The translations under genes were made by a program, and so were the position numbers. Shown piece after piece: positions 1 through 64,000 of a stretch of DNA of 64,000 nucleotides (within the stretch, counting starts at the first letter, position 1; each line of letters opens with the position of its first letter). This DNA comes from Paludibacteraceae bacterium (GTDB lineage: Bacteria; Bacteroidota; Bacteroidia; Bacteroidales; Paludibacteraceae): positions 1 to 64,000 of the forward strand of contig JAQUTW010000003.1 in NCBI GenBank assembly GCA_028694215.1, in the 5' to 3' direction. The notes under the pieces are model-generated. The model was not told where the DNA came from, did not search any database, and saw nothing but the letters and a program-made list of their open reading frames with translations.

Positions 1-28
1 ATAACGCCCTTGCTCTCAAAAGCGGTTG

Positions 29-60
29 CAAAGATACAATACTTATACGAAGTATACAAA
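29..60 (-). promoter_or_regulatory. Bacteroidetes-type promoter reading leftward out of the window
   Basis: Minus strand TTTG-N20-TATCTTTG (plus CAAAGATA 29-36, CAAA 57-60). Confidence 0.6.
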
Positions 61-167
61 CTTTTAAAAGAAATATTTTAAAAAAATTACAATACGCTGA
101 TAATCAAATAAAAATAAAAAATATTTTTTTAGAATGCAAACAAAAAAGGCATTATAAAACATAATTT

Positions 168-815
168 CTATTCAAAAACAGATAAAAAACAGGCAAAAAG
201 TTCTTGTTGAACCTCAAAAATAGAAATTTCACGACTCAATTCGTGCTGCATAGACGTTACGCCTTTATCGGTAAAACCACAAGGATTGATATTTTTGAAA
301 TAATTTAAATCGGTATTGACGTTTAGAGCGAAACCGTGCATGGTGACAAAACGACTACATCTCACACCAATTGCTGCTATTTTTCGACATCGTGCAGGAT
401 TGTCACTGTCCAACCAAACGCCTGCGGCTCCATTTAAACGCATTGCCGTTATGCCATATTTTGCCAAAACAAGTATAATAGCTTTTTCTACATTATATAT
501 ATAGAATTTTAATCCGAGATGTAAACTTTCCAAATCAAAAATGGGGTAACCTACTATCTGACCTTTACCATGATATGTTATATCCCCGCCACGGTTGGTT
601 CTGATTAATGGCACATGATTGGGATTAAACAACAGATTTTCAGCATGTCCACTTTTCCCAAGGGTATAAACATCAGGATGTTCACACAAAACAAGTCTGT
701 TTTCAAAAGGGTAACCTTTTCTTTTGGCTTCTATTGCTTCATTAAAAAACATTTCCTGCCGTTGTAAAGCTTCTGCATAATCTACTATACCCCAATTATC
801 CAATATCATAAACAC
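168..815 (-). CDS. lipB: Lipoyl(octanoyl) transferase
   Basis: LipB motifs RGGDITYHGKGQIVGYPI and KIAAIGVRCSRFVTMHGFALNVN. Confidence 0.95.
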   Translation of the reverse strand: MFMILDNWGIVDYAEALQRQEMFFNEAIEAKRKGYPFENRLVLCEHPDVYTLGKSGHAENLLFNPNHVPLIRTNRGGDITYHGKGQIVGYPIFDLESLHLGLKFYIYNVEKAIILVLAKYGITAMRLNGAAGVWLDSDNPARCRKIAAIGVRCSRFVTMHGFALNVNTDLNYFKNINPCGFTDKGVTSMQHELSREISIFEVQQELFACFLSVFE

Positions 816-820
816 ATAAA

Positions 821-1243
821 TTAATCTTCTTCATCGAAATTCCATTCGTAATCATCATCTATAAAATATGGTGTGTCGTCAACATAACTTTCCATATCGC
901 GCCGTTCTTTTTTAGTTGGGCGACCGGTTCCTTTTTCACGATATGCGGTTTTATCAAGTTTTAGCAGATCTAATAGCTGTAATTGTTCCGGCGAAGTAAC
1001 TTGCTGCATAAAATCCGGTACCATTCTGGCATTCATTCTATTTTGCGCCAACGCCAATACTTTAAACGAATAAAGTATTGGCGCACGACGGATTTGTATA
1101 ACATCATTTACGGCTATGGTCTTTGACGGTTTAACTCGTTGTCCCTGCATCAAAACCTTCCCCTTTTTGCAGGCTTCTGCCGCCAAACTTCTTGTTTTGA
1201 ACAGTCGAACTGACCACATCCATTTATCTATGCGGACTTCCAT
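821..1243 (-). CDS. S4-domain RNA-binding protein, HslR/Hsp15-like
   Basis: N-terminal VRIDKWMWSVRLFKTRSLAAEACKKGKVLMQGQRVKPSK S4 signature. Confidence 0.85.
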   Translation of the reverse strand: MEVRIDKWMWSVRLFKTRSLAAEACKKGKVLMQGQRVKPSKTIAVNDVIQIRRAPILYSFKVLALAQNRMNARMVPDFMQQVTSPEQLQLLDLLKLDKTAYREKGTGRPTKKERRDMESYVDDTPYFIDDDYEWNFDEED

Positions 1244-1277
1244 TATCTTTTATCAGTATTCACAGAACACTGTTTCT

Positions 1278-3434
1278 TTACTTCTTAATTAAAATGCGTT
1301 TCGTTTCTGAATTTGTATTGCCTGCTATTTTTACAACATAAACACCTTCCGACAAATCAGATAGTTCCAATTCAAAAGTTTCTTTGGCTGTAATATCTCC
1401 AATTGCCTTAGAATAAACTATTTGCCCATTTACATTATAAACAGTCAATTTTAAATTTGTATCTGACTGGGCAAAAAGAACGTTGCAATGACCTTCTGTA
1501 ACTGTAGGATATAAAAATATTTTTTCCGGATACAATTTGGTTTGTTCAACAGAAGTTTGAGTTATGATTTTCAGTAAGCCATTATAAGCATTAATTTTCC
1601 CATATCCCCACGAATTATTTGGCAATGCACTTCCTGTATAAGAATCAGAAGTAGATGTTGTAGCCAAAACTTCACGCACTCTTTCAGGTGTTAAAGTTTT
1701 ATCTGCCTGTAACCATGTAGCTAAAACACCGGTTACAAAAGGGCTGGACATTGATGTACCCTGCATATAGCCCCAATAATATTTCTGACCATTTTCGGTT
1801 GCTTCTGCTGCTTTGTCCATTGCAGATACGGCAGCATCGTTACTTGGCAAAGAAGAAATAAGAAGTGACCCCGGAGCTGTAATATCTGGTTTAATACGAT
1901 TGTCAACCGTAGGACCTTTGCTTGAAAATCCCGTTAAAGCACCAACAACCGGATAATATATACTTGGTTTGCGACTCTGATAAGCTCCGACAGAAATAAT
2001 CCGTTTACCTGTTCCTCCTAATTCACCTACAGAAGTTGTCGCATTACCGGCTGTCCAACTAGAAATACTGTTGTTGGTCAAATAAGAATAATTATCATCT
2101 GCCCACATATTAATTTCGCCTCCTGTTCCGGAAACAATAATTCCAACATAATTACCACTCGTTAAACTGTTTAAATTTACAGCTACCAATACATTACCTT
2201 TTTTATTTGTGGCATTCTTCTCACGAGAAACCAAAACATTTCCAGAAGCTCCTGTCGTAATAGAAAAAGAACTGGACTTTGAAACTGTTGCACGCAAATC
2301 ACCGGTTGACCAAACCTCTTTTTCTGTTGACTTATTGTAAATTACGCATCGTACTGTATAAGTTGAATCTGCCTCTCCCCAAACATCAACCATTCCGTAA
2401 CGTGTTGATGAATAATAAAATCCCATAAATGTTTTTATAGGTGAACTCGTTGTCAATGTTTGTTTAATATGTACTTTATCTTCGCCTTCATTTCCGGCAG
2501 AACCGACCAATAATTTTCCGGCTCCCTGCATCTCGTCACAAACACGGTCAAAAGTGGAAGTTCCGTCGTGAGGACCTACGTGCATACCCAAACTCATATT
2601 AACTACACAAGGTTTATTTACAGATTCTGCATAATTATATATATATTTTACACCATTTGAGATACTCACATTATCAGATGTATTGTCATTCAAATTATAG
2701 CTCACCAATACAATATCGGCATCAGAAGCTACTCCATAATAGTTGTTCCCTTTGTAAGCTCCTGCTGCTATTCCGGTTACATGCGTTCCGTGTCCAACAG
2801 CATCGGTTGTATCATCATACTTAGCTGCCAATATTTCCTCTTTTGTTGTGTATTCCTTTCCTCCTGAAAATCCCGAAGGTGCACCACCCGACAAATTTTG
2901 ATTCCACACACGTTTTACACGTAAATCGGATTTAGCTGTATCAAAGAAATTGATATGACCATATTCAAAACCATGGTCAACAACTCCTACCACCACACCC
3001 GTGCCAAGAAATGGCATTGTTAACGGTGAAGTTCCTGCCTGAACCTTATCCACTTCGGCAGAAGGACGAGCTTTGTCCATACGTTTATAAACAGGAAAGC
3101 CAATTTCTATACGTTTCACATCATTCAATGCCGCCACATCATTCAATTTATCAACGGGAACACGAACTGCAACAATATCTGTATATTCGGCATCGACCAA
3201 TACTCCCAGATTTTTCAAATTGGTTATATCTGCCTGCTCAGACAAATAAATAAAAGCTGACACATACTCCATATTATTAATGGATTTTATAGCATACATC
3301 TTTTTTAAAGGAATGTCAACTTTTGCTTTTTCAATTGATACAAAATTGTTGGTATATGGCGACATTTTTGGAGATTGTGCCATAGCAGTACAAAAGACTA
3401 ATACTGCGACAAAACTTAAAACAGTCTTTTTCAT
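1278..3434 (-). CDS. Secreted subtilisin-like (S8) serine protease with propeptide and T9SS C-terminal sorting domain
   Basis: Signal peptide; catalytic VVDHGFEYGH, GHGTHVTGIAAG and GTSMSSPFVTG; C-terminal NGQIVYSKAI...LSEGVYVVKIAGNTNSETKRILIKK. Confidence 0.93.
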   Translation of the reverse strand: MKKTVLSFVAVLVFCTAMAQSPKMSPYTNNFVSIEKAKVDIPLKKMYAIKSINNMEYVSAFIYLSEQADITNLKNLGVLVDAEYTDIVAVRVPVDKLNDVAALNDVKRIEIGFPVYKRMDKARPSAEVDKVQAGTSPLTMPFLGTGVVVGVVDHGFEYGHINFFDTAKSDLRVKRVWNQNLSGGAPSGFSGGKEYTTKEEILAAKYDDTTDAVGHGTHVTGIAAGAYKGNNYYGVASDADIVLVSYNLNDNTSDNVSISNGVKYIYNYAESVNKPCVVNMSLGMHVGPHDGTSTFDRVCDEMQGAGKLLVGSAGNEGEDKVHIKQTLTTSSPIKTFMGFYYSSTRYGMVDVWGEADSTYTVRCVIYNKSTEKEVWSTGDLRATVSKSSSFSITTGASGNVLVSREKNATNKKGNVLVAVNLNSLTSGNYVGIIVSGTGGEINMWADDNYSYLTNNSISSWTAGNATTSVGELGGTGKRIISVGAYQSRKPSIYYPVVGALTGFSSKGPTVDNRIKPDITAPGSLLISSLPSNDAAVSAMDKAAEATENGQKYYWGYMQGTSMSSPFVTGVLATWLQADKTLTPERVREVLATTSTSDSYTGSALPNNSWGYGKINAYNGLLKIITQTSVEQTKLYPEKIFLYPTVTEGHCNVLFAQSDTNLKLTVYNVNGQIVYSKAIGDITAKETFELELSDLSEGVYVVKIAGNTNSETKRILIKK

Positions 3435-3451
3435 GATTTTTGTAATTTTAA

Positions 3452-3919
3452 TTAATTATTTTTAGTTATAGGTTTACGAATAATAATACGCGTAGGTAAT
3501 TCTATATTATTAATGCCTTTCACTTGTAAAAGTTCCGGCAAGCGCACAATAGGACAAGTAAACGAAACGATATTCTTGGACAAAGATGTAATCTGTCCAC
3601 CCATCAAACCAATAGCATTTGCATCAAAATCAGAAGAGACCTCCAAATAACCGGTCACCACTACGGTTTTCTTTTTGTCGTCCAAACGTTTTAAACCATA
3701 TTGCGCAATAAGTTTTTCCGATGGTTCATACTTTGATAGTGATTTCAACGAAGCAGTTTCTTGCCCTAAGTCATACCACAACGACTCAAAGCCAACTGAA
3801 TAGGTTACATTTTCAGGCAGTTTCGTCTTAAATTGATTAGGAATGGATTTTGACGCAGCACAACTAATCAAGATAAGTATGCTCAAAAATCCGAATACAA
3901 ATTGATGTAAAGTTTTCAT
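3452..3919 (-). CDS. Small lipoprotein resembling a stand-alone S8 propeptide (fervidolysin/I9-like)
   Basis: Lipobox ILISCAAS; C-terminal ~70 aa align by eye with the propeptide of the adjacent S8 protease. Confidence 0.6.
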   Translation of the reverse strand: MKTLHQFVFGFLSILILISCAASKSIPNQFKTKLPENVTYSVGFESLWYDLGQETASLKSLSKYEPSEKLIAQYGLKRLDDKKKTVVVTGYLEVSSDFDANAIGLMGGQITSLSKNIVSFTCPIVRLPELLQVKGINNIELPTRIIIRKPITKNN

Positions 3920-5241
3920 TTAATAAATTTTATATGTAAAAAACGTTTCGTTGCCGCTGTTATTTTATAACGTTCATCTATACGGTACCCTACTACCCAA
4001 ACAATCTGATTTAATGAAGTTAATACCCATGTTTGTTCCTTTTCGAGTAAGGAAAGTTTATTATCAATAAGAAAGTCGCTAATTTTTTTCTGTTGCTTCA
4101 TGCCAAATGGCGTAAAACGATCGCCACTTTTCCACAAACGTAATATTAACGGAAAAGTTAATTTATCTTTATCTAAAAAAGCCTCATTATTTCCTGCTTT
4201 TATTGTATCAAACTGATTATAAGATAAATAATTAAACTTTAAATGAAATGGGGAAAAACACTCTTCCATTTCTTCCGTGATGATGAAATCTTCTGTATTC
4301 TCTTTTTCTATAGGTTCTATCAATAAAAGTTCTCTATCTTTGACAAGTCGATGTGTTTTCGACAAAAATTGTTTACCTGAGTTGCTCTTGACAGCATCAA
4401 CTATCTGCTCCGTTACTTCCGAATTAAAATTAAAGCGTGCAAGTAATTCATACAAAAGTGTTTGAGGCGCAGGTCGGCACATCAATTTTTCAATTGAAAT
4501 TTGAAAAATACCGTTTTCTTCTTTCACTATCTCCTGTTCCGATACGTAACAATAATTATTGTAAACTTCCTCTATATCATGCAAATACGACATTGTATGC
4601 AACATTGTATTGGTAAACGAAGGATTTATACTTTCCAACTGCGGTACAATTTTATGACGAATATAGTTTCGCAAAAATGCTGTGTCGGAATTTGTAGAAT
4701 CGTACACAAAACACAACTTGTTTTTACACGCATAATCCTCTATTTCAGAACGTTTGCACAAAAGCAACGGACGCACAATATTGTTTTGTTTCGCTTTCAT
4801 TCCCGATAGTCCGTGTATGCCGGTACCACGTATCAAATTAATAAAAAAAGTTTCCACAGCATCATCTGCATGATGAGCCACCACCACACAAGCAAAGCCA
4901 TTTCCATTTATTAAAGTTTGAAACCATTCGTATCGTAATTGTCTGGCAGCCATTTCTATAGACAAATGATGTTCCGATGCATAACGTTTAGTATCAAAAT
5001 CGATACTGAAAAATGGCAAGTTATAAGTAAAAGTAAACTGCTTCACAAACTTAAAATCGCGATCGGATTCATCGCCTCTTAAATGAAAATTGCAATGTGC
5101 CACCGAACAATCGTAGCCTAAACGCACCAAAAGATGCAATAGTACGATTGAATCGACACCGCCACTCACAGCAACCAAAAGTTTATCATCTTTGGTAAAC
5201 AGCCGTTCCTTTTCTATATATGCCGCTATTTTTTGATGCAT
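3916..5241 (-). CDS. tilS: tRNA(Ile)-lysidine synthase
   Basis: PP-loop VAVSGGVDSIVLLHLL, HCNFHLRGDESDRD and C-terminal TilS domain. Confidence 0.95.
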   Translation of the reverse strand: MHQKIAAYIEKERLFTKDDKLLVAVSGGVDSIVLLHLLVRLGYDCSVAHCNFHLRGDESDRDFKFVKQFTFTYNLPFFSIDFDTKRYASEHHLSIEMAARQLRYEWFQTLINGNGFACVVVAHHADDAVETFFINLIRGTGIHGLSGMKAKQNNIVRPLLLCKRSEIEDYACKNKLCFVYDSTNSDTAFLRNYIRHKIVPQLESINPSFTNTMLHTMSYLHDIEEVYNNYCYVSEQEIVKEENGIFQISIEKLMCRPAPQTLLYELLARFNFNSEVTEQIVDAVKSNSGKQFLSKTHRLVKDRELLLIEPIEKENTEDFIITEEMEECFSPFHLKFNYLSYNQFDTIKAGNNEAFLDKDKLTFPLILRLWKSGDRFTPFGMKQQKKISDFLIDNKLSLLEKEQTWVLTSLNQIVWVVGYRIDERYKITAATKRFLHIKFIK

Positions 5242-5552
5242 CAGGCTTCACCGCCGCCAAACATAGGCGTCGGAGGTATCATTGAGTTAGTATCCGTTTT
5301 TATCTTTCCGTATTGTTCCTCATATTTGGTTATATTGTCCTGAATGGCAAACATCAAACGTTTTGCGTGTTCCGGTGTCAAAATAATACGCGATTTTACA
5401 TGTGCTTTCGGAGTTCCCGGCATAATGCGTACAAAATCGACCACAAACTCCGATGAAGAATGTGATATAATAGCCAAATTGGAATAAATACCGTCTGCTA
5501 CTTCAGCCGACAGTTCAATGTTAAGTTGATTTTCTTTTGTTTCCATATTCAT
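5241..5552 (-). CDS. DUF3467 family protein
   Basis: Sequence pattern YSNLAIISHSSSEFVVDFVRIMPGTPKAHVKSRIILTPEHAKRL. Confidence 0.85.
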   Translation of the reverse strand: MNMETKENQLNIELSAEVADGIYSNLAIISHSSSEFVVDFVRIMPGTPKAHVKSRIILTPEHAKRLMFAIQDNITKYEEQYGKIKTDTNSMIPPTPMFGGGEA

Positions 5553-5585
5553 TAGACGTTAAATGCAAATGTCAGTAAAAAATAG

Positions 5586-5593
5586 TACTTTTG
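5586..5593 (+). promoter_or_regulatory. -7 element TACTTTTG upstream of cysK
   Basis: TAnnTTTG match 34 nt before the ATG. Confidence 0.5.
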
Positions 5594-5626
5594 CAAAACA
5601 AAACAGTTATTCTAAATATCAAATAT

Positions 5627-6574
5627 ATGGCAAAGATAGTAAAAAATTTAATGGAGTTGGTAGGAAATACACCTTTATTGGAATTATTTAATTTTCAGAA
5701 AGAAAACCGGCTAAAAGCTCACATTATTGGCAAACTGGAATATTTTAATCCGGCAGGCAGTATAAAAGACAGAGTTGGCGTAGCGATGATAGAAGCCGCC
5801 GAAAAAAACGGGGTTATTCATGAAGGATCAACAATTATAGAGCCAACAAGCGGCAACACAGGCATCGGTTTGGCAATGGCGGCAGCCATTAAACATTACC
5901 GACTCATTTTAACAATGCCGGACAGTATGAGCATTGAAAGGCGTTTGCTGCTGAAAGCTTTGGGAGCCGAAATTGTATTGACCGAAGGCGCAAAAGGCAT
6001 TGCCGGTTCTGTTGAAAAAGCCAACGAACTTCACCAACAAATTCCAAACAGTTTTATTCCACAACAATTTAACAATCCTGCCAATCCTGATATTCATTAT
6101 CATACTACGGCAAAAGAAATTTGGCGCGATACAGACGGAAAAATAGATGTTTTTGTATGTGGCGTAGGCAGTGCCGGAACCATTACAGGTTGTGGTCGTC
6201 GATTAAAGGAATTAAATCCTGCCATAGAAATTATAGCCGTAGAACCGGCATCGTCGCCTGTTTTATCGGGTGGGAAAGCCGCACCTCATCAAATTCAGGG
6301 CATAGGAGCAGGATTTATTCCCGGAAACTATGATGCCAATGTAATAGATAAAATTATCACAGTTGCCAACGAAGATGCCATTCGTACCAGCAGAGCCGTT
6401 TCTAAACTCGAAGGTCTGCTGTTGGGATTTTCCGGTGGTGCGGCTTTGTTTGCAGCCGAGCAATTAGCCAAAAAAGATACTTATTCCGGTAAAAATATTG
6501 TCGTTATATTTCCTGATTCCGGTGAACGTTATTTCTCAACAATTTTGTTTGACGAAGAAAATCGCCCCTTATAA
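5627..6574 (+). CDS. cysK: Cysteine synthase A
   Basis: LVGNTPLLEL, NPAGSIKDRVG, EPTSGNTGIGLA. ATG at 5627 preferred over the TTG at 5591. Confidence 0.95.
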   Translation: MAKIVKNLMELVGNTPLLELFNFQKENRLKAHIIGKLEYFNPAGSIKDRVGVAMIEAAEKNGVIHEGSTIIEPTSGNTGIGLAMAAAIKHYRLILTMPDSMSIERRLLLKALGAEIVLTEGAKGIAGSVEKANELHQQIPNSFIPQQFNNPANPDIHYHTTAKEIWRDTDGKIDVFVCGVGSAGTITGCGRRLKELNPAIEIIAVEPASSPVLSGGKAAPHQIQGIGAGFIPGNYDANVIDKIITVANEDAIRTSRAVSKLEGLLLGFSGGAALFAAEQLAKKDTYSGKNIVVIFPDSGERYFSTILFDEENRPL

Positions 6575-6617
6575 AAATTTGTTATCGGTAAGAAAACCAA
6601 CATTCAAACTTTTTTCT

Positions 6618-6625
6618 TACCTTTG
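6618..6625 (+). promoter_or_regulatory. -7 element TACCTTTG upstream of tRNA-Ser
   Basis: TAnnTTTG 11 nt before the tRNA. Confidence 0.5.
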
Positions 6626-6636
6626 CAGCCGCAAAA

Positions 6637-6723
6637 GGAAAGATGCCGGAGTGGTCGATCGGGCCGCACTCGAAATGCGGTGAACGGGTAACTGTTCCGG
6701 GGGTTCGAATCCCTCTCTTTCCG
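6637..6723 (+). tRNA. tRNA-Ser (CGA)
   Basis: 7-bp acceptor GGAAAGA/TCTTTCC, anticodon arm CCGCA-CTCGAAA-TGCGG, long variable arm, T-arm GGGTTCGAATCCC. Confidence 0.95.
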
Positions 6724-6742
6724 CAAAACGACATAAGTTAAT

Positions 6743-6780
6743 AAAAAGCAGCCTTTTACATACGTAAGAGGCTGCTTTTT
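6743..6780 (+). terminator. Rho-independent terminator after tRNA-Ser
   Basis: AAAAGCAGCCT...AGGCTGCTTTTT. Confidence 0.8.
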
Positions 6781-6863
6781 GAAAAAAACTGCCACAGATT
6801 TGCCACATTTTTTTTACGCGGAAATAACGAAAACGTAAAAAAGTCGTATTTCCAGTAATATCA

Positions 6864-7529
6864 TTACATCAGATATTGTCCATTAACATTGAGTCTAAAT
6901 TGCAAGCCAAGCACATCAGCCGATTTACGACATAAAAGCATACGGTTCAAAAAAATCTCAAAATAATCCATTACCGCACAGATATCCGTATTAATGGTCA
7001 GTTGCAATGTAATTGTTTTTTCCTCCACATTCAGAAGAACTTCCGAAGTTTCTGCCGCATAATTCACACGGTCATGAATATCAAATGCAATGGTGTCACT
7101 GTTTCGTACACGGCTGCGTCGTACATCTGTTTTATCGGCAAGTATTACAGCCGCAGCAATAGCATTTACAGGAAATGCCGTATCATCGTCATGGTACCCG
7201 ATAGCCGTAATAATAGAAGCTACATCCACCGATGGCATTCCCATTTTATCCAAAATACGAAAAGCCATTACCGCTCCTGTTTGAGCATGATTGATACGAT
7301 TTACCACATTACCGATATCATGCATATAAGCAGCTATTTTAACTAATTCTATATCGTGTTCGCTATAATGCAATGCTGTGAGAATATCACTGGCTACTTT
7401 GGCACAATTGGTAACATGTGCAAAACTGTGTTCCGTATATCCCAAAGCCAACAATGACGCATCTGCCTGCAATATATACGTTCTTATCTCTTTCGATTTT
7501 ACAATGTCTTTATACGTTATTTCCGACAT
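6864..7529 (-). CDS. HD-domain phosphohydrolase
   Basis: HSFAHVTNCAKVASDI...AAYMHDIGNVVNRINHAQTG HD signature. Confidence 0.85.
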   Translation of the reverse strand: MSEITYKDIVKSKEIRTYILQADASLLALGYTEHSFAHVTNCAKVASDILTALHYSEHDIELVKIAAYMHDIGNVVNRINHAQTGAVMAFRILDKMGMPSVDVASIITAIGYHDDDTAFPVNAIAAAVILADKTDVRRSRVRNSDTIAFDIHDRVNYAAETSEVLLNVEEKTITLQLTINTDICAVMDYFEIFLNRMLLCRKSADVLGLQFRLNVNGQYLM

Positions 7530-7531
7530 AT

Positions 7532-8767
7532 TTATCCTAAAAATTTAATTAAATCGCCAAGCGATTGATTGACTGTTCGTTCAATAACTTTCGGGCGATC
7601 GTTTCCCAATTGATATTTGTGTGCAGACACGCCATTTTTTCCTGCCACGGCAATCCAAACCGTACCGACAGGTTTTTCATCACTTCCGCCAGTAGGACCG
7701 GCTATTCCTGTTGTAGCCACAGCATAATCCACTTTCATTTTTTCAAGACAGCCTTGTGCCATTTCTTCTGCCGTTTGGCGACTAACTGCTCCATATTTCC
7801 GTAATGTTTCTTCCGAAACGCCCAACATTTTATTTTTTATTTCGTTATTGTAAGAAACTACCCCTCCTTTAAAATAAACTGAAGATCCCGGCACAGACAC
7901 AATTTTGGCAGCCAAAGCACCGCCCGAACAACTCTCTGCTGTTGCCAATGTTAAATATCTATCGGTAAATAGTTTATGTACTACTGTTTCTAAAGTATCC
8001 GTCTCTTCACCTACCATATAAGGTTTTATCAATTTCTCCAATTTTGCCAATTCGTCCTGCATTCTTTGCGGCAAATTCATCTGTTCTGTACCACGTGCCG
8101 ACAAACGAAGACGAACCAAACCGGCCTGCGGCAAATAAGCCAACTTAAAAGCTTGTGGCAAAGCATCTTCCCATTCCGAAATTGTATCGGCAAGAAACGA
8201 TTCACCAATGCCTTGAGTTAAAATGGTATGATGAAGAATGACCTCATCGACATGACGTGCTTCCAACCGAGGCAACACATATTGATTCATCAGAAACTTC
8301 ATTTCGGAAGGCACTCCCGGCAAAGACACAATAATTTTCCCGTTCTGTTCAAACCACATTCCGGGAGCAGTTCCCACTTCGTTGAACAGCACAGTGCAGC
8401 AATCAGGGACATCTGCCTGATGATGATTTACTTCATTAAATGGCAATCCTCGCATTTCAAAATAATTTGCCACATGTTCAAATGTGGGCTGATGCACAAC
8501 CATTTTTGCACCAAAAAAACGACATAGAACCTGTTTTGTCATGTCATCTTTCGTTGGTCCGAGCCCTCCCGTTAAAATTACTGCATCGGCAAAATGCAAT
8601 TCATTTTCCAATGTACAAGTTATTTCCGTGGGATCATCTGCAACTGTAACTATATGTTCCACATCCACATTGACTCTGTTTAACTGTTCCGCCATCCACG
8701 AAGCATTGGTATTTACCACCTGCCCTATCAGCAATTCGTCTCCTATATTAATTAATGTAGTTTTCAT
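7532..8767 (-). CDS. cinA: CinA family protein / nicotinamide-nucleotide amidohydrolase
   Basis: N-terminal GDELLIGQVVNTNASWMAEQL; C-terminal TAESCSGGALAAKI...GVVSYNNEIK. Confidence 0.93.
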   Translation of the reverse strand: MKTTLINIGDELLIGQVVNTNASWMAEQLNRVNVDVEHIVTVADDPTEITCTLENELHFADAVILTGGLGPTKDDMTKQVLCRFFGAKMVVHQPTFEHVANYFEMRGLPFNEVNHHQADVPDCCTVLFNEVGTAPGMWFEQNGKIIVSLPGVPSEMKFLMNQYVLPRLEARHVDEVILHHTILTQGIGESFLADTISEWEDALPQAFKLAYLPQAGLVRLRLSARGTEQMNLPQRMQDELAKLEKLIKPYMVGEETDTLETVVHKLFTDRYLTLATAESCSGGALAAKIVSVPGSSVYFKGGVVSYNNEIKNKMLGVSEETLRKYGAVSRQTAEEMAQGCLEKMKVDYAVATTGIAGPTGGSDEKPVGTVWIAVAGKNGVSAHKYQLGNDRPKVIERTVNQSLGDLIKFLG

Positions 8768-10935
8768 ATCCTTGAAACACTTTTCACGCCTTTTATTGTT
8801 AAAATAGTTTTTGTCAATTGTTCTAATTGTCCCAAATCCTCCACCATAACCGTTATATTGCCCTCAAACAAGCCGGCATCATTAGAATCTACCGAAATAG
8901 AACGCATCTTTACCTTATCGGTTTTTCCTATTATTGATGTAATATTTGATACAATCCCAATGTCGTCATGTCCGACAACCCGCAAACGAATAGGATATTG
9001 CGAAGCATTTTTACCAGCCCAACGCGCATTCAACATCCGATAGCCAAAACGCGCCATCATCTGTGGTGCATTCGGGCAATTACAACGATGTATTTTTATT
9101 CCTCCATTAATTGAAACAAAACCAAATATATCATCACCATAAATAGGGTTACAACATTTTGCCAACGTGTACTGTATATTTTTCAATCCCTGATCTATGA
9201 CCAAAACATCCTCTTGTGAAGTAATTTTTTCCAGATCCGTTTCCGTAGAAAAATTTTCCGCCGAACGCAATGAAGTTTCTACAATCTCCTTTTTATCTTG
9301 CTGCAAACAATCACGAATAGCAGACATACTTACTTTTTCGCTGTTTACCGCCTGATAAAAATCGGATATGGTCTTATAATTTAGTTTTCGTGCCAATTGC
9401 GTAACCATTGATTCATCGCAATCCACCTTCCAATTTTTCAAACGCCTCTGTAACAACTCTTTACCTGATTCAGCATCTTTAAACTGAATTTCTTTAAGTG
9501 CCTGCCGAATTTTTGATTTGGCTTTCGACGAATGGACCCATTGCAACCAATCTGTTTTAGGCTTCTGACTTGGCAATGTAGAAACAGAAATTTGATCACC
9601 ATTCTGCAATTCATAACGTATCGGCACATGCTTACCATTAACTAATGCACCAACACAATGTGATCCTATATTGGAATGGATGGAAAAAGCAAAATCAAGA
9701 ATAGTAGAACCTTTCGCAAATTTCTTCACTTCGCCTTTGGGGGTAAACACAAACACCTCTTCATCATATACATTGACTCGAAATTCATCTAAAATTTCCA
9801 CGGCATCTAAATCCGGATTGGCTAATAATTCGCGTATATGCGCCAACCAATTATCAGCCGAACCTTCTGATGTTCCGCCTTTGTACTTCCAATGGGCTGC
9901 CATGCCTTTTTCGGCTATTTCGTCCATACGACGAGTTCTAATTTGCACTTCAACCCACTTGGCTTCCGGTCCCAACACTGTAATATGCAACGATTCATAA
10001 CCATTCGATTTTGGCATCGACAGCCAATCTCGCAAACGATTTGGATTGGGTGAATACATATCGGTAACCACAGAATAAACTTGCCAACATGCCGCTTTTT
10101 CTTGTTCGGTTGGAACATCTAAAATAATACGGATAGCAAACAAATCATATATTTTTTCAAAAGGCACCTGTTTTTTGCGAATCTTGTTCCAAATGGAAAA
10201 AATTGATTTCGTACGACCTTTAATTTCAAACTTCAAACCTGTTTTTTGCAATTCCTTTTCAACTGGAGTGATAAACTCGGTAATATATTTATCACGTACA
10301 GCCTTTGTTGCATTCAGTTTGTGTGCAATATCCTTGTAAATTTCATTAGAAGTAAACTTTAACGACAAATCTTCCAACTCGGTTTTTATTTGATACAAAC
10401 CCAAGCGATGAGCCAATGGAGCATAAAGATATGAAGTTTCCCGCGCGATGGTTTGCTGGTCTTCTTTGGGATAGCGATTCAAAACATACATCGTATCCAA
10501 GCGTTCCACCAACACAATCATTATTACCCGAATATCTTCGGCAAAAGACATCAGTAATTTACGAAAATTTTCATTATCAAAAACCAGCTTTTTGTCATAA
10601 AGTTGATGGACTTTTATCAATCCTGAGATAACTATTGCCGATGATTTGCCAAAACGTTTTTCAACTTCTTCTATCGACAATAAGCCATACTGTACCGTTT
10701 CGTAAAGCAAAACACTTAACACGGCTGTATGCCCAAGTCCAAGGCGTTCAATACCTAAAATAGCGACACGTAATAATTTTTCGATATGTGCCAACGAAAA
10801 ATTTTTAGCTTGTGCCGTTTCGTTTATCAAATGTTGGATTTCTTTTCGTTCATCAAGCGCAAAAAATGGTGCTGCATTATACAACAACTCACGATACAGT
10901 TGCTTAAAAGTTTTATCTGCTATCTCATTTTTCAC
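8764..10935 (-). CDS. RelA/SpoT-type (p)ppGpp synthetase with degenerate HD domain, TGS and ACT domains
   Basis: Synthetase KIYDLFAIRIIL...SNGYESLHITVLG...KGMAAHWKYK; TGS VFVFTPKGEVKKFAKGSTILDFAFSIHS. GTG start. Confidence 0.92.
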   Translation of the reverse strand: MKNEIADKTFKQLYRELLYNAAPFFALDERKEIQHLINETAQAKNFSLAHIEKLLRVAILGIERLGLGHTAVLSVLLYETVQYGLLSIEEVEKRFGKSSAIVISGLIKVHQLYDKKLVFDNENFRKLLMSFAEDIRVIMIVLVERLDTMYVLNRYPKEDQQTIARETSYLYAPLAHRLGLYQIKTELEDLSLKFTSNEIYKDIAHKLNATKAVRDKYITEFITPVEKELQKTGLKFEIKGRTKSIFSIWNKIRKKQVPFEKIYDLFAIRIILDVPTEQEKAACWQVYSVVTDMYSPNPNRLRDWLSMPKSNGYESLHITVLGPEAKWVEVQIRTRRMDEIAEKGMAAHWKYKGGTSEGSADNWLAHIRELLANPDLDAVEILDEFRVNVYDEEVFVFTPKGEVKKFAKGSTILDFAFSIHSNIGSHCVGALVNGKHVPIRYELQNGDQISVSTLPSQKPKTDWLQWVHSSKAKSKIRQALKEIQFKDAESGKELLQRRLKNWKVDCDESMVTQLARKLNYKTISDFYQAVNSEKVSMSAIRDCLQQDKKEIVETSLRSAENFSTETDLEKITSQEDVLVIDQGLKNIQYTLAKCCNPIYGDDIFGFVSINGGIKIHRCNCPNAPQMMARFGYRMLNARWAGKNASQYPIRLRVVGHDDIGIVSNITSIIGKTDKVKMRSISVDSNDAGLFEGNITVMVEDLGQLEQLTKTILTIKGVKSVSRI

Positions 10936-10956
10936 GTCTCAATCCTCCTTTTCCCA

Positions 10957-13206
10957 TCAATCGACTTCACCTTTCAGTTTAATTTCCAACAATTTATCAC
11001 CATTAACAGTTAACGTTAAAATAGCAGAATGCTCATCTACACTCTGTGGTAAATAAGTTACCGTAACTTGTGCACCCAATGTTGAGGCAGCGTCTTCTTT
11101 TAAAATCACGGCATCAGAGATAGTGAAATACGCTGCATTTTCACCGCTAACAGCAAGATTTATATCAGCTGTCAAATCGGAAGCTTTAATAGCAATTGTT
11201 TTCTTTTTTGCCACATTCAACACACAATCTCCAAAATCCAGAGTACTATTTTTTAACGACCGCGTTGCCAACAAATCGCCCACCATTACCGTTCCTGTTA
11301 TATCCAAATAAATATCTTCAGCTCTTGTTGATGCTATACCTATATTATCAACGTGTGAACCTTCGGTTGTCGGCACATAGCGAATGTCAACAGAAACAGG
11401 CTCTAATATTCCTTCTACAGGATACAAAACAATTGCATTACTCCATTCATCAGATGATGATTGCTTTATATCAAAATTACTGTCATCTAATAATAAAACA
11501 TCTACGCTGTCCAATAAATTTGATCCACTGATAGAAACCGTTTGAATTGCAGACGATTGACCTATTTTTGCAGCAAACGGCAGCAACGTTCCCACACTAT
11601 TCAATGTAGGAGGAGCACCTCCCATAAATTTAAAAGTAATAGTATTATTTGATAATTTTATATCTGTTATCGGCTTTTTTTGTGCCACACCGTTCCAACT
11701 CTTCATACTCGGATTTGTGGTGTCGGTAAATTCCGTTACGCCTCCGGAACCGGGGAATGGCGTATAAACCGAATTCTTTGTCAAACTGGTTGTCGGATAA
11801 GCCTTTATAAGCTCCACACATTGATGTGTAGAATCGGCATTTATTGTATTATCGTTCCAACGCATAACAGTAGAAGAACTTTTATCGACATGATAAACCA
11901 ACATGCCCGGATTTTTCAAATAAGTATCCCAACCCGTTCTTTGGCGGTTTTCAAGAATATAATATTCACCTGAGGTTTCTGTATTGATACGGTACGACTG
12001 CACTACTTCCAAATTGGAATTACCGTCCAACGGAGGCAATGCAACTATTGCAGGATTATTCAGTACCACAGGAGCTTCCCATTCTAACAGATAACGCTCT
12101 ACGCTGCTAAATTGAGGTGGTGTTTTAGACGAATTATTATAACAGCCTTGTGCCATCACACTCCATGTTGAAAGATGATATGCCAAACCTTCTGTATAAT
12201 AATTGGTATCGTACAAATCGGGCAAACCAACCACATGACCAAATTCATGAATAAAAGTTCCCATTCCATCTATATTGCCGGAAGAATTAAGTTCTGCATT
12301 ACAAGCATACGTATAAACCGATTTACCATTTCCTACATTCAATGACGTTTTTAATGCCCACGAATGTGGCCAAATAGTCGTCGCAGCACCTCCGGCAGCT
12401 TCACCTTTCCCTGCAAAAATTACATACACATTGTCCACATAACCATCACCGTCTGTATCGAACGGAGAAAAATCAACACCTGCATCTACAGCAGCCAAAC
12501 ATACTTCCGCCACAAACTCTCGCGGTCGAATGTCCGTTCCTGCAGCACCAGTATTAGCTCCATAATAGGCAACTTCGTTGACAACAGTATAAGGACCGGC
12601 TACCTCAAAATTCAAATTCAGTTTACCACGCGAACTTTGATAATAAAAATCATGTACAGACCCTGCGCTTCCATCATCACTGTACCCCTCTTTATTCAAC
12701 TTATCCAAAAAAGTTTGGCGAATGGTTCCCTCCGACGAGAATTTTGAATCAGGATATTGTGCCAACAAAACCAATGCTTTGCGTGTTCCTGTATTACGAA
12801 ACGCTTTTGCGTGATTCTCTTCCGATTTTATCTGAAAGGCTGGTTTGGTAACCATTTTGCGCTCTATTCCTGTTTTGGATGGACGTAATGTTTGGTCTAT
12901 TTTACTCAACATTTGCATAGTAGAAGCAGAACGTTTCTTCACATCACAAGCTTTTTCAGAAGTCAAATACAAGTGATTTGCCCCATCTTTATCTACAAAA
13001 TAATAGAAACCATCTTCTGCATAATCAATAAGATAACCATCTTCCGTTGTTGCATAATGATATGACTCATCACCATATTGCCGTATGGTTAATTCGGTTC
13101 CATTTGGCATTTTTATGACCATTGCGTCAGGGTTTGCCGGTACGGAATACAAGAAACTTACTGATATGCTCAACAAGATTAAAACACAAAATAGTTTATT
13201 CAACAT
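10957..13206 (-). CDS. Secreted M6-family metalloprotease with C-terminal Ig/HYDIN-like domains
   Basis: HEFGHVVGLPDLYD zinc motif; M6 N-terminal domain PNGTELTIRQYGDE...TTEDGYLI. ATG at 13206 gives a signal peptide. Confidence 0.88.
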   Translation of the reverse strand: MLNKLFCVLILLSISVSFLYSVPANPDAMVIKMPNGTELTIRQYGDESYHYATTEDGYLIDYAEDGFYYFVDKDGANHLYLTSEKACDVKKRSASTMQMLSKIDQTLRPSKTGIERKMVTKPAFQIKSEENHAKAFRNTGTRKALVLLAQYPDSKFSSEGTIRQTFLDKLNKEGYSDDGSAGSVHDFYYQSSRGKLNLNFEVAGPYTVVNEVAYYGANTGAAGTDIRPREFVAEVCLAAVDAGVDFSPFDTDGDGYVDNVYVIFAGKGEAAGGAATTIWPHSWALKTSLNVGNGKSVYTYACNAELNSSGNIDGMGTFIHEFGHVVGLPDLYDTNYYTEGLAYHLSTWSVMAQGCYNNSSKTPPQFSSVERYLLEWEAPVVLNNPAIVALPPLDGNSNLEVVQSYRINTETSGEYYILENRQRTGWDTYLKNPGMLVYHVDKSSSTVMRWNDNTINADSTHQCVELIKAYPTTSLTKNSVYTPFPGSGGVTEFTDTTNPSMKSWNGVAQKKPITDIKLSNNTITFKFMGGAPPTLNSVGTLLPFAAKIGQSSAIQTVSISGSNLLDSVDVLLLDDSNFDIKQSSSDEWSNAIVLYPVEGILEPVSVDIRYVPTTEGSHVDNIGIASTRAEDIYLDITGTVMVGDLLATRSLKNSTLDFGDCVLNVAKKKTIAIKASDLTADINLAVSGENAAYFTISDAVILKEDAASTLGAQVTVTYLPQSVDEHSAILTLTVNGDKLLEIKLKGEVD

Positions 13207-13216
13207 AATAAACAAA

Positions 13217-13600
13217 TCACTTCTCATAATCATTTCTGATAGTAAATTTTAATTTGGCATTATTGTTTTGACGTTCCAAGAAACGTTCTTCACGTTTTGT
13301 CCTATCTTCTTCATTTTTAGCTTTGTGCTTGCTCGGAAGAATTTCCCCTGAACAGTTTTCATGTGCGTAACAATAAAATCCTCTTTCATCTGCCAGAATC
13401 AGATAACCATCTGCCGTCATTCGCCAACTGTTATGTTCATCACCACATAAATAGATGCGCAATTTGTAACCATCAGGTTGCTCTATTTCCAACAAACCGG
13501 ATACCGCAGGCACACGATTAGGCAATTGTGCCATTACATACCCACCAATCGTTATCAGCAATCCGAATACGCAAGTCAATACTATTTTTTTACGCCACAT
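13217..13600 (-). CDS. Small secreted protein resembling a stand-alone M6-protease propeptide
   Basis: Signal peptide; PDGYKLRIYLCGDE...MTADGYLILADERGFYCYA aligns with the N-terminal domain of the next gene. Confidence 0.65.
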   Translation of the reverse strand: MWRKKIVLTCVFGLLITIGGYVMAQLPNRVPAVSGLLEIEQPDGYKLRIYLCGDEHNSWRMTADGYLILADERGFYCYAHENCSGEILPSKHKAKNEEDRTKREERFLERQNNNAKLKFTIRNDYEK

Positions 13601-13625
13601 ACTAAGTTTTTTTTAATTTATCAAA

Positions 13626-14939
13626 TCATTCTTCTCGCAAATCAGGAGGCAACTCTTTAGTTGTTTTCGCCCCCAACTGTCTGATTTTTTCAGCAGTACG
13701 AAATACATTGCCGCTCCCGTCTTTCATTTTTTTCATCACTTCATCATACGCATTGCCGGCTCGATTTATATTATCTTTAACTTTCAAGAAATCAATCATT
13801 AAACCGACCATCTTATCATATAAAGTCCCGCTTAATCGGGCTATTTCCTGTGCATTACGTGTTTGATTTTCCTGTTTCCAAATACTTGAAATGGTACGCA
13901 AGGTTGCCAACAAGGTTGTCGGACTGACAATTACAATTTTTTTATTCCAAGCATACGAAAACAAATCCTGCTCTGCTTTTACGGCAACAGAAAAAGAAGA
14001 CTCTATAGGCAAAAACAACAGTACAAAATCCGGAGCATTTAAACCCATTGCCAATTGATAATTTTTTTCACTTAACAGTTTCACATGACTTTTTATGGAA
14101 TTGATATGTGCTTTCAAATTTATATCATAGTCATGTTCATTTTGTGCATTTACCATACGTTCATACGCTACCAGCGAAACTTTTGAATCAATTATAATAT
14201 GCTTATTATCAGGCAAATGCACTATAACATCAGGACGTTGCGTTTCCTTTTCGTTGCCCTCTACCACTTCTTCTCGTTCATATTCACAACCTTTCGTCAA
14301 TCCCGAAGTTTCCAACACACGTTCCAAAATAATCTCTCCCCAATTTCCCTGTTTTTTTACATCACCTTTCAAGGCCTTTGTCAAATTATTGGCTTCTTCA
14401 CTCACACGTGTATTCAACTCAGTCAGTTTTTTAACTTCTTCTTTTAAACTGATTTTATCACGCAGTTCTTTATCATAAGCCTCATTCACTTGCTTTTCAA
14501 ACGCCGAAATTTTGTCTTTCAACGGAGTTAACACATCACTCAGATGTTTCTCGTTGGAAACCGAGAATTCTTCAGTACGTGCTTTCATAATTCGGTTGGC
14601 AATATTTTCAAATTCCGTTGTCAAACGTTTTTGCATATCTTCAAGTTCATGTTTCTCTTTTTCCAAAGTTTCCTGCAAATGGCTGTTACGTTCAACTAAT
14701 GAGGCATTGTCGGCCACTTGTCGGGTTAATTGACTATTAAGACTTTCCTTTTCCTCTACACAACGTGTAAGTTCTTCACGCTTTTCGCGCAGTTGTTCTT
14801 GCAATAATGTTACAGAAGTTTTTGACTCATTCAAATGCGCAGCAGTCCGTTCCATACGAATCTTCATCAAAACAAAGACCCCCGTTCCGACCAACAATGC
14901 CGTTAAAACTATTCCTAATATAAACACCATACTATCCAT
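13626..14939 (-). CDS. rmuC: DNA recombination protein RmuC
   Basis: Coiled coil then KGDVKKQGNWGEIILERVLETSGL...IIIDSKVSLVAYERM. Confidence 0.93.
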   Translation of the reverse strand: MDSMVFILGIVLTALLVGTGVFVLMKIRMERTAAHLNESKTSVTLLQEQLREKREELTRCVEEKESLNSQLTRQVADNASLVERNSHLQETLEKEKHELEDMQKRLTTEFENIANRIMKARTEEFSVSNEKHLSDVLTPLKDKISAFEKQVNEAYDKELRDKISLKEEVKKLTELNTRVSEEANNLTKALKGDVKKQGNWGEIILERVLETSGLTKGCEYEREEVVEGNEKETQRPDVIVHLPDNKHIIIDSKVSLVAYERMVNAQNEHDYDINLKAHINSIKSHVKLLSEKNYQLAMGLNAPDFVLLFLPIESSFSVAVKAEQDLFSYAWNKKIVIVSPTTLLATLRTISSIWKQENQTRNAQEIARLSGTLYDKMVGLMIDFLKVKDNINRAGNAYDEVMKKMKDGSGNVFRTAEKIRQLGAKTTKELPPDLREE

Positions 14940-14943
14940 AAAT

Positions 14944-15132
14944 TTAATCAAATAAAGTAGGTCTGTCTTCATCCAATTGCTTCAAAACCGCTCTTACGAC
15001 AGCTTCACGCATAAACTTAGAAACATTTTTAACTTTATACTTCACTACGTAATGATCAATAATTCTTTTTTCTTCATCATTCAGCAACAAAGCGACCCTG
15101 TGTGTTCGTTTTAACGATTTATCGCTACTCAT
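14944..15132 (-). CDS. Small basic protein, RHH/MobC-like
   Basis: 62 aa, THRVALLLNDEEKRIIDHYVVKYKVKNVSKFMREAVVRAVL. Confidence 0.6.
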   Translation of the reverse strand: MSSDKSLKRTHRVALLLNDEEKRIIDHYVVKYKVKNVSKFMREAVVRAVLKQLDEDRPTLFD

Positions 15133-15226
15133 TATACTTCAACTTAAAATAAACTTTAAAAATTAATTGACAAATGTACGAAAAAATTTCCAACAAAAAT
15201 GTACTTTTGTTGTAAAACAATAAAGC

Positions 15227-15592
15227 ATGGCTACACACAACGATTTTGGTAAAGAAGGTGAAATAGAAGCACAACGTTTTCTACGGCAAAAAGGTTATAA
15301 ACTACTTGCATGTAATTGGTTTTCAGGAAAAAACGAAATAGATATTATTGCCGAGACCAACGATTTTTTAGTTATAGTAGAAGTAAAATCACGCTCTACA
15401 GATACTTTTGAGCACCCGAAAGATGCTATTACGACAGCTAAAATTAGACGAATTGTAGAAGCTACACATGACTATATTTTGCAAAACAATATTCAAAAAG
15501 ATGTACGCTTCGATGTTATCAGTATAATTCCACACAACGGCATATTTACCATTGAGCACATAGAAGACGCATTCTTACCGCCTGTAAATTAA
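15227..15592 (+). CDS. YraN family (UPF0102) endonuclease-like protein
   Basis: GKEGEIEAQRFLRQKGYKLLACNWFSGKNEIDIIAE...VIVEVKSRS. Confidence 0.93.
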   Translation: MATHNDFGKEGEIEAQRFLRQKGYKLLACNWFSGKNEIDIIAETNDFLVIVEVKSRSTDTFEHPKDAITTAKIRRIVEATHDYILQNNIQKDVRFDVISIIPHNGIFTIEHIEDAFLPPVN

Positions 15593-15641
15593 GTATATAC
15601 AAAAACAAAATTGGTAAATAATTTTTTTTTCAAAAAAAGTC

Positions 15642-15672
15642 TTGTCATATTCAATAAAAACCACTACTTTTG
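15642..15672 (+). promoter_or_regulatory. Promoter of the tRNA-Asn pair
   Basis: TTG (15642) - N20 - TACTTTTG (15665-15672). Confidence 0.7.
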
Positions 15673-15714
15673 CCGAGCAATTTTGAACCAACTAACACAA
15701 TAACGGTTTAAAAT

Positions 15715-15788
15715 TCTTCCTTAGCTCAGTTGGTTAGAGCATCTGACTGTTAATCAGAGGGTCCTTGGTTCAAGTCCAAGAGGGAGAG
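15715..15788 (+). tRNA. tRNA-Asn (GTT), copy 1
   Basis: Acceptor TCTTCCT/AGGGAGA, anticodon arm CTGACTGTTAATCAG, T-arm CTTGGTTCAAGTCCAAG. Confidence 0.95.
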
Positions 15789-15830
15789 CAAAGTTAATTC
15801 ATAATTTGTATTTTGATTTAAAAAGGAAAT

Positions 15831-15904
15831 TCTTCCTTAGCTCAGTTGGTTAGAGCATCTGACTGTTAATCAGAGGGTCCTTGGTTCAAGTCCAAGAGGG
15901 AGAG
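15831..15904 (+). tRNA. tRNA-Asn (GTT), copy 2
   Basis: Identical to copy 1. Confidence 0.95.
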
Positions 15905-15906
15905 CA

Positions 15907-15951
15907 AAAAGCCGCAACTTAATGTGTTTGAGAAGCGGCTTTATTTTTTTT
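15907..15951 (+). terminator. Terminator after the tRNA-Asn pair
   Basis: AAAGCCGC...GCGGCTTTATTTTTTT. Confidence 0.75.
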
Positions 15952-15960
15952 CTTGTATTT

Positions 15961-16944
15961 ATGAAACGAATATTAGGCATAGGCAATGCTTTAGTCGATA
16001 TATTAATGCTCTTACGTTCCGATAGAGCATTAGACCAATTGTCACTTCCCAAAGGAAGTATGCAATTGATAGACGAAAAAATGCTCAAAAAAATACAAAG
16101 CGAAACTTTATTACTCGACCAACACATTGCCACAGGTGGTTCTGCCGCCAATACAATTATCAGTTTGGCACATTTGGGAGTCAATGTCGGTTTTATTGGC
16201 AAAATAGGCAACGATTCTGTTGGCGAATTTTTTAATGGGGATTTATTTGAAAATGGTGTACTCACCTACCTTGCCTATTCCACACTACCATCCGGAAGAT
16301 GCCACGTATTAATTTCTCCCGATTCGGAACGTACCATGTGTACATATCTTGGAGCTGCAGCCAACTTACAAGCAGAAGATTTAAAAATCAATATGTTTAA
16401 AGATTTCGATATTTTACATATCGAAGGATATTTGGTATCCAATAAAGAATTATTGCTAACCGCTGCACGATTGGCAAAAAAAGCCAAACTAAAAATATCT
16501 ATTGACCTTGCCAGCTACAATGTTGTAGAAGAAAATTTGCCTTTTTTACTTGATTTTGTAGAAAAATACGTTGATATCGTTTTTGCCAACGAAGAAGAAG
16601 CGTTTGCATTTACCAAGTTGAAAAACGATGAGAAAGCCGCCCAAACAATAGCCTCACTTTGCGATATTGCCATTGTAAAAGTAGGTCAACGAGGTTCCTT
16701 CATACACTCAAAAGAAAACAAATACAGAATTCCTTCTGTTGCAGTCAATTGTATTGATACTACAGGAGCCGGAGATCTTTATGCAGCCGGATTTTTATAC
16801 GGACTATCGCATGATTTGCCACTTGACCAATGTGGAAAAATCGGTACTATTTGTGCCGGACATGTCATTCGTTTTGTAGGCGCAAAAATGGACGACAGAA
16901 CGTGGAAAATAATCAACGAAGCAGCCAATACCTTCCAAAAATAG
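15961..16944 (+). CDS. PfkB family carbohydrate/nucleoside kinase
   Basis: GGSAANTIISLAHLG and DTTGAGDLYAAGFLYGL. ATG 15961 preferred over 15922. Confidence 0.92.
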   Translation: MKRILGIGNALVDILMLLRSDRALDQLSLPKGSMQLIDEKMLKKIQSETLLLDQHIATGGSAANTIISLAHLGVNVGFIGKIGNDSVGEFFNGDLFENGVLTYLAYSTLPSGRCHVLISPDSERTMCTYLGAAANLQAEDLKINMFKDFDILHIEGYLVSNKELLLTAARLAKKAKLKISIDLASYNVVEENLPFLLDFVEKYVDIVFANEEEAFAFTKLKNDEKAAQTIASLCDIAIVKVGQRGSFIHSKENKYRIPSVAVNCIDTTGAGDLYAAGFLYGLSHDLPLDQCGKIGTICAGHVIRFVGAKMDDRTWKIINEAANTFQK

Positions 16945-17076
16945 TTCAATATTTTATTGTTAACAACAAATTGTAATCTATGCGGCGAGCCATAGATGCA
17001 CCAATTATCAGTTTCAAAAACTTACGCAATAATGACCACGTTTTAACAATAACACAGAAAATAAACATATTTTTTG

Positions 17077-17106
17077 TTGCTTTTTGTAAAAAAATCACTA
17101 TCTTTG
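17077..17106 (+). promoter_or_regulatory. Promoter upstream of the 17177 gene
   Basis: TTG (17077) - N19 - TATCTTTG (17099-17106). Confidence 0.6.
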
Positions 17107-17176
17107 TCGAAGTAAAAAATAACTTTCTTTTAGTAATTGAGCTCTGCTTAATCACGAAAGCAATCCCATAATACTA

Positions 17177-18073
17177 ATGAAACACCTGCGAAATTACACA
17201 TATTTATCAATTTGTTTGGCATTTTTCATCTGCCTTACCGGTTGCAAATCAGAAACAAAATCTATTTCTGAAAACTTACGATTTTGCGAGGCTATTCTTA
17301 ATTACAACAATTATATCTTGTGTGCCAATTTTGGTGACAAACATGGCGATACTTATAATCAGGAAGGGAAAGGATATATTACCATATACAATGGTAAAGA
17401 CAACTCTGTTCTCATTCCTGCCGACGGCAATTTGTCTGCTCCGAAAGGTATGGCAATCAAAAACAATTATTTATTCATAGCAGATGTACAAAAAGTCGTC
17501 ATTTATGATTTAGAACATCTGTCGTTACCGCCACGCACCATCAAAATGCCGGCTAAAGAAATTTTGGTAACAGACGTAGCGGTAATGGGTGATGTACTTT
17601 TTATTGCCGTTGTCAACACCGGCAATATCTACATTTTGGACATCACAGATCCAAACAATATAGACGAAAGCACTTTGGCTGTTTATGTCAACATTCCAGG
17701 CGCCAACGTTATGTGCACGACCAACGAATACAAATTATACATTGGTTCTTCACCATTAGCAAACAAACTGCCGATAGAAGACAATGTTCTCTACGTTATA
17801 GACGATATTATGCAACCAATGCCTAAAAAACTGATACACGACATTGGAGCTTATACCGGTATAGTTGTTTCTCCGGCAAAGCAAACACTGTATTTCATTG
17901 ATGTTAAGCATAATATTATTGGAGGTCTATCTTTAAAAAACGGAAAAATCAAAAAAATGCCAATGAAAAAACATATTGACCACCAAAATAAAATTTGTCT
18001 TTTCAATCGGGAATTGTATGTTACCGATTTTGAAAATCAAACAGTATTGACATTTGACTTAGACACTTATTAA
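17177..18073 (+). CDS. Hypothetical lipoprotein, predicted beta-propeller
   Basis: Lipobox LTGC; repeated FIADVQKVVIYDLE-type blade motifs. Confidence 0.55.
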   Translation: MKHLRNYTYLSICLAFFICLTGCKSETKSISENLRFCEAILNYNNYILCANFGDKHGDTYNQEGKGYITIYNGKDNSVLIPADGNLSAPKGMAIKNNYLFIADVQKVVIYDLEHLSLPPRTIKMPAKEILVTDVAVMGDVLFIAVVNTGNIYILDITDPNNIDESTLAVYVNIPGANVMCTTNEYKLYIGSSPLANKLPIEDNVLYVIDDIMQPMPKKLIHDIGAYTGIVVSPAKQTLYFIDVKHNIIGGLSLKNGKIKKMPMKKHIDHQNKICLFNRELYVTDFENQTVLTFDLDTY

Positions 18074-18107
18074 CTAAAAATTACCTAATCATTTATTTCA
18101 GTTCCTT

Positions 18108-19646
18108 ATGTTAGTAAAAACATACGGAGCGGCAGTACAAGGAATTGATGCCACTCTGGTTACTATAGAAGTTAATGTATCGCAAGGAATTAAATTCTTT
18201 TTAGTCGGATTACCCGACAATGCCGTAAAAGAGAGTCACGAACGTATTATATCGGCGCTGCAATACAACAAAATTCCCATTCCACGCAAACAGGTCGTTA
18301 TCAATATGGCACCTGCCGATATTCGAAAAGAAGGCTCAGCTTACGACTTACCATTAGCCATAGGGATGCTGGCGGCAACAGAGATTGTTAATAATCAAGA
18401 CATTGACAAATATATTATTATGGGTGAGCTTTCACTTGATGGCACCTTAAAACCCATTAAAGGTGTACTCCCCATTGCCATAAAAGCACGCGAAGCCGGT
18501 TTCAAAGGTTTCATCCTTCCTAAAGAAAATAGTCGGGAAGCAGCTGTTGTAAACAACTTAGAAGTATTTGGTGTAGATAATATCAGTGATGTTGTAAAGT
18601 TTCTCAACCACGAAATAGAATTGGAAACAACGCAAGTGGATACCCGTAGCGAATTTCTTGAACACATGGAAACCTTTGACATTGACTTTGCCGATGTTAA
18701 AGGTCAGGAAAACGTGAAACGTGCTTTGGAAATCGCCGCCGCAGGAGGTCACAACATTATTATGATTGGAGCTCCCGGATCGGGCAAATCGATGATGGCA
18801 AAACGTCTGCCAACCATCCTGCCTCCTCTGACCTTACGCGAAGCACTCGAAACCACAAAAATACATTCTGTAGCAGGGAAAATAGACAGAAATACATCAC
18901 TTATGGCGCAACGCCCGTTTCGCAGTCCACACCACACCATATCCGATGTGGCATTAGTGGGTGGTGGCGCATTTCCACAACCCGGAGAGATATCGTTAGC
19001 TCACAATGGCGTTTTATTTCTTGACGAACTGCCTGAATTTAAACGTACAGTTTTGGAAGTAATGCGACAACCTTTGGAAGATCGAAAAATTACTATCTCA
19101 CGGGCAAAATTTTCAACAGAATATCCGGCAAGTTTTATGCTGGTCGCTGCCATGAATCCTTGTCCATGCGGTTATTATAACCATCCGACACGTGAATGTG
19201 TATGTGCACCCGGAGCAGTACAAAAATACCTGAGCCGAATTTCGGGACCTCTACTCGACCGCATTGATATTCATATAGAAATTGTCCCTGTACCATTCGA
19301 AAAAATGTCGGAATGTGGAACTACGGAAAGCAGTGCCACTATACGCGAACGCGTTATAAAAGCTCGGAAAATACAGGAAGAACGATTCAAAGATACTGAA
19401 ACGATACACTGCAATGCACAAATGACTTCAAAGATGCTCCACAAATATGCGATTATTGATACTTCAGGACAAGCTTTACTAAAAACCGCTATGTCTCGCA
19501 TGAATCTTTCGGCACGCGCTTACGACAGAATATTGAAAGTGTCGCGCACCATTGCTGACCTCGACAACAGCACCAACATACAGACACAACACCTTGCCGA
19601 AGCCATCAACTACCGCAACCTCGACAAAGAAGGATGGGCAGGGTAA
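18108..19646 (+). CDS. YifB/ComM family Mg-chelatase-like AAA ATPase
   Basis: GAPGSGKSMMAKRLPTILPPL, RPFRSPHHTISDVALVGGG, AMNPCPCGYY. Confidence 0.95.
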   Translation: MLVKTYGAAVQGIDATLVTIEVNVSQGIKFFLVGLPDNAVKESHERIISALQYNKIPIPRKQVVINMAPADIRKEGSAYDLPLAIGMLAATEIVNNQDIDKYIIMGELSLDGTLKPIKGVLPIAIKAREAGFKGFILPKENSREAAVVNNLEVFGVDNISDVVKFLNHEIELETTQVDTRSEFLEHMETFDIDFADVKGQENVKRALEIAAAGGHNIIMIGAPGSGKSMMAKRLPTILPPLTLREALETTKIHSVAGKIDRNTSLMAQRPFRSPHHTISDVALVGGGAFPQPGEISLAHNGVLFLDELPEFKRTVLEVMRQPLEDRKITISRAKFSTEYPASFMLVAAMNPCPCGYYNHPTRECVCAPGAVQKYLSRISGPLLDRIDIHIEIVPVPFEKMSECGTTESSATIRERVIKARKIQEERFKDTETIHCNAQMTSKMLHKYAIIDTSGQALLKTAMSRMNLSARAYDRILKVSRTIADLDNSTNIQTQHLAEAINYRNLDKEGWAG

Positions 19647-19745
19647 AAAAATCAGCCAATATAATGAGTTATTGAATACTTTTTTATCACGGAATACAAC
19701 AACAGGCTTTTCTTTAAAAAAATGCAAAAAAAAATCGCTTTTAAG

Positions 19746-19776
19746 TTGAAAACTTATTAGAAAAAAAGTATCTTTG
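19746..19776 (+). promoter_or_regulatory. Promoter of a short leader/small-ORF unit
   Basis: TTG (19746-19748) - N20 - TATCTTTG (19769-19776). Confidence 0.65.
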
Positions 19777-19797
19777 TAAATTATTTGTAACTTATTT

Positions 19798-19875
19798 ATG
19801 AGATTACATAAATCAAAAATAAAAAAGATGCCTCTTTTCGTAATGCCCCAAAGTGGACAGCACATAGGCGGCTAA
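19798..19875 (+). CDS. Candidate 25-aa small protein or leader peptide
   Basis: ATG..TAA encoding MRLHKSKIKKMPLFVMPQSGQHIGG, placed between a promoter and a terminator. Below the ORF-track cutoff. Confidence 0.4.
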   Translation: MRLHKSKIKKMPLFVMPQSGQHIGG

Positions 19876-19880
19876 AAATT

Positions 19881-19914
19881 AAGGGAATCGTATCAAGTAC
19901 GGTTCCCTTTTTTT
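19881..19914 (+). terminator. Rho-independent terminator/attenuator-like hairpin
   Basis: AAGGGAATCGTA-TCAAG-TACGGTTCCCTTTTTTT. Confidence 0.85.
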
Positions 19915-19969
19915 GTATCTTATTTTATGTAATTTAATTATTGATAATCAACAATATAACATAAAAAAC

Positions 19970-21373
19970 ATGGGAGGATTTTTTGGTACAATATCTAAAG
20001 GCGAATGTGCACACGACTTGTATTACGGTACAGACTACAATTCACATCTCGGTACACGACGTGGTGGTATAGTAACTTATGATGGCACCACTTTTCAACG
20101 CACTATACACAATTTAGAAAACGCTTACTTCAGAAGCAAATTTGAAAGTGATTTACCACGTTTCAAAGGAAAATCAGGAATTGGCGTCATCAGTGATACA
20201 GATTCACAACCCATTGTGTTAAAATCACATCATGGACGTTTTGCAATTACCACCGTAGCGCATATCCACAATTTGGACAACTTGGCACAAGAGATGATTC
20301 AAAAAGGAAAGCATTTCTCGGAATTTAGTTCCGGCAATATCAACCAAACCGAACTTATCTCTTTATTGGTGGATGAAGGCAACACCTTTGAAGAAGGAAT
20401 AGAACATCTGTTTAACAAAATACAAGGTTCCTGTTCATTATTATTATTAACCGAATTCGGTATTATTGCAGCACGCGACAAATTGGGAAGAACCCCGGTT
20501 ATTATCGCAAAAAAGGAAGGTGCCTATGCTGTATCCAGCGAACCTTGCGGATTTCCAAATCTTGGATTTGAAACCGAATATTTTCTCGGTCCCGGCGAAA
20601 TGGTACACATCACAGCCGATGGTTTCACACAACTGCGCAAGCCCAACAAAAAAATGCAGATTTGCTCATTTCTCTACGTCTATTACGGCTATCCCGTTTC
20701 CGACTATGAAAATATAAATGTTGACGAAGTACGTTACAAAGCCGGCTTCGAAAATGGCAAACAAGACACTACCGATGCTGATTTTATTTCTGCAATTCCG
20801 GATTCCGGTATCGGCTATGCTCTCGGCTATGCTGCCGGCAAAGGAATTCCATACAAACGTGCCATGATAAAATACACACCAACTTGGCCACGCAGTTTTA
20901 CTCCTGCAAATCAAAGCATGCGTAATTTAGTGGCAAAAATGAAGTTAATTCCAAACAAAACTTTGCTGCGAAACAAACGTGTCATTTTTAGTGATGATTC
21001 CATTGTACGCGGAACTCAACTCAAAGATAATGTGGAATTTTTATATGGTTACGGGGCAAAAGAAGTGCATATGCGCATTTCTGCGCCACCATTACTCTAT
21101 CCTTGTAAATTCATAGGATTTTCAGCGCAAAACTCAGATTTGGAACTTATAACACGTCGTATCATACAAGATTTGGAAGGTGATCATACAAAGCATTTGG
21201 ATTTATACCAGAATCCATGTACCACCGAACATTGTGCAATGGTGGATTGTATGCGCAAACGTTTCAATCTGACATCTCTGAAATTTAACACGATAGAAGG
21301 ACTTGTAAAAGCCATCGGGCTGCCAAAAGAACAAATCTGTACGCATTGTTTTGACGGCAGCAGCTATTTTTAA
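19970..21373 (+). CDS. Amidophosphoribosyltransferase (PurF)-like protein without the N-terminal catalytic Cys
   Basis: PRPP loop VIFSDDSIVRGTQL; C-terminal ICTHCFDG; N-terminus MGGFFGTISKGE where PurF has (M)CGI.G. Confidence 0.85.
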   Translation: MGGFFGTISKGECAHDLYYGTDYNSHLGTRRGGIVTYDGTTFQRTIHNLENAYFRSKFESDLPRFKGKSGIGVISDTDSQPIVLKSHHGRFAITTVAHIHNLDNLAQEMIQKGKHFSEFSSGNINQTELISLLVDEGNTFEEGIEHLFNKIQGSCSLLLLTEFGIIAARDKLGRTPVIIAKKEGAYAVSSEPCGFPNLGFETEYFLGPGEMVHITADGFTQLRKPNKKMQICSFLYVYYGYPVSDYENINVDEVRYKAGFENGKQDTTDADFISAIPDSGIGYALGYAAGKGIPYKRAMIKYTPTWPRSFTPANQSMRNLVAKMKLIPNKTLLRNKRVIFSDDSIVRGTQLKDNVEFLYGYGAKEVHMRISAPPLLYPCKFIGFSAQNSDLELITRRIIQDLEGDHTKHLDLYQNPCTTEHCAMVDCMRKRFNLTSLKFNTIEGLVKAIGLPKEQICTHCFDGSSYF

Positions 21374-21470
21374 TATTATCACAAAAATTATCATAAACAG
21401 TTTCAGCACACGAAATAGAGCAAAAATGAAAATAAAAAGCAATAAGTCGCTTTTTATCAAGAAAAAAGTA

Positions 21471-21478
21471 TAACTTTG
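21471..21478 (+). promoter_or_regulatory. -7 element TAACTTTG upstream of tig
   Basis: TAnnTTTG match. Confidence 0.5.
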
Positions 21479-21534
21479 CAAGCTCATTCAAAACAGAATT
21501 AACAATTATAACAAATAATTATAACAAACTGATT

Positions 21535-22893
21535 ATGAACATTGTACGCAAAGATGTAGATGCCATAAACACAACCATTGGCATTCAAATTTCCAAAGTC
21601 GATTACGAAGAGAAAGCCGAAAAACAACTCAAAGAATATCGTAAAAAAGCGAATATCCCGGGATTTCGTCCGGGAATGGTGCCTATCGGATTAATCAAAA
21701 AAATGTATGGCAAAGCCATTATGGCAGAGGAAATCAACAAAATCATCTCCGACTCATTGATGAATTACATCAAAGAAAATAATTTGGATATTTTGGGTGA
21801 ACCATTGCCAAACGAAACAGATCAAAAACCTATTAATTTTGATACCGACGAAGAGTTTGAATTTTTATTCGATTTAGCACTTGCACCTGAATTTGATATA
21901 GAATTAAGCAAAAAAGATAAAGTTAAATATTACGACATCACCGTTACTGATGAAATGATTGATAATCAAATCAAATCATACGCAGGACGTTTTGGCAAAT
22001 ATGAACAAAAAGACACAGCAGAAGAAAAAGATATGCTGAAAGGCGAATTGGCTGAACTCAACGCCGACAAAAAACCAAAAACAGATGGTATTCACGTAAC
22101 AGATGCCGTATTATCTGCTGATAGAATGATTGATGCACAAAAAGCATTATTCGTTAATGCCAAAAAAGGCGACACCATCATTTTTAATCCGAAAGAAGCA
22201 TTCAACAGTAGCGAAATTGAAATTTCGTCATTAATGAAAATTTCTAAAGAAGCCACTAAAAATCTTACCTCCGATTTCTCATTTACAATACAAAGCATAA
22301 CACGCTATGCCGAAGCAGATATTGACCAATCGTTGTTCGACAAAGTATTAGGTGAAGGCAAAGTGAAAGACGAAGCCGAATTCCGTGCCAAAGTGGCAGA
22401 AGGAATCAAAGACTCGTACATAGCCGACAGTGAATATAAATTTGGTATGGATACAAAAGACGCAATTTTGAAAAAAATTGAAAATGTAGTGTTCCCCGAA
22501 GCTTTTCTGAAACGTTGGGTTTTGGCCACCAATACAAACTTGACGAAAGAAACCGTTGAAAAAGATTTCCACTTGATGTTGGACGATTTAAAATGGTATC
22601 TCGTTAAAAACAAATTAGCCAAAAAATACGAATGTAAAGTAGAAAAAGATGACATTAATGCTTACGCCAAAAAAATTGCTAAGATACAATTTGCCCAATA
22701 TGGCATGATTAATGTTCCTGACGATATTTTAGAAAACTATGCACAAGAAACGCTGAAGAAAGAAGATGCTGTCAAAAACATGATTGAAAAAATCATCGAA
22801 GAAAAAGTTTTGGCAAAAGTAAAAGAAGCTATCAAACTGGATACAAAAGCCATTTCTTATGAAGATTTCAATAAGATGTTCGAAGAAAAATAA
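21535..22893 (+). CDS. tig: Trigger factor
   Basis: KQLKEYRKKANIPGFRPGMVPIGLIKKMYGKAIMAEEINKI. Confidence 0.93.
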   Translation: MNIVRKDVDAINTTIGIQISKVDYEEKAEKQLKEYRKKANIPGFRPGMVPIGLIKKMYGKAIMAEEINKIISDSLMNYIKENNLDILGEPLPNETDQKPINFDTDEEFEFLFDLALAPEFDIELSKKDKVKYYDITVTDEMIDNQIKSYAGRFGKYEQKDTAEEKDMLKGELAELNADKKPKTDGIHVTDAVLSADRMIDAQKALFVNAKKGDTIIFNPKEAFNSSEIEISSLMKISKEATKNLTSDFSFTIQSITRYAEADIDQSLFDKVLGEGKVKDEAEFRAKVAEGIKDSYIADSEYKFGMDTKDAILKKIENVVFPEAFLKRWVLATNTNLTKETVEKDFHLMLDDLKWYLVKNKLAKKYECKVEKDDINAYAKKIAKIQFAQYGMINVPDDILENYAQETLKKEDAVKNMIEKIIEEKVLAKVKEAIKLDTKAISYEDFNKMFEEK

Positions 22894-22914
22894 ATAAAAA
22901 ACTTTTATTATAAA

Positions 22915-22949
22915 AAAGACGGATGCAAATACTGCATCCGTTTTTTTTT
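22915..22949. terminator. Bidirectional terminator between tig and pth
   Basis: ACGGATGCA-AATAC-TGCATCCGT with flanking A and T tracts. Confidence 0.85.
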
Positions 22950-22950
22950 A

Positions 22951-23514
22951 CTATTTATTATTGTACAAATTCATAGTAGTTTGAATTCCTGACAAGCAAA
23001 AAGATTTTATCATTTCTACTGCCTGCCCTACCCTTTGAGGAAAAATCTTTTGTTCCTCGTCCGTCAAATGTCCTAAAACATAAGTCACTTGCCCGCCACG
23101 AGGGTAATTGTTGCCAATGCCAAAGCGCAATCGTGCATAATTTTGGGTTCCAAGTGTTTCCTCTATGTGACGCAAACCATTATGTCCGGCATTGCTGCCA
23201 TTTGCTTTCAGGCGCAAGGCTCCAAATGGCAAAGCCACATCATCAACAATTACCAAAACCTGCTCCAACGGTATTTTTTCCTGCTGCATCCAATAGCGAA
23301 TGGCATTACCGCTTAAATTCATAAACGTAGAAGGCTTTAACAAAATCAGTTCATGCCCTTTCAAACGACACTGAGCTAACGCGCCATAACGTTTGTCGGC
23401 AAAAACAACATTGGACGCCTCTGCAAAAGCGTCCAATGTTTCAAATCCCATATTATGACGGGTATGAGCATATTCTTCACCAATATTGCCCAATCCGACA
23501 ATTAAATACTTCAT
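22951..23514 (-). CDS. pth: Peptidyl-tRNA hydrolase
   Basis: [48 protein letters not shown]. Confidence 0.96.
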
Positions 23515-23522
23515 TGTTCAAT

Positions 23523-24137
23523 TTATTCTGCTGCAGGAGTTGATTCTGCTGCTGCAGGAGTTGCTGCAGCAACTGGTTCTTCCATACCGCGTGCTACACG
23601 AGTTGTTTTAACAGAGCAAATTACACAATCAGGCGCATTCAAAAATTCTAATTTATCTATTTTCATAGATTTAACTTGTATTGTCTTGCCAAGTTCCAAA
23701 TTCTCTACATTAATCGTAATTAATTCTGGAATATCTTTGTGTAAAGCTTTAACTTTCAACTTACGCATTTCGAGACCTAATTTACCACCAGCCCGTACAC
23801 CGACAGCTAACCCCTCCAATTTAACAGGCACTTCCATTACAATCGGTTTGTCATCGGAAACTTCCAAAAAGTCGATATGCAAAATTCTATCCGAAACAGG
23901 ATGAAACTGAATTTCTTTTAAAATTGCTTCGGTAGTTTTGCCGTCAATATTTAAATTGACAACATAAATATTGGGCGTATAAATCAATTTCCTCAAATCT
24001 GATTCTTTTACCTCAAAATACATACTATGTTCTCCGCCATAAATAACGCAGGGAACTAATTCGTTGGCACGTGCAGCCTTACTGCTTTTTTTTCCAAGAG
24101 TTGTTCTTTTAACTCCTTCAAGTTCAAATGTTTTCAT
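23523..24137 (-). CDS. rplY: 50S ribosomal protein L25/Ctc with Ala-rich tail
   Basis: N-terminal L25 domain NELVPCVIYGG; C-terminal TL5-like domain; tail EEPVAAATPAAAESTPAAE. Confidence 0.92.
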   Translation of the reverse strand: MKTFELEGVKRTTLGKKSSKAARANELVPCVIYGGEHSMYFEVKESDLRKLIYTPNIYVVNLNIDGKTTEAILKEIQFHPVSDRILHIDFLEVSDDKPIVMEVPVKLEGLAVGVRAGGKLGLEMRKLKVKALHKDIPELITINVENLELGKTIQVKSMKIDKLEFLNAPDCVICSVKTTRVARGMEEPVAAATPAAAESTPAAE

Positions 24138-24223
24138 TGTTTTAATTTTTTGTGTTACTCAAAATTTAAGCTTTTATAATGGCTCAATTTCCCATCACAC
24201 GGATGCTTCCGTGAAAAGCGATG

Positions 24224-24231
24224 CAAAGGTA
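24224..24231 (-). promoter_or_regulatory. rplY -7 element (TACCTTTG on minus)
   Basis: Plus-strand CAAAGGTA. Confidence 0.55.
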
Positions 24232-24311
24232 CATATTTTTCCCGATAATACAAAATGCCTCGTTCACAAAAAACAAAAAAATACAACAAAACATTTCTTA
24301 CATAAATAAAG

Positions 24312-24342
24312 TTGGCTTAATAAGACATTTTTATTACCTTTG
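24312..24342 (+). promoter_or_regulatory. glyS promoter
   Basis: TTG (24312) - N20 - TACCTTTG (24335-24342). Confidence 0.65.
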
Positions 24343-24364
24343 CAAGTCGAAAAAAACAAGTATT

Positions 24365-25912
24365 ATGGCTTCACAAGAAGAGGTTTTTAAAAAAATCATA
24401 GCTCATTGTAAAGAATATGGGTTTGTTTTTCCGTCAAGCGAAATTTATGACGGATTAGCCGCCGTATACGATTACGGTCAAAATGGTGTAGAACTAAAAA
24501 ACAATATCAAAAAATATTGGTGGGACAGTATGATTCTGCTACACGAAAACATTGTTGGTATTGATGCTGCCATTTTTATGCACCCTACCATATGGAAAGC
24601 GTCAGGGCATGTCGATGCGTTCAACGACCCGCTTATTGATAACAAGGATAGCAAAAAGCGCTACCGTGCAGATGTGCTTATTGAAGAACAATTGGCAAAA
24701 TATGATGACAAAATTGCTAAAGAAGTAGAAAAAGCAGCCAAAAAATTTGGTGAATCATTTGATGCCGAACTTTATAAAACAACAAATCCACGCGTATTAG
24801 AACACACTGCCAAACGCAATGCCTTACACGAACGTTTTGCCAAAGCGATGAATGGCAACGACCTAAATGAGTTGAAAGAAATTATCATTGACGAAGGAAT
24901 TGTGTGCCCTATCAGTGGTACAAAAAATTGGACAGATGTACGTCAGTTTAATTTAATGTTCTCAACAGAAATGGGTTCTACATCAGACAGTTCAATGAAA
25001 ATATATTTGCGTCCGGAAACAGCACAGGGCATTTTTGTCAATTATCTGAATGTTCAAAAAACCGGTCGCATGAAGATTCCATTTGGTATAGCTCAAATTG
25101 GGAAAGCTTTCCGTAACGAAATTGTAGCACGTCAATTTATTTTCCGTATGCGTGAATTTGAACAGATGGAAATGCAGTTTTTTGTAAAACCGGGAGACGA
25201 AATGCAATGGTTCGATCATTGGAAAGCATTCCGTTTGAAATGGCATAAAGCACTTGGTTTAGGAGATCAGAAATACCGCTTTCACGACCACGAGAAATTG
25301 GCACATTATGCAAATGCTGCCACCGACATTGAGTTTGAAATGCCGTTTGGATTTAAAGAAGTGGAAGGAATCCACAGTCGTACCAATTTTGATTTAAGCC
25401 AACATGCAAAATTTTCCGGCAAAAAAATAGAATATTTTGATCCGGAAACAAATCAATCCTACACACCATATGTCATAGAAACGTCTATTGGCGTTGATCG
25501 TATGTTCTTGTCCATCATTTGTTCTTCCTATTGCGAAGAAACTTTGGATAATGGAGAAAGTCGTGTAGTATTAAAATTACCACAAGTTTTGGCACCCATC
25601 AAAGCCTGTATAATGCCGCTTGTTAAAAAAGACGGTCTGCCGGAAAAAGCACGCGAAATAATGAACAGTTTGAAATTTGATTTCAAATGCGCATACGATG
25701 AAAAAGATTCTATTGGAAAACGCTACCGTCGGCAAGATGCTATTGGTACTCCATTTTGCATTACCATCGATCATCAAACTTTGGAAGACAACTGTGTTAC
25801 TGTACGATACCGCGATACCATGCAACAAGAGCGCGTTTCCATAGACACATTGCATCACATGATAAGTGATGCTGTAAATATGAAGAACTTATTTAAAAAA
25901 ATTGTTTCTTAA
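24365..25912 (+). CDS. glyS: Glycyl-tRNA synthetase (single-chain type)
   Basis: YGFVFPSSEIYDGLAAVYDYGQNGVELK, RPETAQGIFVNY. ATG 24365 preferred over 24221. Confidence 0.95.
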   Translation: MASQEEVFKKIIAHCKEYGFVFPSSEIYDGLAAVYDYGQNGVELKNNIKKYWWDSMILLHENIVGIDAAIFMHPTIWKASGHVDAFNDPLIDNKDSKKRYRADVLIEEQLAKYDDKIAKEVEKAAKKFGESFDAELYKTTNPRVLEHTAKRNALHERFAKAMNGNDLNELKEIIIDEGIVCPISGTKNWTDVRQFNLMFSTEMGSTSDSSMKIYLRPETAQGIFVNYLNVQKTGRMKIPFGIAQIGKAFRNEIVARQFIFRMREFEQMEMQFFVKPGDEMQWFDHWKAFRLKWHKALGLGDQKYRFHDHEKLAHYANAATDIEFEMPFGFKEVEGIHSRTNFDLSQHAKFSGKKIEYFDPETNQSYTPYVIETSIGVDRMFLSIICSSYCEETLDNGESRVVLKLPQVLAPIKACIMPLVKKDGLPEKAREIMNSLKFDFKCAYDEKDSIGKRYRRQDAIGTPFCITIDHQTLEDNCVTVRYRDTMQQERVSIDTLHHMISDAVNMKNLFKKIVS

Positions 25913-25921
25913 TAATAAGAA

Positions 25922-25954
25922 AGCTATTGATTTTTGGTCAATAGTTTTTTTTTG
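25922..25954 (+). terminator. Terminator after glyS
   Basis: CTATTGA-TTTTTGG-TCAATAG-T8. Confidence 0.8.
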
Positions 25955-25979
25955 TCTAATACTAAAAACTTTCTGACAA

Positions 25980-26639
25980 ATGCAGATTCGTAATCTTTCT
26001 GATGAAAATTCGTTATTAAATCAGTTTATCAAAGAAATCCGTGATGTCACTATTCAAAAAGACAGTATGCGGTTTAGGTGTAATGTCGAACGAATCGGGG
26101 AAATAATGGCTTACGAAATAAGTAAAACATTCCCTTATCAATGCGAAACAGTAACAACACCACTTGGAACAACAGAGCTCAACACCTTTAACACACAAGT
26201 TGTTATTGCCTCTATCTTAAGAGCAGGATTACCTTTTCATAATGGTATGTTACATTATTTAGACAACGCCGGTAATGCGTTTGTATCTGCTTTCCGACGA
26301 TACACCGATGATAATCACGAGAAATTCGATGTACATGTCGAATATATTGCATCACCGGACCTGACCGACAAAACATTGCTACTATGCGACCCCATGTTAG
26401 CAACGGGTGGATCTATGGAACTGGCATACAAAGCATTAATGAGTAAAGGAAAGCCCAAACGTATTCATATTGCCTCCATCATAGCCAGCCAGCCGGCAAT
26501 TGATTTCCTCCAAAACTATTTTCAGGACACAGACACTATCATTTGGACGGCAGCTATTGATCCCAAGCTAAACGAACATGCATATATTGTTCCCGGTTTA
26601 GGTGACGCCGGCGATTTGGCTTTTGGAGAAAAAATATAA
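25980..26639 (+). CDS. upp: Uracil phosphoribosyltransferase
   Basis: ILRAGLPFHNGMLHYLDNAGNAF and LLCDPMLATGGSMELAYKAL. Confidence 0.92.
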   Translation: MQIRNLSDENSLLNQFIKEIRDVTIQKDSMRFRCNVERIGEIMAYEISKTFPYQCETVTTPLGTTELNTFNTQVVIASILRAGLPFHNGMLHYLDNAGNAFVSAFRRYTDDNHEKFDVHVEYIASPDLTDKTLLLCDPMLATGGSMELAYKALMSKGKPKRIHIASIIASQPAIDFLQNYFQDTDTIIWTAAIDPKLNEHAYIVPGLGDAGDLAFGEKI

Positions 26640-26727
26640 ATAATTCACATAAGAAATGGGATAATGCATACGGTCTTGAGGCTTCAGCTCCAAGATGTAA
26701 CACCTTTTTTGAGGGGCAAATGAAAGA

Positions 26728-26759
26728 TTTGCTTATTTGAATAAAAACAAGTACTTTTG
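26728..26759 (+). promoter_or_regulatory. efp promoter
   Basis: TTTG (26728-26731) - N20 - TACTTTTG (26752-26759). Confidence 0.6.
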
Positions 26760-26806
26760 TGCCCTCAAATAACTCAATTATATTAACATAATAAAATTAG
26801 AACAAG

Positions 26807-27370
26807 ATGATTAATTCTCAAGACGTAAAAAACGGAATGTGTATCCGCATGGATGGCAAGCTTTATTTTGTAATTGAATTTCTACATGTAAAACCAGGTA
26901 AAGGAAATACCATTATGCGTGTTAAATTGAAAGATGTAGTTTCCGGTTTGGTCCTTGAACGTCGCTTTAATATTGGGGAAAAATTGGAAGATGTACGGGT
27001 AGAACGCCGTCAATATCAATATCTATACAAAGAAGGTGAAGATTTTATGTTTATGGATCAGGAAACTTTTGACCAAATTCCTATCCCTAAAGAAAAAATT
27101 ATAGGCGTAGATTTTCTGAATGAAGGCTTTGTTGTAGATGTAGTATTCGATGCATCATCAGAAACAGTACTTTATGCAGAGCTTCCAACCAAGGTAGAAT
27201 TAACCATAACTTATACAGAGCCAGGATTAAAAGGAGATACTGCTACCAACACCTTAAAACCGGCAACGCTCGAAAACGGAGCTACCGTACGTGTACCGCT
27301 CTTCATCAATACCGGCGAACGTATCAGAGTTGATACTCGCGACGGCTCATACATAGAACGAGCGAAATAA
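26807..27370 (+). CDS. efp: Elongation factor P
   Basis: FLHVKPGKGNTIMRVKLKDVVSG and GDTATNTLKPATLENGATVRVPLFINTGERIRVDTRDGSYIERA. Confidence 0.97.
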   Translation: MINSQDVKNGMCIRMDGKLYFVIEFLHVKPGKGNTIMRVKLKDVVSGLVLERRFNIGEKLEDVRVERRQYQYLYKEGEDFMFMDQETFDQIPIPKEKIIGVDFLNEGFVVDVVFDASSETVLYAELPTKVELTITYTEPGLKGDTATNTLKPATLENGATVRVPLFINTGERIRVDTRDGSYIERAK

Positions 27371-27388
27371 TTTTTACAAAATAATTTG

Positions 27389-27419
27389 AAACGCTCCATT
27401 TTTTTTTGGAGCGTTTTTT
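27389..27419 (+). terminator. Terminator after efp
   Basis: AACGCTCCA-T8-TGGAGCGTTTTTT. Confidence 0.85.
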
Positions 27420-27443
27420 GTCTATCAACTAAAAAATAACAAA

Positions 27444-28196
27444 ATGAAACGATTTTTCTTTTTTAACTTATTCTTTTTGTGCGCGTTATCCATGTTTGCC
27501 TTTCGTGTACAAGATGAAAAAACCAATGCGTGGGCAACTTATTACACCACAGCCGGCTATGAGCGTTCTTTAACCAACGGATGGGCATCCAGTAATGTAC
27601 AAACCGACAAAAACGGAATTTATTTTATGCCATTTAAATTAGATGGCGATTTCCTGACATCACAATTATTTGATGCACAGAATAATGCGTTGGCAATCAT
27701 CATGGAAATATACATGCCCTCCGGTGGCGTAAAACAATGTAAGTTATTAGGTTTAAATTCTGACAGTGCTGTGGTCGAAACTTTAAATGTAACATTAAAT
27801 GGAGGAGACTTTACGTCCGGCGAAAACAAATATTTTAATGAAGCAGTTTTCGTTTTTGAAAATAAGAATCGGGACATTCGCCGCGTACGTTTCGAATATG
27901 GCAATGATATAGGTTCGACACAATATGTACGTATGCAATGGTTTGAAATTCGCGACACCACATTTATTCCTACAAATGTGGCAACCACCACAACCAAACA
28001 GTTGCAAGTTTATAAAAAAGCAGAATTCCTTATTGTATCAGATGTAACCGATGGAACAACCATTGAACTTTATACAACTATAGGCAAAAATGTTATGCAA
28101 AAACCACTTTATAACGGCATGATTTCGGTAGCTACACTGCCCAAAGGTATTTACATAGTTCGAGCAGGTAAAATGATAACAAAAATAGCTCTATAA
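27444..28196 (+). CDS. Secreted hypothetical protein with T9SS-like C-terminal domain
   Basis: Signal peptide; C-terminal TTIELYTTIGKNVMQKPL...LPKGIYIVRAGKMITKIAL. Confidence 0.6.
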   Translation: MKRFFFFNLFFLCALSMFAFRVQDEKTNAWATYYTTAGYERSLTNGWASSNVQTDKNGIYFMPFKLDGDFLTSQLFDAQNNALAIIMEIYMPSGGVKQCKLLGLNSDSAVVETLNVTLNGGDFTSGENKYFNEAVFVFENKNRDIRRVRFEYGNDIGSTQYVRMQWFEIRDTTFIPTNVATTTTKQLQVYKKAEFLIVSDVTDGTTIELYTTIGKNVMQKPLYNGMISVATLPKGIYIVRAGKMITKIAL

Positions 28197-28213
28197 AAAA
28201 GAACCACTGAAAA

Positions 28214-28245
28214 TTGTGTGAATTTAAAAATTTGTTGTATTTTTG
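28214..28245 (+). promoter_or_regulatory. Promoter of the 28269 lipoprotein gene
   Basis: TTG (28214) - N21 - TATTTTTG (28238-28245). Confidence 0.55.
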
Positions 28246-28268
28246 TTCACATATTATTCTTTATTCTC

Positions 28269-28706
28269 ATGAAAAACAAGTTTTCTCTCTCGCTTATTTT
28301 AATGATCAGTCTAATAATGACAGCATGTGCCAATAACAATCAGGATGAAAAAGAAATACTTCACTTTCAACGTCTTGGAGGAGGAGAACTTAATTTTTGT
28401 GTATATGGAACTAAATCTGACAACACAATACAGATTCACTTAAAATCAATTGACTATTATGAAAACGACACAATTTTTATAATACAAAAATCGGACGAGA
28501 CAAACAATCTGTTTAATACATTATATTCCCTATCCGAAAATCAATCTATTTTACAAGACAATAAGCAACCGAAAAATTCTATGTGCACAGGAACATGGGT
28601 ATCTATGTATGTTAGAACAGATAATGGCGAATGTGAAATAGCAAATCCTGACTTATTACGCAAATTGGAACCATTAGAATCTGTTGTACGAGATCAAATC
28701 AAATAA
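28269..28706 (+). CDS. Hypothetical lipoprotein
   Basis: ATG 28269 gives MKNKFSLSLILMISLIMTAC lipobox; the upstream start at 28218 overlaps the promoter. Confidence 0.6.
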   Translation: MKNKFSLSLILMISLIMTACANNNQDEKEILHFQRLGGGELNFCVYGTKSDNTIQIHLKSIDYYENDTIFIIQKSDETNNLFNTLYSLSENQSILQDNKQPKNSMCTGTWVSMYVRTDNGECEIANPDLLRKLEPLESVVRDQIK

Positions 28707-28732
28707 AGTATTAATTTTAAAATCATAACATT

Positions 28733-29299
28733 ATGGCTGACGAACGGACAAAAATTTACTTGGATATGGCTTCCGAAGAAATGGAAAAATCCATTTTATT
28801 TTTAGATGAAACATTAGCACACATCCGTGCAGGAAAAGCCAATACAAGAATATTAGACGGCATTAAAGTAGAATATTATGGAAGTAATGTACCTCTATCA
28901 AATATAGCTTCCATTTCTACACCTGATGCCAAAACCATTGCTATTCAACCTTGGGAAAAAGCAATGATTAGTATTATAGAAAAAGCAATCTTAGCTTCAG
29001 ATATAGGCATCACCCCCATCAATAATGGTGAAGTGATACGATTGTGTTTACCGCCAGTAACGGAAGAACGACGCAAACAATTGGTAAAAACCGCGAATGC
29101 CGCAGGTGAAGAAGCAAAAATAAGCATTCGCAACGCTCGTCGCGAAGTGATTGATGCCCTCAAAAAAGAAGTAAAAAATGGTTTGCCGGAAGATGTGGAA
29201 AAAGACGGTGAAGCAGAAGCGCAAAAAATTCATGATAATTTTATAAAACGAATAGAAACTTTATTGATTGCTAAAGAAAAAGAAATAATGACAGTATAA
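28733..29299 (+). CDS. frr: Ribosome recycling factor
   Basis: [35 protein letters not shown]...QPWEKAM. Confidence 0.96.
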
Positions 29300-29312
29300 A
29301 AATTAAATAGTC

Positions 29313-30476
29313 ATGAAGATAGGATTATACAATGAGTGTTTCCCTCCTATTATGGATGGTGTGTCTCAAGTCGTGGAAAATTATGCCCAATTATTGACAG
29401 AAAGAAACCATAACGTAGCGGTAATAACGGCAAAAGTGCCTTTTTATCGCTACAATTATAATTATACTATACTTAATGTTCCTTCTGTTCCTATGCTGTT
29501 ACGTCCTCCATACAGAATCGGCTTCCCCATACAAATTCTCCCGCCTTTTATTCCTGCTATACAGTTTATGCCCGACATTATGCATGCGCACTCACCATTT
29601 ACAGCGGGTAATATAGCCTTGCAATTAGCGAAAAAACATCATATACCATTTATCATTACTTTTCATTCAAAATTTCGGCAAGATTTTGAACATTCTATTC
29701 ATTACAAACCATTAGTAGATTGGATGATAAAAGAAATCATGAAAATTTATGATGGCGCAGACGAAGTGTGGATTCCCCAATTATCTGTCTTAGACATTAT
29801 GCGTGAATATGGCTACAAAGGTCAGGTAGAAGTGGTTCCAAACGCTGTGGATTATGACATAACAAAACTTGACTACAATATGCTCCGCCAACAGGCGCGC
29901 ATAATGCATAACCTTGACAACAACACCCCATGCTTCCTTTTTGTAGGAGAGATTACCAAGGAGAAGAGGGTTGATTATATTCTTGATGTACTTACAGAAC
30001 TGCGCAACAAGAACTTTAAGTTCCACGCGTTTTTCATAGGCAAAGGCTATTGGGACGAAGAGCTTAGATTTGGAATCATCAGACGCAAACTGCGCGATTG
30101 TGTTGAATACAAAGGCCAGATATCAGACCGTTCAGCACTCCAACTCTACTATGCCGCTTCAGACCTGTTCCTGTTCCCATCGTTGTATGACACATTTGGA
30201 ATTGTAATAAGAGAGGCAGCAGTTCACCACACTCCGTCAGTGCTTATGAGCGACGCTCTTTGTTCAAAAGGACTTACCGGAGGTATTAACGGCTACATAT
30301 TTGATGAGTCAACCCCGGAGGTATATGCTGAGAAGATTATTGAGATTATGGGAGACAGAGAGACATACAACCGCATATCAACTAATGCTGTTGACACACT
30401 TGGACTAACCTGGGAAAAACTTATGCCAGAGATTGAAGACCGATACCGAAGTCTCATTAAGCGTAACAGTGTATGA
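29313..30476 (+). CDS. Glycosyltransferase, GT4-like
   Basis: N-terminal PPIMDGVSQVVENYAQLL; C-terminal FLFPSLYDTFGIVIREAAVHHTPSV. Confidence 0.9.
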   Translation: MKIGLYNECFPPIMDGVSQVVENYAQLLTERNHNVAVITAKVPFYRYNYNYTILNVPSVPMLLRPPYRIGFPIQILPPFIPAIQFMPDIMHAHSPFTAGNIALQLAKKHHIPFIITFHSKFRQDFEHSIHYKPLVDWMIKEIMKIYDGADEVWIPQLSVLDIMREYGYKGQVEVVPNAVDYDITKLDYNMLRQQARIMHNLDNNTPCFLFVGEITKEKRVDYILDVLTELRNKNFKFHAFFIGKGYWDEELRFGIIRRKLRDCVEYKGQISDRSALQLYYAASDLFLFPSLYDTFGIVIREAAVHHTPSVLMSDALCSKGLTGGINGYIFDESTPEVYAEKIIEIMGDRETYNRISTNAVDTLGLTWEKLMPEIEDRYRSLIKRNSV

Positions 30477-31504
30477 TACCACAAAACAATTCTGATAAAC
30501 GCTTAAAAACCAAACATATACTACTACCTATTATTTTGGGGTTATTAGGTGTCGGTTGTTTATTTTGGAAAGATTTCAGCAACATTTCTACTTCTACCAT
30601 TGAATTTACATGGAACGCTATTTTATTTATTGTATTAGCTTATTTAGCCATTATTATACGTGACCTATCGGGCATGATACGGCTCTATATGTTAACTGAC
30701 AAACAATTAAAAATTCCGGCACTTTTTCGTATTCGTATGTTATACGAATTTACATCTGCGATTACGCCTTCAGCTGCGGGAGGATCTACGTTAGAGATTC
30801 TTTTCATCCACAAAGAAGGACTTCCGGTAAGCAAAAGTACAGCTATTACAATTGTAGAGCTATTTTTAGATGAAGCCTTCTTTGTTTTAATATTTCCATT
30901 GCTGATCATTTTTATTCCTATCAATGAGTTGTTCGCCATCAACGGCACTTTTAACGTGGCATTTTGGACTTTTTTTCTTGTCGCTTATGCTATTAAAGTA
31001 ATTTGGGTTTTTATACTGTTTTGGAGTATTTTTATCAATCCACAGTTTATAACCAAACTAATTAGTCTTGTTTTTTCTTTGAAGTTTCTAAAAAAATGGC
31101 GTTTCAGAGCCACAAAAACAGCAGTAGAAATAAAAACCTGTTCCAAAGAAATGCGACATAAGTCTTTTAGATTTTGGCTATTGGCAAGCAGTAGCAGTTT
31201 TATACTGTGGAGTGCACGTTTTATAGTTGTCAACTTGCTGATTATGGCCTTCAATCCGGTAACAAAACACCTGCTGATTTATGGACGACAAGTCATTACC
31301 ATGGTTGTCATGCTCATAGCACCAACACCTGGTGGAAGTGGCTTTATCGAAATTTTATTTAACGATTATCTCGGCGAATTTATTACACCAGGTCTTACTG
31401 TAATTCTGATTGGACTCATTTGGCGTATATTTACCTATTACCAATATATGGCTATTGGCGTTATTTTACTTCCTAATTGGCTAAGAAAGAAAAAAAGTAA
31501 ATGA
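30473..31504 (+). CDS. Multi-pass membrane protein, LPG-synthase TM / UPF0104 (YbhN) family
   Basis: Multi-TM; SAITPSAAGGSTLEILFIHKEGLPVSKSTAITIVELFLDE and APTPGGSGFIE. Confidence 0.85.
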   Translation: MIPQNNSDKRLKTKHILLPIILGLLGVGCLFWKDFSNISTSTIEFTWNAILFIVLAYLAIIIRDLSGMIRLYMLTDKQLKIPALFRIRMLYEFTSAITPSAAGGSTLEILFIHKEGLPVSKSTAITIVELFLDEAFFVLIFPLLIIFIPINELFAINGTFNVAFWTFFLVAYAIKVIWVFILFWSIFINPQFITKLISLVFSLKFLKKWRFRATKTAVEIKTCSKEMRHKSFRFWLLASSSSFILWSARFIVVNLLIMAFNPVTKHLLIYGRQVITMVVMLIAPTPGGSGFIEILFNDYLGEFITPGLTVILIGLIWRIFTYYQYMAIGVILLPNWLRKKKSK

Positions 31505-34038
31505 CCTTTAAACAATACGTTACATTGTTTTTGTTGCTCTGCAATATCAATTTGTTGTTGGGAACAACTTATATAGGTACGGTAACTGATTCAGTAACAA
31601 AAGAAACCTTGCCAGCAGCTTCTATACGAATACAAAACTCCGATTATGGAACTACCACCGACAATAATGGCAAATTTCGATTCAATGCAGTTGAAGGAAA
31701 CACAATTATTGTGGAATATTTAGGTTATTATCCAAAAACTATTCGGTTATCAGGTAAATCTACTTTAAACATCAAATTGGCTCCCACCACACAAGAACTT
31801 TCAGAAGTAATAGTACATGGCGGGAAAACGAAATATTCCAAAAAAAATAATCCGGCCGTGAATTTCATAAAGCGTGTAATCAACAATAAACATAATAATT
31901 CCATAGAAGCAGAAGATTATTTTCAACGTAAAATTTACGAAAAAATAAGTCTTGGAATAGCCGATATGAAGATAAAAGAAAACAGCAAAAGTGGTCTGCA
32001 AGAAATTATTAAACATTCCGATTCGTCTGTTATCAGCCATAAACCTGTATTATTTGTTTCACTGAAAGAAAAGTCTATCAATCAGTTTTATCGTAAAACG
32101 CCAGCTATATATAAACACATTGTTACAGGTATAAACGAGCAGGGTATTGATAATCAAATATTTCCGGAAGACTTTATTTCAAGTTACACCGACCAATTTT
32201 TTAAAGAAATTGATATTTACAAAGCGAATATTTCATTAGCATTCAAAAATTTTGTAGGTCCACTGTCTCCCATAGCACCCGATTTCTACAAGTTTTTTAT
32301 TAAGGATACCATTATCATTGACGGATATAAATGTATAAACATTGCCTTTGCGCCAATGAATAATGCCACTTTTGGATTTCTTGGTGAAATTGCTGTAATA
32401 GACACAACCTTGGCTGTAAAACAAGTAACATTACGCATACATGAAAACACTGCCATCAACTATTTAGATGGGTTGCAAATAACTCAATATTTTGAAGAAA
32501 ATTCTGACAGTATAATGCAAATAACCAATGAACAAATTGCTGCCGAATTTTTCATTATCAAAGGTACAAAAGGAATATATGCTGAGCGATCACGCTTTTA
32601 TTCAGACTACAAATTTAATGTAGCTAACGATTCTATTCTTAAATCAATACAGGGCAACGAATGGGTTTTAGAAAACGCCGAAAAGGTAGATTCTACTTTT
32701 TGGGAAGCCAACCGAAAAGACACGCTAAAGATTAATGAAAATAAAGTTGAAGCGTTGGTTGCTACTTTGCAAAAAAATCCAGGCACAAAAGCAGTTTTGT
32801 TTATTGCTGAATTATTTATAAAAGGCTATCAACGTACCAGCAAAACAAGTTATTTCGACATAGGTCCTATCTATTCCTTTTTCAGTGGCAACACCATCGA
32901 AGGATTTCGTTTAAAACTGGCCGGTGAAACGACAGCGAACCTTTGTCCTTACGTTTTTTTATCTGGTTACGGAGCATACGGTTTCAAAGATGAAAAATTC
33001 AAATATGGAGGCACTGCCGAATTTTCATTCAACAAGAAAAAATATCATGCTCGAGAATATCCGGTACATTCTATAACCATGTCATATATCAATGACATAC
33101 AGACACTTGGCGAAAAACCAGTAGGAACTCTTGCTGATAATCTATTCTATTCCATTAAGCGTATGCCAATTACAAACATGATGTATTATAACAACTTAAA
33201 CATAAAATATGAATATGAACTACGTGGTGGATTCTCACTGAAATTGACAGGTAAATATGAAGAACAACGCCCGATTGGGACGATTACATTTCAATGTCAA
33301 ACTACCAATTCTACATCTGACATACCTGAATATGAATCATTAGATCATTTACGGAGTAACGAAATTGGGCTCATACTGCGTTACGCTTACAATGAACAAT
33401 TTATACAAGGTCGCATTTATCGTTTCAACATAAAAAACCCTTATCCAGTATTTGAGCTTTCGCACCGAGCAAGTTTTCAGGGACTTTGGGACACAAACTA
33501 TGGCTATCAAATTACGGAATTTAAATATCAGCAACGTTATTTTATTTCTGCTTTCGGGAGAATCGACATATTGTTGAAAGCCGGTAAAATTTGGACAGGT
33601 AACGTTGCTTATCCTTACCTGTTTACTCCAAATGCCAACACCTCATTCACAGTAATGGACGATTCGTACAGCCAAATTAATCCATTTGAATTTGTGGCAG
33701 ACCAATATGCTTCTATTGATATTTCACTCAATACCAATGGCTTACTTTTTAATCTCATTCCCGGCATAAAAAAAATGAAATTGAGGGAAGTTGTCGGTTT
33801 CAAATGTTACTGGGGTTATTTATCCGACAAAAATAATCCTGCAACAACCAGCAATTTATTGATGTTTCCAACAAATACCACCCCTATTGACCCAAACATG
33901 CCATATATGGAATTCAATGTTGGCATTGACAACATCTTCAGCATTTTACGAATTGATTATGTACGTCGTATAAATTATTTGAACAGACCGGATGTCATGC
34001 CAAACGGTGTACGTGTATCATTAAATTTCACATTCTAA
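31501..34038 (+). CDS. Outer-membrane protein with carboxypeptidase-like regulatory domain, DUF5686-like
   Basis: Signal peptide; YIGTVTDSVTKETLPAASIRIQNSDYGTTTDNNGKFRF; long barrel-like C-terminus ending RVSLNFTF. Confidence 0.8.
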   Translation: MTFKQYVTLFLLLCNINLLLGTTYIGTVTDSVTKETLPAASIRIQNSDYGTTTDNNGKFRFNAVEGNTIIVEYLGYYPKTIRLSGKSTLNIKLAPTTQELSEVIVHGGKTKYSKKNNPAVNFIKRVINNKHNNSIEAEDYFQRKIYEKISLGIADMKIKENSKSGLQEIIKHSDSSVISHKPVLFVSLKEKSINQFYRKTPAIYKHIVTGINEQGIDNQIFPEDFISSYTDQFFKEIDIYKANISLAFKNFVGPLSPIAPDFYKFFIKDTIIIDGYKCINIAFAPMNNATFGFLGEIAVIDTTLAVKQVTLRIHENTAINYLDGLQITQYFEENSDSIMQITNEQIAAEFFIIKGTKGIYAERSRFYSDYKFNVANDSILKSIQGNEWVLENAEKVDSTFWEANRKDTLKINENKVEALVATLQKNPGTKAVLFIAELFIKGYQRTSKTSYFDIGPIYSFFSGNTIEGFRLKLAGETTANLCPYVFLSGYGAYGFKDEKFKYGGTAEFSFNKKKYHAREYPVHSITMSYINDIQTLGEKPVGTLADNLFYSIKRMPITNMMYYNNLNIKYEYELRGGFSLKLTGKYEEQRPIGTITFQCQTTNSTSDIPEYESLDHLRSNEIGLILRYAYNEQFIQGRIYRFNIKNPYPVFELSHRASFQGLWDTNYGYQITEFKYQQRYFISAFGRIDILLKAGKIWTGNVAYPYLFTPNANTSFTVMDDSYSQINPFEFVADQYASIDISLNTNGLLFNLIPGIKKMKLREVVGFKCYWGYLSDKNNPATTSNLLMFPTNTTPIDPNMPYMEFNVGIDNIFSILRIDYVRRINYLNRPDVMPNGVRVSLNFTF

Positions 34039-34039
34039 T

Positions 34040-35212
34040 TTGAACTATACAGTGAGAAAACAAACAACAATAGTACTTATTGCATTATTAACTTTTGCAT
34101 CTTTTGCAAACTGTCAAGAATTATCTTTACAAGACACTCTTAAATCAACTGTGAGCGATTCTATTAAACACGTTCCTGCACAAGATTTATGGAATTCATT
34201 GTTAAATTGGAATTTCATTGCCGTACCGATTATTTCATATCTGCCCGAAACAGATTGGGCTTTTGGAGCAGCAGGAGCGTATTATTTTAAATGTAAAGGA
34301 CAAGAAAAAAACAGTGACATCGGCTTTGATGGAGCTTACACACTCAATAAACAATGGAATATCAATTTACTTTCTACTATTTATTTTGGAGGTAACAAAC
34401 GCTGGTTTCTATATACGCGTACAGGGTTCAAACGTTATCCCGATTTCTTCTACGGCATAGGTAACCGCCCGGAGAACTTATTTGCAGAACGTATCCCCTT
34501 TTCTTCCGACAATGTATATCTGACGGCACAACCACAATATTATATTACCGATCATTGGATTGTTGGTGCACACGTTGATTTTAATTGGAGCAAGCCATCT
34601 ACAAATGCAAACATTGATTCTCTTGCACAATATTGCCCTATTACAGGTTTAAACGAACCGTTTTTGATGTTAGGTTTAGGTGCGTTAGTGGCATACGATT
34701 CACGCGACCAACAATTTTATCCATCACGTGGTCTGTTTTTTAAAGCGGTAGCCAGTTATTACGAGCCATACTTGGGCAGTACATATCGAATGGGAAAGAT
34801 TTCAGCAGAATTTCGTCAGTTTGTTCCAATCTACAAAAACTTTATATTTGCATGGCAGGCAATTACAGAATGGACTCTTGGTAATGAAAAGCCATTCCAA
34901 TTATTACCTACATTAGGAGGTATGGACGTAGTGCGTGGCGTACGAAATGGGGAATGGCGAGACGATATTATGATGGCTTTACAGGCTGAATTTCGCATTC
35001 CAATTTGGCGATTTTTGAAAGCCTCTGTCTTTGGCAGTATTGGCGATGTATACAATCTTAACCATTGGCAATGGAGTATTCCGAAAATTGGTTACGGAGC
35101 CGGAGTACGCATTGCAATAAACAAGGAAAAAGTCAATGTCCGATTTGACGTGGCACGACAAAACTATAACAACGATTGGAGTTTTTACCTCACTATTAAA
35201 GAAGCATTTTAA
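34040..35212 (+). CDS. BamA/TamA (Omp85)-type outer-membrane barrel protein
   Basis: GLGALVAYDSRDQQFYPSRGLFFKAVASYY; terminal aromatic residue. TTG start. Confidence 0.8.
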   Translation: MNYTVRKQTTIVLIALLTFASFANCQELSLQDTLKSTVSDSIKHVPAQDLWNSLLNWNFIAVPIISYLPETDWAFGAAGAYYFKCKGQEKNSDIGFDGAYTLNKQWNINLLSTIYFGGNKRWFLYTRTGFKRYPDFFYGIGNRPENLFAERIPFSSDNVYLTAQPQYYITDHWIVGAHVDFNWSKPSTNANIDSLAQYCPITGLNEPFLMLGLGALVAYDSRDQQFYPSRGLFFKAVASYYEPYLGSTYRMGKISAEFRQFVPIYKNFIFAWQAITEWTLGNEKPFQLLPTLGGMDVVRGVRNGEWRDDIMMALQAEFRIPIWRFLKASVFGSIGDVYNLNHWQWSIPKIGYGAGVRIAINKEKVNVRFDVARQNYNNDWSFYLTIKEAF

Positions 35213-35223
35213 ATAACACCACA

Positions 35224-35254
35224 AAAAAATCCTTTCCCATTTTGGGAAAGGATT
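35224..35254. terminator. Bidirectional terminator
   Basis: AAATCCTTTCCCATTTTGGGAAAGGATTT. Confidence 0.85.
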
Positions 35255-35282
35255 TTAATTCTGTTTTTAATCAAAACAAGAC

Positions 35283-35468
35283 TTAAGCGTTCACTACTTT
35301 TTCAATCGCCAATTTTCCGCGGTAATAACCGCATTCCGGGCAGACAGTGTGGTAAACATGCATTGCACCACAATTTGAGCAAACGGCAAGTGTAGGAGCT
35401 ACAGCTTTGTCATGTGTCCTACGTTTGGCTGTTCTCGTTTTTGAATGTTTTCGTTTAGGATGTGCCAT
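35283..35468 (-). CDS. rpmF: 50S ribosomal protein L32
   Basis: MAHPKRKHSKTRTAKRRTHDK...CSNCGAMHVYHTVCPECGYYRGK. Confidence 0.97.
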   Translation of the reverse strand: MAHPKRKHSKTRTAKRRTHDKAVAPTLAVCSNCGAMHVYHTVCPECGYYRGKLAIEKVVNA

Positions 35469-35480
35469 TTGTAAAAAACT

Positions 35481-36047
35481 TTAATTGTTATCATTTATAT
35501 TTTTTAGAACGTCCCATCGTGGGTCGTTCTCTGTTTCATTTTCATTTTCATCTTCTTCTGCATCTTCGCTTACGCTTAATATGTCATCATCAACAACTAC
35601 TTGATGTTGTCTCAGCTTTTTTATCATCGCAATGTTACAATCACCTGCTGGATGTACATGTTTAATCGGAATTGCCAAAACAATGGTTTCATATAAAAAC
35701 CAAGCTACATTCAGTACTCCACTCTCCTCAGGAACCACTAATATATTGTCTCCTTCTTCAGAAAATTGTTCTCCAAACTTCACAAACAACTTTTCTTTTA
35801 CATCAACAGGAAGCGACATATCTTCCAAACAGCGCGTACATGGAATCAATACAGAACCTTTTACAAAAAAATCAACTTCGATTTTTTCATTAGTTTTAGA
35901 AACAATCACTTTTGCGTTAACGGTACCTTTTCGTACCTCAGGACTGTCAATTTTTTCAAAAAAAACCGTTTCCAACAGATAGTCAAACGTATGCTTACCA
36001 TCTGCTAAAGATTTGAGAGAGATATCGTAAGAACTAAATTTACCCAC
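35481..36047 (-). CDS. DUF177 / YceD family protein
   Basis: VLIPCTRCLEDMSLPVDVKEKLFVKFGE; precedes rpmF. Confidence 0.85.
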   Translation of the reverse strand: MGKFSSYDISLKSLADGKHTFDYLLETVFFEKIDSPEVRKGTVNAKVIVSKTNEKIEVDFFVKGSVLIPCTRCLEDMSLPVDVKEKLFVKFGEQFSEEGDNILVVPEESGVLNVAWFLYETIVLAIPIKHVHPAGDCNIAMIKKLRQHQVVVDDDILSVSEDAEEDENENETENDPRWDVLKNINDNN

Positions 36048-36158
36048 AATAGTGCTTTTCTAAAAAATCGTACAAAGATACATAAAAAAACGCACGAATA
36101 AAAATATTTATCTTTTTTCTTCCTATAAAATGTGCAAAATTTTAAAAATAACTGATTT

Positions 36159-37310
36159 TTAGCGATTTGCAATTGGTAAAACGACCCTAAAAGTAGTTCC
36201 TACATTTTTTTCGGAGGTTGTTATAAATATTCTTCCATGATGATAATCGCGAACTATCCGTCTGGCCAACGACAGTCCTAATCCCCAGCCTCGTTTTTTG
36301 GTGGTAAAGCCGGGTCTAAAAATATTTTTGTAGTCCTTTTTGTCAATACCTTTTCCCGTATCAGAAAAATCCATAACAATATTATGATTATCAGCATTTA
36401 TTTTGACTGAGATATTACCCTTTCCATCCATTGCGTCAATAGCATTTTTACAAAGATTTTCTATCACCCATTCCAATAATTGTACATTAATATTAGCTAC
36501 AAGTACTTGCGATGGTTTTTCCATTTCAAAAACAACTTTATCAGAAGAACGACTTTTCATATAAGCAATTGAATTTTCAACTACTGCTACAAAATCTACT
36601 GCTATAAATTCCGGCTTTGACCCGATTTTTGAGAAACGTTCAGCAATGGTACGCAAACGATTTATATCTTTGCCCATTTCATTAATAATGGAATCGTCAG
36701 CATGTTTAGATTTTAAAATTTCAACCCAAGCCAACAACGAAGAAATAGGTGTACCAAGTTGATGTGCAGTTTCTTTGGAAAGACCAACCCACACTTTGTT
36801 TTGTTCCGCTCTCTTGCTGCCTGCAAATGACATAAAAACCACAATTAAGAAAACAGAAACTATAACCAATTGAATATATGGATAATAAGCCAGCTGTTTT
36901 AGCAAAATAGAATCATCGTAATACAGATATTGATGTTCGCCATTATGTATAGTAATTTCAATAGGTTCATTTTTATATTTTAACTCCTGTATTTTCTTCT
37001 CATAAAAAGCTGCTGTATCCTGTGGAATAGCATTAAAGTTGCGAGCAGAAATAAAATCATCGTTATCATCTACAATAATTACGGGAATATTCTCATTCTG
37101 TTCTATAATTTGCCATAAAAAGTCGAAATATTCGGAATTATTATCTACAGAAACGAATAATCGTGTTGCTTCTGCCCATCCTTCCATTTTCTGACGTTCT
37201 TCGTTGGCCACGTTATCTACTAATTTATTGGAAAAAAGCAATGATGCTCCTACGATCAGTATTGCAACTATACCGAACGCTAATTTTAAATAATAATTTT
37301 TTTTTGTCAT
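36159..37310 (-). CDS. Membrane sensor histidine kinase
   Basis: LSKETAHQLGTPISSLLAWVEIL H-box; NLCKNAIDAMDGKG; DTGKGIDKKDYKNIFRPGFTTKKRGWGLGLSLARRIV. Confidence 0.92.
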   Translation of the reverse strand: MTKKNYYLKLAFGIVAILIVGASLLFSNKLVDNVANEERQKMEGWAEATRLFVSVDNNSEYFDFLWQIIEQNENIPVIIVDDNDDFISARNFNAIPQDTAAFYEKKIQELKYKNEPIEITIHNGEHQYLYYDDSILLKQLAYYPYIQLVIVSVFLIVVFMSFAGSKRAEQNKVWVGLSKETAHQLGTPISSLLAWVEILKSKHADDSIINEMGKDINRLRTIAERFSKIGSKPEFIAVDFVAVVENSIAYMKSRSSDKVVFEMEKPSQVLVANINVQLLEWVIENLCKNAIDAMDGKGNISVKINADNHNIVMDFSDTGKGIDKKDYKNIFRPGFTTKKRGWGLGLSLARRIVRDYHHGRIFITTSEKNVGTTFRVVLPIANR

Positions 37311-37327
37311 AAGTCGGATTATTGGAG

Positions 37328-38401
37328 TTATTTGTCAAAGACACCACGCAATTTAGTATTTCGATGTTTCAATCCATCAAGATTAAAACGCACAATAAGT
37401 TGTTGTTGATGACTGAGCTTATCACCTTGCGTGTAGTGAAAATTCCACGAAAAGTAACAATTTACAAAACTGCGCCGTATAATATAAATAAATACATCGG
37501 TTCGATTATACACTTGTGCCTGATAAAAGGGGTTTCCCTGATTTAACAAAGTGCCACATTCAGCATAAAGCGGCATCAAATTATTACCAACATAAAAACT
37601 GTTTTGCAAGCCCAAAAAACGCCAACGTAAAAACAAATCTATCTTACAACCTTGTGGCACATACGAAAGTTCACGTTTACGATCGCGTTGTAAACCAAGA
37701 ATATAACCAACTTGAAATGATAACGAATCTAATGGTGTTTTATTTGAAAAATCCACGCCAACAAACGGATTTAGATAAATATCGTCACAAACCCCCAAAT
37801 TGGGCTGATCATCTGATTTATTTGCCAAATGATTCATTTGAGCATAGCCGCCAGCCAAAAACCATTTGTAATTGAAACGACCATCAACAATAAGACGAAA
37901 TGCCTCACGTGTATCAGAGCTTTCCATACCGCGCCAATCACATAAAAATTCGGCAAAACCCCATTTAGATACGTATTGAAACAATGCTCCCTGAATATTT
38001 GGATACGCATACGCCATTGAATCACTCATCAAATAATCCGGTAAAGCATGAAACATGTGTGAATATGGAACCGCACCCAAACTGGCGGTAAATCCTTTTT
38101 GGCAGTATTCATAATAAATAGTTGGATAAACCCGCGCTGATTCCCAATAAGCGCCAAATGGCTGTATGTAACTTGCTCCTGCCATTACTCTGTGAGTGCC
38201 ACCAAGTGAATCACCTAATCCTATCCCTATTTCAGGTGACAGACGCATTCCAAAAACAGTTTTCGACTTTTGCAATTCACTGTGATATTCACGATTGTCA
38301 AAATAAGTAACAAAATCCACATCATAAAGGAATTTTTGCGCACAGATATTCTGAAAAAATCCACTACAAAACAATATAATCAATATCTTATATTTTTTCA
38401 T
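37328..38401 (-). CDS. Hypothetical outer-membrane beta-barrel-like protein
   Basis: Signal peptide; alternating amphipathic strands. Confidence 0.5.
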   Translation of the reverse strand: MKKYKILIILFCSGFFQNICAQKFLYDVDFVTYFDNREYHSELQKSKTVFGMRLSPEIGIGLGDSLGGTHRVMAGASYIQPFGAYWESARVYPTIYYEYCQKGFTASLGAVPYSHMFHALPDYLMSDSMAYAYPNIQGALFQYVSKWGFAEFLCDWRGMESSDTREAFRLIVDGRFNYKWFLAGGYAQMNHLANKSDDQPNLGVCDDIYLNPFVGVDFSNKTPLDSLSFQVGYILGLQRDRKRELSYVPQGCKIDLFLRWRFLGLQNSFYVGNNLMPLYAECGTLLNQGNPFYQAQVYNRTDVFIYIIRRSFVNCYFSWNFHYTQGDKLSHQQQLIVRFNLDGLKHRNTKLRGVFDK

Positions 38402-40329
38402 GGCTTTACGGTTAGTTGGTTATTTATCATCCGTTCTATATATTGTTGTATGACTGCTTTCATCCATTGTTCATCAGAAACTATATTAACACTATCTTTG
38501 ATGTTATGACGCAACAACTTATCTTCAATAAAATTATAAACTGCAGTTGTGGAGTAACCATCAAAGCGCAGCATTAAACTATCTGTAAACAATTGGTAAA
38601 AACCATTGTTATAATTTATCACTCTATGTGGTACAAGTGTGTCAGTCAAAACATCATTACCAAATGCAAAATACGAATTATCATAATTAAGATAACCCAA
38701 CACCGATGGCAATATATCTGTTTGTGAAGTTGGTACATTGCTCATACCACGCAATTGACTGCCAGGATGATAATAAAAAATCGGAATCTCAAAAGCTCCT
38801 TTATCTGTTGCATATTCTGTCTGTGTGATTGCATTAGTATGATCGGATGTAAAAACAAATAAAGTATTCTCATACCAAGGATAACGTGCCATTTTTTCAA
38901 AAAACAGTCGCAAAGCATTGTCAGAATAACCAATACATTGATGAATAGGGTGCGTTCCTTCCGGAAAACAACCTGCATAACGTTTTGGAACAGCAAACGG
39001 ATGATGCGACGAAGCAGAGAATATCGTTGTAATAAATGGCTGACGAAACGTTCCCATTTTATCCGCAAAAAATTGAAAAAATTCTTCGTCCCAAATAGCC
39101 CACACTCCATCAAAATCCCTATCATTACCATATTCGGTCATACCATAATAATCAGTAAAACCTGCTGCTTTAGCAAAAGCCTCAAAACCCATTGAACCAT
39201 TGGGTGCACCATGAAAGAAAGCGGAATAATAACCTTTGGCATTCAATACATCGGCAATGGAACTAATCTGATTAGTAACGTATGGTGTAAGAATATATGG
39301 TTCAATAAACATAGGAATACTCGACAAAACCGAAGGCATTGCGTCAATAGATTTGCGACCGGCTGCAAAACTGTTTTTAAAAGTACGGCTTTGGCTCAAA
39401 AGAGAATCTAAAAAAGGCGTATAGCCCTGATAAGCTCCGTTATTAATATCATGATTAAAAAAGCCAATATATTCTTTACTGAAACTTTCCATAATAATAA
39501 CAACCACATTTAACGCGCGAAAGGCTGCCATAGGTTGAGGAGAATGAATTGGCGTATAAATTTTAGGTAACTCCTCTTCAGAAAAACAATGCGGACTTTG
39601 ATAAGGTGTTTGATTGATAGTAGAGAAAAAGCAAAACGGTGTATTCAAGACTATGGCATTTTCTATAGGACGATTAACATATTGTGCTGCATTACTAATA
39701 TTTATAGGACGAGTGTAAGCACCAAAACCGCCACGTATGCCAATCACCGTAAAATAAACAGACACCAGCAAAATAACTGTATGTAAAGGATAATAAATAA
39801 CCGATTTAGTATCACTTTTCTCATAATAACGTCGATAGCCAACAAAAAGTAAAACAATGAGGATGATACAAAACAATGTAATGTACCAATATTGAAAAAT
39901 AGATAGTCCAATAATTTTCAAAAGATTGGCATCATGTTGAAATTCAGAAAAAACAGTAACTGTAGTACGACGATTGGTAAATGGGAAATATGCCATATCG
40001 ACACAATTCATCAATAAAAGTACACTATTCACCGAAAGAAAAATTATTCTGACAATGCGTTGATATAGAAGATTCTCACGAACATGAAAAGGCAATAACA
40101 TCAACAGTAAATACAATGAATTACATAACAACAATGCTGACAAATCGAACCGTAAACCACCACGGCACAACATCAACAGATGTGTAAAAGTAACATCAAC
40201 AAATGTGCTGTTATAAATTAGAAAGAAAAACAATCGGCACACCGAAAATAAAGCCATCACTAACAAAAAATTGCAAGCAACGACCACAAATGGTTTATTC
40301 CACAAAAAATTAATATGACTATTTTTCAT
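38398..40329 (-). CDS. LTA synthase / alkaline phosphatase-superfamily membrane sulfatase
   Basis: Five-TM N-terminus; VVIIMESFSKEYIGFFN; SFAAGRKSIDAMPSVLSSIP; FVFTSDHTN. Confidence 0.9.
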   Translation of the reverse strand: MKNSHINFLWNKPFVVVACNFLLVMALFSVCRLFFFLIYNSTFVDVTFTHLLMLCRGGLRFDLSALLLCNSLYLLLMLLPFHVRENLLYQRIVRIIFLSVNSVLLLMNCVDMAYFPFTNRRTTVTVFSEFQHDANLLKIIGLSIFQYWYITLFCIILIVLLFVGYRRYYEKSDTKSVIYYPLHTVILLVSVYFTVIGIRGGFGAYTRPINISNAAQYVNRPIENAIVLNTPFCFFSTINQTPYQSPHCFSEEELPKIYTPIHSPQPMAAFRALNVVVIIMESFSKEYIGFFNHDINNGAYQGYTPFLDSLLSQSRTFKNSFAAGRKSIDAMPSVLSSIPMFIEPYILTPYVTNQISSIADVLNAKGYYSAFFHGAPNGSMGFEAFAKAAGFTDYYGMTEYGNDRDFDGVWAIWDEEFFQFFADKMGTFRQPFITTIFSASSHHPFAVPKRYAGCFPEGTHPIHQCIGYSDNALRLFFEKMARYPWYENTLFVFTSDHTNAITQTEYATDKGAFEIPIFYYHPGSQLRGMSNVPTSQTDILPSVLGYLNYDNSYFAFGNDVLTDTLVPHRVINYNNGFYQLFTDSLMLRFDGYSTTAVYNFIEDKLLRHNIKDSVNIVSDEQWMKAVIQQYIERMINNQLTVKP

Positions 40330-40348
40330 TTACCATAACCGTAATACT

Positions 40349-41260
40349 TTATCTGTATTTTCCCTCATTAAAATCATTCAAAATAGACAAGTAGCTTTCA
40401 TAACGCGACAATGCTATGTCATTTTCTTCAACTGCTTTCAATACTGCACATCCGGGTTCGTGGCGATGTGAACAATTTCCAAATCGACATGCTTTGGATA
40501 TTTTAAAGATATCAGGAAAAAAATGACTAATTTCGTCCTCAGCCATATTTACCATTCCAAATCCTTTGATTCCCGGCGTATCAATAATAAAGGTATCAGT
40601 TGCAACTTCGTACATTTCGGAAAAAGTTGTTGTGTGCATACCTGTAAGATGTGACATTGATATTTCACCTGTTTTAGCTGTACCATCAGGCATTACCTGA
40701 TTGATAATAGTAGATTTTCCTACACCGGAATTACCAGAAAGCAAAGTAACTTTACCGGCTAACTCTTTCTTTAACATGCCCATGCCATCACCACGCGAAG
40801 CCACTATTTGCAAACATTGATAACCTATTTGTTCATATAAAGCAATCAAAGTGCTCAACGTTTTGGTTTCTGCCGCATCTAACAAATCTATTTTATTGAA
40901 AACCAAAACAGTAGGAATACGGTATGCTTCAGCTGTCGCTAAAAAACGGTCAATAAAAATTGTTGAAGTTACCGGATTCTTAATCGTCACTACCAACATT
41001 GCCTGATCAAGATTGGCGGCAATTATATGGAGTTGCTTCGATAGGTTTGTTGGTCGACGTACAATATAATTTTTACGATTGTGAAGTGTTGTAATATAAC
41101 CAGTTTCATCAAAATCGACACGATCGCCAACCGTTACCGGACTCGTACTTTTGATACCTTTAATGCGGAATGTCCCTTTTACTTTGCACACAACTGTTGC
41201 GCCATTATCTGTACGAACGAGATAGTCACTTCCTGTATTTTTAATAATCAAACCGGTCAT
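40349..41260 (-). CDS. rsgA: Ribosome small-subunit-dependent GTPase A
   Basis: [45 protein letters not shown]. Confidence 0.96.
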
Positions 41261-41484
41261 AAGAAATCAGTAAACAAACTTTTTCATTTATTTGCAATAT
41301 GCAAAAAGTTTGACAAAGGTAATAATTTTGTAGTATTTTCCGACTAAATAACGCTAAATCTTATTTTTGTAAAGAATTTGATATGAAGTTTATTACCTAT
41401 CCGACAACTTTCTGTTCCCATATTTCAAACTTACAAAATTGTTTTTTTTGCCACATTCTGTTTTATTCTTTAAAGAAATCTGCG

Positions 41485-41492
41485 TATCTTTG
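41485..41492 (+). promoter_or_regulatory. -7 element TATCTTTG upstream of ligA
   Basis: TAnnTTTG 26 nt before the ATG. Confidence 0.5.
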
Positions 41493-41505
41493 TAATTTGA
41501 AATAA

Positions 41506-43509
<2,004 letters not shown>

Positions 43510-43511
43510 AC

Positions 43512-44087
43512 ATGAAATTTCCAAAAAACATAATCAACTTTGCGTTCTCATTATATGCGAAAAAATATCAAAAAACGCATATACGCGAAAAACGTTTCAT
43601 GGACTATAGCCATATAACTTCCATTTTATTATTATTTGAAAGCAATTTATCGGAAAATCACAAAATCATTCATGAAGTTATTAAAGAGTTAAGCCATGAC
43701 AACAAACACGTTACAGCTTATGGCTTTGTGCCAAAAAAACAGGCAATGACACCTTCCACTTTCAATTTTAATATATTGGACTATGAGAAAACCAACTGTC
43801 TGTTACGTCCCGATAAAGTATTATTACAAAATATGTCGGAAACTGAATTTGATTTGGTTATAGACCTTACGACAAGAAGCATCGTTCCTACTGACTATCT
43901 GTTAGTTGTAGCAAATGCTAAATGTAAAGTCGGCAAAAAAAAATCAGACATTGCACAAACCGATTTTATGATTGATTTACCCCAAAAAGAGGTATCAAGC
44001 GATGAAATGATAGACCTTTCTTATAATGAAGAACGCTATTTGTTCGACCAAATAATTTTCTATCTAAAACAAATTACAGCAAAATAA
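43512..44087 (+). CDS. Conserved Bacteroidetes hypothetical protein (DUF6913-like)
   Basis: ORF in the ligA-dapA operon; FDLVIDLTTRSIVPTDYLLVVANAKCKVGKK. Confidence 0.6.
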   Translation: MKFPKNIINFAFSLYAKKYQKTHIREKRFMDYSHITSILLLFESNLSENHKIIHEVIKELSHDNKHVTAYGFVPKKQAMTPSTFNFNILDYEKTNCLLRPDKVLLQNMSETEFDLVIDLTTRSIVPTDYLLVVANAKCKVGKKKSDIAQTDFMIDLPQKEVSSDEMIDLSYNEERYLFDQIIFYLKQITAK

Positions 44088-44102
44088 AAAACGAACTTCA
44101 AT

Positions 44103-44996
44103 ATGCTCAAAAACAAATTAGTCGGAATGGGAGTTGCTCTGATCACTCCCTTCAAAGAAAACGACACCATCGACTACGATGCTTTGCGCCGCCTCATTGA
44201 ATATCAAATAAAAAATGGCACCGATTATTTCGTAGTATTAGGCACAACGGCAGAGACGCCAACTCTTACAGAGGAAGAAAAAGAAGAACTAACCCGTTTT
44301 ATTATAGCTCAAAATAAGGGAAGACTACCGATAGTATTAGGGATTGGAGGCAATAACACACGCAGTGTTGTTGAAAAAATAAAAAATACAGACCTTTCAC
44401 AGGTTGATGCCATACTTTCCGTCGCACCTTACTACAACAAGCCATCGCAAGAAGGTATTTATCAACACTATAAAGCAATAGCAGAATCTACTAAAACACC
44501 GATTATTCTTTATAATGTACCTGGGCGAACAGGTGTCAACATCAGTGCAAGTACAATTTTGCGCCTTGCCAACGAATTTCCTAACATTGTGGCAGTAAAA
44601 GAAGCGTCAGGAAATTTCAAACAAATTGATGACATCATCAAAAACAAGCCTAAAAATTTTATGGTAATTTCCGGCGACGACGGCATTACTTTCCCTCTAA
44701 TCACTTTGGGTGCTGTCGGTGTAATCTCCGTTATCGGAAATGCCTTCCCAAAAGAATTCAGCCGTATGGTGCGTTTAGCAATGCGCGGTGATTTGGAAGG
44801 AGCACGAGAAATTCATTACCGTTTCACTGAACTTATTGAGTTATTGTTTGTTGATGGGAATCCGGCCGGAGTTAAAAGTATGCTTTCCGTAATGGGATTC
44901 ATCGAAAACAAATTACGCCTTCCACTGGTACCAACAACCATAAAGACATTTGAAAAAATGCGTTTTGTACTTAATCAACTTAACACCAAAATTTAG
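44103..44996 (+). CDS. dapA: 4-hydroxy-tetrahydrodipicolinate synthase
   Basis: GTTAETPTLTEEEKEEL; ILYNVPGRTGVNIS; VAVKEASGN. Confidence 0.96.
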   Translation: MLKNKLVGMGVALITPFKENDTIDYDALRRLIEYQIKNGTDYFVVLGTTAETPTLTEEEKEELTRFIIAQNKGRLPIVLGIGGNNTRSVVEKIKNTDLSQVDAILSVAPYYNKPSQEGIYQHYKAIAESTKTPIILYNVPGRTGVNISASTILRLANEFPNIVAVKEASGNFKQIDDIIKNKPKNFMVISGDDGITFPLITLGAVGVISVIGNAFPKEFSRMVRLAMRGDLEGAREIHYRFTELIELLFVDGNPAGVKSMLSVMGFIENKLRLPLVPTTIKTFEKMRFVLNQLNTKI

Positions 44997-45008
44997 TTTT
45001 TCTGTTGA

Positions 45009-47000
45009 ATGAAAAAAAAACTCCTCCTACTTTTACTCTTTCCGTTAACAGTTTGTGCGCAACTCAATACCGATAGGCTGCTTTCCATTGGGCGCAACGC
45101 ACTGTATTTTGAGGATTATGTTCTTTCTATTCAATATTTTAACCAAGTAATTAAGGTAAAACCTTATTTATCAGAGCCTTATTTTTATCGCGCCATTGCT
45201 AAAATAGAATTAGAAGATTATCAGGGAGCTATCGAGGATTTAGACGAAGTTATTGCGCGAAACCCATTTATTCCGATGTCTTATTATGCGCGCAGTTTTG
45301 TAGAAAAACGTTTAGACCTATTTGATGCTGCCGAAAAAGATATCAGCCAAGCATTAAAGTTGAGTCCTGAAAACACTATCTTTGTTATCAACCGTTTGGA
45401 GATTTTAGAAAAACAAGAACGTTATGCCGATGCCGTTGCCGACATCAATTTTCTCATTCGCAAAAATGGTGAAGACGTAAATTTGGAAATGGAAAAAGGA
45501 CGTTTTTTACTACTTATGAAAGATACGATTGGCACGTTGAAGTTATTTCATACATTAGTAAAAAAAGAACCAAAAAATTCTGATGTATGGGGAGCACGCG
45601 CTTTAGTCAGACTTATTACACAAGACAACGTTGGTGCATTAAGTGATTACGACAAAGCTATTTCATTAAGATCAACCAATATAGGAAACTACATCAACAG
45701 AGGTATTTTGCATTACGAAAAGAAAGATTACAGAAACGCATTAGCGGACTATAACAAAGCCGTAGAAATGGATCCGCACAACGAGCAAGCTCTGTTTAAC
45801 CGTGCATTACTACGCTCTGAAGTAGGCGATTGGAACAATGCAATTGAAGATTTAGACAAAATACTCGACAAAAATCCAACTTATTACGAAGCTGTCTATC
45901 AACGTGCCATACTCAACTCGGAAGTCGGCAATATCGAAACAGCTATTAGTGATTTTACAACCATTCTCAAGCGTTACCCAAATTTTGTTCCGGCTTACTA
46001 CGGACGTGCTCAACAATTAGAAAAAAAAGGCAAAAAGAAACAAGCGTTCAACGATATGGAAACTGCTTATCAAATTACAGAACGAGAAAAAAACAAGCCC
46101 AAAAACACGCCTAAAGATGAACCTGACATGCAAATGAAGGTTACACAGAACGAGTCAGTACTAAAAGATCGTTCAAATATTTTTACAGCATCCATCAACA
46201 CCTCCGAACCACCTAAAACAGTTTCCATTCGTGGCTCCGTTCAAGATAGAGATGTCGCAGCAATAAACGAACACAACTTCACACTATCCTACTACCAAAA
46301 AGAAACGGATGTCAAACGTCCCATTCGTTATAATAGAACAGTGGCAAAATTAAATGCCTCCCACTCTATGAGCAGCACTCTAAAATTGGTAAACCAAGAA
46401 ACATCTCTCAACCAAACACTTATAACATTTCATTTTAATACAATCAATCAATTATCAAAAGAGATTGCCGCTAATCCACAAAATGCAGATCTATATTTTG
46501 AACGAGGTCTCAACTATAGTTTGGTTCAAGATTTTATCAATGCCATCGAAGATTTCTCAAAAGCCATTTTGTTTCAATCTAACTACACAGTGTTAGCCTA
46601 TTTTTGTAGAGCCAACGTCAGATACAAAGAGTTGGAGTTTAAAATAAATAATCAGCAAACGAGTAGTTCTTCAAGTGAAAATACGGAACAAGAGAAAGCC
46701 TATTCGTATGACTTTGAAATGATTATGCGCGACTACGACAAAGTTTTAGATTTGGATCCCACATTCAGTTGTGCTTGGTTTAATCGCGCCAATATGCTTT
46801 GTGTACAAAAAGATTTTCAAGTGGCACTTAGCAATTACACTAAAGCCATTGACATAGATAACGATTTTGCCGAAGCCTATTTCAACAGAGGATTGACTTA
46901 CCTCTATTTAGGCGAGATCAACAAAGGCATAGCCGACCTAAGCCGTGCCGGAGAATTGGGTATTTATCAAGCCTATAACCTGCTAAAACGATCAAAATGA
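45009..47000 (+). CDS. Secreted TPR-repeat protein
   Basis: Signal peptide; many TPR units (AIEDLDEVIARNPF, ALADYNKAVEMDPHNEQALFNRALL). Confidence 0.9.
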   Translation: MKKKLLLLLLFPLTVCAQLNTDRLLSIGRNALYFEDYVLSIQYFNQVIKVKPYLSEPYFYRAIAKIELEDYQGAIEDLDEVIARNPFIPMSYYARSFVEKRLDLFDAAEKDISQALKLSPENTIFVINRLEILEKQERYADAVADINFLIRKNGEDVNLEMEKGRFLLLMKDTIGTLKLFHTLVKKEPKNSDVWGARALVRLITQDNVGALSDYDKAISLRSTNIGNYINRGILHYEKKDYRNALADYNKAVEMDPHNEQALFNRALLRSEVGDWNNAIEDLDKILDKNPTYYEAVYQRAILNSEVGNIETAISDFTTILKRYPNFVPAYYGRAQQLEKKGKKKQAFNDMETAYQITEREKNKPKNTPKDEPDMQMKVTQNESVLKDRSNIFTASINTSEPPKTVSIRGSVQDRDVAAINEHNFTLSYYQKETDVKRPIRYNRTVAKLNASHSMSSTLKLVNQETSLNQTLITFHFNTINQLSKEIAANPQNADLYFERGLNYSLVQDFINAIEDFSKAILFQSNYTVLAYFCRANVRYKELEFKINNQQTSSSSSENTEQEKAYSYDFEMIMRDYDKVLDLDPTFSCAWFNRANMLCVQKDFQVALSNYTKAIDIDNDFAEAYFNRGLTYLYLGEINKGIADLSRAGELGIYQAYNLLKRSK

Positions 47001-47566
47001 ATTCTACAATCAGCGAAAAGATAATATTAGGCATCGACCCCGGTTCCAACGTCATGGGATATGGTATTTTAAGAATTTGCGCACATACACCAGAAATGCT
47101 AAAAATGGGTGTTTTAGACCTGCGCAAGACCAAAGACCATTATGTTTCCTTACGCAAAATTTTCAACTTCACATTAGAACTTATAGACCATTACCACCCC
47201 GATGAGATGGCCATAGAGTCACCATTTTGTGGTAAAAATGTGCAATCTATGATAAAATTAGGGCGAGCACAAGGAACAGCTATTACAGCTGCAGTAACAC
47301 GCGATATTCCCATTTTTGAATATGCCCCGCTAAAAATAAAGATGGCAATAACCGGAAACGGGCAAGCCTCCAAAAGCCAGGTAGCTGATATGATGAGACG
47401 TATTTTAACAATAGAAGAAGCCGAAATGCCCTCATTATTAGATGCGACAGACGGTTTGGCTGCAGCTTACTGTCATTTTTTACAAGCAGGAATACCCACC
47501 TCAGGAGGAAAAATTCACGGGTGGAGTAATTTTATACGCAGTCATCCTGAACGAGTCAAAAAATAA
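46997..47566 (+). CDS. ruvC: Crossover junction endodeoxyribonuclease RuvC
   Basis: ILGIDPGSNVMGYGIL; DEMAIESPFCGKNVQSMIKLGRAQG; LLDATDGLAAAYCH. Confidence 0.96.
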   Translation: MNSTISEKIILGIDPGSNVMGYGILRICAHTPEMLKMGVLDLRKTKDHYVSLRKIFNFTLELIDHYHPDEMAIESPFCGKNVQSMIKLGRAQGTAITAAVTRDIPIFEYAPLKIKMAITGNGQASKSQVADMMRRILTIEEAEMPSLLDATDGLAAAYCHFLQAGIPTSGGKIHGWSNFIRSHPERVKK

Positions 47567-47611
47567 GTTTTTGACTTTACACAGAAAAAAAATGAATTTT
47601 TTGTCATAAAC

Positions 47612-47642
47612 TTTGTTCCTCTCATTTTTTTAGCTATTTTTG
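47612..47642 (+). promoter_or_regulatory. gpsA promoter
   Basis: TTTG (47612-47615) - N19 - TATTTTTG (47635-47642). Confidence 0.65.
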
Positions 47643-47742
47643 TGAGTGAAATACAAGATACACTTCCGGCTGATTTCGGAAGTAATTTATTTGTTTAGAT
47701 ATTTGTTTTAAAATCAATTAAATTACAGCTAACAAGCTGAAA

Positions 47743-48768
47743 ATGTTAGACCAAAACAAAAATCAGAATATGGAAGAACAAAAACCTCGAATAGCGGTTA
47801 TGGGTGGAGGAAGTTGGGCTACCGCAATCGCAAAAATCATCCTTAAAAGTGAAAATGATATACTATGGTATATGCGTCGCAAAGATCAAATAGAAGATTT
47901 CAAGCGCGAAAGTCGTAATCCTTCATATTTATCGGGAGTAATATTTGATATCAGTCGCATTACGTTTACCGATAAAATCAACCAAGTGGTTAAAAATGCC
48001 GATATTTTGGTTTTTGCCACACCATCACCATTTTTAAAACAGCATCTCAAAAAATTACGTTCACATTTAGAAACAAAAATCATCGTTTCTGCCATCAAAG
48101 GTATTGTTCCTGACGAGAATATGATAGTATCCGAATATTTTCAGAAAATTTATCATGTTCCATCGGAAAATATTGCCGTTTTAGCCGGGCCATGCCATGC
48201 AGAAGAAGTTGCTTTAGAAAAAAAATCATATTTAACGGTGGCTTGTCAAAATCGAGACAGAGCACGACATATCGCTCATTTGCTCAGCAATAATTTTGTT
48301 AAAACATACACTTCAGACGACGTTGCCGGCATCGAATATTCCTCGGTCATGAAAAATATTTATGCCATAGCGGTTGGTATCTGCCATGGACTCAAATATG
48401 GGGATAATTTTCAAGCAGTACTGTTGTCAAACGCCATTCAGGAAATGAGCCGTTTTTGCAATGCAGTACAACCATTCCATCGCGATTTGCAAGAATCCGT
48501 TTATTTGGGGGATCTTTTAGTAACAGCATATTCGCGATTCAGTCGCAACCGTACATTTGGTACCATGATAGGCAAAGGATATTCCGTAAAAACTGCTCAA
48601 ATGGAAATGGAAATGATAGCAGAAGGGTATTATGGAACAAAATGTATTTATGAAATCAACGAAAATTATCAAGTAACAATGCCCATTTTGGACGCTGTTT
48701 ACCGAATTTTGTACCAACGGGCATCACCGTCAGTAGTCATGCGCTCTTTGGCAGAAAAACTACAATAA
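47743..48768 (+). CDS. gpsA: Glycerol-3-phosphate dehydrogenase [NAD(P)+]
   Basis: VMGGGSWATAIAKII; AGPCHAEEVA; VMKNIYAIAVGI. Alternative ATG at 47770. Confidence 0.95.
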   Translation: MLDQNKNQNMEEQKPRIAVMGGGSWATAIAKIILKSENDILWYMRRKDQIEDFKRESRNPSYLSGVIFDISRITFTDKINQVVKNADILVFATPSPFLKQHLKKLRSHLETKIIVSAIKGIVPDENMIVSEYFQKIYHVPSENIAVLAGPCHAEEVALEKKSYLTVACQNRDRARHIAHLLSNNFVKTYTSDDVAGIEYSSVMKNIYAIAVGICHGLKYGDNFQAVLLSNAIQEMSRFCNAVQPFHRDLQESVYLGDLLVTAYSRFSRNRTFGTMIGKGYSVKTAQMEMEMIAEGYYGTKCIYEINENYQVTMPILDAVYRILYQRASPSVVMRSLAEKLQ

Positions 48769-48795
48769 ACAAATTACTTCAACACAAACTATATC

Positions 48796-50139
48796 ATGAC
48801 AAACATTACTTTATCTATTGAAAAAACGCTTAATATCATATCAAAATCCGATATTGAACACTACAAATTACAAGCAGAAAAATACATCAACGTTTTACAT
48901 GACGGAAGTGGAAAAGGAAATGATTTTTTGGGCTGGCTCAATTTACCGTCAACCATTAGCGAACAAGAGATTGCCGCTATGGAGAAAACTGCCGAACGTT
49001 TAAGAAAACAATGTGAAATAGTAGTTATAATAGGTATTGGAGGAAGTTACCTTGGAGCAAAAGCCATTATAGAAGCCTTATCCAATTCATTTAACTGGTT
49101 ACAAACCAAACGTAAAAATCCAATCATTGTATTTGCAGGTCAAAACATCAGCGAAGATTATCTTTTTGAATTGCAAACATTGCTACAAGATAAAAAATTC
49201 GGTATTGTCTGCATTTCCAAATCCGGAACAACTACAGAACCGGCATTAGCCTTCCGTTTACTAAAAAAGCAGTTGGAAAATCAACAAGGCAAAGCCGCCG
49301 GAAAAGATTTAATTGTCTGTATCACCGACAAATCGCGCGGTGCGCTACGCACATTGACCACACAAGAAGGATATGATACTTATGTTATAGAAGATAATAT
49401 AGGTGGACGATTTTCAGTACTTTCTCCAGTGGGACTACTACCGATTGCCATAGCCGGTTTCAATATTCGTGAGTTGATTAAAGGTGCAATATGTATGCAA
49501 AATGCGTGCGGAAAAGACATTCCGTTTGAACAAAATATTGCTGCTCAATATGCAGCAATACGCAATGCACTTTATCAAAAAGGAAAGAAAATAGAGATTT
49601 TGGTCAATTTCCAGCCAAAGTTGCATTATATGGCCGAATGGTGGAAACAACTTTACGGTGAAAGTGAGGGAAAAGAACATAAAGGAATCTTTCCTGCTTC
49701 TGTTGATTTCACAACCGACTTACATTCTATGGGACAATGGATTCAAGACGGTGAACGTACCATTTTTGAAACAGTTATTTCGGTCAACAAACCAAATGCA
49801 AATGTCATTTTCCCTAAAACCGATGATAATTTGGACGGACTAAATTTTCTTGCAGGAAAACGTGTTGATGAAATTAATAAAATGGCAGAATTGGGTACCA
49901 TGCTCGCTCATGTGGACGGTGGCGTTCCCAATATTAAGATAGAAATGCCGGAACTAAATGAATTTTATCTTGGAGAACTCATCTATTTCTTTGAAAAATC
50001 TTGTGGTATAAGTGGTTACATACTAGAAGTCAATCCTTTTGATCAACCCGGAGTGGAGGCATATAAGAAGAATATGTTTGCTTTGCTTGAAAAACCGGGA
50101 TACGAAGATGCTACCAAAGCCATTAAACAACGTCTATAA
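48796..50139 (+). CDS. pgi: Glucose-6-phosphate isomerase
   Basis: [46 protein letters not shown]. Confidence 0.97.
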
Positions 50140-50149
50140 ATTTATGCTT

Positions 50150-50902
50150 ATGAAGATTGGAATTATTGGCGCGATGCACGAGGAAGTTGAACTTATTATC
50201 GATCAAATACAACAAAAAAAGATATCCGAATTTGGGAATCGTATTTTTTACGAAGGACAATTTTTCGGAATTGATTGCGTAGTAGCTTTCTCGCGCTGGG
50301 GGAAAGTGGCTGCTGCAACTACTGCCACTACCCTGCTCCTGGAATTTAATGTAGATAGAGTCGTTTTTATTGGAATTGCAGGAGCAGTAGTTCCGGAACT
50401 CAATGTCGGTGATATTGTTGTTGGTGAACGGCTTTTTCAACACGATATGGATGCGCGACCATTTTTGCACCGTTACGAAATTCCTCTGACAGGTATAACG
50501 TCTATTCCTACCAACAAAACAGAAATAACTTGGGCTGCTGATGCGGTACATAATTTTCTGAAAAACGAAAAAGAATTCCGTAAAGAACTTTTGGAACACA
50601 ATATAACCAACCCCAAACTGCAAATTGGGGACATTGCAAGTGGCGATTTATTTGTAGCCGGAGCAGAACGTAAAGCCACTATAAATCGTAATTTACCATC
50701 GGTTTTATGTGTGGAAATGGAAGGCGCTGCCGTAGCTCAAGTCTGCTTCGATTTTGGAACGCCAATGGTAATAATACGTACAATTTGTGACACTGCCGAC
50801 GAAAGTAGTGCAGAGAAATTCCCCTATTTTAAAGAACACTTAGCCGCAAAATACGGATTTTATATCCTAAAAGCTATTGCAGAACAATTATTAAACAATT
50901 AA
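50150..50902 (+). CDS. mtnN: 5'-methylthioadenosine/S-adenosylhomocysteine nucleosidase
   Basis: MKIGIIGAMHEEVELI; GIAGAVVPELNVGDIVV; CVEMEGAAVAQVC. ATG 50150 preferred over 50039. Confidence 0.93.
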   Translation: MKIGIIGAMHEEVELIIDQIQQKKISEFGNRIFYEGQFFGIDCVVAFSRWGKVAAATTATTLLLEFNVDRVVFIGIAGAVVPELNVGDIVVGERLFQHDMDARPFLHRYEIPLTGITSIPTNKTEITWAADAVHNFLKNEKEFRKELLEHNITNPKLQIGDIASGDLFVAGAERKATINRNLPSVLCVEMEGAAVAQVCFDFGTPMVIIRTICDTADESSAEKFPYFKEHLAAKYGFYILKAIAEQLLNN

Positions 50903-50939
50903 TCTTATTATTTATTTTAACCAATTTAATTTTTAAACC

Positions 50940-53123
50940 ATGAACAATTTAATTTATGTCGTTTTAGCGGCATCTATTTTGGCTTTGAGTTTCGCATTCT
51001 TCTTCTTTAAACAAATGATGAAAAAAGATGAAGGGACAGACTTGATGAAAAAAATTGCTTTGCACGTACGTCGTGGTGCAATGGCTTATTTAAAACAACA
51101 GTACAAAGTTGTAACCATTGTGTTTGTAGTATTGGCTTTGCTTTTTGCAATAATGGCATACTTCGACCTGCAAAACGGTTGGGTTTGGTTCGCTTTTCTT
51201 ACCGGCGGTTTCTTTTCCGGTTTGGCAGGCTTTTTTGGCATGAAAACCGCTACGTATGCCTCTGCGCGTACGGCTAATGCCGCCCGTAAATCTTTAAATA
51301 GCGGATTGCAAGTTGCATTTCGCTCAGGTGCTGTTATGGGATTAGTTGTTGTTGGATTAGCCTTATTGGATATTTCATTATGGTACATCGTTTTATCGCA
51401 GGTAACCGATTATTCTTTAGTGATTATTACAACTACCATGCTAACTTTTGGAATGGGTGCTTCCACACAAGCATTATTTGCACGTGTTGGTGGAGGTATT
51501 TATACAAAAGCAGCTGACGTGGGCGCTGATTTGGTCGGTAAAACCGAATATAATATTCCTGAAGATGACCCGCGCAACCCTGCAACTATTGCCGATAATG
51601 TTGGTGACAATGTTGGTGATGTAGCCGGTATGGGAGCCGATTTATATGAATCATACGCAGGTTCTATTTTGGCCACTATGGCTTTAGGAGCAAGTGCTTT
51701 TGCCACATCGGCAATAGAAGGAATGCAAGAAAAAGCAATATTTGCACCAATGTTGATAGCAGCAGTAGGTGTTCTCTTGTCATTACTGGGTATATTCTTG
51801 GTAAAAACAAAAGAAGGCGCAGGCATGAAACAATTACTTGCAGCTTTAAGCCGTGGCACTAATGCCGCTGCCATTCTGATAACAGTCGCCACATTTGGAA
51901 TTTTTGCATGGTTATTTGGTACCGAAACCAGCCAATGGTGGCAAGTCTCGTTGTCAGTAGTTGTAGGACTTTTTGCCGGCGTAATTATTGGTAAATCCAC
52001 GGAATATTATACGTCGCAAAGTTATAAACCAACGCAAAAAGTGTCTGAAAGTTCTCAAACAGGTCCTGCTACCGTTATCATTTCCGGACTTGGACTTGGT
52101 ATGCTTTCTACGGCTATTCCTGTGATAACAGTAGGCTTTGCAATTATCTTGGCTTATTTGTGTGCCAATGGTTTTACTTTGGCATTCACAGCTCAAAGTC
52201 TTTCGCTCGGCTTGTATGGCATAGGTATCGCAGCAGTTGGTATGCTGTCGACATTGGGTATTACTTTGGCAACAGATGCTTATGGTCCAATTGCTGACAA
52301 TGCCGGTGGTAATGCCGAAATGAGCGGTCTTGATCCAGAAGTTCGTAAACGTACCGACGCTTTAGACGCACTCGGCAACACAACTGCTGCTACAGGAAAA
52401 GGATTTGCCATTGGTTCGGCAGCGTTGACGGCTTTGGCTCTTTTAGCCTCATTCGTGGAAGAGATAAAAATTGCATTAATACGTATTGGTGAAGATTTGC
52501 CTAATGGCGTAAAAGCTACAGAAGCCTCATTAATAGACTTTATGGATGCCTATAATGTTAATTTAATGAATCCTATTGTTTTGGTAGGTATTTTTATCGG
52601 TGCAATGATGGCTTTCTTGTTCTGTGGTTTGACTATGAATGCCGTAGGTCGTGCAGCTCAAAAGATGGTTGAGGAAGTGCGTCGTCAGTTTAGCACCATC
52701 AAAGGTATCCTCGAGGGGAAGGCTGAACCTGATTATGCTCGTTGTGTTGAAATATCGACTAAAGGTGCACAACGTGAAATGTTATTTCCTTCATTATTGG
52801 CTATTATCGTGCCAATTCTTACCGGTTTAATACTCGGCGTTGCTGGCGTCCTTGGATTGCTTATCGGTGGTTTAAGCAGTGGCTTTGTTTTAGCTGTATT
52901 TATGGCCAATGCCGGTGGAGCTTGGGACAATGCTAAAAAATATGTGGAAGAAGGAAATTTCGGAGGCAAAGGTAGTGAATGTCATAAAGCAACGGTGGTT
53001 GGCGATACGGTTGGAGACCCGTTCAAAGACACATCCGGTCCTTCGTTGAATATTCTTATCAAATTGATGTCCATGGTTTCTATCGTAATGGCCGGTTTGA
53101 CCGTAGCATGGAGTTTATTCTAA
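50940..53123 (+). CDS. hppA: Membrane-bound cation-pumping pyrophosphatase
   Basis: [55 protein letters not shown]. Confidence 0.97.
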
Positions 53124-53144
53124 AAACAAGAATTACCATAAACA

Positions 53145-53181
53145 AACAAGAGGCTGATCTTCTTTTAGGCAGCCTCTTGTT
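53145..53181. terminator. Bidirectional terminator
   Basis: AACAAGAGGCTG...CAGCCTCTTGTT, 12-bp perfect stem. Confidence 0.85.
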
Positions 53182-53204
53182 TTATATTTCAAATCTTACA
53201 AAAG

Positions 53205-53348
53205 TCAATTTGATTTCGTAGAATTTAATGTCGATTTCGTACTATCCGTCGATTTTCTCTTTACCACACGTAACTTCTTCGCTTTTTCCCAAGCTGCTCT
53301 TTTTACTTCATAATCAGCATATTGTCGCTCTAAATAATTATCTGCCAT
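53205..53348 (-). CDS. 47-aa small protein
   Basis: MADNYLERQYADYEVKRAAWEKAKKLRVVKRKSTDSTKSTLNSTKSN; start refined from the 53468 ORF, which overlaps mnmE. Confidence 0.55.
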   Translation of the reverse strand: MADNYLERQYADYEVKRAAWEKAKKLRVVKRKSTDSTKSTLNSTKSN

Positions 53349-53377
53349 AAAATAAATTTTCGTTTTAATTAAGTTTT

Positions 53378-54763
53378 TTATTTGCCGATGCAAAACTTTG
53401 AAAAGATATTGCCCAAAACTTCGTCGGTGGTAATTTGTCCCGTAATTTCGCCGAGATATTGCAAACACTCGCGCAAATCCTGACTCAAAAAGTCGCCACT
53501 GATATTATTGTGCAAACCATCCTGCACACGACGAATAGCTTCTAATGCCGATTTAAGTGCCTCATAATGGCGCATATTAGTTACCGTTACATCATTGTCG
53601 TTTAACTCCGGTAACTGTGCCGATTGATATAACAACTCTTCCAGTTTATCCGTGTTAATACGTTGCTTTGCAGAAATATAAATACGAGTATCAGCACAAT
53701 CCGATAATTGCTGTTCAAGTTTCTGGAATTCTTTGACATCCAATTTGTCCATTTTATTAAATACAAGTATCAATCGCTTTCCTGTAGCGCGTTTTCGTAT
53801 TGTTTTCGATATTTTTTTTGGCAGATTATTCACTTGCAAAGAATCTATTATCCATAAAATAATATCTGACTTCTCAAGCATCTGATAAGTACGTTCAATG
53901 CCCATTGTTTCAATAACATCAGATGTTTCACGCAAGCCTGCCGTATCAATAAAACGAAATAAAACACCATGCAAATTCATGGTATCTTCAATCACATCAC
54001 GTGTAGTGCCGTGAATATCCGAAACAATGGCACGTTCCTCATGCAATAACACATTAAGCAAAGTCGATTTTCCTGCATTTGTTTCACCTATAATAGCAAC
54101 CGGAATACCGTTTTTAATTGCATTACCAACACTAAAGGAAGCTGCCAAATGTGCAATTTTAAACTCTATTGTATCTGCCAACTCATGCAACTGTTTACGA
54201 TCGGCAAACTCCAAATCTTCATGGTCACTAAAATCTAATTCAAGTTCCACCAACGATGTAAATGTCAACAATTTATCACGCAGCAGCAGCAATTCTTGCG
54301 AAAATCCTCCACGCATTTGTTGCAATGCCAAACGATGTGCAGCCCTACTCTGCGATGCTATCAGATCAGCCACCGCTTCGGCTTGGCTCAAATCCATTTT
54401 ACCGTTTAAAAAAGCACGTTGTGTAAATTCACCAGGATGAGCCAAACGACAACCATTTTTCAACAAAAGTTTCAATATTTCCTGTTGAATAAATTGCGAA
54501 CCATGGCACGAAATTTCTACTACATTTTCGCCTGTAAACGAATGTGGAGCCTTAAATACAGTCAGCACAACCTCATCAATTACCTCATCAGCATCCAAAA
54601 TCTGTCCAAAACGAACCGTGTTGGCTGCCATCATATCAACAGAAATACCGGCGGTAAAAGGTTTAAAAATTTTATCGCATACTGCAAATGCGTTTTCGCC
54701 CGACACGCGAATAACAGCAATACCTCCAACACCGGGAGCTGTAGAAACTGCGCAAATACACAT
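53378..54763 (-). CDS. mnmE: tRNA modification GTPase MnmE
   Basis: ICAVSTAPGVGGIAVIRVSG; IIGETNAGKSTLLN; DTAGLRET; C-terminal CIGK. Confidence 0.97.
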   Translation of the reverse strand: MCICAVSTAPGVGGIAVIRVSGENAFAVCDKIFKPFTAGISVDMMAANTVRFGQILDADEVIDEVVLTVFKAPHSFTGENVVEISCHGSQFIQQEILKLLLKNGCRLAHPGEFTQRAFLNGKMDLSQAEAVADLIASQSRAAHRLALQQMRGGFSQELLLLRDKLLTFTSLVELELDFSDHEDLEFADRKQLHELADTIEFKIAHLAASFSVGNAIKNGIPVAIIGETNAGKSTLLNVLLHEERAIVSDIHGTTRDVIEDTMNLHGVLFRFIDTAGLRETSDVIETMGIERTYQMLEKSDIILWIIDSLQVNNLPKKISKTIRKRATGKRLILVFNKMDKLDVKEFQKLEQQLSDCADTRIYISAKQRINTDKLEELLYQSAQLPELNDNDVTVTNMRHYEALKSALEAIRRVQDGLHNNISGDFLSQDLRECLQYLGEITGQITTDEVLGNIFSKFCIGK

Positions 54764-54804
54764 ATTTAATAATTTAACAGCTTAATAATCAAATAATTAA
54801 CAAA

Positions 54805-56070
54805 CTAATGCTTTGATAAAGCTTTATAGTTACCTTTCGCATTACCGCGTTTTTGAGGATTTCCATAACGACGTTTTCCATAGAACTTTTTTTTAACAAT
54901 CGGTGACGCCGGTTTATCCTCTACTTTTGCAGCCAATTTTGCCACATTTTCAGGCAAGGAGTAACGCGGAATCTGTTTTTCAATAAAATGTTCAATCTTA
55001 TCAAATCGGAAACGGTCTTTGGGCGTAACAAACGTGAAACCAACTCCTTTAGCTCCTGCTCTCGCCGTACGACCTATACGATGTACATAATCTTCAGCCT
55101 GCAATGGCACATCAAAATTCACCACCAATTCGATATCGTCAATATCAATACCACGCGCCACAAGGTCCGTAGCCACCAAAATTTGAATCTTATTATTTTT
55201 AAAATCCAACATAACCTGAGAACGCTCTGTCTGTGCCAAATCGGAATGCATCTGCGCTACCGACAAACGCAATCGCTTCAATTCTCTGTATAACTCCTTT
55301 ACCTTATCTTTCGATGACGAGAAAATAATCGTTTTCCCATACGACTGGTCGCCAAACAACGATAAAATAAGTGGAACTTTTTGAGTTTCTTGCAATAAAT
55401 AAACACCTTGCGTAATACCATCGGCCGGTTTTGAAACAGCAATTTTTACCTCTTCCGGATTCATCAACACATTGCGAGCTAATTTTTCTACTTCAGGCGG
55501 AAATGTTGCGGAGAACATCATAGTCTGACGTTCCTTTGGTAAATGACTGATAATCTCCATTATGTCGTCGTAGAAACCAATATCCAACATTCTATCTGCT
55601 TCATCTAACACCAAATAACGTATGCCGCTTAAATCGGCATCGCAAAATCGAAGATGCGACAAAAGTCGCCCCGGAGTTGCAATAACAATATCACTGCCTT
55701 TTTCAAATGCACGTTGCTGCTGACCAAACGCCACTCCATCATTACCACCGGAAACAGCTATCCACGAAACATTAGAGTAATAAGCGAAACCTTCTAATAA
55801 TTGATCAACCTGTTGCGCCAATTCACGCGTTGGCACCAAAATCAGAACATTAACCTTATCTTCGGTTTTATCTCCTCGCGAAAGCAATTCTAATAAAGGT
55901 AAAAGATAAGCCGCCGTTTTACCTGTTCCTGTCTGTGCTGAAGCCAATAAATCATGTTTTGCCAATATTTTTGGAATTGCTAATTCCTGAACCGGCGTAC
56001 ACGTTGCAAAACGCATATCGTAAAGCGCATCCAACAAATCATCATTCAAATCTAACTCTTCAAATTTCAT
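54805..56070 (-). CDS. DEAD-box RNA helicase
   Basis: ASAQTGTGKTAAYLLP; VLDEADRMLD; SATFP; HRIGRTARAG. Confidence 0.96.
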   Translation of the reverse strand: MKFEELDLNDDLLDALYDMRFATCTPVQELAIPKILAKHDLLASAQTGTGKTAAYLLPLLELLSRGDKTEDKVNVLILVPTRELAQQVDQLLEGFAYYSNVSWIAVSGGNDGVAFGQQQRAFEKGSDIVIATPGRLLSHLRFCDADLSGIRYLVLDEADRMLDIGFYDDIMEIISHLPKERQTMMFSATFPPEVEKLARNVLMNPEEVKIAVSKPADGITQGVYLLQETQKVPLILSLFGDQSYGKTIIFSSSKDKVKELYRELKRLRLSVAQMHSDLAQTERSQVMLDFKNNKIQILVATDLVARGIDIDDIELVVNFDVPLQAEDYVHRIGRTARAGAKGVGFTFVTPKDRFRFDKIEHFIEKQIPRYSLPENVAKLAAKVEDKPASPIVKKKFYGKRRYGNPQKRGNAKGNYKALSKH

Positions 56071-56154
56071 CTGCAATAATTTTAATTTATGCAAAGGTAC
56101 TAATTTGTTACGAGTTTATGGAACGGAACGCAAAGTTTTACAGATTACAGTTCA

Positions 56155-56197
56155 AAAAAAAACGAGCGTAACCTGATGAGTTACGCCCGCAGAAATT
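56155..56197 (-). terminator. Terminator hairpin 3' of the glycosidase-like gene (repeat copy 1)
   Basis: CGAGCGTAAC-CTGATGA-GTTACGCCCG, with a T tract on the minus strand. Confidence 0.8.
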
Positions 56198-56215
56198 CGT
56201 CGTGCATTTTTCTAT

Positions 56216-59023
56216 TTAAAGAATTATTTTTTGCATACTTACTTTTGCATCAGTAGTAGTTACTTTCACTGCGTAAACACCTTGCAGACCACTTATAGAA
56301 ATATGGCTGCAATTGTCCACAGCACTCATCAATTGCCCCGTCAAAGCATAAATCTCTATACGCGCCACCGACACATCTCGAACATATAAATTCCCTGCCG
56401 AAATGAATAGCGACAAACGTGTTTCATCGGCATCGACTACCATACGATTCACCGTATTTGTTCCTTTACCGACACAGGAAACCGTACGCGTAAAGCCTTC
56501 TGACGAGAAAGTAATGGTTCCCGAATAATCGCGTTGCTCTTTTGGATAAAAACCAATTGTTACACTCTCGCCATTAGCTATTTGTGTACGACTAATCATA
56601 AAAATGGAGTTGTCCGTTGTCGAAATATTGGCGGGTGACAATCCCTGCAATACCACACTGATATCTTTGTTTAGACCGGATCCAACAAGTACATCTCCAA
56701 AATCCAAACTTGTTTGATTGGTTTCAAAATTGACAACACTATTGCCAATACAAGGAATAACATGCGAAAATCCATCGCCGTAAATTGTGATAGCACCTGT
56801 ATGAATTCCCGGACTGTGTGCATGGAAACAGACTATCAATTCATCGCCATTATTCACCGTCCAACTGCTCATTTGAAACGTATAAACGTCCGTTGTAGTA
56901 ACATTCGCCACCGATGCACCGTTCAGATTAATTCTAACACTTTTATTGAGACTTTGACCGTTTACAATCTCCCATTTCAGCGTGTCTAAACTGGGCGAAA
57001 CAACCGTAGAAAGACTACGTCCTACACAAGGAATTTTACACTTTGCACCGCCACCTGCCACCGTAACATCACCTTTATAAAGTCCTGCAGCATTGGCATG
57101 AAAAGCAATGATTAAATTTTGTCCATCGGTAACCGTCCAGTCGCTCATGGGAAACACGCCTGCATCCGATGGCGTAACAGACGCCGTTCCTATGCTCTTA
57201 TCCAAAAACGTCAGATGTACCTGCTTGTTCAACGCCGTGTTGCTCTTTATTGCCCATTCTAAACAAGGCGGTTCGCTCACAATCAAACCGCAAGCGTAAT
57301 GGTAATCGAAACGACGGTCGGGAGCAGATTCTCCATCTAAGAAAAATGCAGAGATGTCATTAAGATTTTTCGGATTGTCTGCCCAATGAAAATTAAACGC
57401 ATATTGACCGTCTGAAACTGTGAAATAATTCAACGGAACGCTCAACTCCATTTCGTTTCCCGAAAAAGCTATCGGAATTGTCGCTTGCTGTACCCACGAT
57501 GACCCGTTCCACCTCTTTAACGAAGTGGTCGTGGCTGAAACACCGCCATTGTTTACCACATAATCGTAACCTTCCCAACCGGTTGATTTATTGTTGTCGG
57601 TATCAATAAACAACATCATCCAATTAGGGTCTGTATAGGGCGTTAAATTGTCTGCCGTACGCACATAAAAAGAGACACAATCAGCCGAAATGGACGCACG
57701 ACTCTCTACAATATCATTTCTTCCCGTATTGTTGGTATAAAGAGTTGTCATATCGTAGCCGTAATAATTACGATGCGTCACATCACCTTTCTGGTCTTGG
57801 TATATCGGACGAACTTCTTGCCAATCATTAAATTCGCCATCGATTGTAATGTCTCTCCGAACAGGCATTTCAGGTTTATCAATTCCTTTAAACTTACGGA
57901 TATAACTCAACATTTGGTAATAATAATTGTCCGTGTATCCGCCCTTCATCGGCGCAATGTCGCGGTTAAATTCTTTGGAAAAGACATCGACAAAGAAACT
58001 ATCGCCTTTTTTAGCAGGTCGTCCCGCAAAAGTTGTCATGCTACCATCATTTATTTGACGGTAAGCCACCCATTCGTTCCATTGAGTTATCATCACCACT
58101 TGCGGATTGACTTGCAAAGCTCTTTCCCACTGTTCGGCAAAACGAAGACCTTTATCGGTATCGGCACATACGTAATTGGAATTAACGGCTTGTTGGCTGC
58201 CGTTATAGAATGTTTTTCCGCACGAAGTGGTGGGATGTTGTGCCGTAGAAACCGTAATTTGCTCCGGAATGTGTTTAGCTACACTCCATCCGTAGTCTTG
58301 TGGCGTTTCATCCAGCCACTGCCAATGGTTGGGATTATTTTTCGTATCGGTAAAAGCCCAACTGTATTTTATTGTAAAAAAGTTTTTAACTTCGGGACGC
58401 AACTCCGCATCGTTAGGATTTCCCAAAATGAGAGGTTTCCCGTTCCAACGAAACCAAAGATCCGGATAGAGTTTTTTGGCATAAAAATTATCATATATAC
58501 TATTTATGGTACGACCGCTTACCGCATATGTCAGAAAACATATTTGGGGAGCTTTAATACCGTTACTACGCATTTCGCGTGCAATTTGGCATATCCGTTC
58601 AACAACATCCAAATAGGTGAATGCATTAGAAACATCCAGAAAAATAAAGTCAATATCCGCATTGGCAAACATCTGCAAATCGCGCCGAATAACCCACGGA
58701 TCTTCCGAAAGAAAATACCCATACTCCGGCTCACCCCAAAAATGGTAACTTCCCACCGGTCCCCATTGCGGATTGGACGGATTAGCCGCCAAAATTTTAG
58801 TGATGTCATTCTGAACATGATCGTGTTTACCGACCCAGACATAATAAAACAATCCAACTTTTTTGTCGAGACGTCTCTCGCCAACAGTTTCATAATCAGG
58901 CACACGCCTTCCCAAAGCGTCCGTTGCCACCCAATTGTCGGTGTTGAACGAAAAACCCGAATTGGAAAAGGCAGAAACACAAACGCATAAGCATAAAACT
59001 AATAAAACACTTATTCTTTTCAT
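56216..59023 (-). CDS. Secreted GH71/99-like glycosidase with three tandem Ig/HYDIN-like repeats and T9SS C-terminal domain
   Basis: Signal peptide; VGLFYYVWVGKHDHVQNDITKILAANP...FIFLDVSNAFTY...MITQWNEW; C-terminal LTGQLMSAVDN...LQGVYAVKVTTTDAKVSMQKIIL. Confidence 0.7.
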   Translation of the reverse strand: MKRISVLLVLCLCVCVSAFSNSGFSFNTDNWVATDALGRRVPDYETVGERRLDKKVGLFYYVWVGKHDHVQNDITKILAANPSNPQWGPVGSYHFWGEPEYGYFLSEDPWVIRRDLQMFANADIDFIFLDVSNAFTYLDVVERICQIAREMRSNGIKAPQICFLTYAVSGRTINSIYDNFYAKKLYPDLWFRWNGKPLILGNPNDAELRPEVKNFFTIKYSWAFTDTKNNPNHWQWLDETPQDYGWSVAKHIPEQITVSTAQHPTTSCGKTFYNGSQQAVNSNYVCADTDKGLRFAEQWERALQVNPQVVMITQWNEWVAYRQINDGSMTTFAGRPAKKGDSFFVDVFSKEFNRDIAPMKGGYTDNYYYQMLSYIRKFKGIDKPEMPVRRDITIDGEFNDWQEVRPIYQDQKGDVTHRNYYGYDMTTLYTNNTGRNDIVESRASISADCVSFYVRTADNLTPYTDPNWMMLFIDTDNNKSTGWEGYDYVVNNGGVSATTTSLKRWNGSSWVQQATIPIAFSGNEMELSVPLNYFTVSDGQYAFNFHWADNPKNLNDISAFFLDGESAPDRRFDYHYACGLIVSEPPCLEWAIKSNTALNKQVHLTFLDKSIGTASVTPSDAGVFPMSDWTVTDGQNLIIAFHANAAGLYKGDVTVAGGGAKCKIPCVGRSLSTVVSPSLDTLKWEIVNGQSLNKSVRINLNGASVANVTTTDVYTFQMSSWTVNNGDELIVCFHAHSPGIHTGAITIYGDGFSHVIPCIGNSVVNFETNQTSLDFGDVLVGSGLNKDISVVLQGLSPANISTTDNSIFMISRTQIANGESVTIGFYPKEQRDYSGTITFSSEGFTRTVSCVGKGTNTVNRMVVDADETRLSLFISAGNLYVRDVSVARIEIYALTGQLMSAVDNCSHISISGLQGVYAVKVTTTDAKVSMQKIIL

Positions 59024-59108
59024 GGCATTTAGATTTAAAATTCACTTGCAAAGTTAATCATTTTTTTAAAATAAGTTTCAAATTTTGTTGATTTTGCAAC
59101 TAATCGTA

Positions 59109-59150
59109 TAAAAAACGAGCGTAACCTGATGGATTACGCCCGCCGAAATT
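59109..59150 (-). terminator. Terminator hairpin 3' of the ABC-F gene (repeat copy 2)
   Basis: CGAGCGTAACCTGATGGATTACGCCCG, nearly identical to 56155-56197. Confidence 0.8.
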
Positions 59151-59165
59151 TTCACTTTTTTTCTA

Positions 59166-60833
59166 TCACATAAGTTTGCGGTAACGAATACGTTTCGGAA
59201 GTTCGTCGCCCAAACGCATCTTTTTATTGGCTTCGTATTCCGTGTACGAACCTTGAAAAAAGAATACTTGTGAATCGCCTTCGAACGCCAAAATATGCGT
59301 ACAGATACGGTCAAGGAACCAACGGTCGTGAGAAATTATCACTGCACAACCTGCAAAATTTTCCAAACCTTCTTCCAACGCTCGTAGCGTATTTACGTCA
59401 ATATCGTTAGTCGGTTCGTCCAGCAACAGCACGTTCGATTCCGATTTCAACGTCAAAGCCAAGTGCAAACGATTTCGTTCACCACCTGACAGTACGCCAC
59501 ATAATTTTTCTTGATCTGCGCCTGTAAAATTAAAACGCGACAAATAAGCACGGGCATTTATCTCTCTGCCGGCTACACGGATAAATTCTGTTCCACCTGA
59601 CACCACTTGAAATACAGATTTATTAGGGTCTATGTCGTGGTGCATCTGGTCAACATAACCAATTTTTACGGTTTCGCCCACCTCAAACGTACCGCTGCCT
59701 ACTTTCTCCATACCCATAATTAAACGAAACAGAGTTGTTTTTCCGGCACCGTTAGGACCTATAATTCCAACAATACCATTCGGTGGTAATGTAAAATTCA
59801 AATGTTCAAACAACAGTTTTTCATCAAATGCCTTGGACACCTCCACTGCATTAATTACCTTGTTGCCCAAACGCGGACCATTAGGAATAAAAATTTCTAA
59901 TTTTTCTTCACGCGCCTTTTGGTCTTCGTTCATCAATTGGTCATAAGCATTTAAACGGGCTTTCCCTTTTGCCTGACGAGCTTTTGGTGCCATACGAACC
60001 CATTCCAACTCACGCTCAAGCGTTTTACGCCGTTTGCTGGCTTGTTTTTCTTCCATGGCCATACGGGCAGTTTTCTGTTCCAACCATCCGGTATAATTCC
60101 CTTTCCAAGGAATTCCTTCGCCACGATCAAGTTCCAAAATCCAACCAGCCACATGATCCAAAAAATAACGGTCGTGCGTAATACAGATAACAGTTCCGGC
60201 ATATTGCTGCAAATGTTGTTCCAACCAATCAATGGACTCTGCGTCTAAATGGTTAGTTGGTTCGTCAAGCAACAAAATATCAGGCTGCTGCAACAGCAAA
60301 CGACACAAAGCAACTCTACGACGTTCACCTCCCGACAAGGTTTTTACCTCTGCATTTTCATCAGGACAACGCAAAGCATCCATTGCACGTTCCAACTTGT
60401 TATCAAGATTCCACGCATCTACACTGTCCAATTTATCTTGAAGTTCTGCCTGACGAGCTATTAATTTATCAAAATCAGCATCCGGTTCTGCAAACGCAGC
60501 ATTCACTTGCTCATATTCTGCCAATAATTGCATTGTTTCTGCAACACCTTCTTGGACAATTTCTTTGACTGTTTTTGTTTCGTCAAATTTCGGATCCTGT
60601 TCCAAATAACCCACAGAATAACCTGGAGAAAACACAACTTCGCCCTGATACGAAGTATCAAGACCTGCAATAATTTTCATCAGGGTTGATTTCCCTGACC
60701 CATTTAAACCAATAATACCAATCTTTGCTCCATAAAAAAAAGAGAGATAAATGTCTTTCAACACCTGTTTCTGAGGTGGAAATGTTTTACTGACATTTAC
60801 CATTGAAAAAATAATTTTTTTGTCGTCTGCCAT
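59166..60833 (-). CDS. ettA: ABC-F ATPase, EttA-like
   Basis: Two ABC cassettes (GLNGSGKSTLMKIIAG, GPNGAGKTTLFRLIMG) and LSGGERRRVALCRLLLQQPDILLLDEPTNHLD. Confidence 0.93.
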   Translation of the reverse strand: MADDKKIIFSMVNVSKTFPPQKQVLKDIYLSFFYGAKIGIIGLNGSGKSTLMKIIAGLDTSYQGEVVFSPGYSVGYLEQDPKFDETKTVKEIVQEGVAETMQLLAEYEQVNAAFAEPDADFDKLIARQAELQDKLDSVDAWNLDNKLERAMDALRCPDENAEVKTLSGGERRRVALCRLLLQQPDILLLDEPTNHLDAESIDWLEQHLQQYAGTVICITHDRYFLDHVAGWILELDRGEGIPWKGNYTGWLEQKTARMAMEEKQASKRRKTLERELEWVRMAPKARQAKGKARLNAYDQLMNEDQKAREEKLEIFIPNGPRLGNKVINAVEVSKAFDEKLLFEHLNFTLPPNGIVGIIGPNGAGKTTLFRLIMGMEKVGSGTFEVGETVKIGYVDQMHHDIDPNKSVFQVVSGGTEFIRVAGREINARAYLSRFNFTGADQEKLCGVLSGGERNRLHLALTLKSESNVLLLDEPTNDIDVNTLRALEEGLENFAGCAVIISHDRWFLDRICTHILAFEGDSQVFFFQGSYTEYEANKKMRLGDELPKRIRYRKLM

Positions 60834-60875
60834 AATTTAAAAATTAAAAGTAAACAATCTCACATCAAGAAAAAC

Positions 60876-60913
60876 AAAAAGAGAAACGACTTTCTCAAGC
60901 CATCTCTCTTTTT
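60876..60913 (-). terminator. Terminator after tRNA-Lys
   Basis: AAAAAGAGA...TCTCTTTTT. Confidence 0.65.
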
Positions 60914-60914
60914 G

Positions 60915-60987
60915 TGATCCAGCTGGGGCTCGAACCCAGGACCCCATCCTTAAAAGGGATGTGCTCTACCTGCTGAGCTACTGAATC
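60915..60987 (-). tRNA. tRNA-Lys (TTT)
   Basis: GATTCAGTAGCTCAGCAGGTAGAGCACATCCCTTTTAAGGATGGGGTCCTGGGTTCGAGCCCCAGCTGGATCA. Confidence 0.95.
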
Positions 60988-61021
60988 ATCCAAAAAAAAT
61001 ACACATTATGAAAAAAAAGTG

Positions 61022-61091
61022 CGATCTAATCGGGTTTCGATCCCGCGCTTTTTGCCAAAAGCTACCTTCCCATACTTAAGGTTGTCAGATC
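61022..61091 (-). ncRNA. Degenerate tRNA-like cloverleaf
   Basis: 7-bp acceptor GATCTGA/TTAGATC, D-stem ACCTT/AAGGT, hairpin GCTTTTGGCAAAAAGC, T-arm-like CGGGATCGAAACCCG. Confidence 0.45.
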
Positions 61092-61112
61092 CAACTATCT
61101 TAAAAGCGGTTG

Positions 61113-61143
61113 CAAAGGTATTACTTTTTTTGCTTAACAGCAA
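61113..61143 (-). promoter_or_regulatory. Promoter of the tRNA-like / tRNA-Lys unit
   Basis: Minus strand TTG-N20-TACCTTTG. Confidence 0.65.
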
Positions 61144-61206
61144 GTTTTGGAACTTTTTTTTTCAAAAAAAAGTATAATATTCTTTTATCCGTTATTTATC
61201 AATTAT

Positions 61207-61890
61207 TTACGATTTGTCTTTTACACACAAAACTGCAAAACCCAGCGTAAAAGCAGAACCTCCGCCTCCCAATTGCGGTGAAATATTGGAAAGATTACGC
61301 ATCCACGCCTGTTCTCCACCTGTTGCTATAGTGGCAGTCCACCAATAACCCAACTGCCCAATACCATCAAATGTACCATCAGCATCACGATATCCGGTTG
61401 GCAATAATCCCAAACCACTTTCATTAGTTGCACCCTCATTAGGTGCCAACCATGTATGTGTGGCTTTCAGTTTTCCACCAGCTTGTCCTATTCCTCCAAA
61501 ATATGCAGCTAACGTATTCCAATCATCATGTGTGGCCACATGCCAACCTTTAGGTGCAAGCAATCCCGTATTGACAGCAACAAAATTGTACAAAACACCA
61601 TAAGTTTCTGCATTTGCAACATCATCATTGTAATAACAATATGCAGGACAGGAAGGGTTATTCCATGCTTCTCCATTTAACAATGTCAATGGTGTTCCAT
61701 CATTCAAAGTTGTTGTTCGCAAAGCACCAACCATCCAAGTTTGCGTACCAATAACGATAACATTATACGTATTGCCGTCTCCATCCATAGGAATAGAATA
61801 ATCCAGTTCCTTCTTACAGGAAAATAAAATAAAGCTACTCAATGCTATAAACAAGAGTAACTTTATATGAGATGTAACGGCAGTACACAT
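61207..61890 (-). CDS. Fibrobacter succinogenes major paralogous (FISUMP) domain lipoprotein
   Basis: Lipobox LFSC; VIVIGTQTWMVGALRTTTLNDGTPL...YNFVAVNTGLLAPKGWHVATHDDWNTL. Confidence 0.9.
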   Translation of the reverse strand: MCTAVTSHIKLLLFIALSSFILFSCKKELDYSIPMDGDGNTYNVIVIGTQTWMVGALRTTTLNDGTPLTLLNGEAWNNPSCPAYCYYNDDVANAETYGVLYNFVAVNTGLLAPKGWHVATHDDWNTLAAYFGGIGQAGGKLKATHTWLAPNEGATNESGLGLLPTGYRDADGTFDGIGQLGYWWTATIATGGEQAWMRNLSNISPQLGGGGSAFTLGFAVLCVKDKS

Positions 61891-61899
61891 TTCGACCCA

Positions 61900-62361
61900 T
61901 TATTTAAGCACAACCGTCTCTATAGCTTCTTTTAATGAAGCTTTCGGCATTGCACCCTGAGCCATTTGAGGTTGTCCCGTCATCGGCACAAACAAAAGAG
62001 TAGGAATAGAACGAATGCCAAAAGCTCCCGCCAATTCCGGTTCTTTTTCGGTATCAACTTTATAAATATAAATACGATCGCCATATTCTTGTGCCAACTC
62101 TTCCAAAATAGGTGCAAGCATTTTACACGGGCCACACCATGTTGTATAAAAGTCAATTAAACAAGGCTTATCACCCAAATATTTCCATTCATTCGGATGC
62201 GCTTCATAGTTAACAACTTTCGCCAAAAAGTCAGCTTTTGTCAAATGAATTGTAGTCATAATTTTAGTTGTTTTAGTAGATGTCGATTTTTCCTTTGTGG
62301 ATTGTCCATTACAAGAAGTCATTAAACAGAGTGCCAAAAACGAGAATAACAGTTTCTTCAT
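61900..62361 (-). CDS. Thioredoxin-fold lipoprotein
   Basis: Lipobox LMTSC; DFYTTWCGPCKMLAPILEELA; IRSIPTLLF. Confidence 0.92.
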   Translation of the reverse strand: MKKLLFSFLALCLMTSCNGQSTKEKSTSTKTTKIMTTIHLTKADFLAKVVNYEAHPNEWKYLGDKPCLIDFYTTWCGPCKMLAPILEELAQEYGDRIYIYKVDTEKEPELAGAFGIRSIPTLLFVPMTGQPQMAQGAMPKASLKEAIETVVLK

Positions 62362-62512
62362 TTTATTTATTGTTAAAATATTTTTCGCTACAAATATAGA
62401 CATTTATTTCTCCTATCACAATAAAATTCCACAGAAATTTTGTTGAAAATAAAATTAATGAGGTTTTACATAGAAAGAGAACTCTTTTTACAGAAAAATC
62501 TTCAAAAAACAT

Positions 62513-62520
62513 TATCTTTG
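62513..62520 (+). promoter_or_regulatory. -7 element TATCTTTG upstream of glnS
   Basis: TAnnTTTG 26 nt before the ATG. Confidence 0.5.
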
Positions 62521-62545
62521 CAGAAAAATTAAAGCAAAAAGTGTT

Positions 62546-64000
62546 ATGACAAATACCAATGAGGCCGAAATGCCCAAAAAAAGTCTGAATTTTATTGAGC
62601 AAATAGTTGAAAATGATTTAAAAGACGGCCTCAATGACGGTCGCATACAAACACGTTTCCCGCCAGAACCTAACGGTTATTTGCACATTGGACACGTAAA
62701 AGCTATTTGTTTGGACTTCGGAATTGCCGAAAAATATAACGGCATTTGCAACTTGCGTTTTGACGACACCAACCCTGTAAAAGAAGATGTGGAATATGTT
62801 GATTCCATACAGGGCGATATTCAATGGTTGGGTTTTCATTGGAAAAATCTTTATTACGCTTCCGATTATTTTCAGCAACTCTACGATTTGGCGATCCGTT
62901 TTATCAAAGACGGCAAGGCGTATGTTGACGAGCAATCTGCCGAAACCATTGCTCAACAAAAAGGGACACCAACAGTTCCGGGCATTGAAAGTCCTTATCG
63001 TAATCGACCGATAGCAGAAAATATTGATTTATTTGAACGTATGAACAAAGGTGAATTTGCGGACGGTTCAATGGTATTACGTGCCAAAATTGATATGACT
63101 CACAGCAATATGCACTTTCGGGATCCAATTATGTATCGCATCATAACCACTCACCCACACCACCGCACAGGAACAACATGGAAAGTTTACCCTATGTACG
63201 ATTTTGCGCACGGACAAAGTGACTATTTTGAAGGCGTTACACATTCTATCTGCACCCTTGAGTTTGAAGTACACCGCCCATTATACGATTGGTTTTTAGA
63301 TCAATTTGCCGGAAAAGATTATCGTCCGAAGCAACGGGAATTTAATCGTCTGAATATTACTTATACCGTAATGAGCAAACGTAAAATGTTGCAATTGGTT
63401 CAAGAAGGGCTTGTGCGTGGCTGGGACGATCCTCGAATGCCGACAGTTTGCGGATTACGTCGTCGTGGTTATACCGCAACATCTATCCGTAATTTCATCG
63501 ATAGCATCGGCTACACAAAAGTAGAAGGGATAATTGACGTTTCTGTACTGGAACACGCTATTCGGGAAGATTTAAAACCAAAAGCAGACAGAGTTTGTGC
63601 TATTTTCGACCCGATAAAACTGGTCATTACTAATTATCCCGAAAGCAAGACAGAGACACTAATAACAGAAAATAATCCTGAAAATGAAAATAGTGGGACA
63701 CGTGAAATGCTTTTTGGGCGTGAACTTTACATTGAGCGTTCTGATTTTATGGAAAATGCCCCAAAGGACTTTTTCCGTTTAACTCCAAACGGACGTGAAG
63801 TTCGTTTGAAAAGTGCTTACATCATACAATGTACAGGTTGTAAAAAAGACTCTGACGATAACATTACAGAAATATATTGCACGTACGACACAACCAGTAA
63901 AAGTGGAACCGAAGGTGGAAATCGTAAAATAAAAAGTACCATCAATTGGGTAGAAATCAATTCTTGTCTAAACGCAGAAGTACGTCTATATGATCGTTTG
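62546..64000 (+). CDS. glnS: Glutaminyl-tRNA synthetase (partial, runs off the window end)
   Basis: TRFPPEPNGYLHIGHVKAICLDFGIAEKYNGICNLRFDDTNP; YPMYDFAHGQSDYFEGVTHSICTLEFE. Not in the ORF track because there is no stop. Confidence 0.95.
   Translation, partial: MTNTNEAEMPKKSLNFIEQIVENDLKDGLNDGRIQTRFPPEPNGYLHIGHVKAICLDFGIAEKYNGICNLRFDDTNPVKEDVEYVDSIQGDIQWLGFHWKNLYYASDYFQQLYDLAIRFIKDGKAYVDEQSAETIAQQKGTPTVPGIESPYRNRPIAENIDLFERMNKGEFADGSMVLRAKIDMTHSNMHFRDPIMYRIITTHPHHRTGTTWKVYPMYDFAHGQSDYFEGVTHSICTLEFEVHRPLYDWFLDQFAGKDYRPKQREFNRLNITYTVMSKRKMLQLVQEGLVRGWDDPRMPTVCGLRRRGYTATSIRNFIDSIGYTKVEGIIDVSVLEHAIREDLKPKADRVCAIFDPIKLVITNYPESKTETLITENNPENENSGTREMLFGRELYIERSDFMENAPKDFFRLTPNGREVRLKSAYIIQCTGCKKDSDDNITEIYCTYDTTSKSGTEGGNRKIKSTINWVEINSCLNAEVRLYDRL

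Follow-up and report, generated by a model that had tools for sequence, protein, structure and literature searches.

A short gene that lies directly upstream of a gene for an M6-family metalloprotease, and whose product resembles the N-terminus of that same protease, raises the question of whether it is the remnant of a truncated protease gene or a maintained gene, and, if maintained, what a prodomain without a protease does. Such a gene, here called SA (stand-alone M6 prodomain gene), is found in the window, the whole stretch of 64,000 nucleotides analysed, from a Paludibacteraceae bacterium (contig JAQUTW010000003.1 of assembly GCA_028694215.1). A previous reading of this DNA from its letters alone (the sequence-only reading) had noticed the pair. 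Our analysis indicates that SA is an old, conserved gene, and we propose that its product is probably a prodomain supplied in trans, acting as a folding helper and/or inhibitor of M6 proteases.

Organization of the locus

The features of SA and its neighbour are as follows.

13217..13600, minus strand: SA, 127 aa (ATG-start ORF, homology, orthologues and conservation)
13526..13600, minus strand: probable signal peptide of SA, about residues 1-25 (hydrophobic stretch and low-pLDDT predicted helix 6-18, by inspection)
13265..13510, minus strand: folded domain of SA, residues 31-112, six beta strands and a C-terminal helix (AlphaFold2 model)
13207..13216, minus strand: 10-nt gap from the SA stop to the likely M6 start (sequence; start picked by comparison with L038)
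10957..13206, minus strand: M6-family metalloprotease, likely extent (PF05547 and TIGR03296 above curated cut-offs)
12904..13143, minus strand: the protease's own N-terminal prodomain, residues 31-110 (secondary structure of the model and profile match)
12790..12900, minus strand: low-confidence linker between prodomain and catalytic domain, residues 112-148 (pLDDT 33-44, blocks 121-140)
11890..12789, minus strand: M6 catalytic domain (TIGR03296 over residues 156-448; best Foldseek match the InhA2 zymogen 4yu5/4yu6)
12217..12249, minus strand: zinc-binding motif HEFGHVVGLPD (sequence motif)
11002..11259, minus strand: choice-of-anchor-D-like C-terminal domain of the protease (NF012200 at 28.2 bits, below the curated cut-off of 45)

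The gene order on the minus strand is rmuC-like (14972-13626), SA (13600-13217), M6 (13206-10957), a RelA/SpoT homologue (10935-8764) and cinA-like (8767-7532), the neighbour names having been assigned by inspection. The larger product belongs to the M6 family, with 77 bits against PF05547 (cut-off 22), 211 bits against TIGR03296 (cut-off 110.8) and an intact HEFGHVVGLPD motif of the HExxHxxGxxD/H type. Its ORF has a maximal extent of 10957-13233 (758 aa) from an in-frame ATG at 13233, an alternative start that would produce a 17-nt overlap with SA; the start is more likely ATG 13206, from which 21 residues precede VPANPD, much like the 19 that precede APAYPK in the orthologue from L038. The stop codon of SA occupies 13217-13219, and the spacing to ATG 13206, put at about 10 nt by the sequence-only reading, is exactly 10 nt. 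Both products begin with a hydrophobic signal-like segment by inspection; for SA this comprises a signal-like N-terminal helix and a hydrophobic stretch, so that the signal peptide claimed for the small protein is probable. Neither protein is among the type IX sorting-tail matches of the genome. A second M6 gene of this genome (G000:C34:30027-30926) lies in a 986-aa frame with its own full prodomain, and its product is a possible further target of SA.

SA is a homologue of the protease prodomain

The reported alignment of the 127-aa protein with the downstream protease is borne out by pairwise BLASTP, which gives 29% identity between SA and the N-terminus of the window protease (E = 1e-10). 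A profile built from 27 stand-alone proteins matches the N-terminal domain of that protease with a score of 74 bits (E about 1e-20), a similarity well outside what chance would produce. As the sequence-only reading claimed, the protease has kept a prodomain of its own; its catalytic motif is intact as well. The similarity to SA is confined to the folded portion of the prodomain, at about residues 31-110 of the protease, and does not extend into the linker at 112-148. SA is a homologue of a protease prodomain encoded without a protease domain, one of the features by which propeptide-like inhibitors are classed. Conservation runs in parallel in SA and in attached prodomains (Spearman 0.72; VPA, GDE, TxDG, R and others), and many positions have an identical consensus residue, to which a common fold alone would also contribute. 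The position of the N-terminal domain in these M6 enzymes, the flexible linker and general knowledge of metzincin zymogens suggest that it is a true prodomain.

Structure prediction, named earlier as a check, points the same way. The AlphaFold2 model of SA (62 sequences) has a confident domain at residues 41-115 (pLDDT 89-98 in the blocks over 41-120) consisting of six strands and a C-terminal helix. In the model of the protease these elements recur in the same order, with the same fold predicted, at residues 38-109 (E38-41 to H103-109), ahead of the linker 112-148 and the catalytic domain. SA is therefore predicted to be a complete folded prodomain without the linker. The SA model found no match in the PDB at E <= 0.001 with Foldseek (best TM-scores about 0.2), and a common fold was absent with known inhibitors that have solved structures (I9, I29, staphostatin and others). 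Its sequence found no relative among PDB sequences, and the window SA had no match in Pfam or NCBIfam, where none was consistent across the SA family either.

SA is widespread and accompanies M6 genes

Among the matches listed, SA is present as a short ORF in 49 of 200 genomes of the family, from about 15 genera. The only other genome of the genus carries it at 63% identity with the same neighbours, and the close relative L038 has the rmuC-SA-M6-relA-cinA order of the window, with an SA of 132 aa. A scan of named genomes with a 12-row subset of the 27-row SA alignment yielded 70 Bacteroidota loci, mostly labelled as Paludibacteraceae or as uncultured Bacteroidales of rumen and gut. SA is found at 67 of these; at 65 of the 67 the next gene downstream, in the same orientation, is an M6 gene, usually after a gap of <60 nt or with a short overlap, which answers the earlier question of whether the small gene is conserved upstream of M6 genes. 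In the family sample all 49 genomes with SA possess at least one M6 gene, and SA occurs in 0 of 42 M6-free genomes (Fisher p = 3e-6, kinship ignored). Many gut Bacteroidales carry a small secreted free-standing copy of the M6 protease N-terminal domain, usually beside an M6 gene. Co-occurrence with a protease and maintenance of the gene are further properties that SA shares with propeptide-like inhibitors.

SA is a maintained gene of old origin

A prodomain-only ORF beside an M6 gene is what the decay of a truncated tandem M6 gene would leave behind, and tandem M6 genes are common in the relatives; elsewhere, at L140, an M6 gene is apparently broken. (L140 looks like a frame-broken M6 and was left out of the SA counts.) Against such a remnant, pairwise dN/dS of SA is mostly 0.02-0.2 (Nei-Gojobori on short genes, for which single pairs are noisy) and often below that of the neighbouring protease; the window SA and its relative differ by dN 0.34 and dS 2.2, the latter near saturation. 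This is strong purifying selection, and the start, signal and stop are intact. The sequence-only reading would have been undermined by relaxed selection, or by relatives with a full-length second M6 gene at this place; none of the relatives seen has a full second M6 in the place of SA, and L038 has its stand-alone 132-aa gene there.

In the prodomain tree, built on 87 columns and hence of limited resolution, 48 of 50 SA fall together in a single group (SH-aLRT 87) nested among the prodomains that are attached to proteases. The window SA pairs with the SA of L038 (100/99) and the prodomain of the window M6 with that of the L038 M6 (99/94), so the split between SA and the attached domain is much older than this genus; a recent duplication from the prodomain of the neighbouring protease is ruled out by the same pairing. 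With orthologues in about 15 genera forming one old clade, the long-term maintenance seen in tree and breadth and a dN/dS far below 1 refute the remnant explanation, to which we give hardly any credence. The shared arrangement in L038, the purifying selection and the separate grouping in the tree uphold the claim that SA is an extra, stand-alone prodomain copy.

Domain and enzyme alternate between one chain and two

The M6 enzymes encoded beside SA differ in their own prodomains. Those of the window, L038, L050 and L053 have a full one, and in most of the large rumen group it is shortened, the profile matching the first half only. Seven partners, six from one clade (L091, L097, L101-L104) and a separate one (L116), are prodomain-less: the signal peptide leads straight into the catalytic region, and each gene adjoins an SA gene. 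Prodomain loss was seen only in M6 genes beside SA. The second M6 genes of L102 and L103, which also appeared to be without a prodomain, were not counted, being probable start-codon artefacts because a signal peptide is absent. The half-matching prodomains of the large rumen group, for example in the proteases of L058 (10371-11978) and L049 (3936-5495), suggest erosion while SA was kept.

The opposite arrangement, with an SA-type domain and an M6 catalytic domain in one ORF, occurs in L098, L154 (= L130), L155 and L156. Fused L098, L154 and L155 occupy the same mlaE-mlaF-[..]-xth-lptB locus (mla/xth/lptB-like genes) as separate forms, and in the catalytic-domain tree they form one clade with the prodomain-less enzymes (100/99), L156 falling in another M6 clade. 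Given the well-supported branches, the fused state must have changed at least three times and the prodomain-less state likewise at least three times; the prodomain tree nests the fused domains within the SA clade. Some of the cases could be read either as a joining of SA to the enzyme or as a splitting of the two. Domain and enzyme are thus found now in a single chain, now in two, and by the classical logic of gene fusions this is evidence of joint action by SA and M6; this exchange between cis and trans is the strongest evidence for SA as a partner of M6.

SA without an adjacent M6 gene

SA also occurs with no M6 gene alongside (L041, L042, L108-L112, L122 and L123). In the mla locus of L041 and L042 it is followed directly by xth, the M6 gene is missing and the genomes hold 4 and 2 other M6 genes, respectively; these two loci have lost M6 yet kept SA. 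Elsewhere it lies next to relA (L110, L111) or to metG-like genes (L122, L123), and in the mla locus of L112 a C10-type peptidase (by inspection) follows SA where relatives have M6 (1-2685 and 2707-3099). Since SA genes exist without adjacent M6, one of them by a C10 peptidase, and SA is often more conserved than the protease, it may serve several enzymes or something else.

More distant copies were also observed. L131 (1501-1911) and L135 (1492-1899), from another family of the order, encode lipoprotein-like SA with no adjacent M6 within the stretch examined. A second, possibly independent SA group lies beside a topoisomerase-like gene (L144, L147 and L158, with SA at 2489-2860 in L158). L153 (G881:C1:3598000-3607000), from a distant genome of the phylum, encodes two near-identical secreted proteins (3091-3561 and 5186-5668) in which a prodomain-like domain precedes a C-terminal segment similar to a type IX secretion tail, apparently a stand-alone copy destined for the cell surface.

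These loci bear on the possibility that the domain was co-opted and now does something that has no connection with the adjacent protease, such as binding a surface or envelope ligand or another protease class, adjacency then reflecting shared ancestry of the locus. The several loci without adjacent M6, the lipoprotein-like (L131, L135), topoisomerase-adjacent (L144, L147) and sorting-tail-like (L153) copies, and the stronger conservation of SA than of the neighbouring protease would fit such a role; confinement of SA in the family sample to genomes with M6, the repeated fusions to M6 and the loss of prodomains only in M6 beside SA would not. We regard co-option as distinctly improbable.

Proposed function of SA

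We propose that SA encounters M6 enzymes during export or in the periplasm and docks where an attached prodomain would dock; once docked, it would help to fold the enzyme and/or hold it inactive. With a prodomain-less partner it would make up a zymogen of two chains, SA supplying the half that the enzyme lacks. Where the partner has a prodomain as well, which is the case in the window, SA would serve as an additional inhibitor or chaperone that can be used repeatedly once that prodomain has been cut, and it possibly acts on other M6 enzymes of the same cell too. The models suggest one restriction: SA may fall short of the active-site cleft because the linker leading from the prodomain into the catalytic domain is absent. 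A cysteine switch through the common YCYA motif was considered but not adopted, since no more than about 63% (weighted) of SA have the cysteine.

SA could instead be purely a folding or secretion chaperone, that is, an intermolecular foldase that does not inhibit anything in the mature cell. Prodomain-less partners need a substitute for the prodomain, and SA is without the segment after the domain, which might be the part that enters the cleft; both are consistent with a foldase. SA is kept, however, although the proteases of the window and several relatives have full prodomains of their own, and it persists after loss of the adjacent M6, which makes a chaperone-only role rather unlikely. We prefer the reading in which SA probably acts as a prodomain in trans, whether by helping the enzyme to fold, by inhibiting it or by both. 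More tentatively, and perhaps a little short of even chances, the family as a whole may represent a two-gene zymogen system of Bacteroidales, in which an M6 prodomain with a fold unseen in solved structures has turned into an independent, conserved, secreted regulator that replaces, supplements or re-fuses with the cis prodomain and serves several M6 enzymes per cell.

Comparison with known systems

By sequence and fold, the closest solved relative of the window protease is the InhA2 zymogen (immune inhibitor A, M6, PDB 4yu5/4yu6), to which Foldseek also relates the protease model. The SA model alone matches no InhA chain in the PDB, so the Bacteroidales prodomain is apparently unrelated to that of InhA or strongly diverged. 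A literature search for M6 propeptides acting in trans, or for stand-alone prodomain inhibitors of M6 or other metzincins, returned no report, subscription papers lying mostly outside the search; in that literature stand-alone prodomain inhibitors are documented for subtilisins. Beyond the single-locus view of the sequence-only reading, the present analysis adds the breadth of the family, prodomain-less partners and repeated fusions. One syntenic locus thus presents the prodomain in cis, in cis plus trans, in trans only and re-fused, a natural series of ready-made constructs for asking whether a metalloprotease needs its prodomain within its own chain. Moreover, a specific protein regulator of gut-bacterial M6 enzymes would be a useful tool, and a small ORF family nameless in Pfam and NCBIfam would gain a function.

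Protease/partner pairs exist in Bacteroidales: the Bacteroides C10 protease with its Bfi/Bti small inhibitor genes, like SpeB-Spi, has a small protein encoded beside a secreted protease, as SA is, and Bfi/Bti are exported and co-transcribed with the protease (PMC3462683). Those enzymes, however, are cysteine proteases, and Bfi/Bti are described as staphostatin-like (PMC3462683) and not as copies of a prodomain. The closest functional analogy to SA is provided by the subtilisin propeptide-like inhibitors: SUB1-ProM of Plasmodium is a stand-alone secreted prodomain homologue and a potent inhibitor of its protease, and others of the I9 type include Pleurotus POIA1, yeast IB2, Arabidopsis SPI-1 and TgMIC5 (PMC6993865). 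Like SA, SUB1-ProM is a stand-alone secreted prodomain homologue encoded beside proteases in a conserved locus. By sequence or fold SA is a member of neither the subtilisin propeptide-like nor the C10-inhibitor group. Whereas the I9-type proteins act on subtilisin-family serine proteases and have the subtilisin propeptide fold, the domain of SA, a putative inhibitor, is one of zinc metalloproteases; its predicted fold is a different one, and it occurs both as a separate protein and fused to the enzyme.
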